This document shows, in pieces, positions 1 through 64,000 of a stretch of 64,000 nt of DNA. Location of the stretch: positions 1,426,001-1,490,000 of the forward strand of contig NZ_CP049331.1 in the NCBI RefSeq assembly GCF_011064285.1, written 5' to 3'. The notes below the pieces were generated by a model. It searched no databases, was not told where the DNA came from, and worked only from the letters and a program-made list of their open reading frames with translations. Every line of letters starts with the position of its first letter. Position 1 is the first letter of the stretch. Origin of the DNA: Vibrio ziniensis (lineage in GTDB: Bacteria > Pseudomonadota > Gammaproteobacteria > Enterobacterales > Vibrionaceae). The translations under genes and the position numbers were made by a program.

Positions 1-2
1 GC

Positions 3-1232
3 ATGAACATTTATGGCTTCTGGGGGCTATTAATTGCGAATATTCTCTACGCGCTCCCACAAGCAGTACTTATCATTCGATCGTCCTTAAAGCAGAGTGA
101 CGCTCGTCAGTATGAAGCTGCGAATGTGTTAGGGGCAAGCCAGTGGCACCAGTTTAAAGACATCACTTTATCGGATGCGAAATATGGTCTTCTGAGTGCG
201 GCATTTGTTGTTTTTACTATAACGATTACGGATTTTGGTAATGCGATTGTCATTGGTGGTGATTTTTCCGTGCTGGCGACAGAGATCTATAGTCAGGTTA
301 ATGGGCAAATGAAATTCGGCATGGGTTCAGTCGTCGGTATTATGCTTTTGATTCCGGCTGCAACAGCGGTGTGGATAGAGCGTTCAGCGATGAAGAGCAG
401 AAGCAAAGTCGGCACTCGCGCTACGCTGCCGTACCAGCCAACCCCACTGCGTTCACGAGACATTTCTCTTTTTGCTGTGAACACGCTTATCGCTTTCTGT
501 GTAGCGGCTGTTATTTTCACTGTCGTCGCTGCCAGCTTTATTAAACTGTGGCCATATAACCTCAGTTTTACCCTGTCACATTACGACATCGAATTAGAAG
601 GGGGCTATCTCCCGTTATGGAATTCTATCTGGATATCATTGATGTGTGCGTTGTTCGGCACCGTTTCATTGTTTTTGTTGAGCTATGGTATTCGCTGCCA
701 TAAAGGCAGTGGCCGTAATTTTGCAGTCCTTCTGAGCTCTCTACCCGTAGGGGTGCCGGGGTTGGTGCTGGGTCTGGCGTATGTATTCAGCTTCAATACA
801 GCACAAATGCCATGGGGAATTCTGTATGGTTCTGCTATCTTGGTAGCACTGTGCAATTACTACCACTATCACACACAAGGTTATACCACGATGATGACGG
901 GCATTCGCAGTGTACCGGCAGCGCTCGAAGACGCAACGAAAGTACTGGGTGGTGGCACCTGGCAAATCTTACGTGACGTCTACCTGCCAGCAATGCGTTT
1001 AACTTTGTTATCTGTTGGTGTTTTTCTTTTTATGCGTTCCATGGTATCACTGTCAGCCATCATTTTTCTTGTTTCTCCAACAATGCCACTCGGGTCTGTT
1101 ACTATCATGCGTTTAGATGAGGCAGGATTGACCTCTCAGGCGGCAGCTTTTTCAACATGTGTGATGGGAATTGTCGCGATAATGTCAGTATTATTGCATT
1201 ATCTGACGGGAAAAAGAGACACAGCCAAATAA
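3..1232 (+). CDS. ABC transporter permease, two-domain FbpB/PhnU-like (5' end missing)
   Basis: Inner-membrane permease of a binding-protein-dependent importer. The left window edge cuts the gene; the first Met seen is probably internal, because family members with two fused permease halves are usually well over 500 residues. Two EAA-type cytoplasmic loops that contact the ATPase are visible, one near residues 40-60 (ANVLGASQWHQF) and one near 300-320 (EDATKVLGGGTWQILRDVYL), each followed by membrane segments. It resembles the permeases assigned to ferric iron or 2-aminoethylphosphonate uptake. A DeoR-type regulator follows after 18 bp, so the two are probably co-transcribed. The substrate cannot be fixed from this window; the binding protein and ATPase should lie to the left. 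Confidence 0.85.
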   Translation: MNIYGFWGLLIANILYALPQAVLIIRSSLKQSDARQYEAANVLGASQWHQFKDITLSDAKYGLLSAAFVVFTITITDFGNAIVIGGDFSVLATEIYSQVNGQMKFGMGSVVGIMLLIPAATAVWIERSAMKSRSKVGTRATLPYQPTPLRSRDISLFAVNTLIAFCVAAVIFTVVAASFIKLWPYNLSFTLSHYDIELEGGYLPLWNSIWISLMCALFGTVSLFLLSYGIRCHKGSGRNFAVLLSSLPVGVPGLVLGLAYVFSFNTAQMPWGILYGSAILVALCNYYHYHTQGYTTMMTGIRSVPAALEDATKVLGGGTWQILRDVYLPAMRLTLLSVGVFLFMRSMVSLSAIIFLVSPTMPLGSVTIMRLDEAGLTSQAAAFSTCVMGIVAIMSVLLHYLTGKRDTAK

Positions 1233-1250
1233 CAAGGAACTGAAAAGGAC

Positions 1251-2027
1251 ATGTTAGAAGAAACCAGATTGCATAGAATTTGTGCATTACTTTCAACTCT
1301 CAACCATGTTTCTACGGATATGATTATCCAACATTTGTGTGTATCACGTGAAACTGTAAGACGAGATGTACTCAAGCTGGAAGCGCAAGGACGCTTAAGG
1401 CGCGTACATGGGGGCGTGATATCAAACGATTATGAGCCAGAGCCGCCCCTAATCGTACGCACCAGTGTTAAAGGTAAGGAGAAGCGTGCAATTACCAGTG
1501 CTGCTGTAAAACAGTTACGTTCGGGGCAAACGGTGTTCATTGATGCAGGTAGCACCACATCATTATTAACTGAGCCGCTGATGTCGATGTCCGGACTGAC
1601 GATCATAACGAACAGTCTTGAGATTGCCGGAAAACTCTCTTCAAATGAAAATAACTTACCACTGCAACATGATGTTATCCTACTTGGCGGTCATATGGGG
1701 AGTGTAGCACAGGCAACCGCAGGGGAGGCGACGATCTCTGAGCTATCCCGATATCGAGCAGATATTGCTTTGTTATCGCCGGTAGGTATTTCTGTGCGTT
1801 CCGGTGCCAGCAGTTTTTCACATCAGGAAGCCGCCATTGCGGCTGCGATGGTCAGTCATGCCAAATCGACATTCATTCTTGCAGATAGTAGCAAGTTAGG
1901 GGTCACGAGTCGCATCGTTTATGCTGAGCCAACTCAGATCACTAAGCTAATTACAGATGAAGAAGCCAAATCACATCCGGAATTCCTTGAGATAGAGAAG
2001 GCACTTGGTGACATCATTATTGCCTAG
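1251..2027 (+). CDS. DeoR/GlpR-family transcriptional repressor
   Basis: 258 residues, normal for the family. An N-terminal winged helix-turn-helix (about residues 5-60, with the typical SRETVRRDVLKLEAQGRL stretch and the RVHGG hinge) is followed by a DeoR C-terminal sensor domain with the phosphosugar-binding type motif DAGSTT near residue 98. These proteins usually bind a phosphorylated metabolite and repress the neighbouring catabolic or transport genes. The gene sits 18 bp after the permease with an AAGGA-type ribosome site, so it probably controls that transporter. This hints that the transported compound is a sugar phosphate or organophosphate, but that is inference. Confidence 0.88.
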   Translation: MLEETRLHRICALLSTLNHVSTDMIIQHLCVSRETVRRDVLKLEAQGRLRRVHGGVISNDYEPEPPLIVRTSVKGKEKRAITSAAVKQLRSGQTVFIDAGSTTSLLTEPLMSMSGLTIITNSLEIAGKLSSNENNLPLQHDVILLGGHMGSVAQATAGEATISELSRYRADIALLSPVGISVRSGASSFSHQEAAIAAAMVSHAKSTFILADSSKLGVTSRIVYAEPTQITKLITDEEAKSHPEFLEIEKALGDIIIA

Positions 2028-2277
2028 GACGGTACTGATTGTAGTCATTCAGTAGGTAAGGAGTTGAGCTATCACATATCCTGACCTACATGAATTTTTT
2101 CATATTCAGAGTATTGATTCTCTACAAGTGATTTATCTGCTCGTTGACCTAATTTATCTAATACCTCATTATGTGATTAGTGGAGTATGGTTTCTCCACG
2201 ATGACTTCCTTCCTTATATTTTTATCTGTTAGTCGCTGTATAAGTAATCGGTATCAGTCGTTATTTGAAGAGAAAAA

Positions 2278-2763
2278 ATGTCAATAAAATTAGTGGATGA
2301 AACAACATGGTCTGGAATACTAAAGGTTCAGTCTGAAGTCTATTTACAAGTAGAGCCAGAAAGTATTGATGTGTTGAAAAGCAAATGGTATCAATCTCCA
2401 GACTGCTGTTTTGTCTGTCAGGAAGATAATAATGTCCTAGGATATTTATTAGCGCATTCATGGAATAAAGAAGTGCCCCCTAAGCTATTCCAACCTTTAC
2501 CTGAACAGTCTGATATGTCTGGTTCTATATTGTTTTTACATGATTTAGCAATTTCTAATCAGGTAGCAGGGAAAGGGGTTGGCGCTAAAATGGTTAGCTA
2601 TTTATTAAACGTTGCGATAAGACTTAAATTTGAACAAATCAGGCTGGTTGCTGTTCAAGGCTCTTCTTTGTTTTGGGAAAAGATGGGCTTTACTGAAATT
2701 AAGAATCAGAGTGTTTCACCTACATATGGTGATGGAGCAAAAATAATGAAATACATTCTCTGA
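2278..2763 (+). CDS. GNAT-family N-acetyltransferase
   Basis: 161 residues covering one GNAT fold. The acetyl-CoA binding motif A is visible as the stretch around VAGKGVGAKMVSYLL (near residues 98-112, Q/R-x-x-G-x-G/A type), and the C-terminal part has the usual FWEKMGF element. It would transfer an acetyl group to an amine, but the substrate is unknown. It stands alone on its strand, 250 bp after the DeoR gene, with an AGAG-type ribosome site. A short hairpin with a T-run follows about 40 bp after the stop. Confidence 0.85.
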   Translation: MSIKLVDETTWSGILKVQSEVYLQVEPESIDVLKSKWYQSPDCCFVCQEDNNVLGYLLAHSWNKEVPPKLFQPLPEQSDMSGSILFLHDLAISNQVAGKGVGAKMVSYLLNVAIRLKFEQIRLVAVQGSSLFWEKMGFTEIKNQSVSPTYGDGAKIMKYIL

Positions 2764-2803
2764 ATCAGTATCTAGGCTTCTATAAATCAAAACTGCCCCG
2801 AAG

Positions 2804-2838
2804 TGTGTCAGTCCAAAATTTAAGACACGGTGCTTTTT
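2804..2838 (+). terminator. Possible rho-independent terminator of the acetyltransferase gene
   Basis: A short stem (GTGTC paired with GACAC plus one wobble pair, loop about 14 nt) is followed by TGCTTTTTT. It lies 40 bp after the GNAT stop codon. The stem is weak, so this is only a moderate call. Confidence 0.4.
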
Positions 2839-3191
2839 TCATTAGTTGACCAAATTTTGATAATGACCAAGATGGTTACGATACCAACTATTCGTTGTTG
2901 GCTTACTCTAAGCTAGATCGACTACAAAGCTGACTTATGGAATAGAGCATATTCATTTTGTTACGCTTAGTCATTTTCCTAATGGCAGACATGTGCCTAA
3001 CATTTATTTGTATCAATACTAATTACTGCTAGTAGATTGTCATTCTTATCTATATATTCATAGTTTAATATAACCTTTAGGTCTCTAAATAGCTTTTGAG
3101 ACTGGTCTTCGCAAATATATTTAGTTATCTCTCTAAATTTGTCATATCCTACGTTAAAAGTCAGCAAATAACTCTTAACTACTTATCGGAC
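2839..3191. other. Non-coding stretch without recognised content
   Basis: About 350 bp between the weak hairpin after the acetyltransferase and the next strong hairpin. No convincing open frame with a ribosome site, no RNA gene and no repeat was recognised on either strand. Confidence 0.5.
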
Positions 3192-3224
3192 AAAGCGCCC
3201 AAACTGGGCGCTTTATTGTTTTAA
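3192..3224 (+). terminator. Rho-independent terminator-like hairpin
   Basis: A 9-bp perfect stem, AAAGCGCCC paired with GGGCGCTTT around a 5-nt loop, is followed by ATTGTTTT. The T-rich side is on the plus strand. It lies 430 bp past the nearest plus-strand gene and about 145 bp past the end of the minus-strand LysR gene, so it may protect against read-through from either side. Confidence 0.6.
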
Positions 3225-3358
3225 GACTTATTGATACAAAAAGTAATCAATTTCGCCTGAATTATTGATAATCCCTAACTCAGAAATTTCCAGAACCTTA
3301 TGATGATGATTTATGGGTTTTGACTAAGTGTAAACGTGGCTTAATTCAACAATATTTA

Positions 3359-4312
3359 TTAAGACATTGGCTCGGTTACATCTAAATATTTAGTTGCTAC
3401 AGAATCAAGAGAAGTGACATTGAACAGCTTCGCCTTCTGGATAATAAAGTTGGCAAAATTACTGACATGTGATGGCTGAGTACGCCCTTTTAAAGACACA
3501 AGATAAATAGCACGTTCCAAAACTAAGTCCCGGAATGGAATAATAGCGATATTTTTATCTTTAAACTGAAATAGCGTTAACCCTGTTACAATACTGACGC
3601 CGTAATTGGTAGAAACGAGCCCCATCATAGTTGTTAGCTGCCTTACTTCAAGGCGGTAACTGAATTTTTTATCCATTGTATCCGCTAGCTTATCCATATA
3701 CTGCCGGATACTGGTTCCTGTCTTAAAACCTATTAGGGAATGATCAGTGAGTTCCTCCAACGATACAGTTGGTTTTATCGCAAGGGGATGGTCTTTATGG
3801 CACAAAAGATAAAAACGGTCTGAAAATAAAAAGGTTGAATCAAATGTGTTTATAGAAGGTTGACCTGCCGTAAGAGCAAGATCCGATTCCCCATCCAATA
3901 AGGACTTTAAACAAATATCCCATTGCGTATCATTTAATGAAATATGTGTATCCGGATTGCTATCGCCATATTGGACCAGTATATCGGGTAGCCATTCCAC
4001 CGCCAGAGATGGCAACACACTTAACATTATGTTCCCTTTGTTTCCCGCAGCTCTTGCTTCAATCGCACTAATGGCATCGTCGTGGTTTTGAACTAATCGT
4101 CTGGCAATATCAATAAAATGAATGCCGTCGGCATTCAGCTCAACTTTTCGGGTATCTCTGTCGAACAACCGATAGCCTATTTCTTCTTCTAAACTGGCGA
4201 TCAATGCGCTAAATGCAGGCTGAGAAAGATTGAAAAGTTTCGCAGCCTGAGTGAAGCTGCCGCATTCACTGAGCAGAAGAAAAGCCTTGAATTGTTTTAT
4301 AGATAAGTTCAT
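3359..4312 (-). CDS. LysR-family transcriptional regulator (divergent to the CitMHS-AtuA operon)
   Basis: 317 residues. The N-terminal winged helix-turn-helix (residues 2-60, with SFTQAAKLFNLSQPAFSALI) is followed by a substrate-binding-protein-like effector domain (about 90-300). Transcribed away from the CitMHS gene across a 384-bp AT-rich gap, the classic arrangement of a LysR activator and its target operon. It probably senses the substrate or an intermediate of the CoA-transferase/thiolase pathway. The effector is not known. Confidence 0.9.
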   Translation of the reverse strand: MNLSIKQFKAFLLLSECGSFTQAAKLFNLSQPAFSALIASLEEEIGYRLFDRDTRKVELNADGIHFIDIARRLVQNHDDAISAIEARAAGNKGNIMLSVLPSLAVEWLPDILVQYGDSNPDTHISLNDTQWDICLKSLLDGESDLALTAGQPSINTFDSTFLFSDRFYLLCHKDHPLAIKPTVSLEELTDHSLIGFKTGTSIRQYMDKLADTMDKKFSYRLEVRQLTTMMGLVSTNYGVSIVTGLTLFQFKDKNIAIIPFRDLVLERAIYLVSLKGRTQPSHVSNFANFIIQKAKLFNVTSLDSVATKYLDVTEPMS

Positions 4313-4696
4313 TAGTATTGGCTTTTATTATATGAAACATCACGTTCGATAATATCATTTCTATTTACTATTAAATGTTGGTTAATTCTCATTATTCACA
4401 TTAATTTCACAGAATTCTTATTTTAAATATATCTCACTAAATTGTTTGATGTTTGTAACGCTTTTTTGTAAGTCATTAAAATATAATGATTTTGGTGCAT
4501 TTGTTTTTTTGTTTAGCTTATTTGTTTTTCAAATAAGCTGTGTTATTCGTTTTTTCTATTAATTTATGTTTTTTTCCAATTATACGAAAAAAATCCCATA
4601 TGACAGAATGTGAATATATCGTTTTATGAAAGTTTTAATGCAAAGGTTCAAAAATAAATAACGTGAAAATTTAAAATTAAATAAAAGGAGTGTTCT
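4313..4696. promoter_or_regulatory. Divergent intergenic region between LysR gene and CitMHS operon
   Basis: A very AT-rich 384-bp stretch separating two divergent genes, so it must hold both promoters and probably LysR sites. A symmetric element (T-run, CCAATTATACG, A-run) lies near 4570-4593. The CitMHS ribosome site AAAAGGAG is at 4683-4690. No single operator could be assigned by eye. Confidence 0.5.
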
Positions 4697-5998
4697 ATGC
4701 TGGCTTTTTGGGGATTCTGTTCCATTGCCGTTCTTTTGGCATTAATAATGACCAAGCGTTTATCGGTTATCGTAGCATTGGTTTTGGTGCCGATTGTCTT
4801 TGGTTTACTTGCTGGACTAGGTCCAAATCTGGGTGAATATATTCTTAAGGGATTAAAAGGAGTTGCACCAACTGGCATCATGCTGACTTTTGCCATTCTC
4901 TACTTTTCTGTGATGAATGATGCCGGAATGTTCGACCCAATTATAAAAGGGATAATTCGTTTTGGAGGAAAAGATCCGGTAAAAATCGCAATTGGGACGG
5001 CGGTGATTGCTATGGTCGCTCATTTGGATGGTTCTGGAGCATCTACGTTTTTAGTATGTATTCCTGCTCTATTGCCTATTTATGATCAATTGGGAATGGA
5101 TAGAAAGGTACTTGCGTGTATAGCCGCACTTGGCGCAGGTACCATGAACATAGTTCCTTGGGGAGGACCTTCACTGCGAGCTGCCACTTCTTTAGAAATA
5201 GAAATGACAGATTTATTTAATCCTGTGATCCCTGCATTTTTAGCTGGTTTGGTTACAGTTGTCGCTGTTGCATATTGGTTAGGAAAAAAGGAAAAAAATC
5301 GCATAGCAGCAGTTACGCAGAGTACTGCTTCTATCTCAGATGTTGAAATCGAACATGAAACTGATCAAAGTCTGAAACGTCCAAAACTGGTTATTTTCAA
5401 TGCTCTACTTACTGTGGCCACTATTACTTGTTTGGTTGTTAAGGCTCTGCCATTACCTGCGGTATTTGTGGTTGCTCTAGCGATTGCACTTGTCGTGAAC
5501 TATCCGAACGTAAAAATGCAACAAGAGCGCATTACCGCTCACGGTAAAGCCGCAATTTTAATGATTTCTATTATTTTTGCTGCAGGCGTATTTACCGGGA
5601 TTCTAAAAAATTCAGGGATGATCACTGAGTTAGCACAGGGGTTAGTCGGAGTTGTGCCAGAAAGTTTTGGTGGACATTTACCTGTTTTAACCGCTCTAAC
5701 GTCAGTGCCTGCGAGCTTGTTGTTCGATCCAGATTCTTATTATTTCGGTATCTTGCCGGTTTTATCTTCAGCGGCGGAAGCTCTTGGTGCTAGTGGTACT
5801 GAAGTCGCACGAGGTGCAATTTTAGGGCAGATGACAACCGGGTTCCCCGTAAGCCCATTAACTGCATCAACGTTTTTGTTGGTCGGTCTGGCTGGTGTTG
5901 ACCTTGCCGATCATCAGAAGAAAACCATTCCTTTAGCATTCCTGGTTACTTTAGTTATGACGATTGTGGCTGTCTTAACCGGAGCTATCACTGTGTAA
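4697..5998 (+). CDS. CitMHS-family citrate/carboxylate transporter
   Basis: 433 residues, the usual length. About twelve hydrophobic segments run through the whole protein. The conserved region AHLDGSGASTFLVCIPALLP near residues 98-117 and the glycine-rich GAGTMNIVPWGGP are typical of the CitM/CitH secondary carriers, which take up citrate complexed with divalent metal, or related carboxylates, with protons. Strong ribosome site AAAAGGAG. First gene of a likely operon with the AtuA, CoA-transferase and thiolase genes, so it probably imports the acid those enzymes degrade. Citrate itself would not need a CoA-transferase plus thiolase, which argues for another acid. Confidence 0.9.
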   Translation: MLAFWGFCSIAVLLALIMTKRLSVIVALVLVPIVFGLLAGLGPNLGEYILKGLKGVAPTGIMLTFAILYFSVMNDAGMFDPIIKGIIRFGGKDPVKIAIGTAVIAMVAHLDGSGASTFLVCIPALLPIYDQLGMDRKVLACIAALGAGTMNIVPWGGPSLRAATSLEIEMTDLFNPVIPAFLAGLVTVVAVAYWLGKKEKNRIAAVTQSTASISDVEIEHETDQSLKRPKLVIFNALLTVATITCLVVKALPLPAVFVVALAIALVVNYPNVKMQQERITAHGKAAILMISIIFAAGVFTGILKNSGMITELAQGLVGVVPESFGGHLPVLTALTSVPASLLFDPDSYYFGILPVLSSAAEALGASGTEVARGAILGQMTTGFPVSPLTASTFLLVGLAGVDLADHQKKTIPLAFLVTLVMTIVAVLTGAITV

Positions 5999-6008
5999 AA
6001 AATGATTA

Positions 6009-6030
6009 GCGGGCTGGTAGTACAGCCCGC
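6009..6030 (+). other. Intra-operon hairpin between transporter and AtuA genes
   Basis: A perfect 8-bp stem GCGGGCTG / CAGCCCGC with a 6-nt loop, 10 bp after the CitMHS stop. It is followed by CTTTGG rather than a T-run, so it more likely stabilises the upstream message or partly terminates than ends the operon. Confidence 0.55.
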
Positions 6031-6091
6031 CTTTGGTGGAGCGACACCTCAATTATTACTGCGCAAGTGATTAAGAATTTTAGGAGAAGTT

Positions 6092-7429
6092 ATGAAAACA
6101 ATCAGAATAGGGTCAGGAGCTGGTTATGCAGGGGACCGTATTGAGCCCGCTGTCGAGCTAGCTGAACAGGGCGGAATTGATTATCTCGTCTTTGAGTGTT
6201 TAGCCGAAAGGACGATTGCTATTGGACAAAAACAGAAGCAAACCAATCCTAACAAAGGCTATAACGAGCTGCTCGAAGCCCGAATGCGAGCGGTGTTGCC
6301 TGCATGTAAGAAAAATGGGATCAAAATTCTTTCTAATATGGGGGCTGCGAACCCATTAGCTGCAGGCAAAGTGGTTCTATCTGTGGCTAACGAGCTTGGG
6401 TTAGAAAAGATAAAAGTAGCCATAGTTACCGGAGATGATGCATTTGACCTGTTGATCAAACTAGATTTAACGCTTGATGAAGCAGGAGTTCCAGTATCTG
6501 AAAGTGGTAAACAGATTTTATCTGCAAACGCTTATATGGGTGTAGAAGGTTTGATAACAGCACTTGGAACTGATGCTGATGTTGTTATTGCAGGACGAGT
6601 TGCCGATCCTTCATTGTTTCTAGCGCCTATGATTCATTCTTTTGGCTGGAAGCTGGATGACTGGGAAAGGCTTGGAAAAGGCACATGCATTGGACACTTG
6701 CTGGAATGTGCCGGCCAAATTACCGGTGGGTATTATGCTGATCCAGGATTTAAAGATGTAGAAGGGCTAGATCGTTTAGGTTTTCCTATTGCAGAAGTTA
6801 ATGAAGATGGCGACGCTGTTATCACCAAAGTAGCAGGCTCTGGTGGGCTTGTTTGTGTCGATACCTGTAAAGAGCAGTTGTTGTATGAAATTCATAGACC
6901 AGATCACTACATAACACCGGATGTTGTAGCGGATTTTAGTCAAGTCAGATTTGAAAATGATGGAAAAGACAGAGTTAAGGTTTCTGGCGCTTCAGGAAAA
7001 GCACGTACACAAACACTGAAAGTATCTGTTGGATATGCTGATGGATTCATTGGTGAAGGCGAAATTTCTTACGCCGGAGGAAATGCTGTAGCTCGTGGTG
7101 AACTTGCTTTGGATATTGTTCGCGGACGATTTGATGTCTGTAAGTTCTCCCCAGCTGAAGTTCGGTATGACTTGATCGGTGTAAATGCATTACATGGGGC
7201 AACTCGTTCACAAGATTACACACCATACGAGGTTAGAGCTCGTGTTGCGGCGCGTTGTGGTACTCGTGAAGAAGCAGTAAAAGTCGGAAATGAAGTAGAA
7301 ACCCTTTATACCAATGGTCCGGCAGGTGGGGGTGGGGTAATGAAGTCTGTGAAAGAAATATTAGCTATGGATTCAACTTTGATCCCGAGAGAACAGTTAA
7401 CTGCATTTGTTACTGTGATGGAGGAATAA
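6092..7429 (+). CDS. AtuA-family protein (DUF1446), large part
   Basis: 445 residues resembling the main domain of AtuA, a protein of the Pseudomonas acyclic-terpene (citronellol/geraniol) pathway whose exact reaction is not settled. The N-terminal GSGAGYAGDR, the AGRVADPSLF segment near residue 168, the GHLLECAGQITGG stretch near residue 202 and the C-terminal GPAGGGG are family hallmarks. In other bacteria a second small domain is fused at the C-terminus; here it is a separate gene starting 2 bp later. No geranyl-CoA carboxylase or isohexenylglutaconyl-CoA hydratase is present, so terpene degradation is unlikely. A role in converting a carboxylic acid or its CoA ester ahead of thiolysis is inferred from the neighbours. 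Confidence 0.85.
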   Translation: MKTIRIGSGAGYAGDRIEPAVELAEQGGIDYLVFECLAERTIAIGQKQKQTNPNKGYNELLEARMRAVLPACKKNGIKILSNMGAANPLAAGKVVLSVANELGLEKIKVAIVTGDDAFDLLIKLDLTLDEAGVPVSESGKQILSANAYMGVEGLITALGTDADVVIAGRVADPSLFLAPMIHSFGWKLDDWERLGKGTCIGHLLECAGQITGGYYADPGFKDVEGLDRLGFPIAEVNEDGDAVITKVAGSGGLVCVDTCKEQLLYEIHRPDHYITPDVVADFSQVRFENDGKDRVKVSGASGKARTQTLKVSVGYADGFIGEGEISYAGGNAVARGELALDIVRGRFDVCKFSPAEVRYDLIGVNALHGATRSQDYTPYEVRARVAARCGTREEAVKVGNEVETLYTNGPAGGGGVMKSVKEILAMDSTLIPREQLTAFVTVMEE

Positions 7430-7431
7430 CC

Positions 7432-7737
7432 ATGAAAATAAGAGATATTGCTCACTCTCGTACAGGAGATAAAGGAAACATATCAAATATATCTTTGATT
7501 GCTTTCGATATTAAAGATTACGAACGACTAAAAACTGAAGTTACGGCAGAAAAAGTTAAAGCTTGGTTTGGGGATATTGTCGACGGAGATGTAGTGCGAT
7601 ATGAACTCCCAGAATTAGGAGCAATGAATTTCGTCATGTATAAGGCATTAGGCGGAGGGGTCACACGCTCTTTGGCTCTTGATATGCACGGAAAAGGATT
7701 AAGTTCTGCTCTGTTAGATATGCCTATATCTGGTTAA
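7432..7737 (+). CDS. Small AtuA-like partner protein
   Basis: 101 residues corresponding to the C-terminal domain of longer AtuA proteins, beginning with the typical IAHSRTGDKGNISNISLIAF stretch and ending with a GGGVTRSLALDMHGK segment. It starts 2 bp after the AtuA stop with a GGAGG ribosome site overlapping that stop, so translation is coupled. The tight pairing suggests the two chains form one complex. Biochemical function unknown. Confidence 0.85.
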   Translation: MKIRDIAHSRTGDKGNISNISLIAFDIKDYERLKTEVTAEKVKAWFGDIVDGDVVRYELPELGAMNFVMYKALGGGVTRSLALDMHGKGLSSALLDMPISG

Positions 7738-7762
7738 TTCAGAAATACACTTCAGCTGTAAT

Positions 7763-7790
7763 TAGCATCATTTCTAATCGGATGATGCTA
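7763..7790 (+). other. Intra-operon hairpin before the CoA-transferase genes
   Basis: A 9-bp perfect stem TAGCATCAT / ATGATGCTA with a 10-nt loop lies in the 113-bp gap between the small AtuA partner and the CoA-transferase. TTCC follows and there is no T-run. It could adjust the amount of downstream message. Confidence 0.45.
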
Positions 7791-7850
7791 TTCCAAATAT
7801 TAACCTGAGCTAAAAGTTGAGTAAAACTCAGAGAAAAGAGGCGTTTAACA

Positions 7851-8501
7851 ATGCTTAAAAAAGAGATTTTATCGGCGCAACAAGCAACTACAAAGTTGAG
7901 AAATGGCATGACCATTATGGTGGGTGGATTCATGACAGTTGGCACGCCAGAGAAGTTGATCGACGCTATAGCCCACTCCAGTATTAAAGGACTTACTGTC
8001 ATTTGTAACGATGCCGGTCTTCCTGGAAAAGGCGTTGGAAAGTTAATCGAAAACGGCCAGGTGTCTAAGCTCATCGCCTCCCATATTGGTTTAAATCGTA
8101 TCGCGGGTGAAAAAATGAATTCCGGTGAGATGGAGGTTGATTTAATTCCTCAAGGTACGCTCGCTGAACGAATTCGTTCCGGTGGTGCTGGCTTAGGTGG
8201 CGTCCTAACCAAGACAGGCTTAAATACCCTAGTTGAAGAAGGAAAGCAGAAAGTCATTGTTAATGGCGAAGAATTTTTGCTTGAAGAACCTTTAAAAGCT
8301 GACATAGCACTTCTGAAATCGTCAATCACAGATGTCTATGGTAATACCTCATTTAATAAGACAACGGCTAACTTCAATCCTGTCATGGCAACTGCAGGCA
8401 AACTGGTTTTCGTTGAGCCAGATAGCCTTGTTGAGCCAAACGAAGTTAATCCTAACTTATTTACACTTCCTTCAGTTCTTATTGATTACATAGTGAGGTA
8501 G
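7851..8501 (+). CDS. 3-oxoacid CoA-transferase, subunit A
   Basis: 216 residues, the size of the AtoD/ScoA subunit. The start LSAQQATTKLRNGMTIMVGG and the later GTLAERIRSGGAGLGG are family signatures. Together with subunit B it would move CoA from acetyl-CoA or succinyl-CoA to a carboxylic acid. Fourth gene of the operon; the B subunit begins 4 bp after its stop. The acid substrate is not known; in a standard ato operon it would be acetoacetate. Confidence 0.92.
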   Translation: MLKKEILSAQQATTKLRNGMTIMVGGFMTVGTPEKLIDAIAHSSIKGLTVICNDAGLPGKGVGKLIENGQVSKLIASHIGLNRIAGEKMNSGEMEVDLIPQGTLAERIRSGGAGLGGVLTKTGLNTLVEEGKQKVIVNGEEFLLEEPLKADIALLKSSITDVYGNTSFNKTTANFNPVMATAGKLVFVEPDSLVEPNEVNPNLFTLPSVLIDYIVR

Positions 8502-8505
8502 AGAG

Positions 8506-9159
8506 ATGTCGAGCAAAGATCTTATCGCTAAGCGCGTAGCCAAAGAACTCAATCTTGGAGACTTGGTCAATTTAGGGATTGGTATGCCTACTTCGGTCTC
8601 CAATTTTGTTCCGCCTGAAAAACACATCGTCTTCCAATCAGAGAATGGCATGGTTGGTTTGGATTCCACCCCAGAAGAAAATAATGAAGATTGGGATTTA
8701 ACTAACGCTGGAGGTATGCCGGTAACTGCCGTGGAAGGTGCTGCTTACTTCGACTCTACCCTTTCTTTTGCTTTAATTCGGGGAGGGCATGTTGATGCGA
8801 CTGTCCTCGGAGCAATGGAAGTGGACCGCCATGGCAATTTAGCTAATTACATGATCCCAGGGAAAATGGTTGCAGGGATGGGGGGGGCGATGGACCTCGT
8901 TAATGGTGCCCGAAAAGTTATTATCATGATGACACACTGTAATAAAAATGGTGACCCGAAAATCTTAGATGATTGCACGTTGCCACTTACTGCTGCTAAA
9001 TGTGTAGACCTCATCGTTACTGAACTTGCTGTAATTGAGCCGACTGAAAAGGGCCTGTTGCTTAAAGAAATTGCTTACAACACAACCATTGAAGAAGTTT
9101 TAGATAAGACAGGCACCGAATTGATTGTTTCTGATTCCTTAAAAGTATTTGGAGAATAG
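8506..9159 (+). CDS. 3-oxoacid CoA-transferase, subunit B
   Basis: 217 residues, AtoA/ScoB type. The catalytic glutamate that forms the enzyme-CoA thioester is visible in the SENGMVG motif (about residue 46), and NLGIGMP precedes it. Start has a GAGAG ribosome site 4 bp after subunit A. Its end overlaps the thiolase by a single base (TAGTGATG area), so the three genes are translationally coupled. Confidence 0.92.
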   Translation: MSSKDLIAKRVAKELNLGDLVNLGIGMPTSVSNFVPPEKHIVFQSENGMVGLDSTPEENNEDWDLTNAGGMPVTAVEGAAYFDSTLSFALIRGGHVDATVLGAMEVDRHGNLANYMIPGKMVAGMGGAMDLVNGARKVIIMMTHCNKNGDPKILDDCTLPLTAAKCVDLIVTELAVIEPTEKGLLLKEIAYNTTIEEVLDKTGTELIVSDSLKVFGE

Positions 9160-10349
9160 TGATGAAAGATGTAGTCATTGTAAGTGCAAAAAGGACAGCG
9201 ATTGGTAATTATCTTGGTTCATTTACTAACGTGTCAGCAATTGATTTGGGTGTAACCGCTGTAACATCGGCCATCAAGGATGCTGGGATAGATCCGGATC
9301 AAGTTGATAATGTCATTCTAGGTAATGTTTTGTCTGCTGGGTTAGGGCAAAATCCTGCACGTCAAGTAGCTAGATTGTCTGGGATTCCTGACTCTAAAAC
9401 TGCCAACGTAGTATCAATGGTTTGTGGATCTGGACTAAAAGCCGTAATGGATGCTGCAAATCAAATTCGTTTAGGTGAAGCTGAAATTGTTATCGCAGGA
9501 GGCATGGAGTCTATGTCTAATGCAGGACATGTACTTCAGTCGCATCGTATTGGTATTAAAATGGGTCATTCAACCTTGACCGATACTATGCTTAACGATG
9601 GTCTGACAGATGCATTCGGTGGATTCCATATGGGAATTACAGCGGAAAATCTCGCTAAACAGTATGCAATTTCCAGAGAGGAGCAAGACACTTTCGCTGT
9701 TCAATCGCAAAATCGTGCTGAGTTAGCCGTTAAGTCAGGTCGATTTGCTGCAGAGATTGCGCCTCATACAATCCACAGCCGTAGAGGCGATATTGTTGTC
9801 GATACAGATGAGTTTCCAAGATTCGGTTCAACAAAGGAAACAATATCAAAACCTAAACCTGCTTTTATCACTGATGGAAGTGGTACGGTAACGGCCGCCA
9901 ATGCTTCTGGTCTCAATGACGGTGCCGCAGCGTTAGTATTAATGAGTGCAGACAAAGCCAAAGAACTCGGTTTGTCCCCAATGGCGACTATTGTTTCTCA
10001 GGCTTCAGCGGGCGTAGATCCAGATGTAATGGGGTATGCACCTGTACCCGCATCGTTAAAAGCTTTGAGAAATGCAAACTTGGATGTCACAGATATTAAT
10101 TTGATCGAAGCAAACGAAGCTTTTGCATCTCAGGCTATTTCTGTTTGTCGTGGTTTGGGTTTGGACTCTGCGATTACGAATGTCAACGGTGGAGCTATTG
10201 CTCTCGGGCATCCTATCGGTGCTTCCGGTGCGCGTATTCTGGTGACTCTTGTACACGAACTTACCAAACGTGAGGAACAATATGGACTTGCAACACTCTG
10301 TATTGGTGGTGGGCAAGGTGTCGCAGTTGTAATAGAGCGCACAAAATGA
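9159..10349 (+). CDS. Thiolase (acetyl-CoA C-acetyltransferase type)
   Basis: 396 residues, normal length. The catalytic cysteine is in VCGSGLKAV (near residue 89), the active-site histidine in GHPIGASGAR (near residue 351), and the second cysteine in CIGGGQG (near residue 382). All three are intact. It would cleave a 3-oxoacyl-CoA with free CoA, releasing acetyl-CoA. The translated frame begins with two Met codons in a row; the first overlaps the CoA-transferase stop, the second (9162) is an equally good start. Last gene of the operon. No hydratase or hydroxyacyl-CoA dehydrogenase is encoded here, so either the imported acid is already a 3-oxo acid or AtuA supplies the missing step. Confidence 0.93.
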   Translation: MMKDVVIVSAKRTAIGNYLGSFTNVSAIDLGVTAVTSAIKDAGIDPDQVDNVILGNVLSAGLGQNPARQVARLSGIPDSKTANVVSMVCGSGLKAVMDAANQIRLGEAEIVIAGGMESMSNAGHVLQSHRIGIKMGHSTLTDTMLNDGLTDAFGGFHMGITAENLAKQYAISREEQDTFAVQSQNRAELAVKSGRFAAEIAPHTIHSRRGDIVVDTDEFPRFGSTKETISKPKPAFITDGSGTVTAANASGLNDGAAALVLMSADKAKELGLSPMATIVSQASAGVDPDVMGYAPVPASLKALRNANLDVTDINLIEANEAFASQAISVCRGLGLDSAITNVNGGAIALGHPIGASGARILVTLVHELTKREEQYGLATLCIGGGQGVAVVIERTK

Positions 10350-10392
10350 AGATGTGAGAGGATTTTTAAACATCCAAATGCTCTTTATAGAG

Positions 10393-10406
10393 GGTTCTGT
10401 CGCAAA
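10393..10406 (+). repeat. Sequence resembling an IS6-family terminal repeat, solitary
   Basis: GGTTCTGTCGCAAA differs at one base from the GGTTCTGTTGCAAA end known for several IS6-family elements. No IS6 transposase follows. It may be a relic or chance. Confidence 0.2.
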
Positions 10407-10483
10407 CAAATTTAGAACGTTGAAATTGCATGAGTTGCTTTGAGGGGAACTTATGAACCTGATGTAGTGCTTGTCTGAGAAAC

Positions 10484-10518
10484 ATAAAAAATCCGAGTGC
10501 TAGATTAACACTCGGATT
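10484..10518 (-). terminator. Rho-independent terminator of the GGDEF-EAL gene
   Basis: Perfect 10-bp stem AATCCGAGTG / CACTCGGATT with a 9-nt loop; on the minus strand it ends in a run of six T. It lies about 80 bp past the minus-strand GGDEF-EAL stop codon. Confidence 0.85.
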
Positions 10519-10600
10519 CGACCATCTTGGGAGAAGCATTCAATCAGCTACTGTTCTCTAAACTGATTGGCAATTACTTCAATGGTGTCCCTTTTCGCCA

Positions 10601-12997
10601 CTAACTAAGAAGCATGTTGGTGATTTCCGAACAACTCACTGGTTTCGAGTAAAAATAGCCTTGAATGACTTGGCACCCTTCTGCCACCACAAAATCACGC
10701 TGTTCAGCTGTTTCGACACCTTCAACAACCACGCTAAGCTGCAAGTTCGTCGCTAATTGAACAATCGTTCGGCAAAGCTGCTGCTGAGTGGTGTCGGCAG
10801 GCAAGCGACTAATAAAAGAACGGTCAATTTTGAGCGTCGAAATCGGCAGAGCATGTAAATAAGACAGTGATGAGTAACCAGTACCAAAATCATCAATCGC
10901 CAAACTCACCCCTAAATCACGAATCTTCTCAAGCTGCGGTATCACCTCTTGCTCACGCTCTAGAAATGCAGATTCTGTCAGTTCTAATTGCAATGCTTTT
11001 GCAGGAAATCCCGTTTTATTTAAAACTGAAGTCACTTGTTCATATAACTGATCAAAACGTAGCTGATGCGCAGAAACATTCACCGATAGTTTCAGTGTTT
11101 CCACGCCTGTTTTTGCGAACCAAATTTGCGCATCACGGCACGCGGTTTCAAGCACATACATTCCTAGTTGGTCGATAAGGCCGGAACGCTCAGCAACAGG
11201 AATAAACTCGGCTGGCGATACCCAGTTTCCACCATCATTCCAGCGCACTAGAGCTTCTACACCAATCATACCTCCTGTTCCCGCATGCACTTGAGGTTGG
11301 TAATAGACTTCAAGAGCTTGTTTTTCGAGTGCTTCTCTTAGGCGATTACTCAATATCAACGTACGTTGGCTCGCATCAGTAAATGACTGCTCATAGAACT
11401 GATAGCTTCCTCGTTTGGCATGCTTCGCCACATACATCGCCGCATCTGCACTTTGAAAAAGGTCTTCAAGTTCCACATTCTGCTGCAGCGCAATCCCCAT
11501 GCTCAAAGAAGAGTAAACATGGATGTCATTGCCTAGATAATATGGACGTGTCATCAATTTCTGTACTTTCTGGCACAGTGCTTCACACGAAGATAAATCA
11601 GCGTTCTTAATTAATAGAGCAAACTCATCGCCTCCAGTGCGTGCCAAAACATAGCCATCCTGACCAAACTGTTCACCACTCACCTTAGGGAGCATTTGTG
11701 CGATTTTGTTAAGCAGAGCATCTCCACTGGCATGCCCGTAACTATCATTGATGTCTTTGAAATGGTCCACATCAAACATGATGAGTGCGCTGTGTATAAG
11801 ATCTTCATGACTGAGTGCATCATCCAACACTCGGCGATTTGGTAACCCCGTCAAGATATCGTGACTTGCTAAATAATGAAGCTGGTCTTGCGCTGCCATG
11901 AGATCGTCGATATTAGTAAGCGAAACGATCTTTAATGCACTGCGACCCTTTGTCTTTTCAACATTTGTCACTGTTAGCAAGCCGTGGTGTCCTTGAAATT
12001 CAATCTCGATTTTTTGCTCACTCGATGATTCATCTAACGACATCACAAATGACGGTTCTAAATTGAGAAGCGATGTTAACGTTTTCGATGCTGAGGTAAT
12101 CGATTGAACAGATTTACCGGTGAATTGAGCAAAAGCAGAGTTACAGCGGAGAACGACTCCCTGATTATCAATTACCGCTAATCCATCATTGCTGTGTTCA
12201 AATACTGTCTCAGCCTGCTTTAAGCCATACTCTTTATCCTCAATTTCCTTCATCAAATCACGACTCGAACGAAACATCAGTTTCCAATCCAAAGGTTCAC
12301 CTTGAAGATATTGGGTAAATTCACGACGCTTAACCAATATGTACAATGCGAGTGGTACGCTAAAGGCTGAGGCCATCAGCACTTTACCTGAAAGTCCACC
12401 GATCACGATATTTACTACTGGCTCACTTACGCCAAAGGCTATTAAAGGGAAAGCGATTCCATCTGCAACTAACACGCAGATAAACCCCAAAAGATAAACT
12501 AACGCAGAAGCAAACATTGGCAACTTCAAGTTTTTGAGCTTCTCGAACAAAAAGAAAAGCACAGCCAGTTCCGTGATAATCAATACGCCGCCTAAGATAA
12601 TAAACGGCGTAGATATGTGGAAAAATTCAGCAGGAATACTGTGCGGGTTTACGACATCTTGTTCTAGCGTATATTCCGCTAACCCTGCAAACAAGACGTT
12701 AAATAGATCGACAATAATCACCAATCGGATGAGGTGACGCAGAATAAAAACATCACGCTCCACCAATACACAAAGTATTGATGTCATCATGAATGCGCCA
12801 TAACAAAGGTTGCCCCCAGAAATATTGATGGTTTCAGTTATAGGTAGGGAATATACGTTGCCAAAAAAGCCGCCGATCAACAGGTAAAGAGAGATGCAGA
12901 TATAAAAAGAGGTTCTGCGTATACCGGGATCTAGACGTGTGCAATATAGTGGAAAAAGTGAGAATAAAACAATTTGGCCAACAAACAGTCCTAGCAT
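10601..12997 (-). CDS. Membrane-anchored PAS-GGDEF-EAL c-di-GMP enzyme
   Basis: 798 residues from the Met at 12997, chosen because AGGAAGGAAG lies just before it; a Met ten codons upstream has no ribosome site. Seven hydrophobic segments fill residues 1-228 (an unnamed membrane sensor), then a PAS domain (about 250-360), GGDEF (about 375-535) and EAL (about 550-795). The GGDEF motif is intact (TGGDEF) but the RxxD inhibitory site before it is missing. The EAL motifs EALVRW and DDFGTGYSS are intact. It could therefore make or degrade c-di-GMP; the EAL half is complete enough to be a working phosphodiesterase. It is a single-gene unit with its own terminator. Confidence 0.92.
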   Translation of the reverse strand: MLGLFVGQIVLFSLFPLYCTRLDPGIRRTSFYICISLYLLIGGFFGNVYSLPITETINISGGNLCYGAFMMTSILCVLVERDVFILRHLIRLVIIVDLFNVLFAGLAEYTLEQDVVNPHSIPAEFFHISTPFIILGGVLIITELAVLFFLFEKLKNLKLPMFASALVYLLGFICVLVADGIAFPLIAFGVSEPVVNIVIGGLSGKVLMASAFSVPLALYILVKRREFTQYLQGEPLDWKLMFRSSRDLMKEIEDKEYGLKQAETVFEHSNDGLAVIDNQGVVLRCNSAFAQFTGKSVQSITSASKTLTSLLNLEPSFVMSLDESSSEQKIEIEFQGHHGLLTVTNVEKTKGRSALKIVSLTNIDDLMAAQDQLHYLASHDILTGLPNRRVLDDALSHEDLIHSALIMFDVDHFKDINDSYGHASGDALLNKIAQMLPKVSGEQFGQDGYVLARTGGDEFALLIKNADLSSCEALCQKVQKLMTRPYYLGNDIHVYSSLSMGIALQQNVELEDLFQSADAAMYVAKHAKRGSYQFYEQSFTDASQRTLILSNRLREALEKQALEVYYQPQVHAGTGGMIGVEALVRWNDGGNWVSPAEFIPVAERSGLIDQLGMYVLETACRDAQIWFAKTGVETLKLSVNVSAHQLRFDQLYEQVTSVLNKTGFPAKALQLELTESAFLEREQEVIPQLEKIRDLGVSLAIDDFGTGYSSLSYLHALPISTLKIDRSFISRLPADTTQQQLCRTIVQLATNLQLSVVVEGVETAEQRDFVVAEGCQVIQGYFYSKPVSCSEITNMLLS

Positions 12998-13545
12998 ACT
13001 TTCTTCCTTCCTCATGAGGGTGAACATTATTTTCTACTTGATTGGTCAAGGATTTACTGACTTGACCATGATAAGCTAATTGTTAATTAAAGACGACGAG
13101 ACATTTGAAAAAGGGCAACTGATCTGCTCCTGTGATATTGGACTTGTCATTAACCGATTTATCCATATCTGTAGTTATTCATTAGCAAAGCTTCAGGAAA
13201 ACTATTGTCCATAGCCGTTTCAGTACTCTCTGGCTAGCAAACATCTGCGCCAAAATTCGTAAGATTAACGACACAGTCACATCTTCATCCGGTGGGAGTT
13301 ACCTACAGATAGTGATACGACCTCAACTCGCACGCACCACTTTACGTTAGATTAAATACACACAGATAGACAAGTCTGCACTGCCTTTGGTTGTTTACCC
13401 TCTTAAAATAATTTCGAGCATCAAGTTTTGATGGGGTGATATTTGTTCTTAACTTGCTGCATGGTTTATCTGGGCTAATACTTGACCTATGGTGTTTCAA
13501 TTATGCTTTTGGATGTGGTTGTGACGGGGTAAGGAGGCGATTGAC
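12998..13545. other. Non-coding gap between GGDEF-EAL gene and cupin gene
   Basis: Nearly 550 bp between divergent genes. Promoters for both must be here. No convincing small gene, RNA or repeat was recognised. Confidence 0.5.
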
Positions 13546-14097
13546 ATGTTTAGTACCGATAAGTTTATTGAAGATTGTATAAAGGCAGTAACTGAAGGAG
13601 AAGAGGCTGTTAATGAAGTCGTTTCACAAGCTATGTCTGATAGAACAACAATAATATCTGCCCTTGGTAAGCAAGAGCATGCTGGAATACATTTATTATT
13701 CAGGTCACCATCACTTACCATTATTAATTTTACCTGGGCTCCATATATGAATTTAATGCCACATAATCATCAGATGTTTTCTGTTGTCGGGATTTATTCT
13801 GGGAGAGAGGACAATATTTTCTGGCAAAGAACTAAAACAGGTATTGAAGCTTCAAAAGCGATGTCTCTTGGGGCTGGAGACGTATGTGTACTTGACAAAA
13901 CAGCCATCCATTCAGTCCTTAATCCAATCGGGAAAAGGACTGGAGCCATTCATGTCTATGGTGGTAACTTTTTTGCTCCTCATGAACCAAGAAGCGAATG
14001 GGATCACGAAACGTTACTAGAACGTCCATGGGATGTAGAGCGCGTCAAATCTATTTTCCAAGAAGCAGAAGAAAGATTTACTTGTAGCCGACATTGA
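13546..14097 (+). CDS. Cupin-fold protein, cysteine-dioxygenase-like
   Basis: 183 residues with one double-stranded beta-helix. Metal ligands can be picked out: two histidines in PHNHQMF (about residues 68-70), a glutamate in SGRED about nine residues later, and a later histidine in AIHSVL. This is the pattern of the cysteine dioxygenase / predicted metal-dependent beta-helix family, which oxidise thiols or small acids using ferrous iron. The substrate is unknown. A GGAGG-like ribosome site (AAGGAGG) precedes the start. It is followed by its own terminator and then by an insertion sequence. Confidence 0.8.
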   Translation: MFSTDKFIEDCIKAVTEGEEAVNEVVSQAMSDRTTIISALGKQEHAGIHLLFRSPSLTIINFTWAPYMNLMPHNHQMFSVVGIYSGREDNIFWQRTKTGIEASKAMSLGAGDVCVLDKTAIHSVLNPIGKRTGAIHVYGGNFFAPHEPRSEWDHETLLERPWDVERVKSIFQEAEERFTCSRH

Positions 14098-14168
14098 ATC
14101 GAACGATACATTTAAATGGTTAAATTTTAGGTGGCTTGGCACACTAATCTGTCCAGAACTCGCTCTGC

Positions 14169-14200
14169 TGGCACTTCTACTCAGAAGTGCCACTTTCTTT
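14169..14200 (+). terminator. Rho-independent terminator of the cupin gene
   Basis: Ten-bp perfect stem TGGCACTTCT / AGAAGTGCCA with a 4-nt loop, followed by CTTTCTTT. It lies 72 bp after the cupin stop. Confidence 0.8.
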
Positions 14201-14246
14201 GTTTGCAGAGTGTTGCCAATAGTCATGCTTTCATGATTTTTTCATA

Positions 14247-14253
14247 ACAATTC
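14247..14253 (+). repeat. Left target-site duplication of the ISL3 element
   Basis: ACAATTC directly outside the left inverted repeat; the same seven bases lie directly outside the right one at 15603-15609. Confidence 0.75.
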
Positions 14254-15602
14254 GGTTCTTCTCCGCTTAGGTGAGCTTGATGTTTGGGTAAAAAGTTGAG
14301 TGAGTATCAGGAACCGACGTTTGTCTAATCTTCAATTTGAAATAGTCTGTGTCTCTCACTCCTCTAGCTCTTCGCCTAAGTAAGCCAATCGAGACATTAC
14401 CTGCTTCAACCCGAGCGTTGGTCAGCTTGTATTTCCCGTAGTTACAGATGCCGACTTTTCTTTCCAATAAAACATTGGCAAAGTTACTTAAGGACAGAAC
14501 TCTGGTCGATTTTGCGAGACTGCACCAGGCTTCAAGAGCTGCCACCATTGTTTCGTAATCGGGTTCATCCCATATGGCTTGTAGCTGCTCTTTTAGCATA
14601 TAAACAACGCACAACGTCTTGTTGCTCTCGAGTAAGTCATCGAGTCTGTCAGACTGTCTATTATCCAATTTGTGAGCATTTTTCAGCAGGAGAAAGAGTG
14701 TCCCTTTCAACATCCTTTTCTCGTCGTGAGAGCCGTTTCTAAACGCTTTTGCTCTCTCTTTTTTGATTAAGATGCAGTAGTTCTGCATGACATGAAATCG
14801 GTCAAAAACAATATCTGCATGGGGAAGCATTTTCCTCACCGCCGATTGATAAGACTGGCCCATGTCCATTGACACTGCTTTGATTCCTGCTTTGGTTTCT
14901 TCTGATAACTGCTCGAAAAAGGAGATCAGTACTTCCGCTTTTCGGCCATGCTCAACCCAAATTAAATGCCCAGAGACGAGGTCATAAACGACCGTCATAT
15001 AATCGTGTCTCTTGGCTCTGGCAACTTCATCGACACCAATATGGATTAGGTTATTCAGTTTCTCAGGGTCTAAAGCTGGCAAGCTTGAACGTAAGTATTC
15101 TCTATCTATATTTTTTACTGTTTCCCAACGGATCCCTAAATGCTGAGAGACGGCATGTATGCTCATGTGGCGACATAACCCACTGATGAACATGCAAAAG
15201 CGAGCAGTATAACGACCGCCTTTAGCCACATACTCAGCCTCTTCAATTAACCGTCTTCCTTCTTTGTCTCTAGTTTTAGCCAGCTCAACTTCAATCGTGC
15301 AAGGCCGTCCACTCACAGGTAAATCCTTAAGACGTCTTTTAACGTAGTGATCGACAGTGCAGGAAGTGCCGGATATTGGCTCTTTGACCTTATACCTTCG
15401 GTCTCGACGGCAACGAACGAATACTGATTGGGACACTTCTTCTACTGAACAAGATTCAACACACTGGCCTTTAAAGCTAAATAATGAGGAAGACAAAGAC
15501 GACAAAATAGACTACTAACTTATTCTCAAAATAAGCATTATAAATCATGTGATTATGATGAATTAGTCAGTGCATTCAGACTCATGAAAGCGGAGAAGAA
15601 CC
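14254..15602 (-). mobile_element. Complete ISL3-family insertion sequence
   Basis: A 1349-bp element bounded by perfect 15-bp inverted repeats (GGTTCTTCTCCGCTT at 14254-14268 and its complement at 15588-15602), with further partial matches inside. It holds one transposase gene filling nearly the whole length and is flanked by a 7-bp direct duplication ACAATTC. ISL3 elements usually duplicate about 8 bp, so 7 identical bases fit, with one possible mismatch. Intact ends, intact gene and intact duplication point to a recent insertion. It sits between the cupin terminator and the hydrolase terminator and breaks no gene. Confidence 0.88.
14267..15505 (-). CDS. ISL3-family transposase
   Basis: 412 residues. 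The DDE catalytic triad is visible: Asp in IGVDEVARAKRHDYMTVV, Asp in VSMDMGQSYQSAV, and Glu in NARVEAGN near residue 360. The central FDRFHVMQN and the helix-turn-helix HLGIRWETVKNID are typical of the family. The N-terminal cysteine-rich zinc ribbon is degenerate but recognisable by scattered cysteines. Its stop codon overlaps the left inverted repeat. The frame is uninterrupted, so the element is probably still able to move. Confidence 0.92.
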   Translation of the reverse strand: MSSLSSSLFSFKGQCVESCSVEEVSQSVFVRCRRDRRYKVKEPISGTSCTVDHYVKRRLKDLPVSGRPCTIEVELAKTRDKEGRRLIEEAEYVAKGGRYTARFCMFISGLCRHMSIHAVSQHLGIRWETVKNIDREYLRSSLPALDPEKLNNLIHIGVDEVARAKRHDYMTVVYDLVSGHLIWVEHGRKAEVLISFFEQLSEETKAGIKAVSMDMGQSYQSAVRKMLPHADIVFDRFHVMQNYCILIKKERAKAFRNGSHDEKRMLKGTLFLLLKNAHKLDNRQSDRLDDLLESNKTLCVVYMLKEQLQAIWDEPDYETMVAALEAWCSLAKSTRVLSLSNFANVLLERKVGICNYGKYKLTNARVEAGNVSIGLLRRRARGVRDTDYFKLKIRQTSVPDTHSTFYPNIKLT

Positions 15603-15609
15603 ACAATTC
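15603..15609 (+). repeat. Right target-site duplication of the ISL3 element
   Basis: ACAATTC directly outside the right inverted repeat, identical to 14247-14253. Confidence 0.75.
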
Positions 15610-15633
15610 TAATGACTCGGTTGCACATATACA

Positions 15634-15664
15634 GAAAAGCCAGCGACATCAAGTTGCTGGCTTT
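15634..15664 (-). terminator. Rho-independent terminator of the alpha/beta hydrolase gene
   Basis: A 12-bp stem with one wobble pair, AAAGCCAGCGAC / GTTGCTGGCTTT, loop 5 nt. The minus strand continues with TTTTCTG. It lies 25 bp past the minus-strand hydrolase stop. Confidence 0.75.
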
Positions 15665-15689
15665 ATAACCCATCACAGTATTCCGAGTA

Positions 15690-16547
15690 TTAGCAATGTT
15701 TAGACGTAAATTTAAGTATAAGCTCGTTGATTTCATCAGGTTTATCGAGTTGTACCCAGTGAGTTGCATCATTCACACGAGCGAATTCAAAACTGGCATT
15801 TTTACCGATGAAATGTACAGAGTCTTTCATCTGTTTTTCACCTAAGTAGTGGTCATGTTCAGACCAGATACCTAGGCAAGGCACTTGAACTAAACCGAGA
15901 TCTTCTGGTTTCATGGGACTTTCTAAGTTCAAAGCATTGCGATACCAGTTAAGCCCTGGAACAATGTCTTTGCCTTCTTTAAATACTTCTTTCCAGTGCT
16001 CCCATTCCGGGTGATTACGAACCCACTCTTTAAGCAGCTTCCAATCTTCGGCAGCAAGAAGATCTTGTGCCATTGGCAATTGGAAGAAGAAGAAATACCA
16101 TGACATTTCACGTTGTTGAATATTCGGCATGCTCAGCAAACCAAATGGATGTCCCACAGAAATAGCAGTCAGTGATTTCGTTGCTTGCGGATATATGCCA
16201 GCAAATGCCCAAGACACACCCGCGCCCCAGTCGTGTCCTACAATATGAGCTTTTTCAATACCGAGATGATCGACAACTGCTTTGACATCAGAGGCAAGCA
16301 TAGTGATGTGGTAATTCTCTTTTTCGATCGGCTTAGATGTTTTGCCGTAGCCACGCATATCTAACGTAATCACACGGTAGCCAGCATTTACAAATGGATC
16401 TATTTGATTACGCCAAGCATTGGCTGAGTCAGGGAAACCATGTACTAAAACAATAGGTTCTCCTTGGCCTTTCTCATAAGCCTGAATGGTGATATCACCA
16501 TTTTGAACTTGGAAAGCTCTGCCTAGGTGTGACAAATTCGTATTCAT
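15690..16547 (-). CDS. Alpha/beta hydrolase, epoxide hydrolase / haloalkane dehalogenase type
   Basis: 285 residues. Oxyanion-hole motif HGFPDS near residue 36, nucleophile elbow GHDWGAG near residue 104 with aspartate as nucleophile, and a late histidine in DATHWVQLDKP near residue 264. An Asp nucleophile marks epoxide hydrolases and haloalkane dehalogenases rather than serine esterases. The cap-domain sequence does not let me choose between them. Ribosome site AAAGGA. It follows the alkylsulfatase-like gene on the same strand across a 60-bp gap holding a strong hairpin, so the two may be co-transcribed at different levels. No signal peptide. Confidence 0.87.
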   Translation of the reverse strand: MNTNLSHLGRAFQVQNGDITIQAYEKGQGEPIVLVHGFPDSANAWRNQIDPFVNAGYRVITLDMRGYGKTSKPIEKENYHITMLASDVKAVVDHLGIEKAHIVGHDWGAGVSWAFAGIYPQATKSLTAISVGHPFGLLSMPNIQQREMSWYFFFFQLPMAQDLLAAEDWKLLKEWVRNHPEWEHWKEVFKEGKDIVPGLNWYRNALNLESPMKPEDLGLVQVPCLGIWSEHDHYLGEKQMKDSVHFIGKNASFEFARVNDATHWVQLDKPDEINELILKFTSKHC

Positions 16548-16565
16548 ATTTTTATCCTTTTAATA

Positions 16566-16594
16566 CTCAGTAGTAGCCGTTAGCTACTACTGAG
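16566..16594 (-). terminator. Hairpin between sulfatase-like and hydrolase genes
   Basis: A perfect 12-bp stem CTCAGTAGTAGC / GCTACTACTGAG with a 5-nt loop. It is downstream of the minus-strand sulfatase-like gene. The T-run on the minus strand is short, so it may terminate only partly and let some transcription into the hydrolase gene. Confidence 0.55.
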
Positions 16595-16607
16595 AGGCTG
16601 CAATCAA

Positions 16608-18503
16608 TTATTTTTCAGATGGATTAAGCATTTTTAATAGGTCTTGTAACCCTTTATCATTTTTCCAATCATAGATTGGGTCAAAAAGGCCCATTAATTG
16701 TGATGCTTTCTCTTTATCACCTTGAGTTACTTTGACTTTTCCTACTTGTAACAAACCATCAAATGACGCGGTGTTATTGTAAATTTCAGCCCAGACTTCT
16801 GGTTTCATCTGTACTGTCACATCTGATCTGGCTTTGCCAATTTCAGCATTATCTAAGTAGTTCACCACTGCTCGGCTGATTTCTAAGCCATAAACGTGCT
16901 CTCCACCGAAATCAAACTTGATGGTTGCTTGCGTATTACCTGAACGTTCAGGATTAATACGAATACGGTAATAATTAACGTAGTCATTGATATTCTGTAC
17001 GATTGCTGTTGGTGCTGCCGGAATATTCTTGATGATATTCACTTGTCCGCGAAGCTCAGCCGCTTGTGCTAAGTAGAACGAACGCGAGTTGGTTGATGTA
17101 GCGCGATAGCCCATTTGTTCCAATGCGTCTGCTTTTAGCTCTTTGTTTTTCTTGCTCGGATTATTTTGTACTAAGTAATCCGACACTTGTGCTGACCACA
17201 AGTAATCGCCGTTATCAAATGCTTGTTTAGCTAGCTTGTAGGTCTTATCTTCGCCGCCCATTGCGGTAACCATACGCGTTGCTTCATCTTTTGGATGCAA
17301 CTTGTTTAAGTGCGCAGCATTGCGATCGTATTGACCAAACAACGCGGTATAAATACGTGGTGGCATGACAGAAATTTCGCCATAGTTCTGCACCAGAATA
17401 GGGGACTCTTTCAGATATTTAGGTAGTTTTACACTATAACGAAGTTCATCAGGACCTTGACCTAATGCAATATTTTTTAATGTCTGGTCAAGCACAAACG
17501 CTAAACCATCATGGTAACTTTTTAGACGTGCATTGATTTTTTCGTTACCCATTAATGAGGTGGAATGGGTTGAAAGTAAGATTTCAGGGTTCAAATCTTT
17601 AATTTTATTTAACGCTCCCATCCATTCGTTTGGATTACGGTAACGACCGCCACGAGCACTGTAGATATTAGGGAACCAGCCCCAGACAACGTTGTTCAAT
17701 ACTGTTTTTTTACTTGGAACATAAACCATCAACTGATTTGGAGTATCAGTTCCAATACCGTCAATATAGAAAACCATATCCAAGCCCGCTACATTGATGG
17801 TTTGACCATCATGAGTTGGCGATAAGTTCACTGGCACGAATCCACTTTGATCTGGCATTACCGTATTTTTAAATGCAGCGTTATCACCCTTAGTTGGTAG
17901 ATAGGCGTTAAATTGCTCGATACTACGAGCCATTGTGATACCACTCGTTTCTGGATGAATTGAAGAGACACCGCCATTTTTTGCGATTGATGCATTGGTA
18001 TTAGGATGACCAATGACGGTAATGTTGTTATTACCACGAGACGCTTCTTGTTCAACGATATAACGTGCACCTAAGGTGTAGTGTTCGTGGGAATACACGA
18101 TCGCAGCAATAGGCTTATCGGTTTCTTTACGCAGCATGGTATAAAACTCTTCTGCATCATGCATATTGTCGCCTGTATCGTAAATGATAAGACCTTTAGG
18201 TGCTTCAATTGCACTCATATTGACAATTGAACGTGAGCCAAATGTCCAGATACCATCAGCAATTTTTATTGTTGTTGGGTCATCGTAAGAAGCACGCTTG
18301 TCACTAAGTTTGCCTAAGTTCCAAAACGCTGCAGTTTCTTCGTTTACCTTGGCTTTATTGCCGTTATCTGGAAGATGGGTTAATGGGGTATTTTTAGCAT
18401 TCATATATGGAGAGCTAAAATCAGGATTATTTTCTGCAAATGTAGGGGTGGCCGTTAAGGTCAGTGCAGAGATTAACGCTATGTTCAGAGCTTTTATTTT
18501 CAT
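16608..18503 (-). CDS. Exported alkylsulfatase-like metallo-beta-lactamase-fold protein with altered metal site
   Basis: 631 residues. A signal peptide (residues 1-23, ending TPTFA) is followed by an MBL fold (about 80-340), an alkylsulfatase dimerisation region (about 370-500) and a C-terminal SCP2-like domain (about 510-625), the order known from SdsA1. In active family members the metal motif is HxHxDH; here residues 139-144 read HEHYTL, so Asp and the last His are replaced. The GTEAPAE-type segment reads GTDTPNQ (251-257), and the following ENV-type glutamate is Asn (270-271). His313 in STHS is kept. It may bind one metal, act on another substrate, or be non-catalytic. A divergent LysR gene lies upstream. 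Confidence 0.85.
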   Translation of the reverse strand: MKIKALNIALISALTLTATPTFAENNPDFSSPYMNAKNTPLTHLPDNGNKAKVNEETAAFWNLGKLSDKRASYDDPTTIKIADGIWTFGSRSIVNMSAIEAPKGLIIYDTGDNMHDAEEFYTMLRKETDKPIAAIVYSHEHYTLGARYIVEQEASRGNNNITVIGHPNTNASIAKNGGVSSIHPETSGITMARSIEQFNAYLPTKGDNAAFKNTVMPDQSGFVPVNLSPTHDGQTINVAGLDMVFYIDGIGTDTPNQLMVYVPSKKTVLNNVVWGWFPNIYSARGGRYRNPNEWMGALNKIKDLNPEILLSTHSTSLMGNEKINARLKSYHDGLAFVLDQTLKNIALGQGPDELRYSVKLPKYLKESPILVQNYGEISVMPPRIYTALFGQYDRNAAHLNKLHPKDEATRMVTAMGGEDKTYKLAKQAFDNGDYLWSAQVSDYLVQNNPSKKNKELKADALEQMGYRATSTNSRSFYLAQAAELRGQVNIIKNIPAAPTAIVQNINDYVNYYRIRINPERSGNTQATIKFDFGGEHVYGLEISRAVVNYLDNAEIGKARSDVTVQMKPEVWAEIYNNTASFDGLLQVGKVKVTQGDKEKASQLMGLFDPIYDWKNDKGLQDLLKMLNPSEK

Positions 18504-18607
18504 ATCTATAGTCTTCTGTCTGGATCAAATAAATATGATTTTGCTCTTGTGAATATGATAATGACAGTTAAGATTATCTTGCGTTTTTTGCAAGAAGGTG
18601 CGTGAAT

Positions 18608-19507
18608 ATGAATCTACATAACCGTTATTTGGATTTACCGTTAGAGCTAATGAAAACGATGGTTTTGCTCTATCACAATCCTAACCTTAAGAAGGTTGGA
18701 GATATTCTGAAGAAGTCAGAAAGTGCCGTTAGCCGAGATATAACCAAACTGCGTGAAAGATTGAATGACCCGATTTTCATTCGTAGTGCTCAAGGAATGG
18801 AACTGACCCCTTTAGTACAGCAACTTGTTCCACAAATAGAGCAGCACTACAATCAAATCGCAAATATATTGAAGAAGACCACAACTTCGCGTACTGATTT
18901 TTCACAATACACACATCCTATTGTCATTGCGCTTAACTCTTATATTTACCAGTATGCAGCAGCAAAGTTGGCCGTTGTACTGCTGCAACATTTTCCTCAG
19001 GCGACGTTTCATATTCAGCGTTGGGGAAAGAATACTCTCGACGCTATAAACGCGGGGGAGATAGACATTGGGGTTCACTTTAGCGACTTTGAAACCAATA
19101 AAGGTATCACTCAACGGCATATTTCTAATTATCATGTCTATTTAGCGTGTCACCCTGATATACAAATAACTAAGATCGAGGACGTGCTTGATAATCTACT
19201 GATTATTTCTAGATTATCTTCATGGAATGAGCATCGTTATCGGCTGTTAGAAAAGCTCGATCTTGAACCAACAAAAGTAGCCTATGTCGATTCATTATCA
19301 ACGGCCTATGACATTGTACAAAGAGTGCCATCGGTTTCATTTTTACCTGACTTTATCTACGACAGTTCAAAGGTGAAAGCCATAAAATTAGATGACAATA
19401 ATGATTACGCACTTTCGTCGTTTTTCAAACAAAGCCACAGGCAGGAACCATTTACTCAGCATCTGCATAATTTAATACAATCTGTTATTTCACCTAATGT
19501 GCAGTGA
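18608..19507 (+). CDS. LysR-family transcriptional regulator
   Basis: 299 residues from the ATG at 18608; a GTG two codons earlier is possible, with AAGG about 10 bp before the ATG. Winged helix-turn-helix near residues 8-65 (LKKVGDILKKSESAVSRDIT), then an effector domain. It belongs to the LeuO/NodD/ToxR-like branch that uses ELTPLVQQLVPQI after the DNA-binding domain. It is divergent from the alkylsulfatase-like gene with about 100 bp between them, so that gene and the hydrolase behind it are its likely targets. Confidence 0.88.
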   Translation: MNLHNRYLDLPLELMKTMVLLYHNPNLKKVGDILKKSESAVSRDITKLRERLNDPIFIRSAQGMELTPLVQQLVPQIEQHYNQIANILKKTTTSRTDFSQYTHPIVIALNSYIYQYAAAKLAVVLLQHFPQATFHIQRWGKNTLDAINAGEIDIGVHFSDFETNKGITQRHISNYHVYLACHPDIQITKIEDVLDNLLIISRLSSWNEHRYRLLEKLDLEPTKVAYVDSLSTAYDIVQRVPSVSFLPDFIYDSSKVKAIKLDDNNDYALSSFFKQSHRQEPFTQHLHNLIQSVISPNVQ

Positions 19508-19584
19508 TGTAAAAGTTGGGATATAAATAGTTATCCGTATCTAACTAATTTAGCTAAGTCAATGACTCATTTATGTCCATCTTC

Positions 19585-19609
19585 GAGTCAGCTTGATCTG
19601 AGCTGACTC
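19585..19609 (+). terminator. Probable terminator of the LysR gene
   Basis: Nine-bp perfect stem GAGTCAGCT / AGCTGACTC with a 7-nt loop, 78 bp after the LysR stop. Only a short T stretch (ATTTGT) follows. Confidence 0.45.
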
Positions 19610-19680
19610 ATTTGTGCCCCTTTCCAAGCTAGCGCATTTATCCGTCAGACTTTACGGATAAGTATTTGAACTACTTTTTT

Positions 19681-21180
19681 CTAATCAGAGTAGTGTCTAG
19701 TGTATTGGGGTCTTATCAGATAGTCTTGGCTAATACTATCAATCCAGGTAAATAGCTCATCCAGATTGTAGTCACCGCTATGAGGGCGGTCCCAGGCCAG
19801 TTGATAATTGACATCGTAATCAGCATTTTCAAGACGAGTCGCTAAGATAGCTGAAATGGCTAGAGAGGTGTCCCGGTCATTGGTACCGACACGAATTCTC
19901 CAGTGCGGAGCAATGCCTTGTTGGTCCGGTTTAATAAAACTCAGAGGATTCATCATAGAAACAATATCTGCCGGAGCCGTTGCCGGGTTATTTGTTGAGC
20001 TATGTTCAGAGGAATACGCGGTAAAATGCATGGCATTGTTCGATATATTACCAAACAACTCATTTTCTCCTGAACTGAGATCTAACGAATCAAAGGCCGG
20101 AGGAAGTTTGGCGCGAATAGCGTAGGTGCGATATTTGTCGAAATCGACGTTCGTTACTTTGCCATTAGTGATTGTAAGTCAGTTGAACTGGCTTAAATCT
20201 GTATTGTTGTCCAATGCTGACTGAGCTGAGTGCTGAATTAAAGAAATAACATACTGCTTGAAGCTGCCATTACCATTTTTATCCAGTGTCAATGGGTTAC
20301 CATTTGAATCATTTAGCTTAAGCCCATTCAGATAGCCTGGAAATTGACTGGACAGAGCGTTCGATACGACTTGCTGAGCGTTGATCAGAGTGCCCTTGGT
20401 TTCTTTTCGTTGGATATGATAATCCAACATCGAAATATCCATTTTTTTATAATCGTTGTAGCCGTTGAACTGCCATTCATAGGCGGCATCGGCATGGTCA
20501 AGGTCGGTAATCGGGCAGAATGTAGAGACGGCGTAAATCTTATCCGAAGCCGGAGCTGCTCCTAATTGTTCTAAATATGTGCCATAGATGACCTGATCGC
20601 CACTTGCGCCCAACAATGCCGATAGCGCACCGCCCGCACTGGTACCGTTAGATATAATTTTATTTGCATCTCCAGGGATGAGTTTATCGTTGTAATGCAG
20701 ATAACGAACGGCTGCTTTCAAATCAACGATGGCGGCAGGGGCTTTCCCTGTGTATATCCCCTGTGAATTTTGGCTGGTTCGGCCACGTGCGCCAGGTGAC
20801 GCCACCACATAGCAGTGATGGAGTGCAAGCAACAAAGCATTCGCTGAATGGGAATCAACCCTCGGGGTCATTGGTTTACTCGGCATATAACCACCGACAC
20901 CGTTAGGTAAGAAGATTGGTGCGGTTTGTATGGTATAACCTGAAATAGTTGGGTCTTTGAAATAGCCTTTTGGAACATAAATATTGAGTGTCTGTAGCTC
21001 ACTATCTACGGGATATTTGACATACGGAATTCCTTCGTAAGCACGAAATTCAACCGTTTGACCATTAACTTCGACAGAGTTTTCAGTGTAGATATTCCGG
21101 TTAAATGTTAAATCACTTTGAGCACTGACAGAGAGAGAAACCGCGATAGTAGATAGTGTAACTAAAGTATTTATTTTCAT
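19681..21180 (-). pseudogene. Tannase-like exported esterase interrupted by an in-frame TGA
   Basis: One reading frame of 499 codons with a single stop, TGA at 20179-20181, after codon 333; the frame is continuous on both sides, so this is a nonsense change, not a frameshift. Residues 1-20 form a signal peptide (cut near VSAQS). The nucleophile elbow GTSAGGALS and the HHCYVVASPGARGR segment lie before the stop. The probable acid and base of the triad (Asp in GTNDRD, His in RPHSGDYNLDELF) lie after it. A protein ending at the TGA would lack the full catalytic triad. A Trp codon TGG changed to TGA is the simplest history. No selenocysteine context was seen. It resembles tannase-type carboxylesterases. 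Confidence 0.8.
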
Positions 21181-21304
21181 ATAAATTCTTCTGTTTAAAG
21201 TTTGATCTGTGTGAGTATGTGATGGCTACACAAGCTTAAAGTGTAGTGTAGCTCTGAGGTCAATATTGCTGAGCACTTCTTCTGTCAGAGAAAGTTACAA
21301 GTTC

Positions 21305-21335
21305 AGGCAGAGCCAATGTCATTCCGGCTCTGCCT
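21305..21335 (-). terminator. Hairpin downstream of the NAD(P)-dependent oxidoreductase gene
   Basis: Ten-bp perfect stem AGGCAGAGCC / GGCTCTGCCT with an 11-nt loop, 10 bp past the stop codon of the minus-strand oxidoreductase. No good T-run follows, so terminator function is likely but unproven. Confidence 0.5.
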
Positions 21336-21345
21336 ACATGAGTTT

Positions 21346-22206
21346 TTAAGATTGGTACAATTTGATAACCGCAGTCATGTTTTCGTCCCCAATCCCATTG
21401 TCTATCCCTTTTTTGAATACATCACGCACGGCTTCAATGACAGGCGTGGTGTGTCCGGTTGCTTCCAGTGTGTAAGAGAAATCTTTTTCAATCAGCTCAA
21501 CAGGGAACATCGGAGCAAACATCTGGTTCAGCATCATGGTCGATATACCGTTGGCGGAAGCACTCCACGGAGCGGTTGATGATAGTGCTGAAATGATCTT
21601 TTCAACGTCTGCACCTTGTTGACGTTGTAACGTTGAAATCAGCTCGGCTAAAGTGGCGACTTGCATCCCAAGAAGCGTATTAGTACAAAGTTTTGCTAAT
21701 GCACCATTACCCACTTCACCAGTGTAGTTAATGACAGAACCCATGGTTCCTAGTAACGCTTTACTGTTTTCATAAGCTTCTTCCTTGCCGCCGACAAGAT
21801 AAATCAATTGTCCGGATTCCGCTTGTGGTCGGGTGCCCGAAACCGGCGCTTCAATAAAGGGAATATTTCGCTCGGAAGCGTGCTGATTGAGTTCTTTTAC
21901 CCAGTTAACCGAGAGTGTTGAGCTGTCTATAGCGATTGCGCCTTTTTTCATGCTACTAAAAGCGCCGGTGTCAGGGTCCAGCCAAATTTCTTTGGATGCG
22001 TTATCGTCACGAACCATTGCGATAATAAAGTCTGCATCCTGAGCAGCTTCACGTGGTGCTTGTGCCAATTTGGCACCGCCAATAACGAGTTTATCCGCTT
22101 TGGAAGGGGTTCTGTTCCAAACGGTAACCTGATGGCCAGCTTTGAGTATGTTAGCGGCCATGCGAACGCCCATTGCGCCTAAACCCAGAAAAGCAACTTT
22201 TTTCAT
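21346..22206 (-). CDS. NAD(P)-dependent oxidoreductase, 3-hydroxyisobutyrate dehydrogenase family
   Basis: 286 residues. N-terminal Rossmann dinucleotide site GLGAMGVRMA (residues 7-16) with KAGHQVTVWNRTPSKAD after the second strand; an Arg/Ser/Lys pattern there suggests NADP preference. EAPVSGTRP near residue 120 is the substrate-site signature, and the catalytic lysine sits in NGALAKLCTNTLLG near residue 172. It would oxidise a beta-hydroxyacid or reduce a small aldehyde (glyoxylate/succinic-semialdehyde reductase type); the substrate is not clear. Transcribed in the same direction as, and 140 bp after, the LysR gene. Confidence 0.9.
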   Translation of the reverse strand: MKKVAFLGLGAMGVRMAANILKAGHQVTVWNRTPSKADKLVIGGAKLAQAPREAAQDADFIIAMVRDDNASKEIWLDPDTGAFSSMKKGAIAIDSSTLSVNWVKELNQHASERNIPFIEAPVSGTRPQAESGQLIYLVGGKEEAYENSKALLGTMGSVINYTGEVGNGALAKLCTNTLLGMQVATLAELISTLQRQQGADVEKIISALSSTAPWSASANGISTMMLNQMFAPMFPVELIEKDFSYTLEATGHTTPVIEAVRDVFKKGIDNGIGDENMTAVIKLYQS

Positions 22207-22347
22207 ATTTCAAATCCTGTCATGTCGGTAGAAAAATTAACAAAATGATGAGAATGTTTATTGGTTTAAATCATGACCGATCGAACGTTATAACTCTAAT
22301 CGCATTTTGTTATTGTCGTCATCACCGATTTGAATACCTGAAGTTAT

Positions 22348-23250
22348 TCAAAGCTCATTACACAGCTCAACAATCGAATCTCGGATCCATCGATGGGCGT
22401 CACTGTCATGTGTTCTTTCATGCCACGCCATGATTTTCGTGAATCCGGGAACTTCAAACGGAAGGTTTACCGTGGTGAGTCCCTGTACATTTGTGATGAG
22501 TCGTCTCGGTACAACAGCACAGAGGTCACTGGTTTTTAAAATGTTGACCAGTGATAAGAAGCTCGGGACGGATAGCACCACTCGCCGCTGTTTGCCCAGT
22601 GAGCGCAGTACTTGATCTGTCATTCCCTCAAATGCACCGCCAACGTAAGAGACAATCGCATGATCGATACTGCAAAATTGCTCAAGTGCTAAAGTGTTAT
22701 CTTCTAGCAGAGGATGCTCGTCTCTGAGAACACAAACATAGGTCTCATCAAATAAGGTTTTGGCTCGTAAATCCACAGGAGACGCTTCAGGCGTGGTTAA
22801 CGCAAGGTCAATGATCCCGCGCTCCATTTGCTCGAAAAGTTCATGCTCATTAATCCAGCGAACCGAGACTTTTATGTTGGGTGCTTGTTCCCTTAACGCA
22901 AGTAAAAATGGCTCAACAATGGCTCTCAGAGAATAGTCGGTGGCCGCGATAGAGAGCGTTAGTTTAGCAGTCTGCGGATCAAATAGCGTAGGTTCTAAAA
23001 CAGCATCTAGCTCTCTAAGCAGCTTTTTTATTGGTACCGATAGCTCTTGTGCACGAATGGTTGGCACAATGCCATGTTGACTACGAATAAACAACTGATC
23101 GTCTAGGCTGTGTCGCAGGCGGGTCATCATGCCACTGACCGCAGGTTGGCTGACCGAGAGTTTTTCAGCCGCTCTGGAGACGTTTTTCTCATCCATCAGA
23201 GTGTCAAAGACGCGAAGAAGATTCAGATCAAGGTTTTTAATATTTGCCAT
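22348..23250 (-). CDS. LysR-family transcriptional regulator (paralogue of the 26.6-kb regulator)
   Basis: 300 residues. Winged helix near residues 8-65 (NVSRAAEKLSVSQPAVSGMM) and effector domain of the NodD/PcpR/LinR-like branch, recognisable by LSIAATDY near residue 100 and VVPRRL near residue 245. It shares long stretches with the regulator at 26572-27480 (NLDLNLL, RAAxxLxxxQPAVSxMxTRLR, IAATDY, AVVPRRL, FTKxMAWHER), so the two are close paralogues. Regulators of this branch often answer to aromatic or quinone-like compounds. Likely targets are the oxidoreductase after it and the SRPBCC/ADH genes before it. Confidence 0.9.
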   Translation of the reverse strand: MANIKNLDLNLLRVFDTLMDEKNVSRAAEKLSVSQPAVSGMMTRLRHSLDDQLFIRSQHGIVPTIRAQELSVPIKKLLRELDAVLEPTLFDPQTAKLTLSIAATDYSLRAIVEPFLLALREQAPNIKVSVRWINEHELFEQMERGIIDLALTTPEASPVDLRAKTLFDETYVCVLRDEHPLLEDNTLALEQFCSIDHAIVSYVGGAFEGMTDQVLRSLGKQRRVVLSVPSFLSLVNILKTSDLCAVVPRRLITNVQGLTTVNLPFEVPGFTKIMAWHERTHDSDAHRWIRDSIVELCNEL

Positions 23251-23293
23251 AATCAGAGCTTATTGTTTTATATGGTTATTTTTAATATAGAGC

Positions 23294-23329
23294 AAAAAAG
23301 CCGCTCTCAATGAATTTGAGAACGGCTTT
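23294..23329 (-). terminator. Rho-independent terminator of the SRPBCC gene
   Basis: Fourteen-bp stem with a single mismatch (AAAGCCGCTCTCAA / TTGAGAACGGCTTT), loop 5 nt. On the minus strand it runs into TTTTTTGC. It is 27 bp past the stop codon of the minus-strand gene. Confidence 0.85.
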
Positions 23330-23355
23330 CTAAAATTATAAGTAGCAACTCATTG

Positions 23356-23862
23356 TTATTTTGCTTTACGGGCTGCTTCAACCAGACCGTCTAACCATTC
23401 CTGATGACCATTAATCATTGGGTTAGGCTTAGTTGCTGCTAATTCTTTAGCTGGATTACCATTTTGGGTTTCCTGAGTCAGAATGCGAACTCGGTTGCCA
23501 GAAAGGTCTTCAATTAACCAGGCATGGTGTACATCTAAACGAGTGTCACCTTCGCCTGACCAGCCATGCCATGCAACACGTGCTGGTTGACCTTCTACTG
23601 GTGCAACATGTTCAACACATTGTGACTCAACCGGGAAGCCGAAAGTATTGAAATAGAATCGAACGTTATTTTCTAACTCAGGGCCTTTTTCGTCATAAAA
23701 ACGGGGATTAGCAGAGTTCGCATAGTAAGTTGGCCAAAGTGCTGGAGTGTTAAGTAAAGGCCAAATGTCTTTTGTTGAAAGACCAGCGACAATCACTTCA
23801 TTCGAACAGAAGTTGTCAGTAAAACCGGGTACAAAGCCTTCAGGCCAGATGATGTCACTCAT
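23356..23862 (-). CDS. SRPBCC-family (polyketide cyclase/START-like) protein
   Basis: 168 residues from the ATG at 23862, chosen because AAGGA lies 7 bp before it; a longer frame upstream lacks a ribosome site. The sequence has the hydrophobic-pocket helix-grip features of the SRPBCC superfamily: a VIVAGLSTKDIWPLL opening, RFYFNTFGFPVES in the middle, and a long C-terminal amphipathic helix (PMINGHQEWLDGLVEAARKA). Such proteins bind small hydrophobic ligands and some are cyclases or hydrolases. It is the last gene of a minus-strand trio with ADH and VOC genes; the gap to the ADH is about 120 bp. Confidence 0.8.
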   Translation of the reverse strand: MSDIIWPEGFVPGFTDNFCSNEVIVAGLSTKDIWPLLNTPALWPTYYANSANPRFYDEKGPELENNVRFYFNTFGFPVESQCVEHVAPVEGQPARVAWHGWSGEGDTRLDVHHAWLIEDLSGNRVRILTQETQNGNPAKELAATKPNPMINGHQEWLDGLVEAARKAK

Positions 23863-23982
23863 AATGAATTCCTTATGTTTGAATATTGAAACATGTTGTT
23901 TCGTTGATGGTGATATCATCCGGTTTTTGAGCTTATCACTCCAATCACAAAAAAGGATATGGGGTATAAGGCTGGCTTATAT

Positions 23983-24966
23983 CTAAAGCTTTGCGACGTA
24001 TTTTCCCCGGGAATGCCCTTGCCTTATTTGATTTAGAATTTCCGGGATATCGCTTAAGGTAACGGTGGTGGTTTGCGGAGAAGCAATGATGTTCTGCTCA
24101 AGAAGGGTATTCATCTCAATACCTGCTTGAGTGATTGATTTCATACCCATTTCGCCATTAACGTGACCGGCCCCCAGACTTAACTGATGCAACGTTAACC
24201 CGCGATCAAACGTATTTTGATGTTGTGTAGAATCAATGGTGCTCACCAGTTCCACTAATTGCCCATCAAAGCTAAGCATCGAGGAAGTCAGTGCCTGTGC
24301 AGGACCTCCGATACAATCCAGTGCACACTCAATCCCATGATTTTCAACTATAGTGTTCACCTTGGTAAGAAGTTGCTGATCCCGATAATCGAGACAGTGT
24401 GTTGCACCTAATGATGTAGCGTAATCAAAGTTATGTTCGGAACAGACAGCAATGATGGTATCAAGCTGAAAATAGCGGCTGAGTTGGAGTGCGTAGCTTC
24501 CTACGCCGCCGCTTGCCCCGTAGATAACAATACTCTTTTTACCCGCAAGATGAAGTTTATCGTTCAGTGCACGATAGGCTGTCCATCCGGCACAAGGCGA
24601 TGCCGCCGCTTCAATATCGGATATGGCAGGATGTTTGGTTAATGTACGGGAGTCATGAACGGAAAATGAAGCAAACCCACCCTGACGCCGGCGCATATTG
24701 CCATGATAGAGAACACGATCACCGATATTCCAATCGCTGACCTGACTACCTTTAGCAACAATTACACCAGAGACATCAAGCCCGCCAACCATGTCACGAT
24801 TACCCGCTTCAGTGATTCCGAACCAATAATTAATTTTCGCATCGACCGGATTAAGGCCAACCGCATGGACTTCGACGATAACGTCGAAAGGTGTTTCTAA
24901 CACTGGCTTTGCGATATTCGTGACCGCAAAGTGGTCCGATTCAGGGTGATAGGTGACAGCTTTCAT
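23983..24966 (-). CDS. Zinc-type alcohol dehydrogenase / quinone oxidoreductase family protein
   Basis: 327 residues of the medium-chain dehydrogenase family. GroES-like N-terminal half with GLNPVDAKINYW near residue 36 and Rossmann half with YGASGGVGSYALQLSRYF near residue 150. The cysteines for catalytic and structural zinc are missing, which places it with NADPH quinone reductases rather than zinc alcohol dehydrogenases. It would reduce quinones or alpha,beta-unsaturated carbonyls. The VOC gene lies 26 bp upstream on the same strand, so the pair is co-transcribed. Ribosome site AGAGGAA. Confidence 0.88.
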   Translation of the reverse strand: MKAVTYHPESDHFAVTNIAKPVLETPFDVIVEVHAVGLNPVDAKINYWFGITEAGNRDMVGGLDVSGVIVAKGSQVSDWNIGDRVLYHGNMRRRQGGFASFSVHDSRTLTKHPAISDIEAAASPCAGWTAYRALNDKLHLAGKKSIVIYGASGGVGSYALQLSRYFQLDTIIAVCSEHNFDYATSLGATHCLDYRDQQLLTKVNTIVENHGIECALDCIGGPAQALTSSMLSFDGQLVELVSTIDSTQHQNTFDRGLTLHQLSLGAGHVNGEMGMKSITQAGIEMNTLLEQNIIASPQTTTVTLSDIPEILNQIRQGHSRGKYVAKL

Positions 24967-24992
24967 TTTCCGTTCCTCTTAATTAGGTGGGC

Positions 24993-25496
24993 TTAGTTAT
25001 ACGCACCACTCGAATAAGTTAATTCGTAGCTATGGCTATATATCTCCAGAATATTGCCGAATGGGTCTTCCATGTAGATCATGCGGTATGGTTTCTCACC
25101 AGGGTAGTAAAAACGAGGTGCTTTCATACGTTTTTTACCGCCAGCAGCAACAATCTTTTCAGCCAGTTCTTCTACGTTTGGATCTTGCACGCAGAAGTGG
25201 AAAACACCGGTTTTCCAGTATTCAAAGTTGTTTTCTGGGTTCTCTGCATTTTCAAACTGGAAAATCTCAACGCCAATTCGATCTCCCGTAGACAGATGGG
25301 CGATTTTTACACTTGACCATCCCTGCCCAAAAACGTCGGTGCACATTTCTCCGATAGGACTGTCGTCTTCTACAATAGTTGTTGGTTCCATGATTAGGTA
25401 CCAACCAAGTACTTCGGTATAAAACTTCACCGCTTTTTCCAGATTCGGTACTGAGATACCGATATGGGAGAAGGTTCTTGGGTATGTGTTTGACAT
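24993..25496 (-). CDS. VOC-family (glyoxalase/dioxygenase fold) protein
   Basis: 167 residues with one vicinal-oxygen-chelate module. Potential metal ligands: His in FSHIGISVPNLEKAV (residue 11), His in GVFHFCVQDPNVEEL near residue 103, and Glu in DPFGNILEIYSHSYE near residue 151. This H/H/E pattern would hold one divalent metal. Function in the family ranges from glyoxalase to ring-cleaving dioxygenase and thiol transfer. First gene of the minus-strand VOC - ADH - SRPBCC run, divergent from a LysR gene about 110 bp away. Confidence 0.85.
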   Translation of the reverse strand: MSNTYPRTFSHIGISVPNLEKAVKFYTEVLGWYLIMEPTTIVEDDSPIGEMCTDVFGQGWSSVKIAHLSTGDRIGVEIFQFENAENPENNFEYWKTGVFHFCVQDPNVEELAEKIVAAGGKKRMKAPRFYYPGEKPYRMIYMEDPFGNILEIYSHSYELTYSSGAYN

Positions 25497-25603
25497 TTAG
25501 ATGTTCCTTATAGAGTTCAATTCATGAGATGTCATTTTAAAAGTTGCCTTGCTAAATAAAAAATTATTAAATATTCTCATTATGATAATTTTAGGTTATT
25601 AAT

Positions 25604-26500
25604 GTGCTGAATCCTATCTGGCTTAACACTTTCAAAACTCTGGTTGAAATGGGACATTTCACACGTACTGCCGAGGTGCTTAATATGACCCAGCCTGGTG
25701 TTAGTCAGCATATAAATAAATTGGAATCTGCGTGTGGCTATCCGTTGATAAGACGATTCAACAAACAGTTTGAGTTAACGGTTCATGGCCTAAAAGTGTA
25801 TCAATATGCTCTAAAGCGGATGGAAGAAGAATCTAAGTTATTACAGGACTTAGGAAGAGATGAACCTTTTAGTGGTCGTTGTACCATAGGTTGTTCAGGT
25901 ACTTTTGCTTGGTTGCTGTATCCGCAATTACTTTCATTACAATCTGAATATCCAGGTCTTTCAATTGAACTTGAAGCTACACCCAATCAACGAATTTTTG
26001 AGCAGATACAAAATGGAACATTCGATATTGGTTTAGTGACTAAAAAACCAAATCCTAAGTATTTCGATAGTAAGGTGATTGGCGTTGAATCTTTGGTTTT
26101 CGTTGTTCCAAAATTAGTAGATACCGCATTGCCACTTGATCAAGTATTGTCGGGACTTGGCGTTATACGTCATCCGGATCTGGCTCATTATTTTCAAACT
26201 TATGTTGAGAAGTCGGATTTATCTCTATTATCAAAGATAGATCTCGATGGTATCTCAACGCAAAGTTACATTAACCAAATTCACCAAATTTTAGTGCCAA
26301 TTTCAAAAGGAATCGGTTTTACGGTTGTGCCGAAATGTTGTGTCAGTTTATTTCCTGAACGAGATGAATTGCAGGTGTTGGACATTGAAAAAAATGTCAA
26401 AGAGCCAGTCTATCTGGTTAGTAAACGTCACTCTCAACTAGCGCGGCGCTATGAGCGAGTAGTAAAAGTCATTGAAGATACGTTGAAACAATGTGAATAA
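25604..26500 (+). CDS. LysR-family transcriptional regulator
   Basis: 298 residues beginning at GTG (no nearby in-frame ATG). Helix-turn-helix near residues 4-60 (HFTRTAEVLNMTQPGVSQHI), then an effector domain with the TIGCSGTFAWLLYPQL opening near residue 92. Divergent from the VOC - ADH - SRPBCC genes, which are its probable targets. Another LysR gene follows 71 bp later on the same strand but is not similar enough to be a recent duplicate. Confidence 0.88.
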   Translation: MLNPIWLNTFKTLVEMGHFTRTAEVLNMTQPGVSQHINKLESACGYPLIRRFNKQFELTVHGLKVYQYALKRMEEESKLLQDLGRDEPFSGRCTIGCSGTFAWLLYPQLLSLQSEYPGLSIELEATPNQRIFEQIQNGTFDIGLVTKKPNPKYFDSKVIGVESLVFVVPKLVDTALPLDQVLSGLGVIRHPDLAHYFQTYVEKSDLSLLSKIDLDGISTQSYINQIHQILVPISKGIGFTVVPKCCVSLFPERDELQVLDIEKNVKEPVYLVSKRHSQLARRYERVVKVIEDTLKQCE

Positions 26501-26571
26501 AGCGTGCGTGAAAGACTGAATGGTTAGTGTTGTTTTAGAAGTGATGAGTATTTTAGGAGTATTTAGCTAAC

Positions 26572-27480
26572 GTGAATAATGACATTCGAAATTTAGATTT
26601 GAATCTGCTCAAAGCATTCGATGCACTAATGGATGAAGGTAGTGTCACTCGAGCCGCTCAACGCTTAGTACTGACGCAACCAGCAGTGAGTGCAATGCTC
26701 ACACGTTTGAGAGATTATTTCGATGACCCACTTTTTGTTCGATCTCAACGAGGTATGGTACCGACAGAGCGAGCGTTAACTTTGGCTGGGCCTATAAAAC
26801 AGGTTTTGTCTGATATCAACCGACTGTTACAGCCAGTACATTTTGAACCTCAAACCGTCCAAATGACTTATACAATAGCAGCGACAGATTATGCTTTGAA
26901 GGCTGTTATTGTGCCATTAATGGCTGAGCTTAAAAAGCAGGCACCAGGAGTTAGGGTAGCTGTCATCTCTGTTAACCATGACAGCCTTTCAAGGCAGATG
27001 GAACAAGGCGAAGTAGATTTGGCATTGGTGACGCCAGAAACTACGCCCGAAGAGTTACACGGTCGTGCGTTATACGAAGAGCAGTATGTCTGTATGATGC
27101 GGGCTGATCACCCTGCAACTGTTTCTGGTCGTATAACAGTAGAACAATTTTGCTCTTTAGAGCATATTCTGGTTTCCAGTAAAGGTGGATTTTGGGGACC
27201 TACTGATGATGCATTAGCTGCAATGAAGCTCAAACGCCACATTGGATTATCAGTAAATAGCTTTTTGGTACTGCCTGAAATTTTGAGAATTACTGATATG
27301 ATTGCAGTGGTACCAAGGCGTTTAGCTTGTCGTCACGATAATCTGGTTATCATGGATACGCCGCTAGAGGTACTTGGTTTTACCAAAAGTATGGCGTGGC
27401 ATGAACGTTCACATCGGGACCCTGCTCACCGTTGGGTTCGGGCGCTTTGCCTCGAGGTCAGCCAATTACCTCATTTATGA
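26572..27480 (+). CDS. LysR-family transcriptional regulator (paralogue of the 22.3-kb regulator)
   Basis: 302 residues from a GTG start; AGGAG lies about 15 bp before it. Helix-turn-helix near residues 9-66 (SVTRAAQRLVLTQPAVSAML), effector domain with TIAATDY near residue 104 and AVVPRRL near residue 246. Close paralogue of the minus-strand regulator at 22348-23250. Its stop codon is the first part of the 77-bp repeat that recurs before the ene-reductase gene, so this repeat may carry its operator. Confidence 0.9.
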   Translation: MNNDIRNLDLNLLKAFDALMDEGSVTRAAQRLVLTQPAVSAMLTRLRDYFDDPLFVRSQRGMVPTERALTLAGPIKQVLSDINRLLQPVHFEPQTVQMTYTIAATDYALKAVIVPLMAELKKQAPGVRVAVISVNHDSLSRQMEQGEVDLALVTPETTPEELHGRALYEEQYVCMMRADHPATVSGRITVEQFCSLEHILVSSKGGFWGPTDDALAAMKLKRHIGLSVNSFLVLPEILRITDMIAVVPRRLACRHDNLVIMDTPLEVLGFTKSMAWHERSHRDPAHRWVRALCLEVSQLPHL

Positions 27481-27554
27481 TATAAATTTCATTTATATTT
27501 CTAATAAATGAATCGATATTCCATGAATAGCATCCGTTCTATAACATGGCACTG
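27478..27554 (+). repeat. 77-bp direct repeat, copy 1 (possible promoter/operator)
   Basis: Matches 29466-29542 at 67 of 77 positions without gaps. It contains the perfect palindrome TATAAAT-TTC-ATTTATA, which fits a T-N11-A type LysR site, and ends with ATGGCACTG. Copy 1 begins in the LysR stop codon and lies 368 bp before the efflux-pump start. Confidence 0.85.
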
Positions 27555-27922
27555 GTATTGATATCAGTGAGTTATTTTTTGTATTGACCAAAAAATAACG
27601 ACTACAGTTCGCGATTAATCAAAAGATGGACCAAATCACAGCCAAAATTTGGGGGCTACATTAGAAACTAATCTTGGATGTTTGGCCTCGAAGTAATTTC
27701 ATTGGGCAGAGTCATATGATTCTCGTTTTCTATTCACTTAAAGCTAAACATACCTTTCCTATTCTTCATGAAGATGTTAGAGCAGACTCTGAAAACATTC
27801 CTTATAGCTATTTTATTTCAGAGTAAATCTAATGCAGTCTCAATAAAGCAAACAACACATAACCTATTGATAACAAATTATTAAGTTAGGTAAACATCCT
27901 ATGTAAAGGAGCTAAAAGAGTC
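27555..27922. other. Long untranslated leader before the efflux-pump gene
   Basis: 368 bp between repeat copy 1 and the TTG start of the transporter. One 36-codon frame (27716-27826) lacks a ribosome site. No RNA motif was recognised. AAAGGA just before the transporter is its ribosome site. Confidence 0.5.
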
Positions 27923-29449
27923 TTGAAAACAACAGATATAAAGATTTCTGATAAATCATTCGAAGATGGGACCGAAAAATTATCTCCAAAAGCGTTACGT
28001 CCGATATTTGTCGGGCTAATGCTGGCAATGTCTCTTGGGTCTTTAGATCAGAGTATCGTTAATACGGCTTTACCGGCTATGGCCAGTGATCTGGGAGGGT
28101 TGGCTCATCTGTCCTGGGTAGTGACTGCTTTTATGCTCAGTTCTACGGTTGCAACACCAATCTTCGGCAAACTTAGTGATATGTATGGTCGTAGGGGGCT
28201 ACTTTTATTGGCTATCACCTTGTTTATGATGATGTCGATTTTGTGTGGTGTTGCTCAGTCGATGACGCAACTAATTATTTTCCGGTTGTTGCAGGGCATC
28301 GGCGCTGGAGGCGTCATGACTCTGTGTCAGACGACGATCAGCGATGTAGTTACGCCGAAGGAACGCATACGTTATCAGGGCTTATTTACTGGTACTTTCG
28401 CAATGTCCGCTGTGGCAGGGCCTATTTTGGGTGGAGGCTTGACAACAGCACTATCGTGGCGGTGGATTTTCTACATTAATGTTCCTATCGCGCTTATTGC
28501 GATATCCATCCTATGGAACTCATTACCTACACTAAAAGCACGCAAGAAGCATGTTATTGATATCTACGGAGCTGTTACTATGGCTTGTGGAGCGTCGAGT
28601 ATTCTTTTGCTGTTCAGCCTTGGGGGGACACTTTTTCCCTGGCAGTCTTATACTGCGGGAGTGATTGCAGCGATCGCACTGATTTCTATCGCTTTGTTCA
28701 TCTATGTCGAGAGTAAGGCTGTCGAGCCTATCGTTACGTTAAGTTTGTTCCGCATACGTAACTTTACTATCGGTTCTGTCACTACCGGTTGTATGGGATT
28801 CGCGATGATGAGTGCGATGGTCTTCTTGCCTCTCTATTTCCAATTAGTGTTGGGTCTGAGTGCTGCGCAGTCTGGCTCAATGTTACTGGCACAAATTGTA
28901 GCCATGCTTTTAACTTCAGTCTTCGGAGGTCAAATTTCTTCAAAACTGAATCGACCTAAGCTCTTTATGATTGCCGGAATTGCTCTGGAAGCATTGGGGT
29001 TAAGTGTTTTTGCTGTTTTAGCTTATATGCAAAAAGATACCTACTGGTTTCTCATTGGGCTGGGAATTCTTGGTTTGGGGATGGGTATAGCCATGCCGCA
29101 TGCTACCGTGATCGTTCAGAATGCAGCACCCAAAAACGCTTTGGGTGAAGCAACATCAAGTATGGCGTTTATCCGTTCTCTAGGAGGGGCTTTAGGGGTC
29201 GCTGTATCCGGAGGCGTTATGACAACCAAGCTTCATGATGGACTTAATGAAATCAGTTCAGATATTGATGTTCAGGGAATAATAAACGGGGGGATGGAAG
29301 CGGTGGCAAGGTTACCTACAGGCCTTAGACCTAGTATTGAGCTAGCTTTCAGTCATGCGATTACTGCGTCTTTCGTGATTGGCGGTAGTGTCATGCTTCT
29401 TGCTCTATTGCTGTCACTTTTACTGGAAAATAAACAGTTACGAAACTAA
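27923..29449 (+). CDS. MFS drug efflux transporter, DHA2 (14-TM) family
   Basis: 508 residues, the length of EmrB/QacA-like pumps. Fourteen hydrophobic segments; motif A FGKLSDMYGRRG near residue 87, the LGSLDQSIVNTALPAM motif D1 near residue 40, and motif C GPILGGGLTT near residue 167 mark a proton-driven drug exporter. The start is TTG with AAAGGA upstream; the next in-frame Met would cut into the first membrane segment region. The gene is flanked on both sides by the 77-bp repeat. It is followed by the ene-reductase gene, so it probably exports the electrophiles or their products that the neighbouring redox enzymes handle. No EmrA-type adaptor is nearby. Confidence 0.92.
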   Translation: MKTTDIKISDKSFEDGTEKLSPKALRPIFVGLMLAMSLGSLDQSIVNTALPAMASDLGGLAHLSWVVTAFMLSSTVATPIFGKLSDMYGRRGLLLLAITLFMMMSILCGVAQSMTQLIIFRLLQGIGAGGVMTLCQTTISDVVTPKERIRYQGLFTGTFAMSAVAGPILGGGLTTALSWRWIFYINVPIALIAISILWNSLPTLKARKKHVIDIYGAVTMACGASSILLLFSLGGTLFPWQSYTAGVIAAIALISIALFIYVESKAVEPIVTLSLFRIRNFTIGSVTTGCMGFAMMSAMVFLPLYFQLVLGLSAAQSGSMLLAQIVAMLLTSVFGGQISSKLNRPKLFMIAGIALEALGLSVFAVLAYMQKDTYWFLIGLGILGLGMGIAMPHATVIVQNAAPKNALGEATSSMAFIRSLGGALGVAVSGGVMTTKLHDGLNEISSDIDVQGIINGGMEAVARLPTGLRPSIELAFSHAITASFVIGGSVMLLALLLSLLLENKQLRN

Positions 29450-29465
29450 CAAGTTACTCTGTTTC

Positions 29466-29542
29466 TGATATAAATTTCATTTATATTCCTAATAAACAAA
29501 TCGCTATTCCATTAATAGTACACGTTCTCTAGCATGGCACTG
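29466..29542 (+). repeat. 77-bp direct repeat, copy 2 (possible promoter/operator of the ene-reductase)
   Basis: Matches 27478-27554 at 67 of 77 positions, gap-free, including the palindrome TATAAAT-TTC-ATTTATA. It starts 17 bp after the efflux-pump stop and ends 37 bp before the ene-reductase ATG, a normal distance for a promoter. Confidence 0.85.
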
Positions 29543-29579
29543 TTATCTTACTCTTTTGCAAACTAAGGAGAAAAATCGA

Positions 29580-30686
29580 ATGACAGTGCTTTTCGATGAT
29601 TATGTGTTAAATGGCAAAACGTTAAAAAATCGAGCCGTTGTTGCTCCGATGACTCGGGCCAGAGCACCAGGCAATGTACCTAATGACAGCACGGTTCGAT
29701 ATTACGGTCAGCGCTCAGATGCAGGGCTGATTGTAACCGAAGGTACGCCAATCAGTCAGCAAGGGACTGGCTTCGTCGATTGTCCTGGGATCTGGAATCA
29801 GTCTCAAATAGATGCCTGGAGTAAAGTGACGGCCCAAGTACATGATCTTGGCAGCCTTATTTTCACCCAGATATGGCATGTGGGTCGTATTAGTCATACA
29901 TCATTGCAAAAAGATGGTGCTTCTCCGGTCAGTTCAACGGATCAGCAAGCCACTAATAGTAGCGCGTTTGGCTATGATGCGGATGGAAAACCAAGCTTTG
30001 TCCCAGCAAGTAAACCCCATCGTCTTACCACAGAAGAAGTTCAGAATGTGATCGCTGATTTCGCTCAGGCAGCAGAAAATGCAGTTGCAGCAGGTTTTGA
30101 TGGTGTAGAAATTCACGGTGCAAACGGTTATCTCGTCGAGCAGTTTATTAATGGCGCTGTTAATGATCGTCAGGATCAGTATGGCAGTGAAACGGTTGAA
30201 AACCGTGTGCGTTTTGCACTCGAAGTGGTGGATGCATGTATTAAACGTATTGGTGTTGAACGTGTTGGTATTCGCCTTTCTCCATTTGGTCGCTTACATG
30301 ACCTGGGTGATTTTGAGGGAGAAGAAGAGACCTTCCTGCATTTGGCACATGAACTGAATGACCGTGGCGTTGTTTACGTTCACATAATGGACCAGGCTAG
30401 CCGTGGTGCTCCTGCTATGCCTGACGGATTCTTAGAAAAATTCCGTGAAGCCTATAAGGGAACATTGATCCTGGCTGGCGGGATGGATTTGGATAAAGCA
30501 AATCAGTTACTTTCTGAAGGAACTATCGATCTGGCTGCGTTTGGAGCGAAATATATCTCCAATCCTGATTTAGTTGAACGCTATCGTCACGGATGGCCAA
30601 TTGAAGAACCGGATCAGTCTCTCTACTACGGTGGGGACGAACATGGCTATACTGATTATCTACCGTACAGCAGCGTTACTCGCTAA
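29580..30686 (+). CDS. Old yellow enzyme family ene-reductase (alkene reductase)
   Basis: 368 residues from the ATG at 29580, picked for AAGGAG nine bases before it. FMN-binding TIM barrel: VVAPMTRARA near residue 20, the substrate-binding His/Asn pair in IHGANGYLVEQF near residue 178, and LAGGMD and GAKYISNPDLVER for phosphate binding near residues 300-325. It would reduce activated C=C bonds (N-ethylmaleimide, enones, possibly nitro compounds) with NAD(P)H. Single gene behind repeat copy 2; the PfpI gene follows after about 80 bp. Function in electrophile detoxification fits the surroundings. Confidence 0.93.
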   Translation: MTVLFDDYVLNGKTLKNRAVVAPMTRARAPGNVPNDSTVRYYGQRSDAGLIVTEGTPISQQGTGFVDCPGIWNQSQIDAWSKVTAQVHDLGSLIFTQIWHVGRISHTSLQKDGASPVSSTDQQATNSSAFGYDADGKPSFVPASKPHRLTTEEVQNVIADFAQAAENAVAAGFDGVEIHGANGYLVEQFINGAVNDRQDQYGSETVENRVRFALEVVDACIKRIGVERVGIRLSPFGRLHDLGDFEGEEETFLHLAHELNDRGVVYVHIMDQASRGAPAMPDGFLEKFREAYKGTLILAGGMDLDKANQLLSEGTIDLAAFGAKYISNPDLVERYRHGWPIEEPDQSLYYGGDEHGYTDYLPYSSVTR

Positions 30687-30769
30687 CCTATTTCTCTGGC
30701 TTTATCTTACCTTATCCCTAACTAACTGAAGGGTAAGGCAATCTTTCTATTTAATTTTTGAGGTTATTC

Positions 30770-31462
30770 ATGTCTTCATCATCTCATTCAATCAAACCTG
30801 TTCTTTTTGTTCTGACGAGCCACAAAGACTTAGGACAAGGTCACGAAGACTCCGGCTTCTATTTACCTGAATTAACTCATCCACTGCATGTTTTGGAAGA
30901 GGCCAACATCTCGACTGAGTTTGCGTCTATTAAAGGTGGCCTTCCTCCAGTTTATGGTGTGGATTTAACAGACCCTATTAATGCTCATTACTGGAATGAT
31001 GAATCATTTCAGGAAAAATTGCAGGGTTGTCCCGCGCTAGCTGATGTTTACTCAAGTGACTACAGTGCAATTATGTATGTAGGTGGTCATGGCACTATGT
31101 GGGATTTCCCAGACAGTCCTGCGGTTTTGGCTATCACACGTGAAATATATGAACAGGGGCAAATCGTCGCTGCGGTATGCCATGGCCCTGCGGCGCTCGT
31201 GAATGTAACACTGAGTGATGGTTCTTATTTAGTTGCTGGCAAGAATGTGGCGGCATTCACCGATTCTGAAGAACATGCGGTCGGCATGGTCGATGCGGTA
31301 CCATTTCTATTAGAAAGAACTTTGAAAGAGCGAGGTGCTCTACATCAGGCTGCTGAAGACTGGACAAGCAACGTTGTTATTGATGGCTCTTTAATCACTG
31401 GGCAAAACCCACAATCAGCGGCTGGTGTCGGTGAAGCTATACGAGATGCGTTGCTGAGTTAA
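30770..31462 (+). CDS. DJ-1/PfpI-family protein, Hsp31/HchA-like
   Basis: 230 residues from ATG 30770 with a GAGG ribosome site. Class I glutamine-amidotransferase-like fold; the nucleophile Cys is in AAVCHGPAAL near residue 135, preceded by YVGGHGTMWDFPD near residue 103. This is the layout of Hsp31-type glyoxalase III / deglycase proteins, which remove methylglyoxal without glutathione. It lies in the electrophile-response block behind the ene-reductase and has its own terminator. Confidence 0.88.
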   Translation: MSSSSHSIKPVLFVLTSHKDLGQGHEDSGFYLPELTHPLHVLEEANISTEFASIKGGLPPVYGVDLTDPINAHYWNDESFQEKLQGCPALADVYSSDYSAIMYVGGHGTMWDFPDSPAVLAITREIYEQGQIVAAVCHGPAALVNVTLSDGSYLVAGKNVAAFTDSEEHAVGMVDAVPFLLERTLKERGALHQAAEDWTSNVVIDGSLITGQNPQSAAGVGEAIRDALLS

Positions 31463-31499
31463 AAACAATCGTCTCATTAACATTGTAAACAAAAAATTA

Positions 31500-31529
31500 G
31501 GCTGAAATCTTAATTGATTTCGGCCTTTT
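31500..31529 (+). terminator. Rho-independent terminator of the PfpI gene
   Basis: Ten-bp stem with one wobble pair, GGCTGAAATC / GATTTCGGCC, 6-nt loop, followed by TTTT. It is 37 bp after the PfpI stop and just before the DMT transporter gene. Confidence 0.8.
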
Positions 31530-31545
31530 GTAGGTTCAATTAAAT

Positions 31546-32013
31546 ATGCATATTATCTATTTTCTGATGGCACTAGCAGGCGGTGCTGGGTTATCAGTTC
31601 AGGCTGCGGTTAACAGTCGTTTGAGTTCAGGAGTCGGTGGCCAACCATTGATTGCAGCATTCATTTCTTTTGGTGTTGGAGCAATATGTCTTGGTCTGGC
31701 TGCTGCTGTTCAGGCGAATTGGAGTGGGTTTGGAGTTAATATCGTTCAGCAATCTCCATGGAAATGGCTTGGAGGGTTAATTGGTGCTGCCTTTGTCTTC
31801 ACAACGATATTTCTTGCCCCAAAAATTGGTATTACTAATGTGATGTTCTTATTCATCATTGGGCAATTGGCGGCTGGTTTGTGTATCGATAGTTTTGGTT
31901 TGATTGAGATGCCGATTAGGCCTGTTCATTGGTGGCATTTCACTGGACTCGGTATTATGCTGCTTGGACTTATCTGTTACATGTATGGTAATCGTATTTT
32001 TCCAAAGTTATAA
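31546..32013 (+). CDS. DMT-superfamily small transporter (DUF606/YdcZ type)
   Basis: 155 residues with five hydrophobic segments, the half-size form of EamA-like transporters. The opening ALAGGAGLSVQAAVNSRLS and the GGLIGAAFVFTTIFLAPKIG segment are typical of DUF606. Such proteins probably act as dimers; substrate unknown. The start lies only 17 bp behind the upstream terminator and has no strong ribosome site, so expression may be low. Confidence 0.82.
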   Translation: MHIIYFLMALAGGAGLSVQAAVNSRLSSGVGGQPLIAAFISFGVGAICLGLAAAVQANWSGFGVNIVQQSPWKWLGGLIGAAFVFTTIFLAPKIGITNVMFLFIIGQLAAGLCIDSFGLIEMPIRPVHWWHFTGLGIMLLGLICYMYGNRIFPKL

Positions 32014-32147
32014 AACGTGAATACCTTGTCTTTGGAAGAGTAATGTCATTTTGTCCCGATAGTATCTATAAGTGTCCATAAAGCCACTTTTGGGGCTATG
32101 TCCCCTTGCATAAAATAGCTCCACAAAAACAGTTCTGGAGCAATATT

Positions 32148-32924
32148 ATGAAAATCACACAAATTCGTAACGCAACGCAAATTATTGAATACGCAGGGAA
32201 GAAATTCCTTGTCGACCCAATGCTGGCACCAAAAGATACTTACCCTGGGTTTGGCGGTACAGTGAATGCGGATGTGCGCAATCCAACAGTTGAGCTACCG
32301 CTCTCAATGGAAGAGATTATTGATGTTGATGCTGTTCTGTTGACTCACACTCACCCAGATCACTGGGATGAAACTTCCGTCAATGTAATTCCTAAAGACA
32401 AGCAGATTTTTGTTCAACACGAAGGTGATGAACAAATTCTTCATTCACAAGGTTTTACTAATGTTCGGATTTTCTCTGAAGAGACCGACTACAATGGTAT
32501 TTCTTTTACTCGTACTGCTTGTCAACATGGCTCTGACGCAGCCTATGAAAATAAGGAACTGGGAGAAATGCTGGCTGAAGTAACAGGCGTTATATTGTCT
32601 CATGCCGATGAAGAAAAGCTCTATCTGGCCGGAGATACTATCTGGACACCGACGGTAGAAGAAACGATGAAACGTGAACAGCCAGACGTGGTAATTCTGA
32701 ATACTGGCTGGGCACATGTGATTGGCTATGGCCCGATCATCATGGGTAAAGAAGATGTATTAAAAACGCACGTTGCTCTTCCTAAGGCAAAGATTGTTGC
32801 TACTCATATGGGAGCTGTAAACCACGCACTTGTGACGAGACAGGAACTTCGTGCTTATGTTGAAATCAATTTACTCAATGATTTCGTGTATATCCCAGAA
32901 GATGGTGAGACTGTTACTCTTTAG
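32148..32924 (+). CDS. UlaG-like metallo-beta-lactamase-fold hydrolase
   Basis: 258 residues from ATG 32148 with CTGGAG eight bases upstream. Intact metal motif THTHPDH near residue 66, further ligands in LAGDTIW (about residue 163) and ATHMGAVNH near the C-terminus. The short size and these motifs match the UlaG (L-ascorbate-6-phosphate lactonase-like) branch. Substrate unknown; many relatives hydrolyse lactones or cyclic phosphates. No signal peptide. It is followed by a GlxA-type regulator after 60 bp. Confidence 0.88.
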   Translation: MKITQIRNATQIIEYAGKKFLVDPMLAPKDTYPGFGGTVNADVRNPTVELPLSMEEIIDVDAVLLTHTHPDHWDETSVNVIPKDKQIFVQHEGDEQILHSQGFTNVRIFSEETDYNGISFTRTACQHGSDAAYENKELGEMLAEVTGVILSHADEEKLYLAGDTIWTPTVEETMKREQPDVVILNTGWAHVIGYGPIIMGKEDVLKTHVALPKAKIVATHMGAVNHALVTRQELRAYVEINLLNDFVYIPEDGETVTL

Positions 32925-32984
32925 TTTCCAATTGTAATATGTAGAACTACCATCATCGGTAGCTCTACAATTAGGCTTAAGCAA

Positions 32985-33971
32985 ATGTCTTCGAGAACTC
33001 TGTCTCCCAAAACAATGCAGCACATACCTAATGTTTCAGTAATCGTCTTTAATGGATTCAGCCCATTTCATATTTCTGTCCCGAGCATAGTGTTCGGACG
33101 TGATACTTTGCATGAAACTTTCTTCAACCTTCAGTTTATTGCGGGAGAGGACGGTCCAATTTTGTCTGATATAGGGATGGAGATTCATACAAAAGCAAAA
33201 CTCGACTCGCTTGAGAAAGCGGATATCATCATTGTTCCTCATTGGAGGACCGTTGATGAAAGGCCAAATGCTCAGCTTATTAAGGCATTATGCCTCGCTC
33301 ATGCAAGAGGTGCATTAATCGTTGGTTTGTGTCTTGGTGGCTATGTTCTGGCTTATGCTGGGTTATTAGCTGGAAAGCGTGCTGCAACTCATTGGGAACT
33401 AGAGCAAGATTTCACTCAACGTTTTCCGGAAACTTCACTCGATACCAATGCGCTATATGTAGAAGATAGTGGAGTTATTACATCCGCAGGCACCGCAGCC
33501 GGTATTGATTGCTGTTTGTATGTTTTCCGAAAATATTACAGCAGCACAATTGCCAACCGTATCGCCAGAAGAATGGTGGTTCCTCCTTATCGAGACGGCG
33601 GACAGGCGCAATTTATTGAACAACCCATACCGATAACAACTTCAGATTCACGTATCAATGAGTTAATGGATCGAATCAGAAACGATATTGGTCATAAATA
33701 TACTCTGGATGAACTCGCGGAGTCAGTGATGATGACCCGCCGTACCTTTACCCGAAAATTTCATAAGGCAACAGGGATGGCGTTTGGAGAATGGTTAGCT
33801 TCTGAGCGACTCAATTTGGCTCAGGATTTGCTCGAGTCTACGGATCTATCCATTGAGCAAATCGTGGCTAAAACAGGATTTAGTTCGGTGTTGGTCTTCC
33901 GTGATAAATTCAAAGAGCGTTATGCGGTTACTCCAAACCGTTGGAGAAAAACGTTCCATGAACAGAACTAA
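32985..33971 (+). CDS. GlxA-family AraC regulator with DJ-1/PfpI-like sensor domain
   Basis: 328 residues. DJ-1/PfpI-like N-terminal half (about 18-195) with the Cys in VGLCLGGYVLAYAG near residue 110, and a C-terminal AraC DNA-binding domain (about 222-325) with two helix-turn-helix units (YTLDELAESVMMTRRTFTRK and IEQIVAKTGFSSVLVFRDKF). Proteins of this build regulate nitrogen-compound catabolism (for example arginine or carnitine) or stress genes. It lies after the lactonase-like gene on the same strand and may control it. Confidence 0.9.
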   Translation: MSSRTLSPKTMQHIPNVSVIVFNGFSPFHISVPSIVFGRDTLHETFFNLQFIAGEDGPILSDIGMEIHTKAKLDSLEKADIIIVPHWRTVDERPNAQLIKALCLAHARGALIVGLCLGGYVLAYAGLLAGKRAATHWELEQDFTQRFPETSLDTNALYVEDSGVITSAGTAAGIDCCLYVFRKYYSSTIANRIARRMVVPPYRDGGQAQFIEQPIPITTSDSRINELMDRIRNDIGHKYTLDELAESVMMTRRTFTRKFHKATGMAFGEWLASERLNLAQDLLESTDLSIEQIVAKTGFSSVLVFRDKFKERYAVTPNRWRKTFHEQN

Positions 33972-34304
33972 ACATTGGTTCTAGTTGTTATCATGCGATT
34001 CGTACGGGTTTGATACAAATTCAACAATTGCCGATTTTACCCACCGCCTTAATTCTTACTGATGTGAGTTTTGCAATACTATAAGTAATTCGTCTGGTAC
34101 TAATTTAGTAAAGTCACTGACAAGGTTTTGTCCAAAATGAGCTAGAAATTGGTAACAAGCTTTATTGTCACTTCATCAATCTTGGTAGTATCAACAGACC
34201 TCACAAATGATCAAACTATACTGCTCTCCGACAGAAGGGGCAGATATTTATCTGAAAAGAGAAGCTGTTTTTATATCAGTCTCGGATTTTTTATTCGTTA
34301 ATCT
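33972..34304. other. Non-coding gap between converging genes
   Basis: About 330 bp between the convergent GlxA and LysR genes. No clear terminator hairpin, open frame or repeat was found; a T-rich patch near 34286-34294 is the only notable feature. Confidence 0.45.
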
Positions 34305-35198
34305 CTACAAAATGCATTTCTGAACCTCTTTAATCAGCCATTGAACGCTGTCTTGGCTATCGTATAGCTGATGAGTAAAAATACTCAGCGATAGTTCAGG
34401 AGTGCCTTCTGGCAACTCTACAATCCTTACTGGCAGCATTTTGCACAGTTCTGTCGCGATTCTAAGGGGAACACACATTAAATTGTTGGTATTTGATATT
34501 ACACGGCCACCCACAGCATAGCTTTGAACAATCATCGAAATATGTCGCGCTTGATGTTGTTCCAGTAGCCATCGGTCAATCGGATCGGCACCAGAGTTGA
34601 TTAACGGCAAGTGAACCTGAGGCGTTTCAAGAAAAGCTTTAAATGTCAGTTTGTTGGGAAGAGGATTGTCGTTAGCAACGATGCCAACGTATGGGTCGGT
34701 TAGCCAATGATAGCGATGGTAATAACGAGGCATCGATTGTAATTGATCTACACCTAAAGTTAGGTCGATACGCCCTTGCTCTACTCGCTCCATCTGCATA
34801 TTTTCAGACAGAATTTCAATAGCAATTCTGACGTTTGGCGCACTCTCTTCCAATGCTTTTCCTAGTCTTGGTAAAGCATAAAATTCAAAGTAATCAATGG
34901 CGCCGATATAAAAGGTTTTTGCATCCACGCTCGGATTAAAAGGCTTAGTTTTGGCTAATGCCATGTCGATCGAAGATAGCCCTTTTTGGATGTCCGGAAG
35001 CAGCATTTGTACCAGTGGAGTGGGTTCCATACCTGTACGAGTTTTGACGAAAAGTGGGTTGTCAAAACGGTCTCTCATCTTAGACAAAACGTGGCTTGCG
35101 GCAGATTGGCTCATAAACATTTTCTGAGCCGCTTTTGATAAGTTTCTTTCTTTTTCCAGTACGACTAACAATCGCAGTTGGTTGATGTCCATATCCAT
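34305..35198 (-). CDS. LysR-family regulator, probably of the agmatine operon
   Basis: 297 residues. Helix-turn-helix near residues 6-63 (NLSKAAQKMFMSQSAASHVL) and LysR effector domain with FYIGAIDYFEFYALPRL near residue 97. Divergent from aguB with about 105 bp between the starts, so it most likely controls the agmatine genes. The effector could be agmatine or N-carbamoylputrescine, by inference from position only. Confidence 0.9.
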   Translation of the reverse strand: MDMDINQLRLLVVLEKERNLSKAAQKMFMSQSAASHVLSKMRDRFDNPLFVKTRTGMEPTPLVQMLLPDIQKGLSSIDMALAKTKPFNPSVDAKTFYIGAIDYFEFYALPRLGKALEESAPNVRIAIEILSENMQMERVEQGRIDLTLGVDQLQSMPRYYHRYHWLTDPYVGIVANDNPLPNKLTFKAFLETPQVHLPLINSGADPIDRWLLEQHQARHISMIVQSYAVGGRVISNTNNLMCVPLRIATELCKMLPVRIVELPEGTPELSLSIFTHQLYDSQDSVQWLIKEVQKCIL

Positions 35199-35304
35199 AG
35201 GTTATCGAAATTCCTCATATGAAAATAAAAATATTGCATTTCAATAATAACCACATAACCGTTAAAAATATCAACAGATTTTGACTACAAATTAAGGGAA
35301 TAAA

Positions 35305-36186
35305 ATGAGAAAAGTCACTGTTGCCGCGACTCAGATGTCATGTTCGTGGAATGTTGAAGAAAACGTAGCTAAAGCTGAACAGCTTGTACGCGAAGCTGCT
35401 GCGCAAGGAGCACAAGTCATTCTTTTACAAGAACTATTTGAAACTCCGTACTTCTGTATTGAAATCAGTGAGGGCTACCATAAGTTGGCTTCTACACTGG
35501 AAGAAAACGATACTTTCAAAAGGCTTACTGCGTTAGCAAAAGAACTGCAAGTTGTTTTGCCATTTAGCTGGTTTGAAAGAGCAGGGAACGTCAAGTTCAA
35601 CTCCGTTGCCGTGATTGATGCCGACGGCTCACTGTTGGGTGTATATCGCAAAACTCATATTCCAGATAGCGATGGCTACCTAGAAAAATACTACTTCAGC
35701 CCAGGTGATACTGGCTTCAAAGTGTGGGATACACGCTATGGTCGCATTGGTATTGGAATTTGCTGGGATCAATGGTTCCCTGAAACTGCGAGAAGTATGG
35801 CGCTGCAAGGCGCGGAACTGCTGTTTTATCCAACGGCGATTGGTAGCGAGCCTAGCCAGCCACAATTAGATTCACAACCAGCATGGCAAAACGCGATGCA
35901 AGGCCATGCGGCTTCTAACATTATGCCCGTTATTGCTTCCAACCGAATTGGTCGCGAGCAAGCACAAACCCGCGATTTGGAAATCAACTTCTTTGGTTCA
36001 TCTTTCATTGCTAATTACAACGGTGAAATTCTGGCAAAAGCCGATCGTGAGACTCAAGGCATTCTTATTCATGAATTCGATCTCGACGAAATTGCATTCC
36101 AACGTAGCGCATGGGGGCTGTTCAGAGATCGACGCCCAGACCAATACAAACACCTTTTAACACTGGATGGGCAACTAAAGGACTAA
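35305..36186 (+). CDS. aguB: N-carbamoylputrescine amidase
   Basis: 293 residues of the nitrilase superfamily. The catalytic triad is visible: Glu in LLQELFETPYFC (residue 43), Lys in YRKTHIPD near residue 117, Cys in GIGICWDQWFPETARS near residue 153. The FETPYFC and DQYKHLLTLDG segments are typical of AguB. It splits N-carbamoylputrescine into putrescine, CO2 and ammonia, the second step of agmatine degradation, in the cytoplasm. First gene of the agu operon; the permease follows after 4 bp. Confidence 0.95.
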   Translation: MRKVTVAATQMSCSWNVEENVAKAEQLVREAAAQGAQVILLQELFETPYFCIEISEGYHKLASTLEENDTFKRLTALAKELQVVLPFSWFERAGNVKFNSVAVIDADGSLLGVYRKTHIPDSDGYLEKYYFSPGDTGFKVWDTRYGRIGIGICWDQWFPETARSMALQGAELLFYPTAIGSEPSQPQLDSQPAWQNAMQGHAASNIMPVIASNRIGREQAQTRDLEINFFGSSFIANYNGEILAKADRETQGILIHEFDLDEIAFQRSAWGLFRDRRPDQYKHLLTLDGQLKD

Positions 36187-36190
36187 TGTC

Positions 36191-37582
36191 ATGGAAGACA
36201 AAAAAATGGGCGTGACGCCTCTAGCTCTGTTCAGCTTATGTGCGGTGTTAGTGGTGGATACGTTAACGGCATCAGCGTCAATTGGTGTCAGCTCGCTAGG
36301 ATGGTGGGCGCTAATGTTGGTGGTATTCGTACTTCCATATGGATTGATTACTTCTGAACTCAGTTCTGCTTATCCGGGCGAAGGTGGTATCTACGACTGG
36401 GTGAAACGTGCTTTTGGTCCGCGTTGGGCTATTCGCACTACATGGTTCTACTGGATTAACGTTGGCTTGTGGACGCCAGCGGTATACATCCTTTTCGCGG
36501 GTACATTTGCCGAGCTGTTTGCGCCTGATCTTTCATTGTTTGCTCAAGTGATCATGTGCGTTGCTCTGACTTGGCTAACCGTTTGGGTTTGCAACATTTC
36601 CGTTGATATTGGCGTTTGGGTAACTAACTTCTGCGCCGTATTAAAGGTAATCATCATTTCTGTGTTAGGTATTGGTGGATTCATCTATGCCGCAAAAAAT
36701 GGTGTTGCCAACGAATTCACTTTTGAAGCTGTGTTGCCATCTTTCGATTCTGGCGTCGCCTTTCTTCCTGCTTTGGTCTTCAACCTAATGGGCTTTGAGC
36801 TTGTGGCTACCATGACTAAAGAGATGAAAGACGTTAAGCAAATGCCAAAAGTCGTATTTCTGGCAATGACGGTAACGGCTCTGCTTTATGTACTTGGTAC
36901 GTTAGGCATTCTGATGGCACTACCTGTGGAAGAGGTCGGCCTGGTTGCAGGCATCGTCGATACGTTGAAAGTCTTGTTTGGTGATGGTGCATTCGGTCAG
37001 TTCATGACTTACGCACTGGGCATTGTGACTTTGATTACCTTCATCGGAAACATGGTGAGTTGGACAATGGGTTCAAGCCGCGCTGCTGCTGAATCTGCAC
37101 GTGATGGTGAACTTCCTGCTGCATTAGGCAAAACTTCAAGCCGTTACTCAACACCGGTAGGGGCGAATGTAGGTACAGGGTTGGTATCCACCGCGGTAAT
37201 CGTAGTGTATGCGCTCTTTGCAAGCAGTAATGATGAACTGTTCTGGTCTATCTTTGCGTTCTCAAGCTGCGTGTTCTTAGTGCCATATCTATTTATGTTC
37301 CCAGCGTACTTAAAACTTCGCGTGTCAGATGCTGATCGTTTACGTCCTTTTAAGGCTCCGGGCAACATGGCCACACAAACGGCTATGACGGTGATATGTT
37401 TCTTCATCATTCTTCAGGCTGTCGTGCTGTTCATCTTCCCTGATGTGATTTTCGGATCAGTGGATTGGCAATATACCGCGCCAGTTTTAGCGGGTGTTAT
37501 CGTAACGGTTGTGATTGGTGAGCTTTTACTGAAGCGTGCGCATTCTCAAACTGAATCATCGGATGTGAGAGGTATAGCATGA
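36191..37582 (+). CDS. APC-family amino acid/polyamine permease, probably agmatine-related
   Basis: 463 residues with about twelve membrane segments. SSAYPGEGGIYDWVKRAFG near residue 57 is the APC signature in the first transport repeat. It starts 4 bp after aguB and its last four bases overlap aguA (ATGA), so all three genes are translationally coupled. Context points to agmatine import or agmatine/putrescine exchange. The sequence alone does not prove the substrate. Confidence 0.88.
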   Translation: MEDKKMGVTPLALFSLCAVLVVDTLTASASIGVSSLGWWALMLVVFVLPYGLITSELSSAYPGEGGIYDWVKRAFGPRWAIRTTWFYWINVGLWTPAVYILFAGTFAELFAPDLSLFAQVIMCVALTWLTVWVCNISVDIGVWVTNFCAVLKVIIISVLGIGGFIYAAKNGVANEFTFEAVLPSFDSGVAFLPALVFNLMGFELVATMTKEMKDVKQMPKVVFLAMTVTALLYVLGTLGILMALPVEEVGLVAGIVDTLKVLFGDGAFGQFMTYALGIVTLITFIGNMVSWTMGSSRAAAESARDGELPAALGKTSSRYSTPVGANVGTGLVSTAVIVVYALFASSNDELFWSIFAFSSCVFLVPYLFMFPAYLKLRVSDADRLRPFKAPGNMATQTAMTVICFFIILQAVVLFIFPDVIFGSVDWQYTAPVLAGVIVTVVIGELLLKRAHSQTESSDVRGIA

Positions 37583-38673
37583 GTAAAACATTAGAAGGCT
37601 TACCTAAAGATCTTGGCTTTCACATGCCTGGTGAACACGAACCGCAAAGTGAAGTGTGGATGGCATGGCCGGTACGCAGTGACAACTGGCGATTTAGCGG
37701 CAAGCTAGCTCAGCAAGCATTTGTCGAGGTTGCCACTGCGATTTCAAAGGCTACACCCGTCGTGATGTTGGTTGCTCGAGAACAATACTCCAATGCACGA
37801 GCTCAGTTGCCTGATCACATCAAAGTGGTGGAAATGTCATACAACGATTGCTGGATGCGCGACATTGGAGCAACTTATGTTGTGAATAGTGAAGGGCAAC
37901 GAGCAGGTGTTGACTGGCATTTTAATGCATGGGGTGGCTTGGTTGATGGTCTCTATTTCCCTTGGGATTTGGATGATGCCGTAGCCGATAAAATGGTGAA
38001 CTTGACTGGTGATAACCTATTTAAAGCGCCTCTGGTATTAGAGGGTGGCTCTATTCATAGTGATGGTGAGGGAACCATTTACACCACTGAAGAGTGTTTA
38101 CTTCATCCAAGTCGTAACCCTGATTTGTCTAAACAAGAGATTGAAGCATTGTTGCTGGATTATCTCGGTGCTGAGAAAGTCATATGGCTGCCAAACGGTT
38201 TATACAATGACGAAACCAACGGACATGTGGATAACATCATGCACGTAGTGAAAGCTGGTGAAGTCGCTCTAACTTGGTGTGACGACGTGAATGATCCTCA
38301 ATATAAAATCAGTCGTAAGGCTTACGATGTGCTCAGCACGCAACTTGATGCTAAAGGACGAACTATCAAGGTGCATAAGTTGCCGATGCCAGGTCCACTG
38401 TACATTGAAGAGCATGAAGCTTTTGGTATCGATCAAAGTGAAGGAATGGAGCGTGAAGCCGGAGAGCGTCTAGCGGCGTCCTATGCAAACTTCCTCATTA
38501 CCAATAGCAGAATTGTGTTTCCTTTATTGGATGCCAGTTACGATCTGCTTGCCAAAGCCGTGTTACAAGAAGCGTTTCCGAATCATGAAGTGGTTGGCGT
38601 AAATGCTCGAGAAATACTGCTAGGTGGGGGTAATATTCACTGTATTACTCAGCAGGTTCCAAGTCTGATTTAA
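37579..38673 (+). CDS. aguA: Agmatine deiminase
   Basis: 364 residues, the family length. Guanidino-group-modifying fold: CWMRDIGATYVVN near residue 92 (Asp), ETNGHVDNIMHVV near residue 212 (His), and the catalytic Cys in GGGNIHCITQQ at about residue 357. It converts agmatine to N-carbamoylputrescine and ammonia, feeding AguB. Last gene of the operon, with a strong terminator 33 bp later. The aguB-first gene order is fine for coupled function. Confidence 0.96.
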   Translation: MSKTLEGLPKDLGFHMPGEHEPQSEVWMAWPVRSDNWRFSGKLAQQAFVEVATAISKATPVVMLVAREQYSNARAQLPDHIKVVEMSYNDCWMRDIGATYVVNSEGQRAGVDWHFNAWGGLVDGLYFPWDLDDAVADKMVNLTGDNLFKAPLVLEGGSIHSDGEGTIYTTEECLLHPSRNPDLSKQEIEALLLDYLGAEKVIWLPNGLYNDETNGHVDNIMHVVKAGEVALTWCDDVNDPQYKISRKAYDVLSTQLDAKGRTIKVHKLPMPGPLYIEEHEAFGIDQSEGMEREAGERLAASYANFLITNSRIVFPLLDASYDLLAKAVLQEAFPNHEVVGVNAREILLGGGNIHCITQQVPSLI

Positions 38674-38706
38674 AACCAGATTAAGATTTCAGACGAAACC
38701 ACACTG

Positions 38707-38752
38707 CGCACTAAAGTGATGATAACTTGCATTGCTTTGGTGCGTTTTTTTT
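38707..38752 (+). terminator. Rho-independent terminator of the agu operon
   Basis: Ten-bp stem with one wobble pair (CGCACTAAAG / CTTTGGTGCG), an 18-nt loop, then eight T. It separates the agmatine operon from the guanidine operon. Confidence 0.85.
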
Positions 38753-38904
38753 AGGCGTTTTAATTTAAATCCTTTTAAAACATGCAATTATAAGTTGGCA
38801 TGGTCATTGCCTGAGTTAGTTCAACATTACAAATGTTAAAGCAATTAGTTGCGATGAGCATAACTGAGTGAAACACCACAACTAATCACAATTTGATTAA
38901 ATAG

Positions 38905-38996
38905 ACATCTAGGGTTCCGGCTGCAACGCAGTGTCTGGTCCGAGAGTTGTCAACCTCTTATGAGGTCACACGGCGGGACAAAAGCCCGGGAGGCCA
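38905..38996 (+). promoter_or_regulatory. Guanidine-I (ykkC) riboswitch
   Basis: All conserved blocks of the ykkC guanidine-I aptamer are present in order: TCTAGGGTTCCG (38909-38920), TGGTCCGAGAG (about 38936-38946), a short hairpin ACCTCTTATGAGGT (38953-38966), then ACACGGCGGGACAAAAGCCC (38968-38987) and GGGAGG. It lies in the leader of the ABC-transporter/carboxylase operon, about 65 bp before the binding-protein start. Guanidine binding should switch the operon on. A 7-bp stem (AACCAAT / ATTGGTT, 38996-39012) follows the aptamer and may belong to the expression platform. No T-run follows it, so control of translation or a different pairing is possible. Confidence 0.95.
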
Positions 38997-39062
38997 ACCA
39001 ATTTCATTGGTTATGCTCTCGCGTTAATGTTTTTAAAAGTGACTCACATTGGAGGTGATCCT

Positions 39063-40139
39063 ATGAAACCAACCTTTAAACACTCCCTAACCGCATTAGC
39101 GTTGTCTGCTAGCGTACTAGCTACTCCTTTTATTTCTCAATCAGTTCAGGCTGAAGAAAAGTCGGAATTTACCGTCGCTTGGTCAATTTATGCAGGCTGG
39201 ATGCCATGGGATTATGCTGCTTACTCTGGCATTATGGATAAATGGGCGGAAAAATACGGTATTAAGGTCAACATCGTACAGGTGAATGACTATGTAGAAT
39301 CCATCAACCAGTACACAGCGGGTCAATTTGACGCAACAGTAATGACCAATATGGATGCTTTGACTATTCCTGCTGCTAGTGGAGTGGATTCAACCGCACT
39401 GATTGTTGGTGACTTCTCTGACGGTAACGATGGTATCGTCCTTAAAGGTGCCAAATCTCTGAAAGATGTCAAAGGGCAGAACATCAACCTTGTTGAATTG
39501 AGCGTTTCTCACTACCTAATGGCCCGTGCTCTTGAAAGTGTAGGTTTGTCTGAGAAAGATGTAAATGTTGTCAACACTTCTGATGCCGATATCGTAGCGG
39601 CATTCAGCACAAAAGATGTGACTTCAGTGGTGACTTGGAACCCATTGTTAAGTGAAATTACCGCTCAGCCAAATACTTCTCTGGTTTTTGACTCTTCAAA
39701 AATTCCCGGTGAAATCATCGACCTGATGATTGCTAACACCGAAACCTTACAAGACAACCCTAAACTGGGTAAGGCTCTTACCGGAGCATGGTATGAAATC
39801 ATGGGCATCATGACATCAAAATCAAAAGCCGATGAAGCGAAAAGTTACATGGCTAAACAGTCTGGTACTGACTTAGCAGGTTATAACCAGCAACTCGCCG
39901 CAACGTTTATGTACTACAAACCCTCAGACGCGGTGACTTTTACCAATGGTGCAGATTTGAAAGAGACCATGAAAAAAGTTGCTGAATTCTCTTTTGATCA
40001 TGGCTTGTTGGGTGAAGGTGCGCCAGATGCGGGTTTCATTGGTATTGAAACCCCTTCAGGTGTTTACGGTAATGCAGACAACATCAAACTGCGTTTTACG
40101 GCTGATTACATGGATATGGCAGCTAAAGGCGAGCTTTAA
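39063..40139 (+). CDS. ABC transporter periplasmic substrate-binding protein (guanidine/urea operon)
   Basis: 358 residues from ATG 39063, preceded by the strong ribosome site GGAGGTGATCCT; an upstream Met in frame has none. Signal peptide about residues 1-30 (ending SVQAEE). The body is a NitT/TauT-type type-2 periplasmic binding fold, with FTVAWSIYAGWMPWDYA at the start of the mature chain. It is the first gene after the guanidine-I riboswitch, so it probably binds guanidine or a related nitrogen compound such as urea in the periplasm. Its own permease and ATPase follow directly. Confidence 0.9.
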   Translation: MKPTFKHSLTALALSASVLATPFISQSVQAEEKSEFTVAWSIYAGWMPWDYAAYSGIMDKWAEKYGIKVNIVQVNDYVESINQYTAGQFDATVMTNMDALTIPAASGVDSTALIVGDFSDGNDGIVLKGAKSLKDVKGQNINLVELSVSHYLMARALESVGLSEKDVNVVNTSDADIVAAFSTKDVTSVVTWNPLLSEITAQPNTSLVFDSSKIPGEIIDLMIANTETLQDNPKLGKALTGAWYEIMGIMTSKSKADEAKSYMAKQSGTDLAGYNQQLAATFMYYKPSDAVTFTNGADLKETMKKVAEFSFDHGLLGEGAPDAGFIGIETPSGVYGNADNIKLRFTADYMDMAAKGEL

Positions 40140-40192
40140 TCTACGGTGAAAACCACCCATAGCGTTATTAGCCAAAGTGAATTGGAGAAACT

Positions 40193-41014
40193 ATGAGTAA
40201 ACTCATCAACCGCCACCCATCTCGATATGGACGATTGATGTTGGGAGTGCTGCCATTTGCGATATTAATTGCGTTGTATGTGGTCGCTTCCGATGCCCGA
40301 TTAGCGATCAACCCAGCCGATAAACTGTTACCAGCATTTAGCAGCTTTTTCGAAGCAATTGATCGTATGGCGTTTACTCCCAGTAAACGGTCTGGCGAGT
40401 ATCTGCTATGGGTTGACACCTGGGCGAGTCTTCAACGCTTAATGTGGGGTGTTGGTCTGAGTGCATTAGTCGGTTTGTCGATTGGCATTGCCAATGGAAT
40501 GCTACCTTTGGTGCGCTCTACCTTGTCACCTGTTGTAACCGCGATTTCGTTAATTCCACCAATGGCTATCCTGCCAATACTGTTCATCACCTTTGGTTTG
40601 GGTGAGTTGTCTAAAGTGGTGCTTATTTTTATTGGTATCTGCCCGATCATCGTAAGGGACATACAACTGAAAGCCGCATCCTTACCTCAAGAGCAGTTGA
40701 TCAAAGCTCAGACATTAGGCGGCAATAGCTGGCAGATCATTCTGCGAGTTGTACTTCCACAAATTGTTCCACGATTGATTGAAGCCATTCGCCTAACTCT
40801 GGGCAGTGCATGGCTGTTTCTTATCGCAGCGGAAGCCATTGTTGCAACTGAAGGTTTGGGATATCGAATCTTTCTGGTTCGTCGTTACATGTCGATGGAT
40901 GTGATTCTTCCTTACGTTTTATGGATCACCATATTGGCTTACACCATGGATTGGTTGCTAAAGCAGTTATCGCTAAAACTTAGCCCTTGGTATCACCAGA
41001 GTCAGGGAGAATAA
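40193..41014 (+). CDS. ABC transporter permease (guanidine/urea operon)
   Basis: 273 residues, about six membrane segments, with the EAA loop near residues 165-182 (LIKAQTLGGNSWQIILRVVL) that docks the ATPase. SsuC/TauC-type permease. Ribosome site TTGGAG. The ATPase gene starts 1 bp after its stop, so they are co-translated. Confidence 0.92.
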   Translation: MSKLINRHPSRYGRLMLGVLPFAILIALYVVASDARLAINPADKLLPAFSSFFEAIDRMAFTPSKRSGEYLLWVDTWASLQRLMWGVGLSALVGLSIGIANGMLPLVRSTLSPVVTAISLIPPMAILPILFITFGLGELSKVVLIFIGICPIIVRDIQLKAASLPQEQLIKAQTLGGNSWQIILRVVLPQIVPRLIEAIRLTLGSAWLFLIAAEAIVATEGLGYRIFLVRRYMSMDVILPYVLWITILAYTMDWLLKQLSLKLSPWYHQSQGE

Positions 41015-41015
41015 G

Positions 41016-41795
41016 ATGGAAAAGCCAATTATCGAAGTGAAACAGGTGTGGAAAGAGTATGGCGATAACATCGTACTTGAGCATCTCAACCTTAAAGTGT
41101 TACCGGGTGATTTCGTCAGTATTGTCGGAGCATCTGGATGTGGCAAAACGACTTTCCTCAATATGCTTTTAGGCACTGAGCAGCCTTCACGAGGACAGAT
41201 TTTGCTCGATGGAGAAGCGCTTTCAGCTGAGCCAGGTGTAGAGCGTGGCATTGTGTTCCAGAAATACTCTGTATTTCCTCATTTGACGGCTTTGGAAAAC
41301 GTGATGCTTGGGCATGAATTTGTTCATGGCGATCTCAGTTCAAAACTCCTCGGTCGCTCTTTTGGTGCTAGTAAGCAGCAAGCCAAGCAACAAGCGCAGG
41401 CGATGTTGAAAGAAGTGGGGTTGAGTGACGCTCAGAATAAATACCCACATGAGCTTTCCGGCGGTATGCGTCAGCGTTTGTCTATTGCTCAGGCTTTGAT
41501 TAAAAAGCCCCGCATCTTACTTCTTGACGAACCTTTCGGCGCACTAGATCCGGGTATTCGCAAAGATATGCATGCGTTAGTTAAGAAGCTGTGGAGCGAA
41601 CAGAAACTAACAGTATTTATGATTACACACGACTTGAGCGAAGGCTTCCATTTAGGCAACCGCCTTTGGGTGTTTGACCACACCCGCGTAGATGAACAAG
41701 CCCCAGAACGTTTTGGCGCTCGAGTTACGTTTGATATTGCACTTGATAAGAAAGAACAAGTAAGTGCAGTAAAACAGCAACTTCAAGTTGCTTAG
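41016..41795 (+). CDS. ABC transporter ATP-binding protein (guanidine/urea operon)
   Basis: 259 residues. Walker A GASGCGKTT near residue 38, signature LSGGMRQRL near residue 148, Walker B ILLLDEPFGALD near residue 167, and H-loop ITHDLSEGF near residue 205, all intact. SsuB/TauB-type subunit that powers the importer. Followed by a DUF1989 gene after 9 bp with a TAGGAGA ribosome site. Confidence 0.94.
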   Translation: MEKPIIEVKQVWKEYGDNIVLEHLNLKVLPGDFVSIVGASGCGKTTFLNMLLGTEQPSRGQILLDGEALSAEPGVERGIVFQKYSVFPHLTALENVMLGHEFVHGDLSSKLLGRSFGASKQQAKQQAQAMLKEVGLSDAQNKYPHELSGGMRQRLSIAQALIKKPRILLLDEPFGALDPGIRKDMHALVKKLWSEQKLTVFMITHDLSEGFHLGNRLWVFDHTRVDEQAPERFGARVTFDIALDKKEQVSAVKQQLQVA

Positions 41796-41804
41796 GAGAA
41801 TAGG

Positions 41805-42536
41805 ATGTCCGATACCAACTCAATTTTTACTGATGTGATTCCCGGTGCGGCGCACTGGTCGATGACGATGAAAAAAGGCACAGTCCTCAAGCTTAAAGAC
41901 TTAGAGGGCGGCGCCAATGTCAGCATGCTTTTTTACAATCCAACTAACCTGCTAGAGCGTTATAACGCGCCGGATACATTGAAGTGTCAGCATACGTTTA
42001 AGCTTACTACCGGACACTGTCTGTATTCAGACATGGGGCATGTGTTCTGCTCAATTGTTCGTGATGATACAGGTTGGATAGATACCGTTTGTGGTGTCGC
42101 CAACAAACAAAAAGTGACCGATAAATGGGGCGCTCGTGACTATCAGGCAGACCGAAATCAATGGAAGCAAAATGGTTATGATGCGCTGCTAGTTGAAGTA
42201 GCTAAGTATGGATTGGGCAAACGTGATTTAGCGGCGAATCTTAATCTGTTTAGTGCGGTAAAAACCAATGAAGTTGGTGATATGGCTTTTGCCGAACAAC
42301 ACAGCAAAGCAGGGGACTGTATTGAACTTCGCTTCGAAATGGACACTTTAGTTGTCTTCACTACTTGTCCGCATCCAATGAATCCAGCCAAAGATTACCC
42401 ATTTAAGCCGGTTGAGTTTTCTGTTTATGAAGCTGAACCCTTAGCGGCGGATGACCCTTGTTTAACATCGCGCGAAGAGAATGGACGTGGTTTCGAAAAC
42501 AACCGCCGTTTCCATGCTGCGTGTAGCCATCACTAA
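41805..42536 (+). CDS. Urea-carboxylase-associated protein (DUF1989), larger subunit; carboxyguanidine deiminase type
   Basis: 243 residues, related to the next gene. DUF1989 proteins beside such carboxylases were first tied to urea use and later shown, in related bacteria, to form a heteromeric carboxyguanidine deiminase (CgdAB). Potential metal or active-site residues sit in [23 protein letters not shown] (residues 68-84), and [11 protein letters not shown] near residue 185. Placement between transporter and carboxylase, under a guanidine riboswitch, fits conversion of carboxyguanidine to allophanate. I cannot tell which of CgdA or CgdB it is. Confidence 0.88.
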
Positions 42537-42546
42537 GGAGAGAATC

Positions 42547-43194
42547 ATGATTGTAGAAAGTAGTTTACAGGCTGATCAGGCCGTTAGACGCGATATCGTG
42601 CTTGCAGGTGATTACTACATGAAAGTCGTTAAGAAAGGTCAGACGGTGCGTATTTTGGACCTTGAGGGCAATCAGGCAGCAGACACGTTGTTTTATAACG
42701 CCAATGATCCGGGTGAGCGCTACAGTGCGATTGATACCATTCGTGAGCAGGGCAATGTTTACCTCACAGCAGGAACCAAGATTCTTTCTGATCAGGGCAA
42801 TATTATGCTCGAGATCGTGGCTGATACCTGTGGTCGCCATGACACATTAGGTGGCGCTTGTGCAACGGAAAGTAATACGGTTCGTTACGCGATTGAAAAG
42901 AAATGTATGCACGCCTGTCGTGATAGCTGGTTACTTGCGGTTGCAGAGAATGACCAGTACGGAATGAGTAAGCGTGATATCACCCATAACATCAATTTCT
43001 TTATGAATGTTCCAATTACCGCAGATGGTGGATTGACGTTTGAAGATGGTATCAGTGGTGCAGGGAAGTATGTCGAGCTGAAAGCTGAGATGGACGTGAT
43101 TGTTCTGATTTCTAATTGCCCTCAATTGAATAACCCATGTAATGCCTACAACCCGACACCGGTTGAAGTACTGGTGTGGGATACAGCGGCTTAA
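42547..43194 (+). CDS. Urea-carboxylase-associated protein (DUF1989), smaller subunit; carboxyguanidine deiminase type
   Basis: 215 residues from ATG 42547, with AAGGAGAG just before it, ten bases past the previous gene. Shared core with the larger subunit: [19 protein letters not shown] near residue 36, [17 protein letters not shown] near residue 96, and [12 protein letters not shown] near residue 195. The two probably assemble into one deiminase. The gene is followed, before the carboxylase gene, by a guanidine-II riboswitch motif. Confidence 0.88.
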
Positions 43195-43208
43195 TCGCTC
43201 TAATGAGT

Positions 43209-43256
43209 CGGGGACGACCCCATTCAAGGCTCAAAAGGATCAACGGGACGGCCCGC
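43209..43256 (+). promoter_or_regulatory. Guanidine-II (mini-ykkC) riboswitch inside the operon
   Basis: Two small hairpins with the ACGR tetraloops that define this class: GGGG-ACGA-CCCC (43210-43221) and CGGG-ACGG-CCCG (43244-43255), joined by a 22-nt linker. Both stems are perfect. It fills the gap between the smaller DUF1989 gene and the carboxylase gene and ends 18 bp before the carboxylase ATG, as expected for control of translation initiation. The weak ribosome site TTGGA (43263-43266 region) lies just after the second hairpin. The motif is short, but two matched ACGR hairpins in a guanidine operon are unlikely by chance. Confidence 0.88.
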
Positions 43257-43273
43257 AAAATTTGGATTTGCTT

Positions 43274-46200
43274 ATGTTTAACAAGGTACTAATTGCTAAC
43301 CGTGGCGCAATAGCATGCCGAGTCATCAGAACTCTAAAAAAATTAGGCGTGACAAGTGTGGCGGTATACAGCGAAGCCGATGCTCAGAGCTTACATGTAG
43401 TGCAGGCAGATGAGGCATACTCCTTGGGTGTAGGCGCTGCATCTGCAACCTACCTCGATCAGCAACGCGTGATTGAAATTGCAAAACAATGTGGCGCGCA
43501 GGCTATTCACCCGGGTTACGGCTTTTTAAGTGAAAACCCAGACTTTGTTCACTTATGTGAGAAGAACAATATTGTCTTTTTAGGACCGACTCCTGAACAG
43601 ATGAAGGTATTTGGATTTAAGCACTCAGCACGTGAATTAGCCGGACAGGCTGGTGTGCCACTCCTTCCCGGTACACAGCTACTTACTGATATACAGCAAG
43701 CGCTGAGCGAAGCGGAGCGAATTGGTTACCCTGTCATGCTAAAGAGTACTGCTGGCGGTGGTGGTATCGGCATGCAGTGTTGTTATGACCCAGAATCTTT
43801 AGAATCCGCATTCGATTCAGTGAAGCGTCTTAGCCAGAACAATTTCAGTAACAGCGGTGTGTTCTTAGAAAAATTCATTGAGCATGCCCGTCATATCGAA
43901 GTGCAAATATTTGGTGACGGCCAAGGTACGGTAGTCGCGCTCGGTGAGCGTGACTGTTCGGCGCAGCGTCGTAATCAGAAGGTGATTGAAGAGACTCCAG
44001 CACCGAACCTATCCGATGATATTCGTCATTCTTTGCATAGCACAGCGGTGAAACTGGCAGAACAAATCCATTACCGCAACGCTGGTACGGTGGAATTTGT
44101 TTTCGACCAACAAAACGAACAGTTTTATTTTCTAGAGGTCAATACACGCCTTCAGGTAGAGCATGGTGTCACCGAAGAAGTTTTCGGTGTTGATTTGGTT
44201 GATTGGATGGTTCGGTTAGGGGCAGGAGAATTATCAACGCAAGAACTGACCGCGGAAAGACAACCACAAGGGCATGCCATTCAGGTTCGTTTATACGCAG
44301 AAGACGCAAACAAATCCTTCCAGCCATGCGCTGGTTTATTGAGTCATGTTGAATGGCCGGTAGTTGAAGGCTTACGTGTTGAGCATTGGATTGAAGCGGG
44401 AGTAGAAGTCTCGCCATTCTTTGATCCAATGCTGGCGAAAGTGATTGTTCATGGTAAAAACCGCAAAGAAGCGCTATCAAAACTGATCCAATCCCTCGAA
44501 CAAACCAGCATTTATGGTATCGAGCACAACCAAGCTTATCTGCAGCAGCTGCTTACAAACGAACTTGTGCAAAGAGGTGAAGTACTGACACGCAGCTTAA
44601 ATGAGTTCGTTTATCAGCCAACGACACTGGATGTGATTAGTGGTGGTACACAAACCACTATTCAGGATTATCCGGGACGTAAGGGCTACTGGAATATCGG
44701 TGTGCCACCATCAGGTCCTATGGATTCATTAAGTTTCCGTCTTGCAAATCAGCTATTAAATAACGATGAACACTGTGCTGGGTTGGAGATAATTCTTTCT
44801 GGCCCAACACTGAAGTTCAACACTGCTAAACAGTTCGTTGTTACCGGTGCGCACATTGATGCAACGCTAGATGGAACTTCACTAAATCATGGGGAAGTGC
44901 ATTTTGCGCAAGCGGGACAAACACTAAGATTGGGTAAAGTCACTGGTCATGGTGCTCGTAGCTATTTTGCCATCGAAGGTGGAATTCAATGTCCGAATTA
45001 TCTGGGCAGTAAATCGACCTTTACTTTGGGGCTGTTTGGCGGTCACGCTGGCAGAGCGCTACTTGCGGGCGATGTGCTGCATGTTACTGGAACTGCAAGT
45101 ACGGGTGAGTTAGCCGGTAAATCTGGGGTACTTCCTGCAATGGAAGAGTTGTGGGAAATCCGTGTGATGTATGGTCCTCATGGTGCTCCTGATTTCTTTA
45201 CCGATAACGACATTTCGGAATTTTTTGAGGCAACGTGGAAGGTTCACTTTAACTCCAGTCGCACGGGTGTTCGTTTGGTGGGGCCAAAACCACATTGGGC
45301 GCGTCAGGATGGTGGCGAGGCAGGACTTCACCCATCAAACATCCATGACAACGCATATGCAGTTGGGACGATTGATTTCACTGGTGATATGCCTGTGATT
45401 TTAGGCCCAGATGGCCCAAGTCTTGGCGGCTTCGTTTGTCCTGCGACCATTATCAAGGCTGATTTGTGGAAGATGGGACAGCTTAAAGCGGGAGATAAGG
45501 TTCGCTTTATTGCTGTGAGCTTAGAGCAAGCTGAAATGGCGGAGCGTAAACAAAACGCTCAGGTTGAATCCGTTTGTTTTGAGCACATTCCTTTGCAAGC
45601 GTGCGAATGTACAACAGCCGTTGTTCACAGTCTTTCCGCTGAGCAGGTTGGTGAAGACGTAGTGTATCGTTCCAGTGGTGAAGATTTCTTGCTGGTGGAA
45701 TATGGCCCGCAAGTATTGGATATTCGTCTGCGTTTTCGCGTTCATGCTTTGATGCTCAAACTGGAGTCGCTAAAGGTTGCAGGCATCGAGGAGCTGACTC
45801 CGGGTATTCGCTCACTGCAGGTTCATTTTAATAATCTGGTTTTGTCTCGCTGCAAACTCTTATCTCTTCTAGAAGAGTTAGAGCATGAGATGGATGACAT
45901 TGACCAATTACGAGTTCCGGCTCGAATCGTGAACATTCCGCTGTCGTGGGATGACCAAGCAACGCGTTTGGCGATTAGAAAATACGATGAACTGGTTAGA
46001 AAAAATGCACCTTGGTGTCCTGACAACATTGAGTTTATCCGCCGTATTAACGGACTAGATTCCGTAGACGAGGTTAAGAAAATCGTTTTTGACGCTAGCT
46101 ACTTGGTTATGGGGTTGGGGGATGTTTACTTAGGTGCGCCAGTTGCCACTCCTATCGACCCTCGTCATCGATTAGTAACCACTAAATACAATCCTGCCCG

Positions 46201-46885
46201 TACGTGGACACCTGAAAACGCGGTTGGTATCGGTGGTGCATATCTTTGTGTTTATGGTATGGAAGGACCGGGCGGCTATCAGTTTGTCGGTCGTACTTTG
46301 CAAATGTGGAATCGCTACAGACAGACCAAAGAGTTCCAAAAGCCTTGGTTACTGAGGTTCTTCGATCAGATTCGCTTTTACGAAGTAAGTGCAGAAGAGT
46401 TGCTGGATATCCGCAACAAACATCCGCTTGGGCAATATCCGTTAAAAATAGAAGAGACAACTTTCTCCCTTGCGGATTACCAAGCATTGGTTGAAGAGCA
46501 CAGTGACGATATTGCACGTTGTAAACACCGCCAGCAAACCGCTTTCGAAGCTGAACGTCAACGCTGGGTTGAGTCTGGACAGGCGAACTTTGTTGTCGAA
46601 GAAGTCGAAGTCGAACAAGCCGAAGCGATTGAACTACAACATGGCCAAACACTGGTTGAGAGTCAGGTTGCAGGTAACGTATGGCAAGTCGTCGCCCAAC
46701 CGGGTAAAACCGTTCAGGCTGGTGAAGTGATTATGATACTTGAAGCGATGAAGATGGAACTTGAAGTGGTAGCACCATGTTCTGGTGAAATTGCGTATTT
46801 GTGCAGTGAGCAAGGAACACAAGTTACAGCTGGACAACCGCTAATGGTGATCAATGAAATCACTGCAAGTAAAGGAGCAGCATAA
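43274..46885 (+). CDS. uca: Biotin-dependent urea/guanidine carboxylase
   Basis: 1203 residues from ATG 43274 (MFNKVLIANRG). Biotin carboxylase part about 1-445 with the ATP-grasp loop KSTAGGGGIGMQ near residue 157 and EVNTRLQVEHGVTE near residue 287; carboxyltransferase part with KipA-like domain (about 455-765, TIQDYPGRKGYWNIGVPPSG) and KipI-like domain (about 790-1010); biotinyl domain at the end with the EAMKME lysine near residue 1160. It carboxylates urea or guanidine with ATP and bicarbonate. The guanidine riboswitches and deiminase genes favour guanidine, giving carboxyguanidine. Sequence by eye cannot separate the two specificities. Downstream gene begins 1 bp later. Confidence 0.93.
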   Translation: MFNKVLIANRGAIACRVIRTLKKLGVTSVAVYSEADAQSLHVVQADEAYSLGVGAASATYLDQQRVIEIAKQCGAQAIHPGYGFLSENPDFVHLCEKNNIVFLGPTPEQMKVFGFKHSARELAGQAGVPLLPGTQLLTDIQQALSEAERIGYPVMLKSTAGGGGIGMQCCYDPESLESAFDSVKRLSQNNFSNSGVFLEKFIEHARHIEVQIFGDGQGTVVALGERDCSAQRRNQKVIEETPAPNLSDDIRHSLHSTAVKLAEQIHYRNAGTVEFVFDQQNEQFYFLEVNTRLQVEHGVTEEVFGVDLVDWMVRLGAGELSTQELTAERQPQGHAIQVRLYAEDANKSFQPCAGLLSHVEWPVVEGLRVEHWIEAGVEVSPFFDPMLAKVIVHGKNRKEALSKLIQSLEQTSIYGIEHNQAYLQQLLTNELVQRGEVLTRSLNEFVYQPTTLDVISGGTQTTIQDYPGRKGYWNIGVPPSGPMDSLSFRLANQLLNNDEHCAGLEIILSGPTLKFNTAKQFVVTGAHIDATLDGTSLNHGEVHFAQAGQTLRLGKVTGHGARSYFAIEGGIQCPNYLGSKSTFTLGLFGGHAGRALLAGDVLHVTGTASTGELAGKSGVLPAMEELWEIRVMYGPHGAPDFFTDNDISEFFEATWKVHFNSSRTGVRLVGPKPHWARQDGGEAGLHPSNIHDNAYAVGTIDFTGDMPVILGPDGPSLGGFVCPATIIKADLWKMGQLKAGDKVRFIAVSLEQAEMAERKQNAQVESVCFEHIPLQACECTTAVVHSLSAEQVGEDVVYRSSGEDFLLVEYGPQVLDIRLRFRVHALMLKLESLKVAGIEELTPGIRSLQVHFNNLVLSRCKLLSLLEELEHEMDDIDQLRVPARIVNIPLSWDDQATRLAIRKYDELVRKNAPWCPDNIEFIRRINGLDSVDEVKKIVFDASYLVMGLGDVYLGAPVATPIDPRHRLVTTKYNPARTWTPENAVGIGGAYLCVYGMEGPGGYQFVGRTLQMWNRYRQTKEFQKPWLLRFFDQIRFYEVSAEELLDIRNKHPLGQYPLKIEETTFSLADYQALVEEHSDDIARCKHRQQTAFEAERQRWVESGQANFVVEEVEVEQAEAIELQHGQTLVESQVAGNVWQVVAQPGKTVQAGEVIMILEAMKMELEVVAPCSGEIAYLCSEQGTQVTAGQPLMVINEITASKGAA

Positions 46886-46886
46886 A

Positions 46887-48647
46887 ATGGCATTACTAAC
46901 GATTGAGCAATTATTAGCAGCCTATCGTGAAGGTTCAGTCACTCCCTTCGAACTTTTATCTGAGAAGCTGAAGAGCGCGCGAAATGACCAACATAATGCG
47001 TGGATATCTCTCATCAGTGATGAACAGCTTGCACTGTATATCAAAGGGTTAGAAGGATTTAACGTCGACGATTTACCTCTCTACGGCGTACCATTTGCGA
47101 TTAAAGATAATATCGACTTAGAAGGTTTAAATACGACGGCTGGCTGTGTCGAATACACATACCAACCACAACAATCTGCATTCGTGGTTGAGCTTTTGAT
47201 TTCCGCTGGTGCTATTCCTTTAGGTAAGACCAATCTCGACCAATTTGCGACAGGCCTTGTCGGTACGCGCAGTCCTTTTGGCGCGGCAAAAAACAGCTTT
47301 AATCCACAATATATATCTGGTGGTTCGAGTTCTGGCAGTGCAGTGACAGTGGCAACCAATCAAGTCTTTTTCTCTCTAGGAACAGATACAGCAGGTTCTG
47401 GTCGCGTGCCTGCAGGTTTCAACAATATTCTTGGTTTGAAACCAACGAAAGGGACGTTAAGCAGTACAGGACTTGTGCCAGCTTGCAGAACACTGGATTG
47501 CATTACCTTTTTTGCTCGCACTGCCGATGATTTAGAAATTTTGCAAAAAGTGGCTGCTGTTTATGACGACAATGACTGCTACTCACGTGCTTATTTGAAC
47601 TCTCGAGCGCCTGTTGAGTGCCTTTCAGGTCTTAAAGTCGGTGTTCCAAAAGCTGAGCAGTTAGCGTTCTTTGGCAATCAAGAGTATCAGGTTCAGTTTG
47701 AACAGTGTGTGAAGAAGTGGCAGCAGTTAGGCGCTGAACTGATTGAATTTGATCTTTCACCTTTCTTAGATGCTGCTAAGTTACTGTATCAGGGGCCGTG
47801 GGTTGCAGAACGATACGCCGCGATTCAAGGGTTTTTCGATGAAAATAGTTCTGCCTGTTTACCAGTGATTGAAACCATTATTGGTGGGGCGAAATCTCTT
47901 TCTGCGGCAGACACATTTAAAGCTATGTACAAGTTGCAAGAGTATAAAGTCGTTTGCGATAACCTATTGGAGCAAGTAGATGTGGTTCTGACACCAACCA
48001 CAGGTTCTATTTATACGATTGATGAGGTAAACGCCGATCCTATCTCGTTGAATTCCAATTTAGGTTACTACACTAACTTTATGAATTTACTGGATTATAG
48101 TGCTATTGCAGTTCCTGCTTCTTTTGGCCCTTCAGGTTTACCATTTGGTTTTACATTGTTCGCTCCAGCGTTCAGTGACCGCTTCTTAGTATCTATCGCA
48201 AACCGCTGGCAAAAAGCTCAACCTTTACCTTTAGGAGCCACTGGTCAAACTCTTGAACCTCATACGATGATGGAAATTATGGTTTGTGGCGCGCATATGG
48301 AAGGTTTGCCGTTGAATCCTCAGCTTGTTGAGTTAGGGGGAGTACTTAAAGCCAAAACTAGGACTTCTGAGAACTATCGATTTTATGCTCTTGCTGGTGG
48401 CCCACCATATCGTCCTGGATTGGTACGTGATACAGACTCAGGGCAATCAATTGAGGTAGAAGTTTGGCATATACCCACTCAAAGTGTTGGCAGCTTGCTT
48501 GCTCAAATTCCACACCCATTGGGTCTTGGAAGTGTTGAGTTAGAGGATGGGAGATGGGTCAAAGGGTTTATTTGTGAGCCCATTGCTACTAAAGGTGCCG
48601 AGGAAATAACGCACCTTAAAAGTTGGCGTAATTACATCAATAAGTAA
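46887..48647 (+). CDS. atzF: Allophanate hydrolase
   Basis: 586 residues from ATG 46887 with AAAGGAG, one base after the carboxylase stop. N-terminal amidase-signature domain with the Ser-cisSer-Lys triad: Lys in AIKDNID near residue 77, SGGSSSGSAV near residue 150, and GTDTAGSGRVPA near residue 172. A C-terminal domain from about residue 460 (MEIMVCGAHMEGLPLNPQL) is the extra domain of AtzF-type enzymes. It hydrolyses allophanate to ammonia and CO2, completing the pathway: guanidine gives three ammonia in all. Last gene of the operon. Confidence 0.94.
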   Translation: MALLTIEQLLAAYREGSVTPFELLSEKLKSARNDQHNAWISLISDEQLALYIKGLEGFNVDDLPLYGVPFAIKDNIDLEGLNTTAGCVEYTYQPQQSAFVVELLISAGAIPLGKTNLDQFATGLVGTRSPFGAAKNSFNPQYISGGSSSGSAVTVATNQVFFSLGTDTAGSGRVPAGFNNILGLKPTKGTLSSTGLVPACRTLDCITFFARTADDLEILQKVAAVYDDNDCYSRAYLNSRAPVECLSGLKVGVPKAEQLAFFGNQEYQVQFEQCVKKWQQLGAELIEFDLSPFLDAAKLLYQGPWVAERYAAIQGFFDENSSACLPVIETIIGGAKSLSAADTFKAMYKLQEYKVVCDNLLEQVDVVLTPTTGSIYTIDEVNADPISLNSNLGYYTNFMNLLDYSAIAVPASFGPSGLPFGFTLFAPAFSDRFLVSIANRWQKAQPLPLGATGQTLEPHTMMEIMVCGAHMEGLPLNPQLVELGGVLKAKTRTSENYRFYALAGGPPYRPGLVRDTDSGQSIEVEVWHIPTQSVGSLLAQIPHPLGLGSVELEDGRWVKGFICEPIATKGAEEITHLKSWRNYINK

Positions 48648-48658
48648 CACCGTTCAGC

Positions 48659-48699
48659 TAGCTATCTTTGCGTCCATATTGATGCTGTAAAGATAGCTA
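48659..48699. terminator. Inverted repeat between convergent genes
   Basis: Eleven-bp perfect arms TAGCTATCTTT / AAAGATAGCTA with a 19-nt loop, between the allophanate hydrolase stop and the end of the convergent GGDEF gene, reaching into the latter's last codon. No T-run. It could stop transcription from both sides. Confidence 0.5.
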
Positions 48700-50052
48700 T
48701 CTGTAACTGTTCTTGATAAAGGCATTCGCATTCTTGTTAAGGTACATGGCATGATCGGCTTTTGTGATTAGTGCTTCAATATCTGTGTTTTTATCGTTAT
48801 AGATTGCGTATCCGATACTTAAGCTTGGCTTTATCTCTTTGTTCTTGTGGAAAAAAGATTCGCTCTCGATTTTGCCTTTGATTGATTGAATGACGTTAGT
48901 GACTTTTTCAGGCTGATAGACATTTTGCAGAATAATCAGGAACTCATCACCACCAATTCTTGCTACAGTGTCGGTGCTGCGTATGTTTTCTTTTAACTTG
49001 ATGCTAATGAACTGCAAAAATCTGTCGCCAACATCATGACCAAAATTGTCGTTTACATATTTGAAGTCGTTAACGTCAATACTCAACAGAGTAAAGAAAG
49101 CATTGTTATCTCTCTTTGATGACATCTTTCTAAGCAGTTCATTGATGTAGCGTCGGTTGGGTAGTTGAGTTAATTCATCTTGCATCGCTGCCATATGAAT
49201 GATTTTGTAGTTTTTATAAACTAAGAAAAACAGAGCATAGATAAGTAAAATAGCAAAAAATGCCGTTGTGAGAATTGCTCGTTGAATGAACAACAAATGT
49301 GAGCTGTCTGTCAGTTTATATTTAGCGGCTAGTTGCCAGCGACCAAATGGCAGATTTATGAACTGTTGAATATCTGGTTTATCAAATAGTTCAGCTTCAC
49401 CGTAAAGCATTTTTGCCGTATTTGTAATATTTCTGATCGCTATTTCGGCATCGAAAATGTCGTAGATACCGCTGCTCTTCATCAATGCGTCATAGTCGAT
49501 AACGACGCTCACTGTTCCCCAATATGCTTTGTTATATGGAAAATCAGAGTATATGGGGTAGCGCGCAATCAAGCCTCTACCACCTTGAACTAAGTTTACG
49601 GGACCATCAATGTATACGTGTTGGTTTTGCTTTGCCAATTGAATAGCTTTATTTTGCTCAGGAACACGTGACAAATCTATACCTATAGCGGCTTCATTAC
49701 CTTTGAGTGGATAAATATAAGTAATCACGTTATTGGGTGAGGCTGTAACGTTACGCACGTGTTGTGATTTCTTTAGAAGTTGACTAGCCACTACCTCCCA
49801 ATTTTTAAAAGCGACATCAGGGTCGATGGTTATCAATGTTGCCAAACTATCTGCAAGAAAGGTATCCATAAAAATGGAGGCTTCGAAGTTAGAACGAACC
49901 AAAGAAATGTTATTAGCTACAACCATTTCTACTTTTTTGGATTCTAAACTGACGTAATGATTTTTGATCGCCATCGTAATTGGTGCTGCAATTGCAAAAT
50001 AGACGATGGAAAGTACGATAAAAATGAAGTTAGTTTTCTTGTTGTATGACAC
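48697..50052 (-). CDS. CHASE-domain diguanylate cyclase
   Basis: 451 residues. One membrane segment at residues 8-28, a periplasmic CHASE-like sensor (about 35-250, with IYPLKGNEAAIGIDL near residue 114), a second membrane segment near 260-282, then GGDEF (about 300-450). The motif is intact (RIGGDEF) and the RxxD inhibitory site (RSTD) stands five residues before it, so the enzyme should make c-di-GMP and be feedback-inhibited. CHASE domains sense small extracellular ligands. No partner gene is adjacent. Confidence 0.92.
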   Translation of the reverse strand: MSYNKKTNFIFIVLSIVYFAIAAPITMAIKNHYVSLESKKVEMVVANNISLVRSNFEASIFMDTFLADSLATLITIDPDVAFKNWEVVASQLLKKSQHVRNVTASPNNVITYIYPLKGNEAAIGIDLSRVPEQNKAIQLAKQNQHVYIDGPVNLVQGGRGLIARYPIYSDFPYNKAYWGTVSVVIDYDALMKSSGIYDIFDAEIAIRNITNTAKMLYGEAELFDKPDIQQFINLPFGRWQLAAKYKLTDSSHLLFIQRAILTTAFFAILLIYALFFLVYKNYKIIHMAAMQDELTQLPNRRYINELLRKMSSKRDNNAFFTLLSIDVNDFKYVNDNFGHDVGDRFLQFISIKLKENIRSTDTVARIGGDEFLIILQNVYQPEKVTNVIQSIKGKIESESFFHKNKEIKPSLSIGYAIYNDKNTDIEALITKADHAMYLNKNANAFIKNSYR

Positions 50053-50440
50053 GTAGTTTTATATCCAGATTATTGAATAGTTGTGTAATAAACCAGTTTC
50101 TAGCCTGCCAATACGAATGTTGCCAATTGTTAAAACTATTCTGTAGAAACGTATATATTTATAGTTTTATTTATATAAACATAGCAATTTGTGGTTGAAG
50201 CATTTTTATTATGAATGAAATATACCGTTTGTGCGGTTATTTGTGAAGTAACTAGTAAATATCTTCTGGATCAGTTGAATGCAAGCTAGACAATAGATCT
50301 ACAAGCTATTTAGATTATAGCAATCAGGAAAAGTCACTGTTGCATCGCTACTTAATCTGATCATATTTTTACCCAGAATGTAATAACTCCCTTTCACCTT
50401 AGTATATAGAAAAGAACCAAGAGAAAGGGAGATATAAGAC
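50053..50440. other. Non-coding gap between katG and the CHASE-GGDEF gene
   Basis: Nearly 390 bp. A 9-bp inverted repeat CTCCCTTTC / GAAAGGGAG (50387-50395 and 50423-50431) lies just past the katG stop, with a long 27-nt spacer, and may act as a weak terminator. Otherwise nothing was recognised. The GGDEF gene promoter must lie near the left end. Confidence 0.45.
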
Positions 50441-53001
<2,561 letters not shown>

Positions 53002-55893
53002 ATGATCTCTTCCCGATATTCTTCTCTTAGCCGTATTTTTGTTTTCATTCTTATAGGTTTGTTTTGGCCCATTTATACTTGGGCGCAAAGTAGCCTTTTA
53101 ACGCCTAACTCACTATCAGATTACTATGTCGATACATGGACATCCACAGAAGGATTACCTCATAACAGTATCAATGCAATTGCCCAAACGCAGGACGGTT
53201 ATTTGTGGTTTGCAACATGGGAGGGCGTGGCGAGATATAACGGTCTAGAGTTTAGATTGTTCGATCGTAACCCTGACACACATATGTTGGATTCGGGAAC
53301 GCGTGCTCTAGTTTCTGCAGAAGATAATTCTTTATGGGTTGGTGGTGCAAGAGGCAGCCTCAGTTTGAGAACGGGTTTTACTTGGCATCAGCAACCAGTA
53401 GCCCCAAGCATGGTGAACCATGTACTGATTGATCAATTCGGCAATCAGTGGCTCGCTATTGAAGGACAGGGAGTTGTTCGTCGCCAACTGAATTCTGACG
53501 GTTCTTACAGCGAAAATGTTTGGGTGCTAGAAAATACCAGTGCCTATCGTTTGGTACAAAATACATCCAATAAAATCTTTGCCGCAACTGAAAAAGGTTT
53601 GTTTAGACTGTCGGATTCTTCCGCTGAAAGAATTGAAACATCAAGCTTCGAAAAAGTGTATTACCTTTCACTTGCACAAAATGGCGAACTGTTTCTGGGT
53701 ACAAACCGAGGGGCGTGGCGCTTTGATGGAAACGAACTCACGCTGATTGAGCCAAGTATGGATAAAACAGTTGTCACTGTTGTTGAACAAGACACAGACG
53801 GCAATATCTGGTTTGGCACTATCAATAAGGGGCTTGCGCGTTTGTCTGACGGCGTTCTCGAATTTCTGGATGCTAGCAGAGGTTTACCGAACAACCGTGT
53901 TCTTTCTTGGTATCAGGATATCGAAGGTAGCATTTGGGTTGGTACTAACGGTGGACTCATCCGTCTGCGTAATGCGCCATTTATGTCTATCACACAAGAT
54001 AAAGGTTTGGTCGGAAATTATGTGCGTACTTTACTGCCTATTGAGGATGATGTGTTTCTAGCGGGCTCTAGTAACGGATTAAGTCTGATTAAACAAGACA
54101 CTGCTCAACCGGCAATAAAGAGTGATGTTTCGTTATCCGTGCTTAGCCTTGCGAATGCTTCAGATGGTGGTGTGTGGGTTGGAACGTACCAACAGGGTTT
54201 AATGCATTGGAATAGCGGAATTGTTGAGCCTATTGTTACAGATAAACAAGGCTTACCAACCAATGAGGTGCGCGCGATCCTAGAAGATACTCAGCATAAC
54301 CTCTGGATAGGAACTCCATTTGGATTAGTGAAAAAGCAACCTGATGGAGCCTTATTGCACTTTACCCAGCAAAATGGACTAAGTGACGATTATGTGATGG
54401 CATTAGCTGAAGACGAGTTAGGTCACATTTGGATCGGAACGGGGGTTGGTGTTGGATTCTGGGATGGCGACAAGTTTATAAATATAGATTTAGATAAATT
54501 GGAACAGTCACAGTATGCTTTTGGTTTTTATTTAGAGAAAGGCTATGTGTGGATTGCAACGGATCGGGGAATTGTTCGCTATCGTCAATCTGATCAATCA
54601 ATCGCATTAGTAGGGCGTCCGCAAGGTTTGCCGATTGATAAATTTTTTCAAATTCAAAAAGATAACGATGGCTATTTTTGGCTGTCTAGTAACCGAGGTA
54701 TCTGGAAAATTGATGCAAATAGAGCCCATCAAGTCGCCGACAAAGAAGAATCGAATATTATTTTTGAGCATTTTGATGAAACCGATGGTATGGCAAGCAG
54801 TCAAGCTAATGGTGGCTCAAACCCAGCTTCCGCTAAGCTCAGTAATGGTGCTATTTATTTTGCAACAGCGAAAGGTGTCGCTGCCATACATCCTAACAAC
54901 TTATACAAATTAAGTCGTAATCCATTGCCTGTAGTATTACAGTCTGTTCGCTTTGATTCGGATGCTATTAACCCGGATCTACAGCATTTTGTACCTGCAG
55001 GGACGAGCAGAGTCTCCATTAGTTATGTTGGCTTAGGCTATGTAATGTCTCAACGTATCCAATATCGCACTAAGTTGGAAGGGTTTGATTACGATTGGTC
55101 TGAGCGTCGTAGTAGCCGCACTGCTGAGTTTACTAATTTACATCCAGGACATTATAAATTTCTTGTTAGCGCCCGTTACCCATACGGCAGTTGGACAGAG
55201 GCGAAAATATTGTACGAGTTTGATGTCGAACCTTTATTCTGGCAGCGCAAAGACGTCATCGTTTTCATTATTTTATCCATTGTCGCTTTGATTGGATCGG
55301 GAGTTTTTTGGCGCATTCAGATGTTGAAACGCAGCGCCATGTACCTTAAACAACAAGTTGAGTTGCAAACACAAGAACTACGTTCTCAGGCTGAGATGTT
55401 CGAAAAATTGTCTCATGAAGATGAATTAACAGGTGTAGCGAATCGACGAGCATTTGATTTGCAGCTTAAGCAGCGATTTGGCATGGCGAAACAAAGTGGC
55501 GAAGTTTTGCATGTGGCTGTACTTGATATTGACCATTTCAAGCTCATCAATGACAAGTATTCACACTTGGTGGGTGATCATGCCATTGTTGAAGTGGTTA
55601 ATGTTTTGAGAAGTTATATTGACAGCGACACCCTGTTAGCTCGATGGGGTGGTGAAGAGTTCACTCTATTATTTAACCATAGTGAGTCTGACATTTATCT
55701 TGAGCGTTTGCGCGCTGCAATTGAGGCGCACAACTTTGATAATGTTGCTCTCCAACTAAGAATTACTGTCAGCATCGGTGTTTCAAGTAGTGAGTTTATT
55801 GAAGACTACGAAGACCTGTTAAAGCTTGCTGATCATGCGTTGCTTAATGCGAAAAGAAATGGTCGGAATAGAGTGGAAAGAATTAGCCTTTAA
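53002..55893 (+). CDS. Periplasmic two-component-type propeller sensor fused to GGDEF
   Basis: 963 residues. Signal peptide 1-28 (ending TWAQS), then a long series of beta-propeller (Reg_prop) repeats about 35-640, seen as recurring DGYLWFAT, GNIWFGT, GSIWVGTNGGL, HIWIGTG motifs; a Y_Y_Y domain about 655-735; one membrane segment near 750-772; a short coiled coil (LKQQVELQTQELRSQAEMF); and a GGDEF domain about 808-963. The motif GGEEF is intact, but the RxxD inhibitory site is absent. It should couple an extracellular, possibly carbohydrate, signal to c-di-GMP production. Followed by a strong bidirectional terminator. Confidence 0.93.
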   Translation: MISSRYSSLSRIFVFILIGLFWPIYTWAQSSLLTPNSLSDYYVDTWTSTEGLPHNSINAIAQTQDGYLWFATWEGVARYNGLEFRLFDRNPDTHMLDSGTRALVSAEDNSLWVGGARGSLSLRTGFTWHQQPVAPSMVNHVLIDQFGNQWLAIEGQGVVRRQLNSDGSYSENVWVLENTSAYRLVQNTSNKIFAATEKGLFRLSDSSAERIETSSFEKVYYLSLAQNGELFLGTNRGAWRFDGNELTLIEPSMDKTVVTVVEQDTDGNIWFGTINKGLARLSDGVLEFLDASRGLPNNRVLSWYQDIEGSIWVGTNGGLIRLRNAPFMSITQDKGLVGNYVRTLLPIEDDVFLAGSSNGLSLIKQDTAQPAIKSDVSLSVLSLANASDGGVWVGTYQQGLMHWNSGIVEPIVTDKQGLPTNEVRAILEDTQHNLWIGTPFGLVKKQPDGALLHFTQQNGLSDDYVMALAEDELGHIWIGTGVGVGFWDGDKFINIDLDKLEQSQYAFGFYLEKGYVWIATDRGIVRYRQSDQSIALVGRPQGLPIDKFFQIQKDNDGYFWLSSNRGIWKIDANRAHQVADKEESNIIFEHFDETDGMASSQANGGSNPASAKLSNGAIYFATAKGVAAIHPNNLYKLSRNPLPVVLQSVRFDSDAINPDLQHFVPAGTSRVSISYVGLGYVMSQRIQYRTKLEGFDYDWSERRSSRTAEFTNLHPGHYKFLVSARYPYGSWTEAKILYEFDVEPLFWQRKDVIVFIILSIVALIGSGVFWRIQMLKRSAMYLKQQVELQTQELRSQAEMFEKLSHEDELTGVANRRAFDLQLKQRFGMAKQSGEVLHVAVLDIDHFKLINDKYSHLVGDHAIVEVVNVLRSYIDSDTLLARWGGEEFTLLFNHSESDIYLERLRAAIEAHNFDNVALQLRITVSIGVSSSEFIEDYEDLLKLADHALLNAKRNGRNRVERISL

Positions 55894-55895
55894 AG

Positions 55896-55929
55896 CATTA
55901 AAACGGTCGCAGAAGCGACCGTTTTAATG
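55896..55929. terminator. Bidirectional rho-independent terminator
   Basis: Perfect 15-bp stem CATTAAAACGGTCGC / GCGACCGTTTTAATG around AGAA. A-rich on one side and T-rich on the other, it serves both the propeller-GGDEF gene and the convergent rlmI gene. Confidence 0.92.
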
Positions 55930-55953
55930 AGTGTTTGAATGCAGAAAGTATTT

Positions 55954-57147
55954 TTAGAATACCTTACAAGCAAAACCTTTTAAGTAGAAACCTTCTGGAT
56001 AAGCGGTATCTGTTGGGTGGTCTGCTGCTTGTTCAAAACGTTCTACGAACTTGACGTCACGTCCTGCGTCTAATGCCGCATCAGCAATGATTTTTTGGAA
56101 CAAAGCTTGTTCCATCAAGCCTGAGCATGAGTAAGTAAGCAACGTACCGCCAGGTTTTAGAATTTGCATTGCTAACATATTTATGTCCTTATAACCACGA
56201 CATGCACCTGTCAACTGCGCTTTGGATTCGGCAAACTTTGGCGGATCCATGATGACAACATCAAATTTAGTTCCCTGATCGCGGTATTCACGTAATAGCT
56301 TGAATACGTCAGCATTGAGGAACACTGCGCGTTTTTTAGAAATATCAAACTCGTTGAGCTCGGCATTAAATTTAGCGGTATCAAGTGCAGGTTGAGAAAC
56401 ATCAGCGTTGATAACGCGTTTTGCTCCGCCTTTAAGCGCGTACAAACCAAATCCACCTGTGTATGAGAAACAGTTCAGTACATCTTTATCTTTCACATAC
56501 TTCATTGATTGGAAGCGGCTGTCACGTTGGTCAAGGTAGAAACCAGTCTTGTGTCCGTTGACGATATCAACATTGATTTTGATACCATTTTCTTCGATCA
56601 CTACTGACTTAGGCGGCAGTTCACCATGAAGTACGCCAACACGCTCTTCCAAGCCTTCTTTTTTACGTACGGCGACATCAGAGCGCTCGTAAATATGGCA
56701 GTCAGGGAAACAGGTGTTCAATGCTTTTACTAGGGCGTCTTTTTGGTATTCCGCACCTGCGCTTAAAAGTTGGCAAACTAAGTAGTTATCGTATTTATCG
56801 ATAGTGATACCAGGTAAACCATCCGATTCCGCTGCGATTAAACGGTAACCGGTTAAGCCGTCACGCTCGATAAAATCATCGCGAAGCATTTGAGCTTGTC
56901 GAATACGCTTAACGAAAAACGCGCTATCAATATCTTCTTTTTCAAAGCTCCAAACGCGAGCACGAATTTGAGAGTGAGGAGAGTACGCTGCTTTCGCTAA
57001 CCACTGACCGTCGTTTGCATAAACGTCTACAGTTTCACCTAACGTTGGTTCACCTTCGATGCGTTGAATACCACGAGAAAATACCCACGGATGTTTACGA
57101 CGTAATGATTTATCGCGGCCTTTGACCAAATAGATTGCAGAAGTCAT
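55954..57147 (-). CDS. rlmI: 23S rRNA m5C1962 methyltransferase
   Basis: 397 residues, matching RlmI. N-terminal PUA domain (about 1-75, opening [19 protein letters not shown]), then a SAM-dependent methyltransferase with [20 protein letters not shown] near residue 228 (SAM site), [12 protein letters not shown] near residue 303 and TYSCSGLM near residue 345 with the catalytic cysteine. It methylates C1962 of 23S rRNA. It is divergent from the acylphosphatase gene. The rlmI - acylphosphatase - tusE - yccA neighbourhood is also found together in E. coli. Confidence 0.95.
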
Positions 57148-57370
57148 TGATCTACTCTGAAGAATGATAGAAAAGGTCGAGTATTGTCGTGGAACTGAGC
57201 ATGAAAAGCAACTCGACTTATTACATTCAAAATTAAGTGATGTACATCAATCTATAAACCCCCAGCATTTTAGAAAGTAAGATCATTATCTAATAGTGTG
57301 ACTTAGCTGAAACAATAAGCTAACTATTGGCTATTCTTTATAGGAATTGAAAATTGGGGGATGAATTCGA

Positions 57371-57646
57371 ATGGCAGCGAAGTGTGAAAAATTTATCGTT
57401 TCGGGAGTAGTGCAGGGTGTTGGCTTCCGTTATCACACCTCACATCAGGGCCTAAAGCTAGGTTTAACGGGATACGCCAAAAATCTCAACAATGGCGACG
57501 TAGAAGTGATTGCATGTGGTTCAAACGAGCACGTCGATGAGTTTTATGAGTGGTTAAAAACCGGACCAAGAACGGCGTCGGTTGAGAAGATTGTACGTAC
57601 GACGTGCACCACAGACAAGAGTTACCGAGGATTTGAAATTCTGTAA
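57371..57646 (+). CDS. yccX: Acylphosphatase
   Basis: 91 residues, the standard size. The catalytic Arg is in [10 protein letters not shown] (residue 22) and the Asn in [13 protein letters not shown] (near residue 40). It hydrolyses acyl phosphates such as acetyl phosphate or carbamoyl phosphate. It lies between rlmI and tusE, as in other Gammaproteobacteria. Confidence 0.94.
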
Positions 57647-57693
57647 GCCTCTTTCATTAAAAGACTTACAGAAATATGGTGCTAGCTAAAGAA

Positions 57694-58023
57694 TTAGAGG
57701 CATTTAGCGGGTTTTGGTAAACCTGCCAGTTTGGTCGCCTGTTTTGCAGGACCTTTAGGGAACAGTTTAAATAGATATTTACTGTTGCCTTTTTCTGGAC
57801 CGTGTTCTTTTTCCATGGCTTTTACAAGCATACGTATCGCTGGGGATGTGTTGAACTCTTCATAGAAGTTGCGTACAAAAAGTACCACTTCAATATGTGC
57901 TTCCGTCAGGTTAATGCCTTCTTGCTCAGCCAAAATATCCATCATACCTTCAACCCATTCTGTTGAATCTAATAGATAGCCTTGAGCGTCAGTTTCAATA
58001 GTGTTGCCGTTGTATTCAAACAT
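57694..58023 (-). CDS. tusE: Sulfurtransferase TusE (DsrC family)
   Basis: 109 residues. The penultimate Cys of the PKPAKCL ending is the sulfur-carrying residue of TusE; the second DsrC cysteine is not present ten residues earlier, as is normal for TusE. It takes sulfur from the TusBCD complex for 2-thiouridine formation in tRNA with Mnm[21 protein letters not shown] is the typical core. Confidence 0.95.
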
Positions 58024-58091
58024 TGTTTTAACAGTCAGTTGCTGAAATAATTGCGCATAGGGTAGCGAAGGGATTCATTTTGCTCAAGAAG

Positions 58092-58117
58092 AAAAAAGCC
58101 CGAGAAATTCTCGGGCT
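58092..58117 (-). terminator. Rho-independent terminator of yccA
   Basis: Nine-bp perfect stem AGCCCGAGA / TCTCGGGCT with a 3-nt loop; the minus strand runs into TTTTTT. It is 30 bp past the yccA stop. Confidence 0.9.
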
Positions 58118-58146
58118 CTTGTAATTAATCAAAGCTTAACGACTTA

Positions 58147-58815
58147 TTAATCGTCGTTCATGATGCCTAGGATGCTCAGTAGGCTAGTGAACAGGTTAAG
58201 AATGTTCAGGTACATAGAGATAGTTGCGCTAACGTAGTTAGTCTCTTCACCACGAACAATTCGGCTAGTATCGAATAGGATGAAACCAGAGAATACTAGT
58301 GCCGACATGCTGCTGATTGCTAGTTGACCCATTGTAGAACCAACAAAGATGTTGATGATAGCTGCAACGATAACAATGATTAGACCTGCAACTAGGAAGT
58401 TACGCATGAATGAGAAGTCTTTTTTGCTGCTTACTGTATATGCAGAAAGACCAAGGAATACCATACCAGTTAAGCCAAGCGCCTGAGCGATAATCGATGG
58501 ACCATTTGGAATAGCTGCGTAGTAGTTAAGCATTGGACCAAGCGCACCACCCATTAATGTGGTGAACACGAATGTCCAAACAATACCCATTGATGAGTTG
58601 ATTGCTTTAGGTAGAGCGAAGAATAGAACACCGATTGCAGCGACTTGCATCACAAGCGCCATGATTGGTGAAATACCCATCGCCATTGTTACTACAGCTG
58701 CGATAGCACTGGTTACTAACGTCATCGACAGTAGGAAATAGGTGTTTTTAAGCGTTTTGTTAATCTCAAGTGTGTTTAAACCACTTGTAGAACGAGAATA
58801 CATAGGAGTGTTCAT
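58147..58815 (-). CDS. yccA: BAX-inhibitor-1 family membrane protein YccA
   Basis: 222 residues from ATG 58815; GAGGAAG lies about 10 bases upstream, while earlier Mets have no ribosome site. Seven membrane segments. The late GFILFDTSRIVRGEETNYVSA segment near residue 180 is the UPF0005/BI-1 signature. YccA in E. coli is a substrate and modulator of the FtsH protease; here the role is inferred from similarity. Confidence 0.92.
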   Translation of the reverse strand: MNTPMYSRSTSGLNTLEINKTLKNTYFLLSMTLVTSAIAAVVTMAMGISPIMALVMQVAAIGVLFFALPKAINSSMGIVWTFVFTTLMGGALGPMLNYYAAIPNGPSIIAQALGLTGMVFLGLSAYTVSSKKDFSFMRNFLVAGLIIVIVAAIINIFVGSTMGQLAISSMSALVFSGFILFDTSRIVRGEETNYVSATISMYLNILNLFTSLLSILGIMNDD

Positions 58816-59062
58816 ACTTTTACTCTTCCTCATTGAAAGGTGTTTCTTGTTTATATAGACATTAATGAGGCTAATAGTTCCATTTTTCAAGCCTCTGCCT
58901 TGTGTTGTTACTGAAAATAATAAACAAAAACGGTTTAAATAAGCGTGATAAGTTGTAACACAATATTTCCGTTCATTTAAGTTTATCTCTGGTCCAATAT
59001 TAACACTAATTTAAAGCAGTTGTTGTCGGGATTGGATGAATTAAATCGTTAGTTACAAAAGA

Positions 59063-59087
59063 AAAGAGGCGATTAAGTCGCCTCTTT
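59063..59087 (-). terminator. Rho-independent terminator of the aap operon
   Basis: Ten-bp perfect stem AAAGAGGCGA / TCGCCTCTTT with a 5-nt loop, minus strand continuing TTCTTTT. It is 38 bp past the aapP stop. Confidence 0.9.
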
Positions 59088-59124
59088 AAATAATACAGTA
59101 CTTGCGCCTTAATCCCGTTACGGA

Positions 59125-59880
59125 TTAATGGTGAAGTATCTGAGACAGGAAGTTTTGTGTACGATCTGACTGTGGGTTCTCGAAGAAATCTTTTGGATTG
59201 TTTTCTTCGATGATTTCACCTGCGTCCATAAAGATAACTCGGTCTGCGACTTCTTTTGCGAAGCCCATCTCGTGAGTTACACAAAGCATAGTCATACCTT
59301 CACCAGCAAGTTCAACCATAACGTCCAGTACTTCACGAACCATCTCGGGGTCAAGTGCTGAGGTTGGCTCATCGAATAGCATCACTTGTGGATTCATACA
59401 TAGAGAACGAGCAATTGCTACACGTTGTTGCTGACCACCAGAAAGCTGACCTGGGTATTTGTCTGCTTGATCTGGGATCTTAACGCGTTTTAAAAACTTC
59501 ATTGCAATCGCTTCTGCTTCCTCTTTAGGCATTTTCTTAACCCAAATTGGAGCGAGCGTGCAGTTCTCTAAAACTGTTAGGTGAGGGAAGAGGTTGAAGT
59601 GTTGGAAACACATTCCAACTTCTCGGCGAACCGCCTCAATGTTTTTTAAGTCTTCAGTAAGCTCTGTACCCGCCACAAGAATCTGACCTTTTTGGTGTTC
59701 TTCTAGGTGGTTGATACAACGAATCATGGTTGATTTTCCTGAACCTGAAGGCCCACAAATAACGATTTTTTCGCCTTTTTTAACATCCAGATTGATGTTC
59801 TTTAGTACGTGAAATTCACCGTACCATTTGTTCATGTCCTTAATTTGAATCATGAAATCTTCTGCAGTTTGTTGCGTCAT
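59125..59880 (-). CDS. aapP: General L-amino acid ABC transporter ATP-binding protein
   Basis: 251 residues. Walker [10 protein letters not shown] near residue 40, signature [15 protein letters not shown] near residue 148, Walker [17 protein letters not shown] near residue 168, H-loop VTHEMGFA near residue 204. GlnQ/AapP type, the last of four co-directional aap genes. The gap to aapM is 22 bp with an AGGGA ribosome site. Confidence 0.95.
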
Positions 59881-59902
59881 AATACGTTCCCTGAATTATT
59901 GT

Positions 59903-61000
59903 TTATCGTTTGTGACCGGTATGGAGTTTGCCTTCTAGCCAAATCGAGTATCTCGACATGCTAAAGCAGAACACCCAGAACACTAACGCGACAAATACGT
60001 AACTTTCTGTAGCGAAACCAAGCCAGCTAGGGTCAGTGTTTGACGACTGACCAACACCAAGTACGTCAAACATACCTATGATGAGTACCAGACTGGTATC
60101 TTTAAATAGACCGATAAATGTATTTACGATTGATGGAATTGTGATTTTTAAAGCTTGTGGAAGAATAATCAGTCCGACTTTCTTCCAGTATGAAAGACCT
60201 AAAGCATCTGCTGCTTCATATTGGCCTTTTGGTATTGCTTGCAAACCACCACGAACCACCTCTGCCATATAGGCTGAGCTAAACATAACCACACCGATTA
60301 AAGCACGGATAAGTTTGTCTGTTTCTGAACCTTGTGAAAGGAACAGTGGCAACATAACAGAGGCCATGAATAATACTGTGATCAGCGGTACACCACGCCA
60401 TACTTCAATGTAGACAGTACATAGACTGCGTATAATTGGCATATTGGAACGGCGACCAAGCGCTAATAACACCCCGATCGGTAATGAAACGACAATACCT
60501 ACAAGAGCGATGATGAGCGTGATTAAGAGTCCACCCCACTTGTGAGTTTCAACTACAGTTAGTCCAAACACACCACCATATAGCAATGCAGCTATCAAGA
60601 ACGGGTATATATTGACGAAAAATAGCCAAATCCAAGTACGCTTAGGCGTTTTATCGTAAGCAATCAAACCAACAAATACGGCTAGCGTGAAGAAGAACAG
60701 GCGAGGGCGCCATAGTTCTGCTTCCGGGTAAAACCCGTACATGTATTGTTGCCAACGAACGCTGATAAACACCCAGCAAGCGCCTTCTCCGGTACATGCA
60801 TCACGAGTTGTACCAACCCAATCTGCATTAATTAATGCCCAGTTAAAGATGCCCCATATGCCTTGGAAAGCAAAGTAAGCCAAAATAATGGTTACAACGG
60901 AGTTGATTGGACTGTTAAACAGATTTTTCTTAAACCAACCCACAATCCCTGTCGTTTTGACTGGAGGTGGAAGACTTGGTTGAAATTGATGTACTTTCAT
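59903..61000 (-). CDS. aapM: General L-amino acid ABC transporter permease
   Basis: 365 residues, longer at the N-terminus than simple HisM-type permeases, as AapM is. Membrane segments through the length, with an EAA loop EAADALGLSYWKKVGLIILP near residue 258. It pairs with AapQ. It starts 1 bp after the aapQ stop with GGAGAG as ribosome site, so translation is coupled. Confidence 0.93.
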   Translation of the reverse strand: MKVHQFQPSLPPPVKTTGIVGWFKKNLFNSPINSVVTIILAYFAFQGIWGIFNWALINADWVGTTRDACTGEGACWVFISVRWQQYMYGFYPEAELWRPRLFFFTLAVFVGLIAYDKTPKRTWIWLFFVNIYPFLIAALLYGGVFGLTVVETHKWGGLLITLIIALVGIVVSLPIGVLLALGRRSNMPIIRSLCTVYIEVWRGVPLITVLFMASVMLPLFLSQGSETDKLIRALIGVVMFSSAYMAEVVRGGLQAIPKGQYEAADALGLSYWKKVGLIILPQALKITIPSIVNTFIGLFKDTSLVLIIGMFDVLGVGQSSNTDPSWLGFATESYVFVALVFWVFCFSMSRYSIWLEGKLHTGHKR

Positions 61001-61001
61001 C

Positions 61002-62207
61002 TTATCTCTCCACCAATGCTACTTTACGGTTGTAGATATTCATCAATAGTGATGTGAGCAAGCTAAGTGTTAAGTAGACGCCCATTGTCATCGCGATAAT
61101 TTCAATCGCCTGACCTGTTTGGTTAAGTGTTGTACCTGCAAACACAGAAACAAGATCTGGATAACCAATCGCCATCGCTAAGGATGAGTTTTTGGTTAAG
61201 TTCAAATATTGGCTTGTTAAAGGTGGAATAATGATTCTAAGAGCTTGTGGAATCACAACCAATTTCAGCGTTTTTGAACGAGGTAAGCCAAGTGACATTG
61301 CTGCTTCAGTTTGTCCGTGACTTACAGCATTAATACCAGAACGTACAATCTCAGCAATGAACGATGCAGTATAGATAGTTAGAGCCAATAATAGGGCCGC
61401 AAGTTCTGGGATGATGCTCACACCACCTTGGAAGTTGAATCCTTTCAATACTGGGTATTGCGCAGAAATTGGAGAACCCATGATGAAATAAGCAACCAAA
61501 GGTAAAGCTACACATAAACCAAGACCAATTCTTAGCATCGGAGTTTGCTGGCCTGTTAAGCGTTGCTTGTTTTTTGCCCATATACTGATAGCGATAGTCG
61601 CTATTACGCCCAAAACGAATACCCCTATAACAATACTACTGCCAGCTTCAAATACTGGTGTAGGTAGAAATAGTCCGCGAACGTTTAAGAATATTGCTTC
61701 ACCTAAGCTTAGACTTTGGCGTGCTGATGGCAGCGTTTGAAGTACGGCAACGTACCAAAACAAAATTTGTAGTAGTAATGGAATATTACGGAATGTTTCG
61801 ATGTAAACCGCAGCTAAGCGGCTAACGAGCCAGTTTGAAGATAAACGAGCAATACCTAAGATAAAGCCCAAAATTGTAGCAAAGAAAATACCTAGAATTG
61901 ATACTAGTGCAGTATTAAGTAGACCAACAAAAAACGTACGTCCGTACGAGAATGTTTCGTCATACTCTATAAGAGTTAAGCCAATCCCAAATCCCGCTGG
62001 TTGATCTAAAAAGGCAAAGCCTGTTGCTATACCACGCGCGCTAAGATTCGTTAACGCATTGTTGATAATGGTATAGAAGAAAAAGATCAGAGCCGCGATC
62101 GCAACCGCTTGGAAGACAATCGAGCGAAAAGTGGGATTGTACAGAAGGTTGGTGCTTTTAGTCGAAGGCTCTGTTGCCTTCTGCACCGAATTTGTCATAG
62201 GTTTCAT
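61002..62207 (-). CDS. aapQ: General L-amino acid ABC transporter permease
   Basis: 401 residues, AapQ-type size. A large insertion after the first membrane segments and an EAA loop EAAMSLGLPRSKTLKLVVIP near residue 298 are family features. It forms the heterodimeric channel with AapM. The upstream gap to aapJ holds a hairpin that probably makes the binding protein more abundant than the channel. Confidence 0.93.
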   Translation of the reverse strand: MKPMTNSVQKATEPSTKSTNLLYNPTFRSIVFQAVAIAALIFFFYTIINNALTNLSARGIATGFAFLDQPAGFGIGLTLIEYDETFSYGRTFFVGLLNTALVSILGIFFATILGFILGIARLSSNWLVSRLAAVYIETFRNIPLLLQILFWYVAVLQTLPSARQSLSLGEAIFLNVRGLFLPTPVFEAGSSIVIGVFVLGVIATIAISIWAKNKQRLTGQQTPMLRIGLGLCVALPLVAYFIMGSPISAQYPVLKGFNFQGGVSIIPELAALLLALTIYTASFIAEIVRSGINAVSHGQTEAAMSLGLPRSKTLKLVVIPQALRIIIPPLTSQYLNLTKNSSLAMAIGYPDLVSVFAGTTLNQTGQAIEIIAMTMGVYLTLSLLTSLLMNIYNRKVALVER

Positions 62208-62239
62208 ACAGCGATAACCTCTTTATCCATTTAGACAAA

Positions 62240-62257
62240 GGGCGGCTTACACCGCCC
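62240..62257 (-). other. Intra-operon hairpin between aapJ and aapQ
   Basis: Six-bp GC-rich stem GGGCGG / CCGCCC with a 6-nt loop in the 82-bp gap; the minus strand goes on with TTTGTC. It is a likely partial terminator or stabiliser that keeps aapJ message in excess, as is common after binding-protein genes. Confidence 0.6.
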
Positions 62258-62289
62258 AATTTCTTTCCATATCTATAAACGGAGAGGAA

Positions 62290-63318
62290 TTAACGAATTG
62301 GTGGAGCGTACATGAAGCCACCCGCATTCCATAGTGCGTTAGCACCACGAGCAATTTGAAGTGGAGAGCCTTTACCTACAGTACGTTCGAAACTCTCACC
62401 GTAGTTACCCACTTGTTTCACGACTTGGTAACCCCAGTCATCTCGAATACCAAGACCAGAACCTTTAGGACCGTCTACACCAAGAATACGTTTAACTTCT
62501 GGGTTATCAGACTTCAACATCGCATCTGCGTTAGCCGAAGTGATACCGTACTCTTCTGCGTTAATCATAGCGTTTAGAGTCCACTTAGCAACGTTGAACC
62601 ATTTGTCGTCATCTTGACGAACTACTGGGCCTAGAGGCTCTTTAGAAATGATTTCTGGAAGTACAACTGCTGAGTTTGGATCAGCTAGGTTTAGACGTAG
62701 TGCATAAAGACCAGATTGGTCAGTTGTTAGAACGTCACAACGACCTGCGTCGAAACCTGCAGCTGTTTGAGTTGATGTATCAAATACAACTGGTTTGTAG
62801 GTGATACCGTTTGCACGGAAGTAGTCTGCAAGGTTCAACTCTGTAGTTGTACCAGATTGGATACAGATAGAAGCGCCATCAAGCTCTTTTGCACTTTTAA
62901 CACCTAGGTCTTTCTTAACCATGAAACCTTGACCGTCGTAGTAGTTAACGCCTGCAAAGTTCAAACCTAACGCTGTATCACGTTGAAGAGTCCATGTTGT
63001 GTTACGAGATAGAATATCGATTTCGCCAGATTGTAGTGCTGTGAAACGCTCTTTAGCTGTTAGTGGTACAAATTTTACTTTAGTTTTGTCGCCAAGAACT
63101 GCAGCAGCCACTGCTTGACAGTATTCTACGTCAATCCCTTCCCATTCGCCTTTAGCGTTAGGGTTAGAAAAGCCTGGTAGACCAGTACTTACACCACATG
63201 ACAAAACACCAGCAGCCAAAACTTTGTCTAAAGTACTTTCTGCTGCCGATGCTGACGTTGCTGCGAAGGCAGAAGATGCCGCTACAACTGTGGCAAGAAG
63301 TGTGAGTTTATTCGCCAT
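62290..63318 (-). CDS. aapJ: General L-amino acid ABC transporter substrate-binding protein
   Basis: 342 residues from ATG 63318; AGGAAGG lies seven bases upstream, and the longer frame has no ribosome site. Signal peptide 1-25 (ending TSASAAE). Type-2 periplasmic binding fold with GVLSCGVSTGLPGFS near residue 37 and GEIDILSRNTTWTLQRD near residue 97, typical of AapJ/BztA. It binds a range of L-amino acids in the periplasm. First gene of the aapJQMP operon. Confidence 0.95.
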   Translation of the reverse strand: MANKLTLLATVVAASSAFAATSASAAESTLDKVLAAGVLSCGVSTGLPGFSNPNAKGEWEGIDVEYCQAVAAAVLGDKTKVKFVPLTAKERFTALQSGEIDILSRNTTWTLQRDTALGLNFAGVNYYDGQGFMVKKDLGVKSAKELDGASICIQSGTTTELNLADYFRANGITYKPVVFDTSTQTAAGFDAGRCDVLTTDQSGLYALRLNLADPNSAVVLPEIISKEPLGPVVRQDDDKWFNVAKWTLNAMINAEEYGITSANADAMLKSDNPEVKRILGVDGPKGSGLGIRDDWGYQVVKQVGNYGESFERTVGKGSPLQIARGANALWNAGGFMYAPPIR

Positions 63319-63778
63319 TTGTATCCTTCCTGTATGATCCATGTTTGACCAGGTAATCCCTGATACAAGCTTTATAAATGTTGTGTTTTATAATTAATTT
63401 TGCGATTGAGTTGCTCTTTCATGAGCACTTATTAATCAATCGTTTATAAGCGTAGATATAAAGCGCGGATTTCTCAAATACATAATTTAAAAAGATTTTC
63501 GATGGAAATCACATACCTAAGCTATGTTTAGAATGTCTAAATGTTGTTCCAATGTAAATAGTGCAACTAGGCTCATCATTGGTGCAACAGAATGTCTTCG
63601 GGATAATTGACTGAATGGTTAATATATAAAAATGCTCTTGTAAGATTTTTCTTATATTTTCATCTATTGATAGCGCAAAATTCAGTCATTAATTATTTGA
63701 TGGGCTTTAACTAGTGATTTTGTTGCACCTTTTTTGTTAGCATAACCGAATAGTTATATACATTGTGATGAAAAATAA
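63319..63778. promoter_or_regulatory. Divergent intergenic region of aapJ and siroheme synthase gene
   Basis: About 460 AT-rich bp between divergent starts. GTGCAAC occurs at 63561-63567 and again at 63582-63588, 21 bp apart, and its complement GTTGCAC at 63722-63728. These could be regulator sites. No gene or RNA was recognised. Confidence 0.5.
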
Positions 63779-64000
63779 ATGCAATATTTTCCTCTGTTCT
63801 TAGATCTCTCAAATAAAGCCGTTTTAGTCGTTGGTGGAGGCGAAGTTGCATGTCGTAAAATTGACGCGTTACTACGTGCTGGCGCTAGAGTGACAATCGT
63901 TTCGCCTCAGATAGCTCATTACTTACATACGCTTGTGGAGCAAGGGAAGTGCGAATGGATTCAGAACTTCTATTCCCCTAGTGTTTTAACCAATCGCTTC
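63779..64000 (+). CDS. cysG: Siroheme synthase, precorrin-2 dehydrogenase domain (3' end missing)
   Basis: The first 74 residues are inside the window; the right edge cuts the rest. MQYFPLFLDLSNKAVLVVGG followed by GEVACRKIDALLRAGARVTI is the N-terminal NAD-binding domain of CysG/Met8p, with the GGG dinucleotide loop. It oxidises precorrin-2 and inserts ferrous iron to give siroheme. Whether a methyltransferase domain follows, as in full CysG, cannot be seen. No strong ribosome site precedes the ATG. Confidence 0.85.
   Translation, partial: MQYFPLFLDLSNKAVLVVGGGEVACRKIDALLRAGARVTIVSPQIAHYLHTLVEQGKCEWIQNFYSPSVLTNRF

Follow-up and report, generated by a model that had tools for sequence, protein, structure and literature searches.

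A probable guanidine-assimilation operon of Vibrio ziniensis with two classes of guanidine riboswitch

A seven-gene locus of V. ziniensis, analysed within a 64,000-nucleotide stretch of DNA (the window), carries a guanidine-I aptamer at its head and a pair of guanidine-II hairpins in its interior, directly ahead of the carboxylase gene. We read the locus as a guanidine-assimilation operon that is controlled twice by guanidine, with a probability of roughly 0.85. That a single guanidine-degradation operon carries guanidine riboswitches of two classes, as an earlier note on this DNA proposed, is supported both by conservation and by the signature residues of the carboxylase.

Operon layout and the head switch

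The features of the locus are as follows (window coordinates, strand).

38898..38994, +: guanidine-I (ykkC) aptamer (RF00442, 86.1 bits, gathering threshold 63)
38987..39034, +: alternative hairpin predicted by RNA folding, CGGGAG (38987-38992) with CTCTCG (39016-39021), and T5 at 39030-39034
39063..40139, +: ABC transporter substrate-binding protein (TIGR03427, 545.5 bits, cut-off 333.9)
40193..41014, +: ABC transporter permease (PF00528)
41016..41795, +: ABC transporter ATPase (PF00005)
41805..42536, +: DUF1989 gene UAAP1 (TIGR03425, 319.8 bits, cut-off 205.95), which we take to be carboxyguanidine deiminase subunit CgdA by mapping UAAP onto cgd names
42547..43194, +: DUF1989 gene UAAP2 (TIGR03424, 338.7 bits, cut-off 284.7), by the same mapping presumably CgdB
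43204..43209, +: P1 outer helix, 5′ strand UGAGUC, pairing with 43228-43233 (own-versus-swapped pairing test)
43210..43221, +: guanidine-II P1 core hairpin GGGG-ACGA-CCCC (RF01068 match, motif search, family conservation)
43222..43227, +: one-sided 3′ bulge AUUCAA of P1 (comparison of bulge and spacing across relatives)
43228..43233, +: P1 outer helix, 3′ strand GGCUCA (pairing tests and spacing comparison)
43244..43255, +: guanidine-II P2 hairpin CGGG-ACGG-CCCG (RF01068 match, motif search, family conservation)
43263..43266, +: weak Shine-Dalgarno-like TGGA, 7 nt 5′ of the carboxylase start (picked from the sequence by rule)
43274..46885, +: predicted guanidine carboxylase gene gca (TIGR02712 'urea carboxylase', 1830.1 bits, cut-off 1303.85), start placed by homology
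46887..48647, +: allophanate hydrolase (TIGR02713, 758.5 bits, cut-off 511.05), starting one base past the carboxylase stop

Guanidine carboxylases are marked, in the excerpted text of PMC11410670, by an Asp at K. lactis position 1330 and a second Asp at 1584. In the V. ziniensis enzyme, D701 stands opposite an Asn of yeast urea amidolyase at the site that discriminates between guanidine and urea, an assignment seen again in a residue scan; in the alignment it falls on the Asn at 3va7 residue 737, equated with K. lactis 1330 via the 3va7/5i8i offset. The Asp of VMGLGD falls on 3va7 D991, equated with K. lactis 1584 by hand counting. Its score and both signature Asp residues place the enzyme, as judged from sequence, among the guanidine carboxylases within TIGR02712. 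The scan, in which some genomes occur twice, recovered the motif in 64 of 133 inputs, with Asp in 61 and Asn in 3; under its hairpin rule at least L173, L174 and L184 went undetected, each of which has an Rfam guanidine-II match directly upstream.

The guanidine-I aptamer that the earlier note had placed ahead of the transporter genes was recovered over the full length of the model (positions 1-107 of 107; E 5.5e-14) and is the sole RF00442 match in the 4.65-Mb genome at E ≤ 0.001. It is plausible that this switch opens the entire operon. The 145-nt head stretch gave a z of -0.95 for RNA folding against shuffles. Across 36 unique tails, a hairpin competing for the 3′ end of the aptamer (helix of at least 5 bp) is present in 35, yet a run of at least four T follows it in 5 (tails read by eye), so that intrinsic terminators of the textbook kind are not the general rule at the head switch here. 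The V. ziniensis element resembles the known guanidine-I (ykkC) riboswitch in having a full-length aptamer above the Rfam threshold at the head of an operon; what sets the tails read here apart is the rarity of T runs after the alternative hairpin.

Conceivably, the head switch of this clade does without an intrinsic terminator altogether and acts via Rho or via translation of the first transporter gene, and the scarcity of T runs speaks for this, as do the textbook terminators found elsewhere in the Gammaproteobacteria (L198, L200, L206, L217 and L220, among 25 unique class tails). We nevertheless rate it below even odds: in V. ziniensis itself a T5 lies eight bases past the alternative helix, a looser rule of 5 T in 8 nt passes 22 of the 36 tails versus 9 of the 25 class tails, and guanidine-I is usually treated as a transcriptional switch in the literature, as excerpted. 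No sigma-70-like promoter was predicted in the head region and none in 43000-43300, so that the latter result says little about a separate inner promoter.

The inner switch and its conservation

The inner element is matched by RF01068 over the whole model (43206-43256, + strand, model positions 1-48 of 48) with 26.7 bits against a gathering threshold of 32, at E values of 0.043 in a 10.4-kb search and 0.0046 in the genome. Because the score lies below the threshold—which serves detection and is no biochemical property—the pair goes uncalled by the Rfam rule alone; it is likewise absent at E ≤ 0.001. The two hairpins present ACGA and ACGG loops on 4-bp G-C stems, and the pattern GGGACGRCCC-N5-30-GGGACGRCCC is found a single time in the window and in none of 100 dinucleotide shuffles; in the whole genome it again occurs once and the reversed pattern not at all. 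A guanidine-II pair before the carboxylase, which the earlier note had located correctly to within a few bases, therefore stands on its conserved ACGR-loop hairpins, whereas the covariance score that the same note had named as its test came out below the cut-off and so speaks against the pair.

Much of the weight is carried by the relatives, among which that note had called for a survey. A TIGR02712 carboxylase is encoded in 35 of 296 sampled Vibrionaceae genomes, and both hairpins are kept upstream of the gene in 34 of these 35, V. ziniensis included; guanidine-I exceeds its cut-off in 34 of the 35 as well. The lone genome missing both, G052, has a urea-type residue in the active site of its carboxylase. 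Where sampled Vibrionaceae have the pathway, they thus as a rule put guanidine assimilation under two RNA classes that are unrelated to each other. The RF01068 cut-off is passed by 19 of the 34 family sites and missed by 15, among them V. ziniensis, and sites of genus g3 reach only 14.6-25 bits; nearly half of the inner switches in this family are thus overlooked by the Rfam cut-off.

Beyond this sample, the hairpin pair is present at 8 of the 11 closest named loci inspected for riboswitches from a total of 80, some of their genomes being shared with the Vibrionaceae set. Class-wide, TIGR02712 was detected at E ≤ 1e-200 in 22 of 274 genomes, 12 of which have guanidine-II directly upstream by coordinates; at 8 of these 12 loci guanidine-I is found too, on the same strand and 3-5 kb upstream. 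One listing of the class loci holds no row for 7 of 25.

Could the hairpin pair be a chance occurrence or a decayed, functionless remnant? Its sub-threshold score would fit, as would the folding of the region, which shows no excess over shuffles (z 0.02, -1.18 and 0.74 for 91, 58 and 126 nt). Set against this are the pair's recurrence at the same site in 34 of the 35 family genomes that have the carboxylase gene, the motif's absence from the shuffles, and a same-class element at the homologous site in another genus that has been probed in-line (PMC12508155, as excerpted), which together make a chance or decayed origin highly improbable. On these comparative grounds we regard the inner guanidine-II pair as confirmed, its conservation outweighing the weak Rfam score.

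Other matches were set aside. A SAM/SAH match (39892-39953; 23.7 bits, cut-off 40) and matches to CRISPR and MS2 models fall within coding regions and were dismissed as chance hits, and the sole terminator-like site of the inner region is the minus-strand reading of P2.

A bulged P1 with an outer helix

In the Rfam guanidine-II model, P1 is one uninterrupted stem—a feature of the model, whatever its standing in defining the class—whereas P1 of V. ziniensis consists of a short core, a one-sided bulge and an outer helix. Across relatives, an inner P1 core of 4-5 bp is followed by a one-sided 3′ bulge and then by an outer helix that uses the start of the linker. Most relatives have a bulge of 5-8 nt; in genus g3 it measures 15-40 nt, and L005 has none. 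The distance from the outer helix to P2 is nonetheless held at 8-13 nt (sd 1.1) versus 18-55 nt (sd 9.5) for the P1-P2 spacing, in 32 of 34 sequences; L113 and L143 were left out of this range, as another helix scored higher in each.

Pairing of the outer helix was assessed by permutation rather than by counting pairs, since the MAFFT alignment made for that purpose, from which 8 sequences that have large inserts or lack a bulge had been omitted, came out gapless and therefore out of register at differing bulge lengths. In 19 thinned sequences, a helix's own strands score 13.4 versus 9.4 when strands are swapped, the maximum of 20,000 permutations being 12.0; the helix was first noticed by eye, and the test set includes those same sequences. 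The signal persists when each coarse clade contributes a single sequence (17 in all, 50,000 permutations), and with sequences tested singly p 0.05 is reached by 15 of 33. As the sequences are related, these figures should not be read as strict probabilities.

Part of the reason for the weak Rfam scores of the inner switch probably lies in the modified P1. We found no published description of a bulged P1 with a covarying outer helix. It is tempting to see in the Vibrionaceae (and a few relatives) a distinct structural subtype of guanidine-II, defined by the bulged P1, often with an extra hairpin in its longer form, and by the covarying outer helix at its set distance from P2; the 'flexible linker' would then be mostly structured and opened or strained by P1-P2 kissing, and the inner sensor would be tuned unlike the head sensor. 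We put this forward tentatively, at somewhat less than even odds. Through the near-constant spacing between outer helix and P2, the arrangement of the P1-P2 kissing complex and its linker can be tested directly, the mutual pairing of P1 and P2 being called unproven in the excerpted text of PMC7544219 (2020).

Possible modes of action and known systems

From this layout we infer ligand binding in V. ziniensis, a direction of switching and two levels of control. At the head, guanidine would, by stabilising the guanidine-I aptamer, keep its 3′ strand out of the downstream hairpin and so permit expression of the importer, the carboxyguanidine deiminase subunits, the carboxylase and the allophanate hydrolase. 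Inside the operon, guanidine would bind P1 and P2 at their ACGR loops, the hairpins would kiss, and translation of the carboxylase would rise along with that of the adjoining hydrolase gene. The ATP-spending step would then be made only if guanidine persists when the message is read that far. Translational control is also the mode proposed for guanidine-II in the literature.

An anti-Shine-Dalgarno helix enclosing P2 appears in minimum-energy folds of several relatives (L117, L118, L135 and L140, for example) and was rejected, its own-versus-swapped pairing not being significant (p 0.078 in 34 sequences, 0.092 in 19). With a crude choice of Shine-Dalgarno site, enforcing P1, P2 and the outer helix left the predicted accessibility of that site unchanged in 33 sequences (Wilcoxon p 0.43 and 0.23).

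The outer helix may have a role in switching. In its strongest form, it would be the switching element itself: formed without guanidine, it would be forced open by P1-P2 kissing, the short stretch left before P2 being too short for two collinear stems, after which its 3′ strand and the linker would re-pair. According to Huang et al. 2017, as excerpted, the stems become aligned on kissing and 49 Å have to be bridged by a linker of 14 nt; here only 8-13 nt remain past the outer helix, and UCAAA at the 3′ strand could, by eye, pair with UUUGG of the Shine-Dalgarno region. We nonetheless consider this form unlikely, as the outer helix could be swung aside at the 6-nt one-sided bulge, leaving kissing possible, and the anti-Shine-Dalgarno pairing is not significantly conserved.

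Among characterised guanidine-II elements, those of P. aeruginosa and E. coli likewise consist of two ACGR-loop hairpins upstream of a guanidine gene (PMC9561414, PMC7544219, PMC5486947, as excerpted). A P0 helix has been proposed for P. aeruginosa; a pairing like part of it, between the 5′ flank and the sequence past P2, was used here as a negative control and finds no support in the Vibrionaceae set (5.4 own versus 5.4 swapped, p 0.53, 19 sequences).

The earlier note knew of no described case of a second switch inside such an operon; the arrangement is in fact already in print, for enterobacteria and for Vreelandella boliviensis (2025) (PMC12186494, PMC12508155, as excerpted). Judged from the published description in excerpt, the enterobacterial operons differ in host group and share importer and carboxyguanidine deaminase genes with guanidine-I, followed immediately downstream by carboxylase and allophanate hydrolase genes under guanidine-II. 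The excerpted account of the V. boliviensis operon (PMC12508155) likewise has Gd-I in the 5′-UTR and Gd-II between cgdB and gca, and in-line probing of both RNAs gave KD values of ~44 µM for the head switch and 93 µM for the inner one. It also includes mgdH and mgdL for methylguanidine, neither of which is among the seven genes of the V. ziniensis operon. The headline arrangement in V. ziniensis is thus an ordinary, known one, and it is the structural detail of the inner switch that is modestly new.

Two guanidine riboswitch classes in one operon

The earlier note was correct in its observation that this operon carries two guanidine riboswitch classes. Its head switch, placed by the note before the transporter genes, was confirmed by the Rfam covariance model for guanidine-I (ykkC, RF00442), which found one such aptamer. 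The features are as follows.

34305-38745, agmatine-degradation cluster directly upstream of the operon: LysR-type regulator (minus strand, scoring under the cut-off of its family), N-carbamoylputrescine amidase AguB, amino-acid permease, agmatine deiminase AguA
38706-38745, terminator-like hairpin after the agmatine cluster
38898-38994, guanidine-I aptamer (86.1 bits against a cut-off of 63), followed in order by genes for a substrate-binding protein (TIGR03427), a permease, an ATPase, UAAP1, UAAP2 (both DUF1989 proteins), the TIGR02712 carboxylase and allophanate hydrolase
43206-43256, guanidine-II (mini-ykkC, RF01068), matched over the full length of the model
43274, carboxylase start, set by homology (1203 residues; stop at 46885)
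46887, hydrolase start, one base beyond that stop

Agmatine, too, is a guanidino compound.

TIGR02712 is named for urea carboxylase, yet the window protein carries Asp opposite the Asn of yeast urea amidolyase (3va7), at a site equated with Kluyveromyces lactis 1330 by the offset between chains 3va7 and 5i8i, and a second Asp at the site equated with 1584. Both Asp residues are criteria for guanidine carboxylases in PMC11410670, and the Asp/Asn distinction recurs in a review (PMC12186494).

The inner switch, described by the note as a pair of ACGR-loop hairpins before the carboxylase gene, stands as a motif but not as an Rfam hit: it scored 26.7 bits, under the cut-off of 32, and at E <= 0.001 no guanidine-II was found in the whole genome. 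Its core is nevertheless exact (P1 GGGG-ACGA-CCCC, P2 CGGG-ACGG-CCCG), and the double hairpin occurs once in the window (0 of 100 dinucleotide shuffles) and once in the 4.65-Mb genome (reversed pattern, 0). As a single strand, the region folds no better than shuffles in three cuts (z 0.02, -1.18 and 0.74). Upstream of 43274, the carboxylase reading frame continues without a stop across the two hairpins as far as an ATG at 43142.

Distribution in the Vibrionaceae and the class

In a family sample of 296 genomes, 35, including the window's own, encode TIGR02712 over its cut-off. The internal motif recurs in these relatives: 34 of the 35 carry a hairpin pair at most 220 nt before the carboxylase gene, and 34 have guanidine-I over cut-off, a single genome (G052) missing both; its carboxylase (L082) has the urea-type Asn. 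Among the 11 closest of 80 named loci, some of them genomes also in the family sample, eight matched both elements, L006 and L008 guanidine-I only, and L009 neither motif pattern.

A class-wide sample of 274 genomes yielded TIGR02712 in 22 at E <= 1e-200 (19 over cut-off), guanidine-II in 23 at E <= 0.01 (16 over cut-off) and guanidine-I in 22. When coordinates were compared, guanidine-II lay directly upstream of the carboxylase in 12 of the 22 carboxylase genomes; in eight of these (G000, G296, G314, G402, G433, G466, G479 and G489) a guanidine-I aptamer lies 3-5 kb upstream on the same strand, the other four being G338, G343, G422 and G440. From these counts, the dual arrangement is widespread in the sample.

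Several loci differ in layout. L181, from another family (G489), combines a urea-type Asn with an upstream guanidine-II hairpin pair and guanidine-I, an exception to the Asp/riboswitch rule. In the Vibrio relative L195 (G264:C1:1938500-1950500), the carboxylase and two upstream DUF1989-sized genes share one strand, with guanidine-I just ~1.9 kb upstream and four other genes, possibly transporter genes, on the opposite strand. L206 and L220 (G321:C9) represent another dual design, in which two guanidine-I aptamers, each followed by a textbook terminator, lie ~5 kb apart on one strand before a TIGR02712 carboxylase.

An outer helix on P1

In the window, the 5′ flank of P1 (UGAGUC) can pair with GGCUCA at the start of the P1-P2 linker, leaving 6 nt bulged out 3′ of the P1 core. 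This outer helix was noticed by eye in the closest loci and tested afterwards on 34 distinct sequences, 30 from Vibrionaceae and four from other Gammaproteobacteria (L003, L004, L005, L011), by comparing the best helix between each 5′ flank and its own linker with that obtained after swapping partners among sequences (table). The sequences are related, and the permutation figures are thus not strict probabilities.

Outer-helix pairing scores, own versus swapped partners
All sequences, n=34: 12.9 versus 10.3
Thinned set, n=19: 13.4 versus 9.4; largest of 20,000 permutations, 12.0
One per coarse clade, n=17: 13.6 versus 9.6; largest of 50,000 permutations, 12.5
First 16 linker bases only, n=13: 13.5 versus 9.4; largest permutation, 13.0

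The region after P2 gave no pairing excess with the 5′ flank (p 0.53, n=19). Tested one at a time against shuffled versions of the flanks, 15 of the 33 sequences attain p 0.05; one of these, L113, does so with a different helix. The pairs vary on both sides (UGAGCA/UGCUCG, GGGCU/AGCCC, CACGC/GCGUG, UAAGCC/GGCUUA, GAGGA/UCCUC). In 32 of the 34 sequences, the outer helix lies 8-13 nt from P2 (sd 1.1), and the P1-P2 spacing in the same sequences is 18-55 nt (sd 9.5); one of them, L005 (Methylophaga), lacks the bulge. In one genus of the family sample (g3), the bulge spans 15-40 nt, often with an extra hairpin in predicted folds.

Two Vibrio genomes of the sample hold a second guanidine-II with a plain 6-bp P1 (L193 in G132, 48.3 bits; L194 in G253, 46.4 bits). 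This second copy precedes a 105-residue gene that by eye resembles an SMR/Gdx-type exporter. Of 17 other class-sample rows, the window's excluded, 14 have 5-12 unbroken P1 pairs and three have four (L153, L162, L167). The low Rfam scores at the family's inner switches are probably due in part to the outer helix; it is not their sole cause, since 19 of 34 family sites pass the cut-off and 15 fall below.

PMC7544219 calls the linker flexible and gives its length as 7-40 nt; a bulged P1 with an outer helix was not found in passages of this paper, PMC9561414 and PMC5486947, nor elsewhere in a literature check that was not exhaustive.

Regulation and comparison with described operons

Layered positive control of the operon by guanidine is the most likely reading: the head aptamer would permit expression of the operon, and the inner hairpin pair would increase translation of the carboxylase and hydrolase. 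The note's interpretation along these lines was largely right with regard to the two classes and the position of the inner one before a guanidine-type carboxylase, but an anti-Shine-Dalgarno helix around P2 is not conserved beyond chance (p 0.08-0.09, own versus swapped pairing), and predicted accessibility was unchanged when P1, P2 and the outer helix were enforced. At the head, CGGGAG of the aptamer (38987-38992) can pair with CUCUCG (39016-39021) in an alternative hairpin, and an anti-aptamer helix of this type is present in 35 of 36 unique tails. As read from the tails, a run of at least four T follows the helix in just five of the 36 (window, L003, L116, L133, L137), and we therefore only infer that transcription may terminate here. 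A looser rule (five T in eight nt) admits 22 of the 36, and textbook terminators follow guanidine-I in some other Gammaproteobacteria.

The note knew of no described case of the internal arrangement, but the idea that it is undescribed was wrong. PMC12186494 states the same arrangement for three enterobacteria, and PMC12508155 reports it, with in-line probing, in Vreelandella boliviensis, so the main point of the finding was already in print. What remains new, as far as the literature check goes, is the lineage-specific P1 architecture and the matching gap in Rfam detection. The V. boliviensis operon has a head and an inner switch arranged as in the window; according to PMC12508155, its head switch binds guanidine with a KD of about 44 uM and leaves methylguanidine unbound in the tested range, and its inner switch binds guanidine and methylguanidine with KD values of about 93 and 83 uM, respectively.
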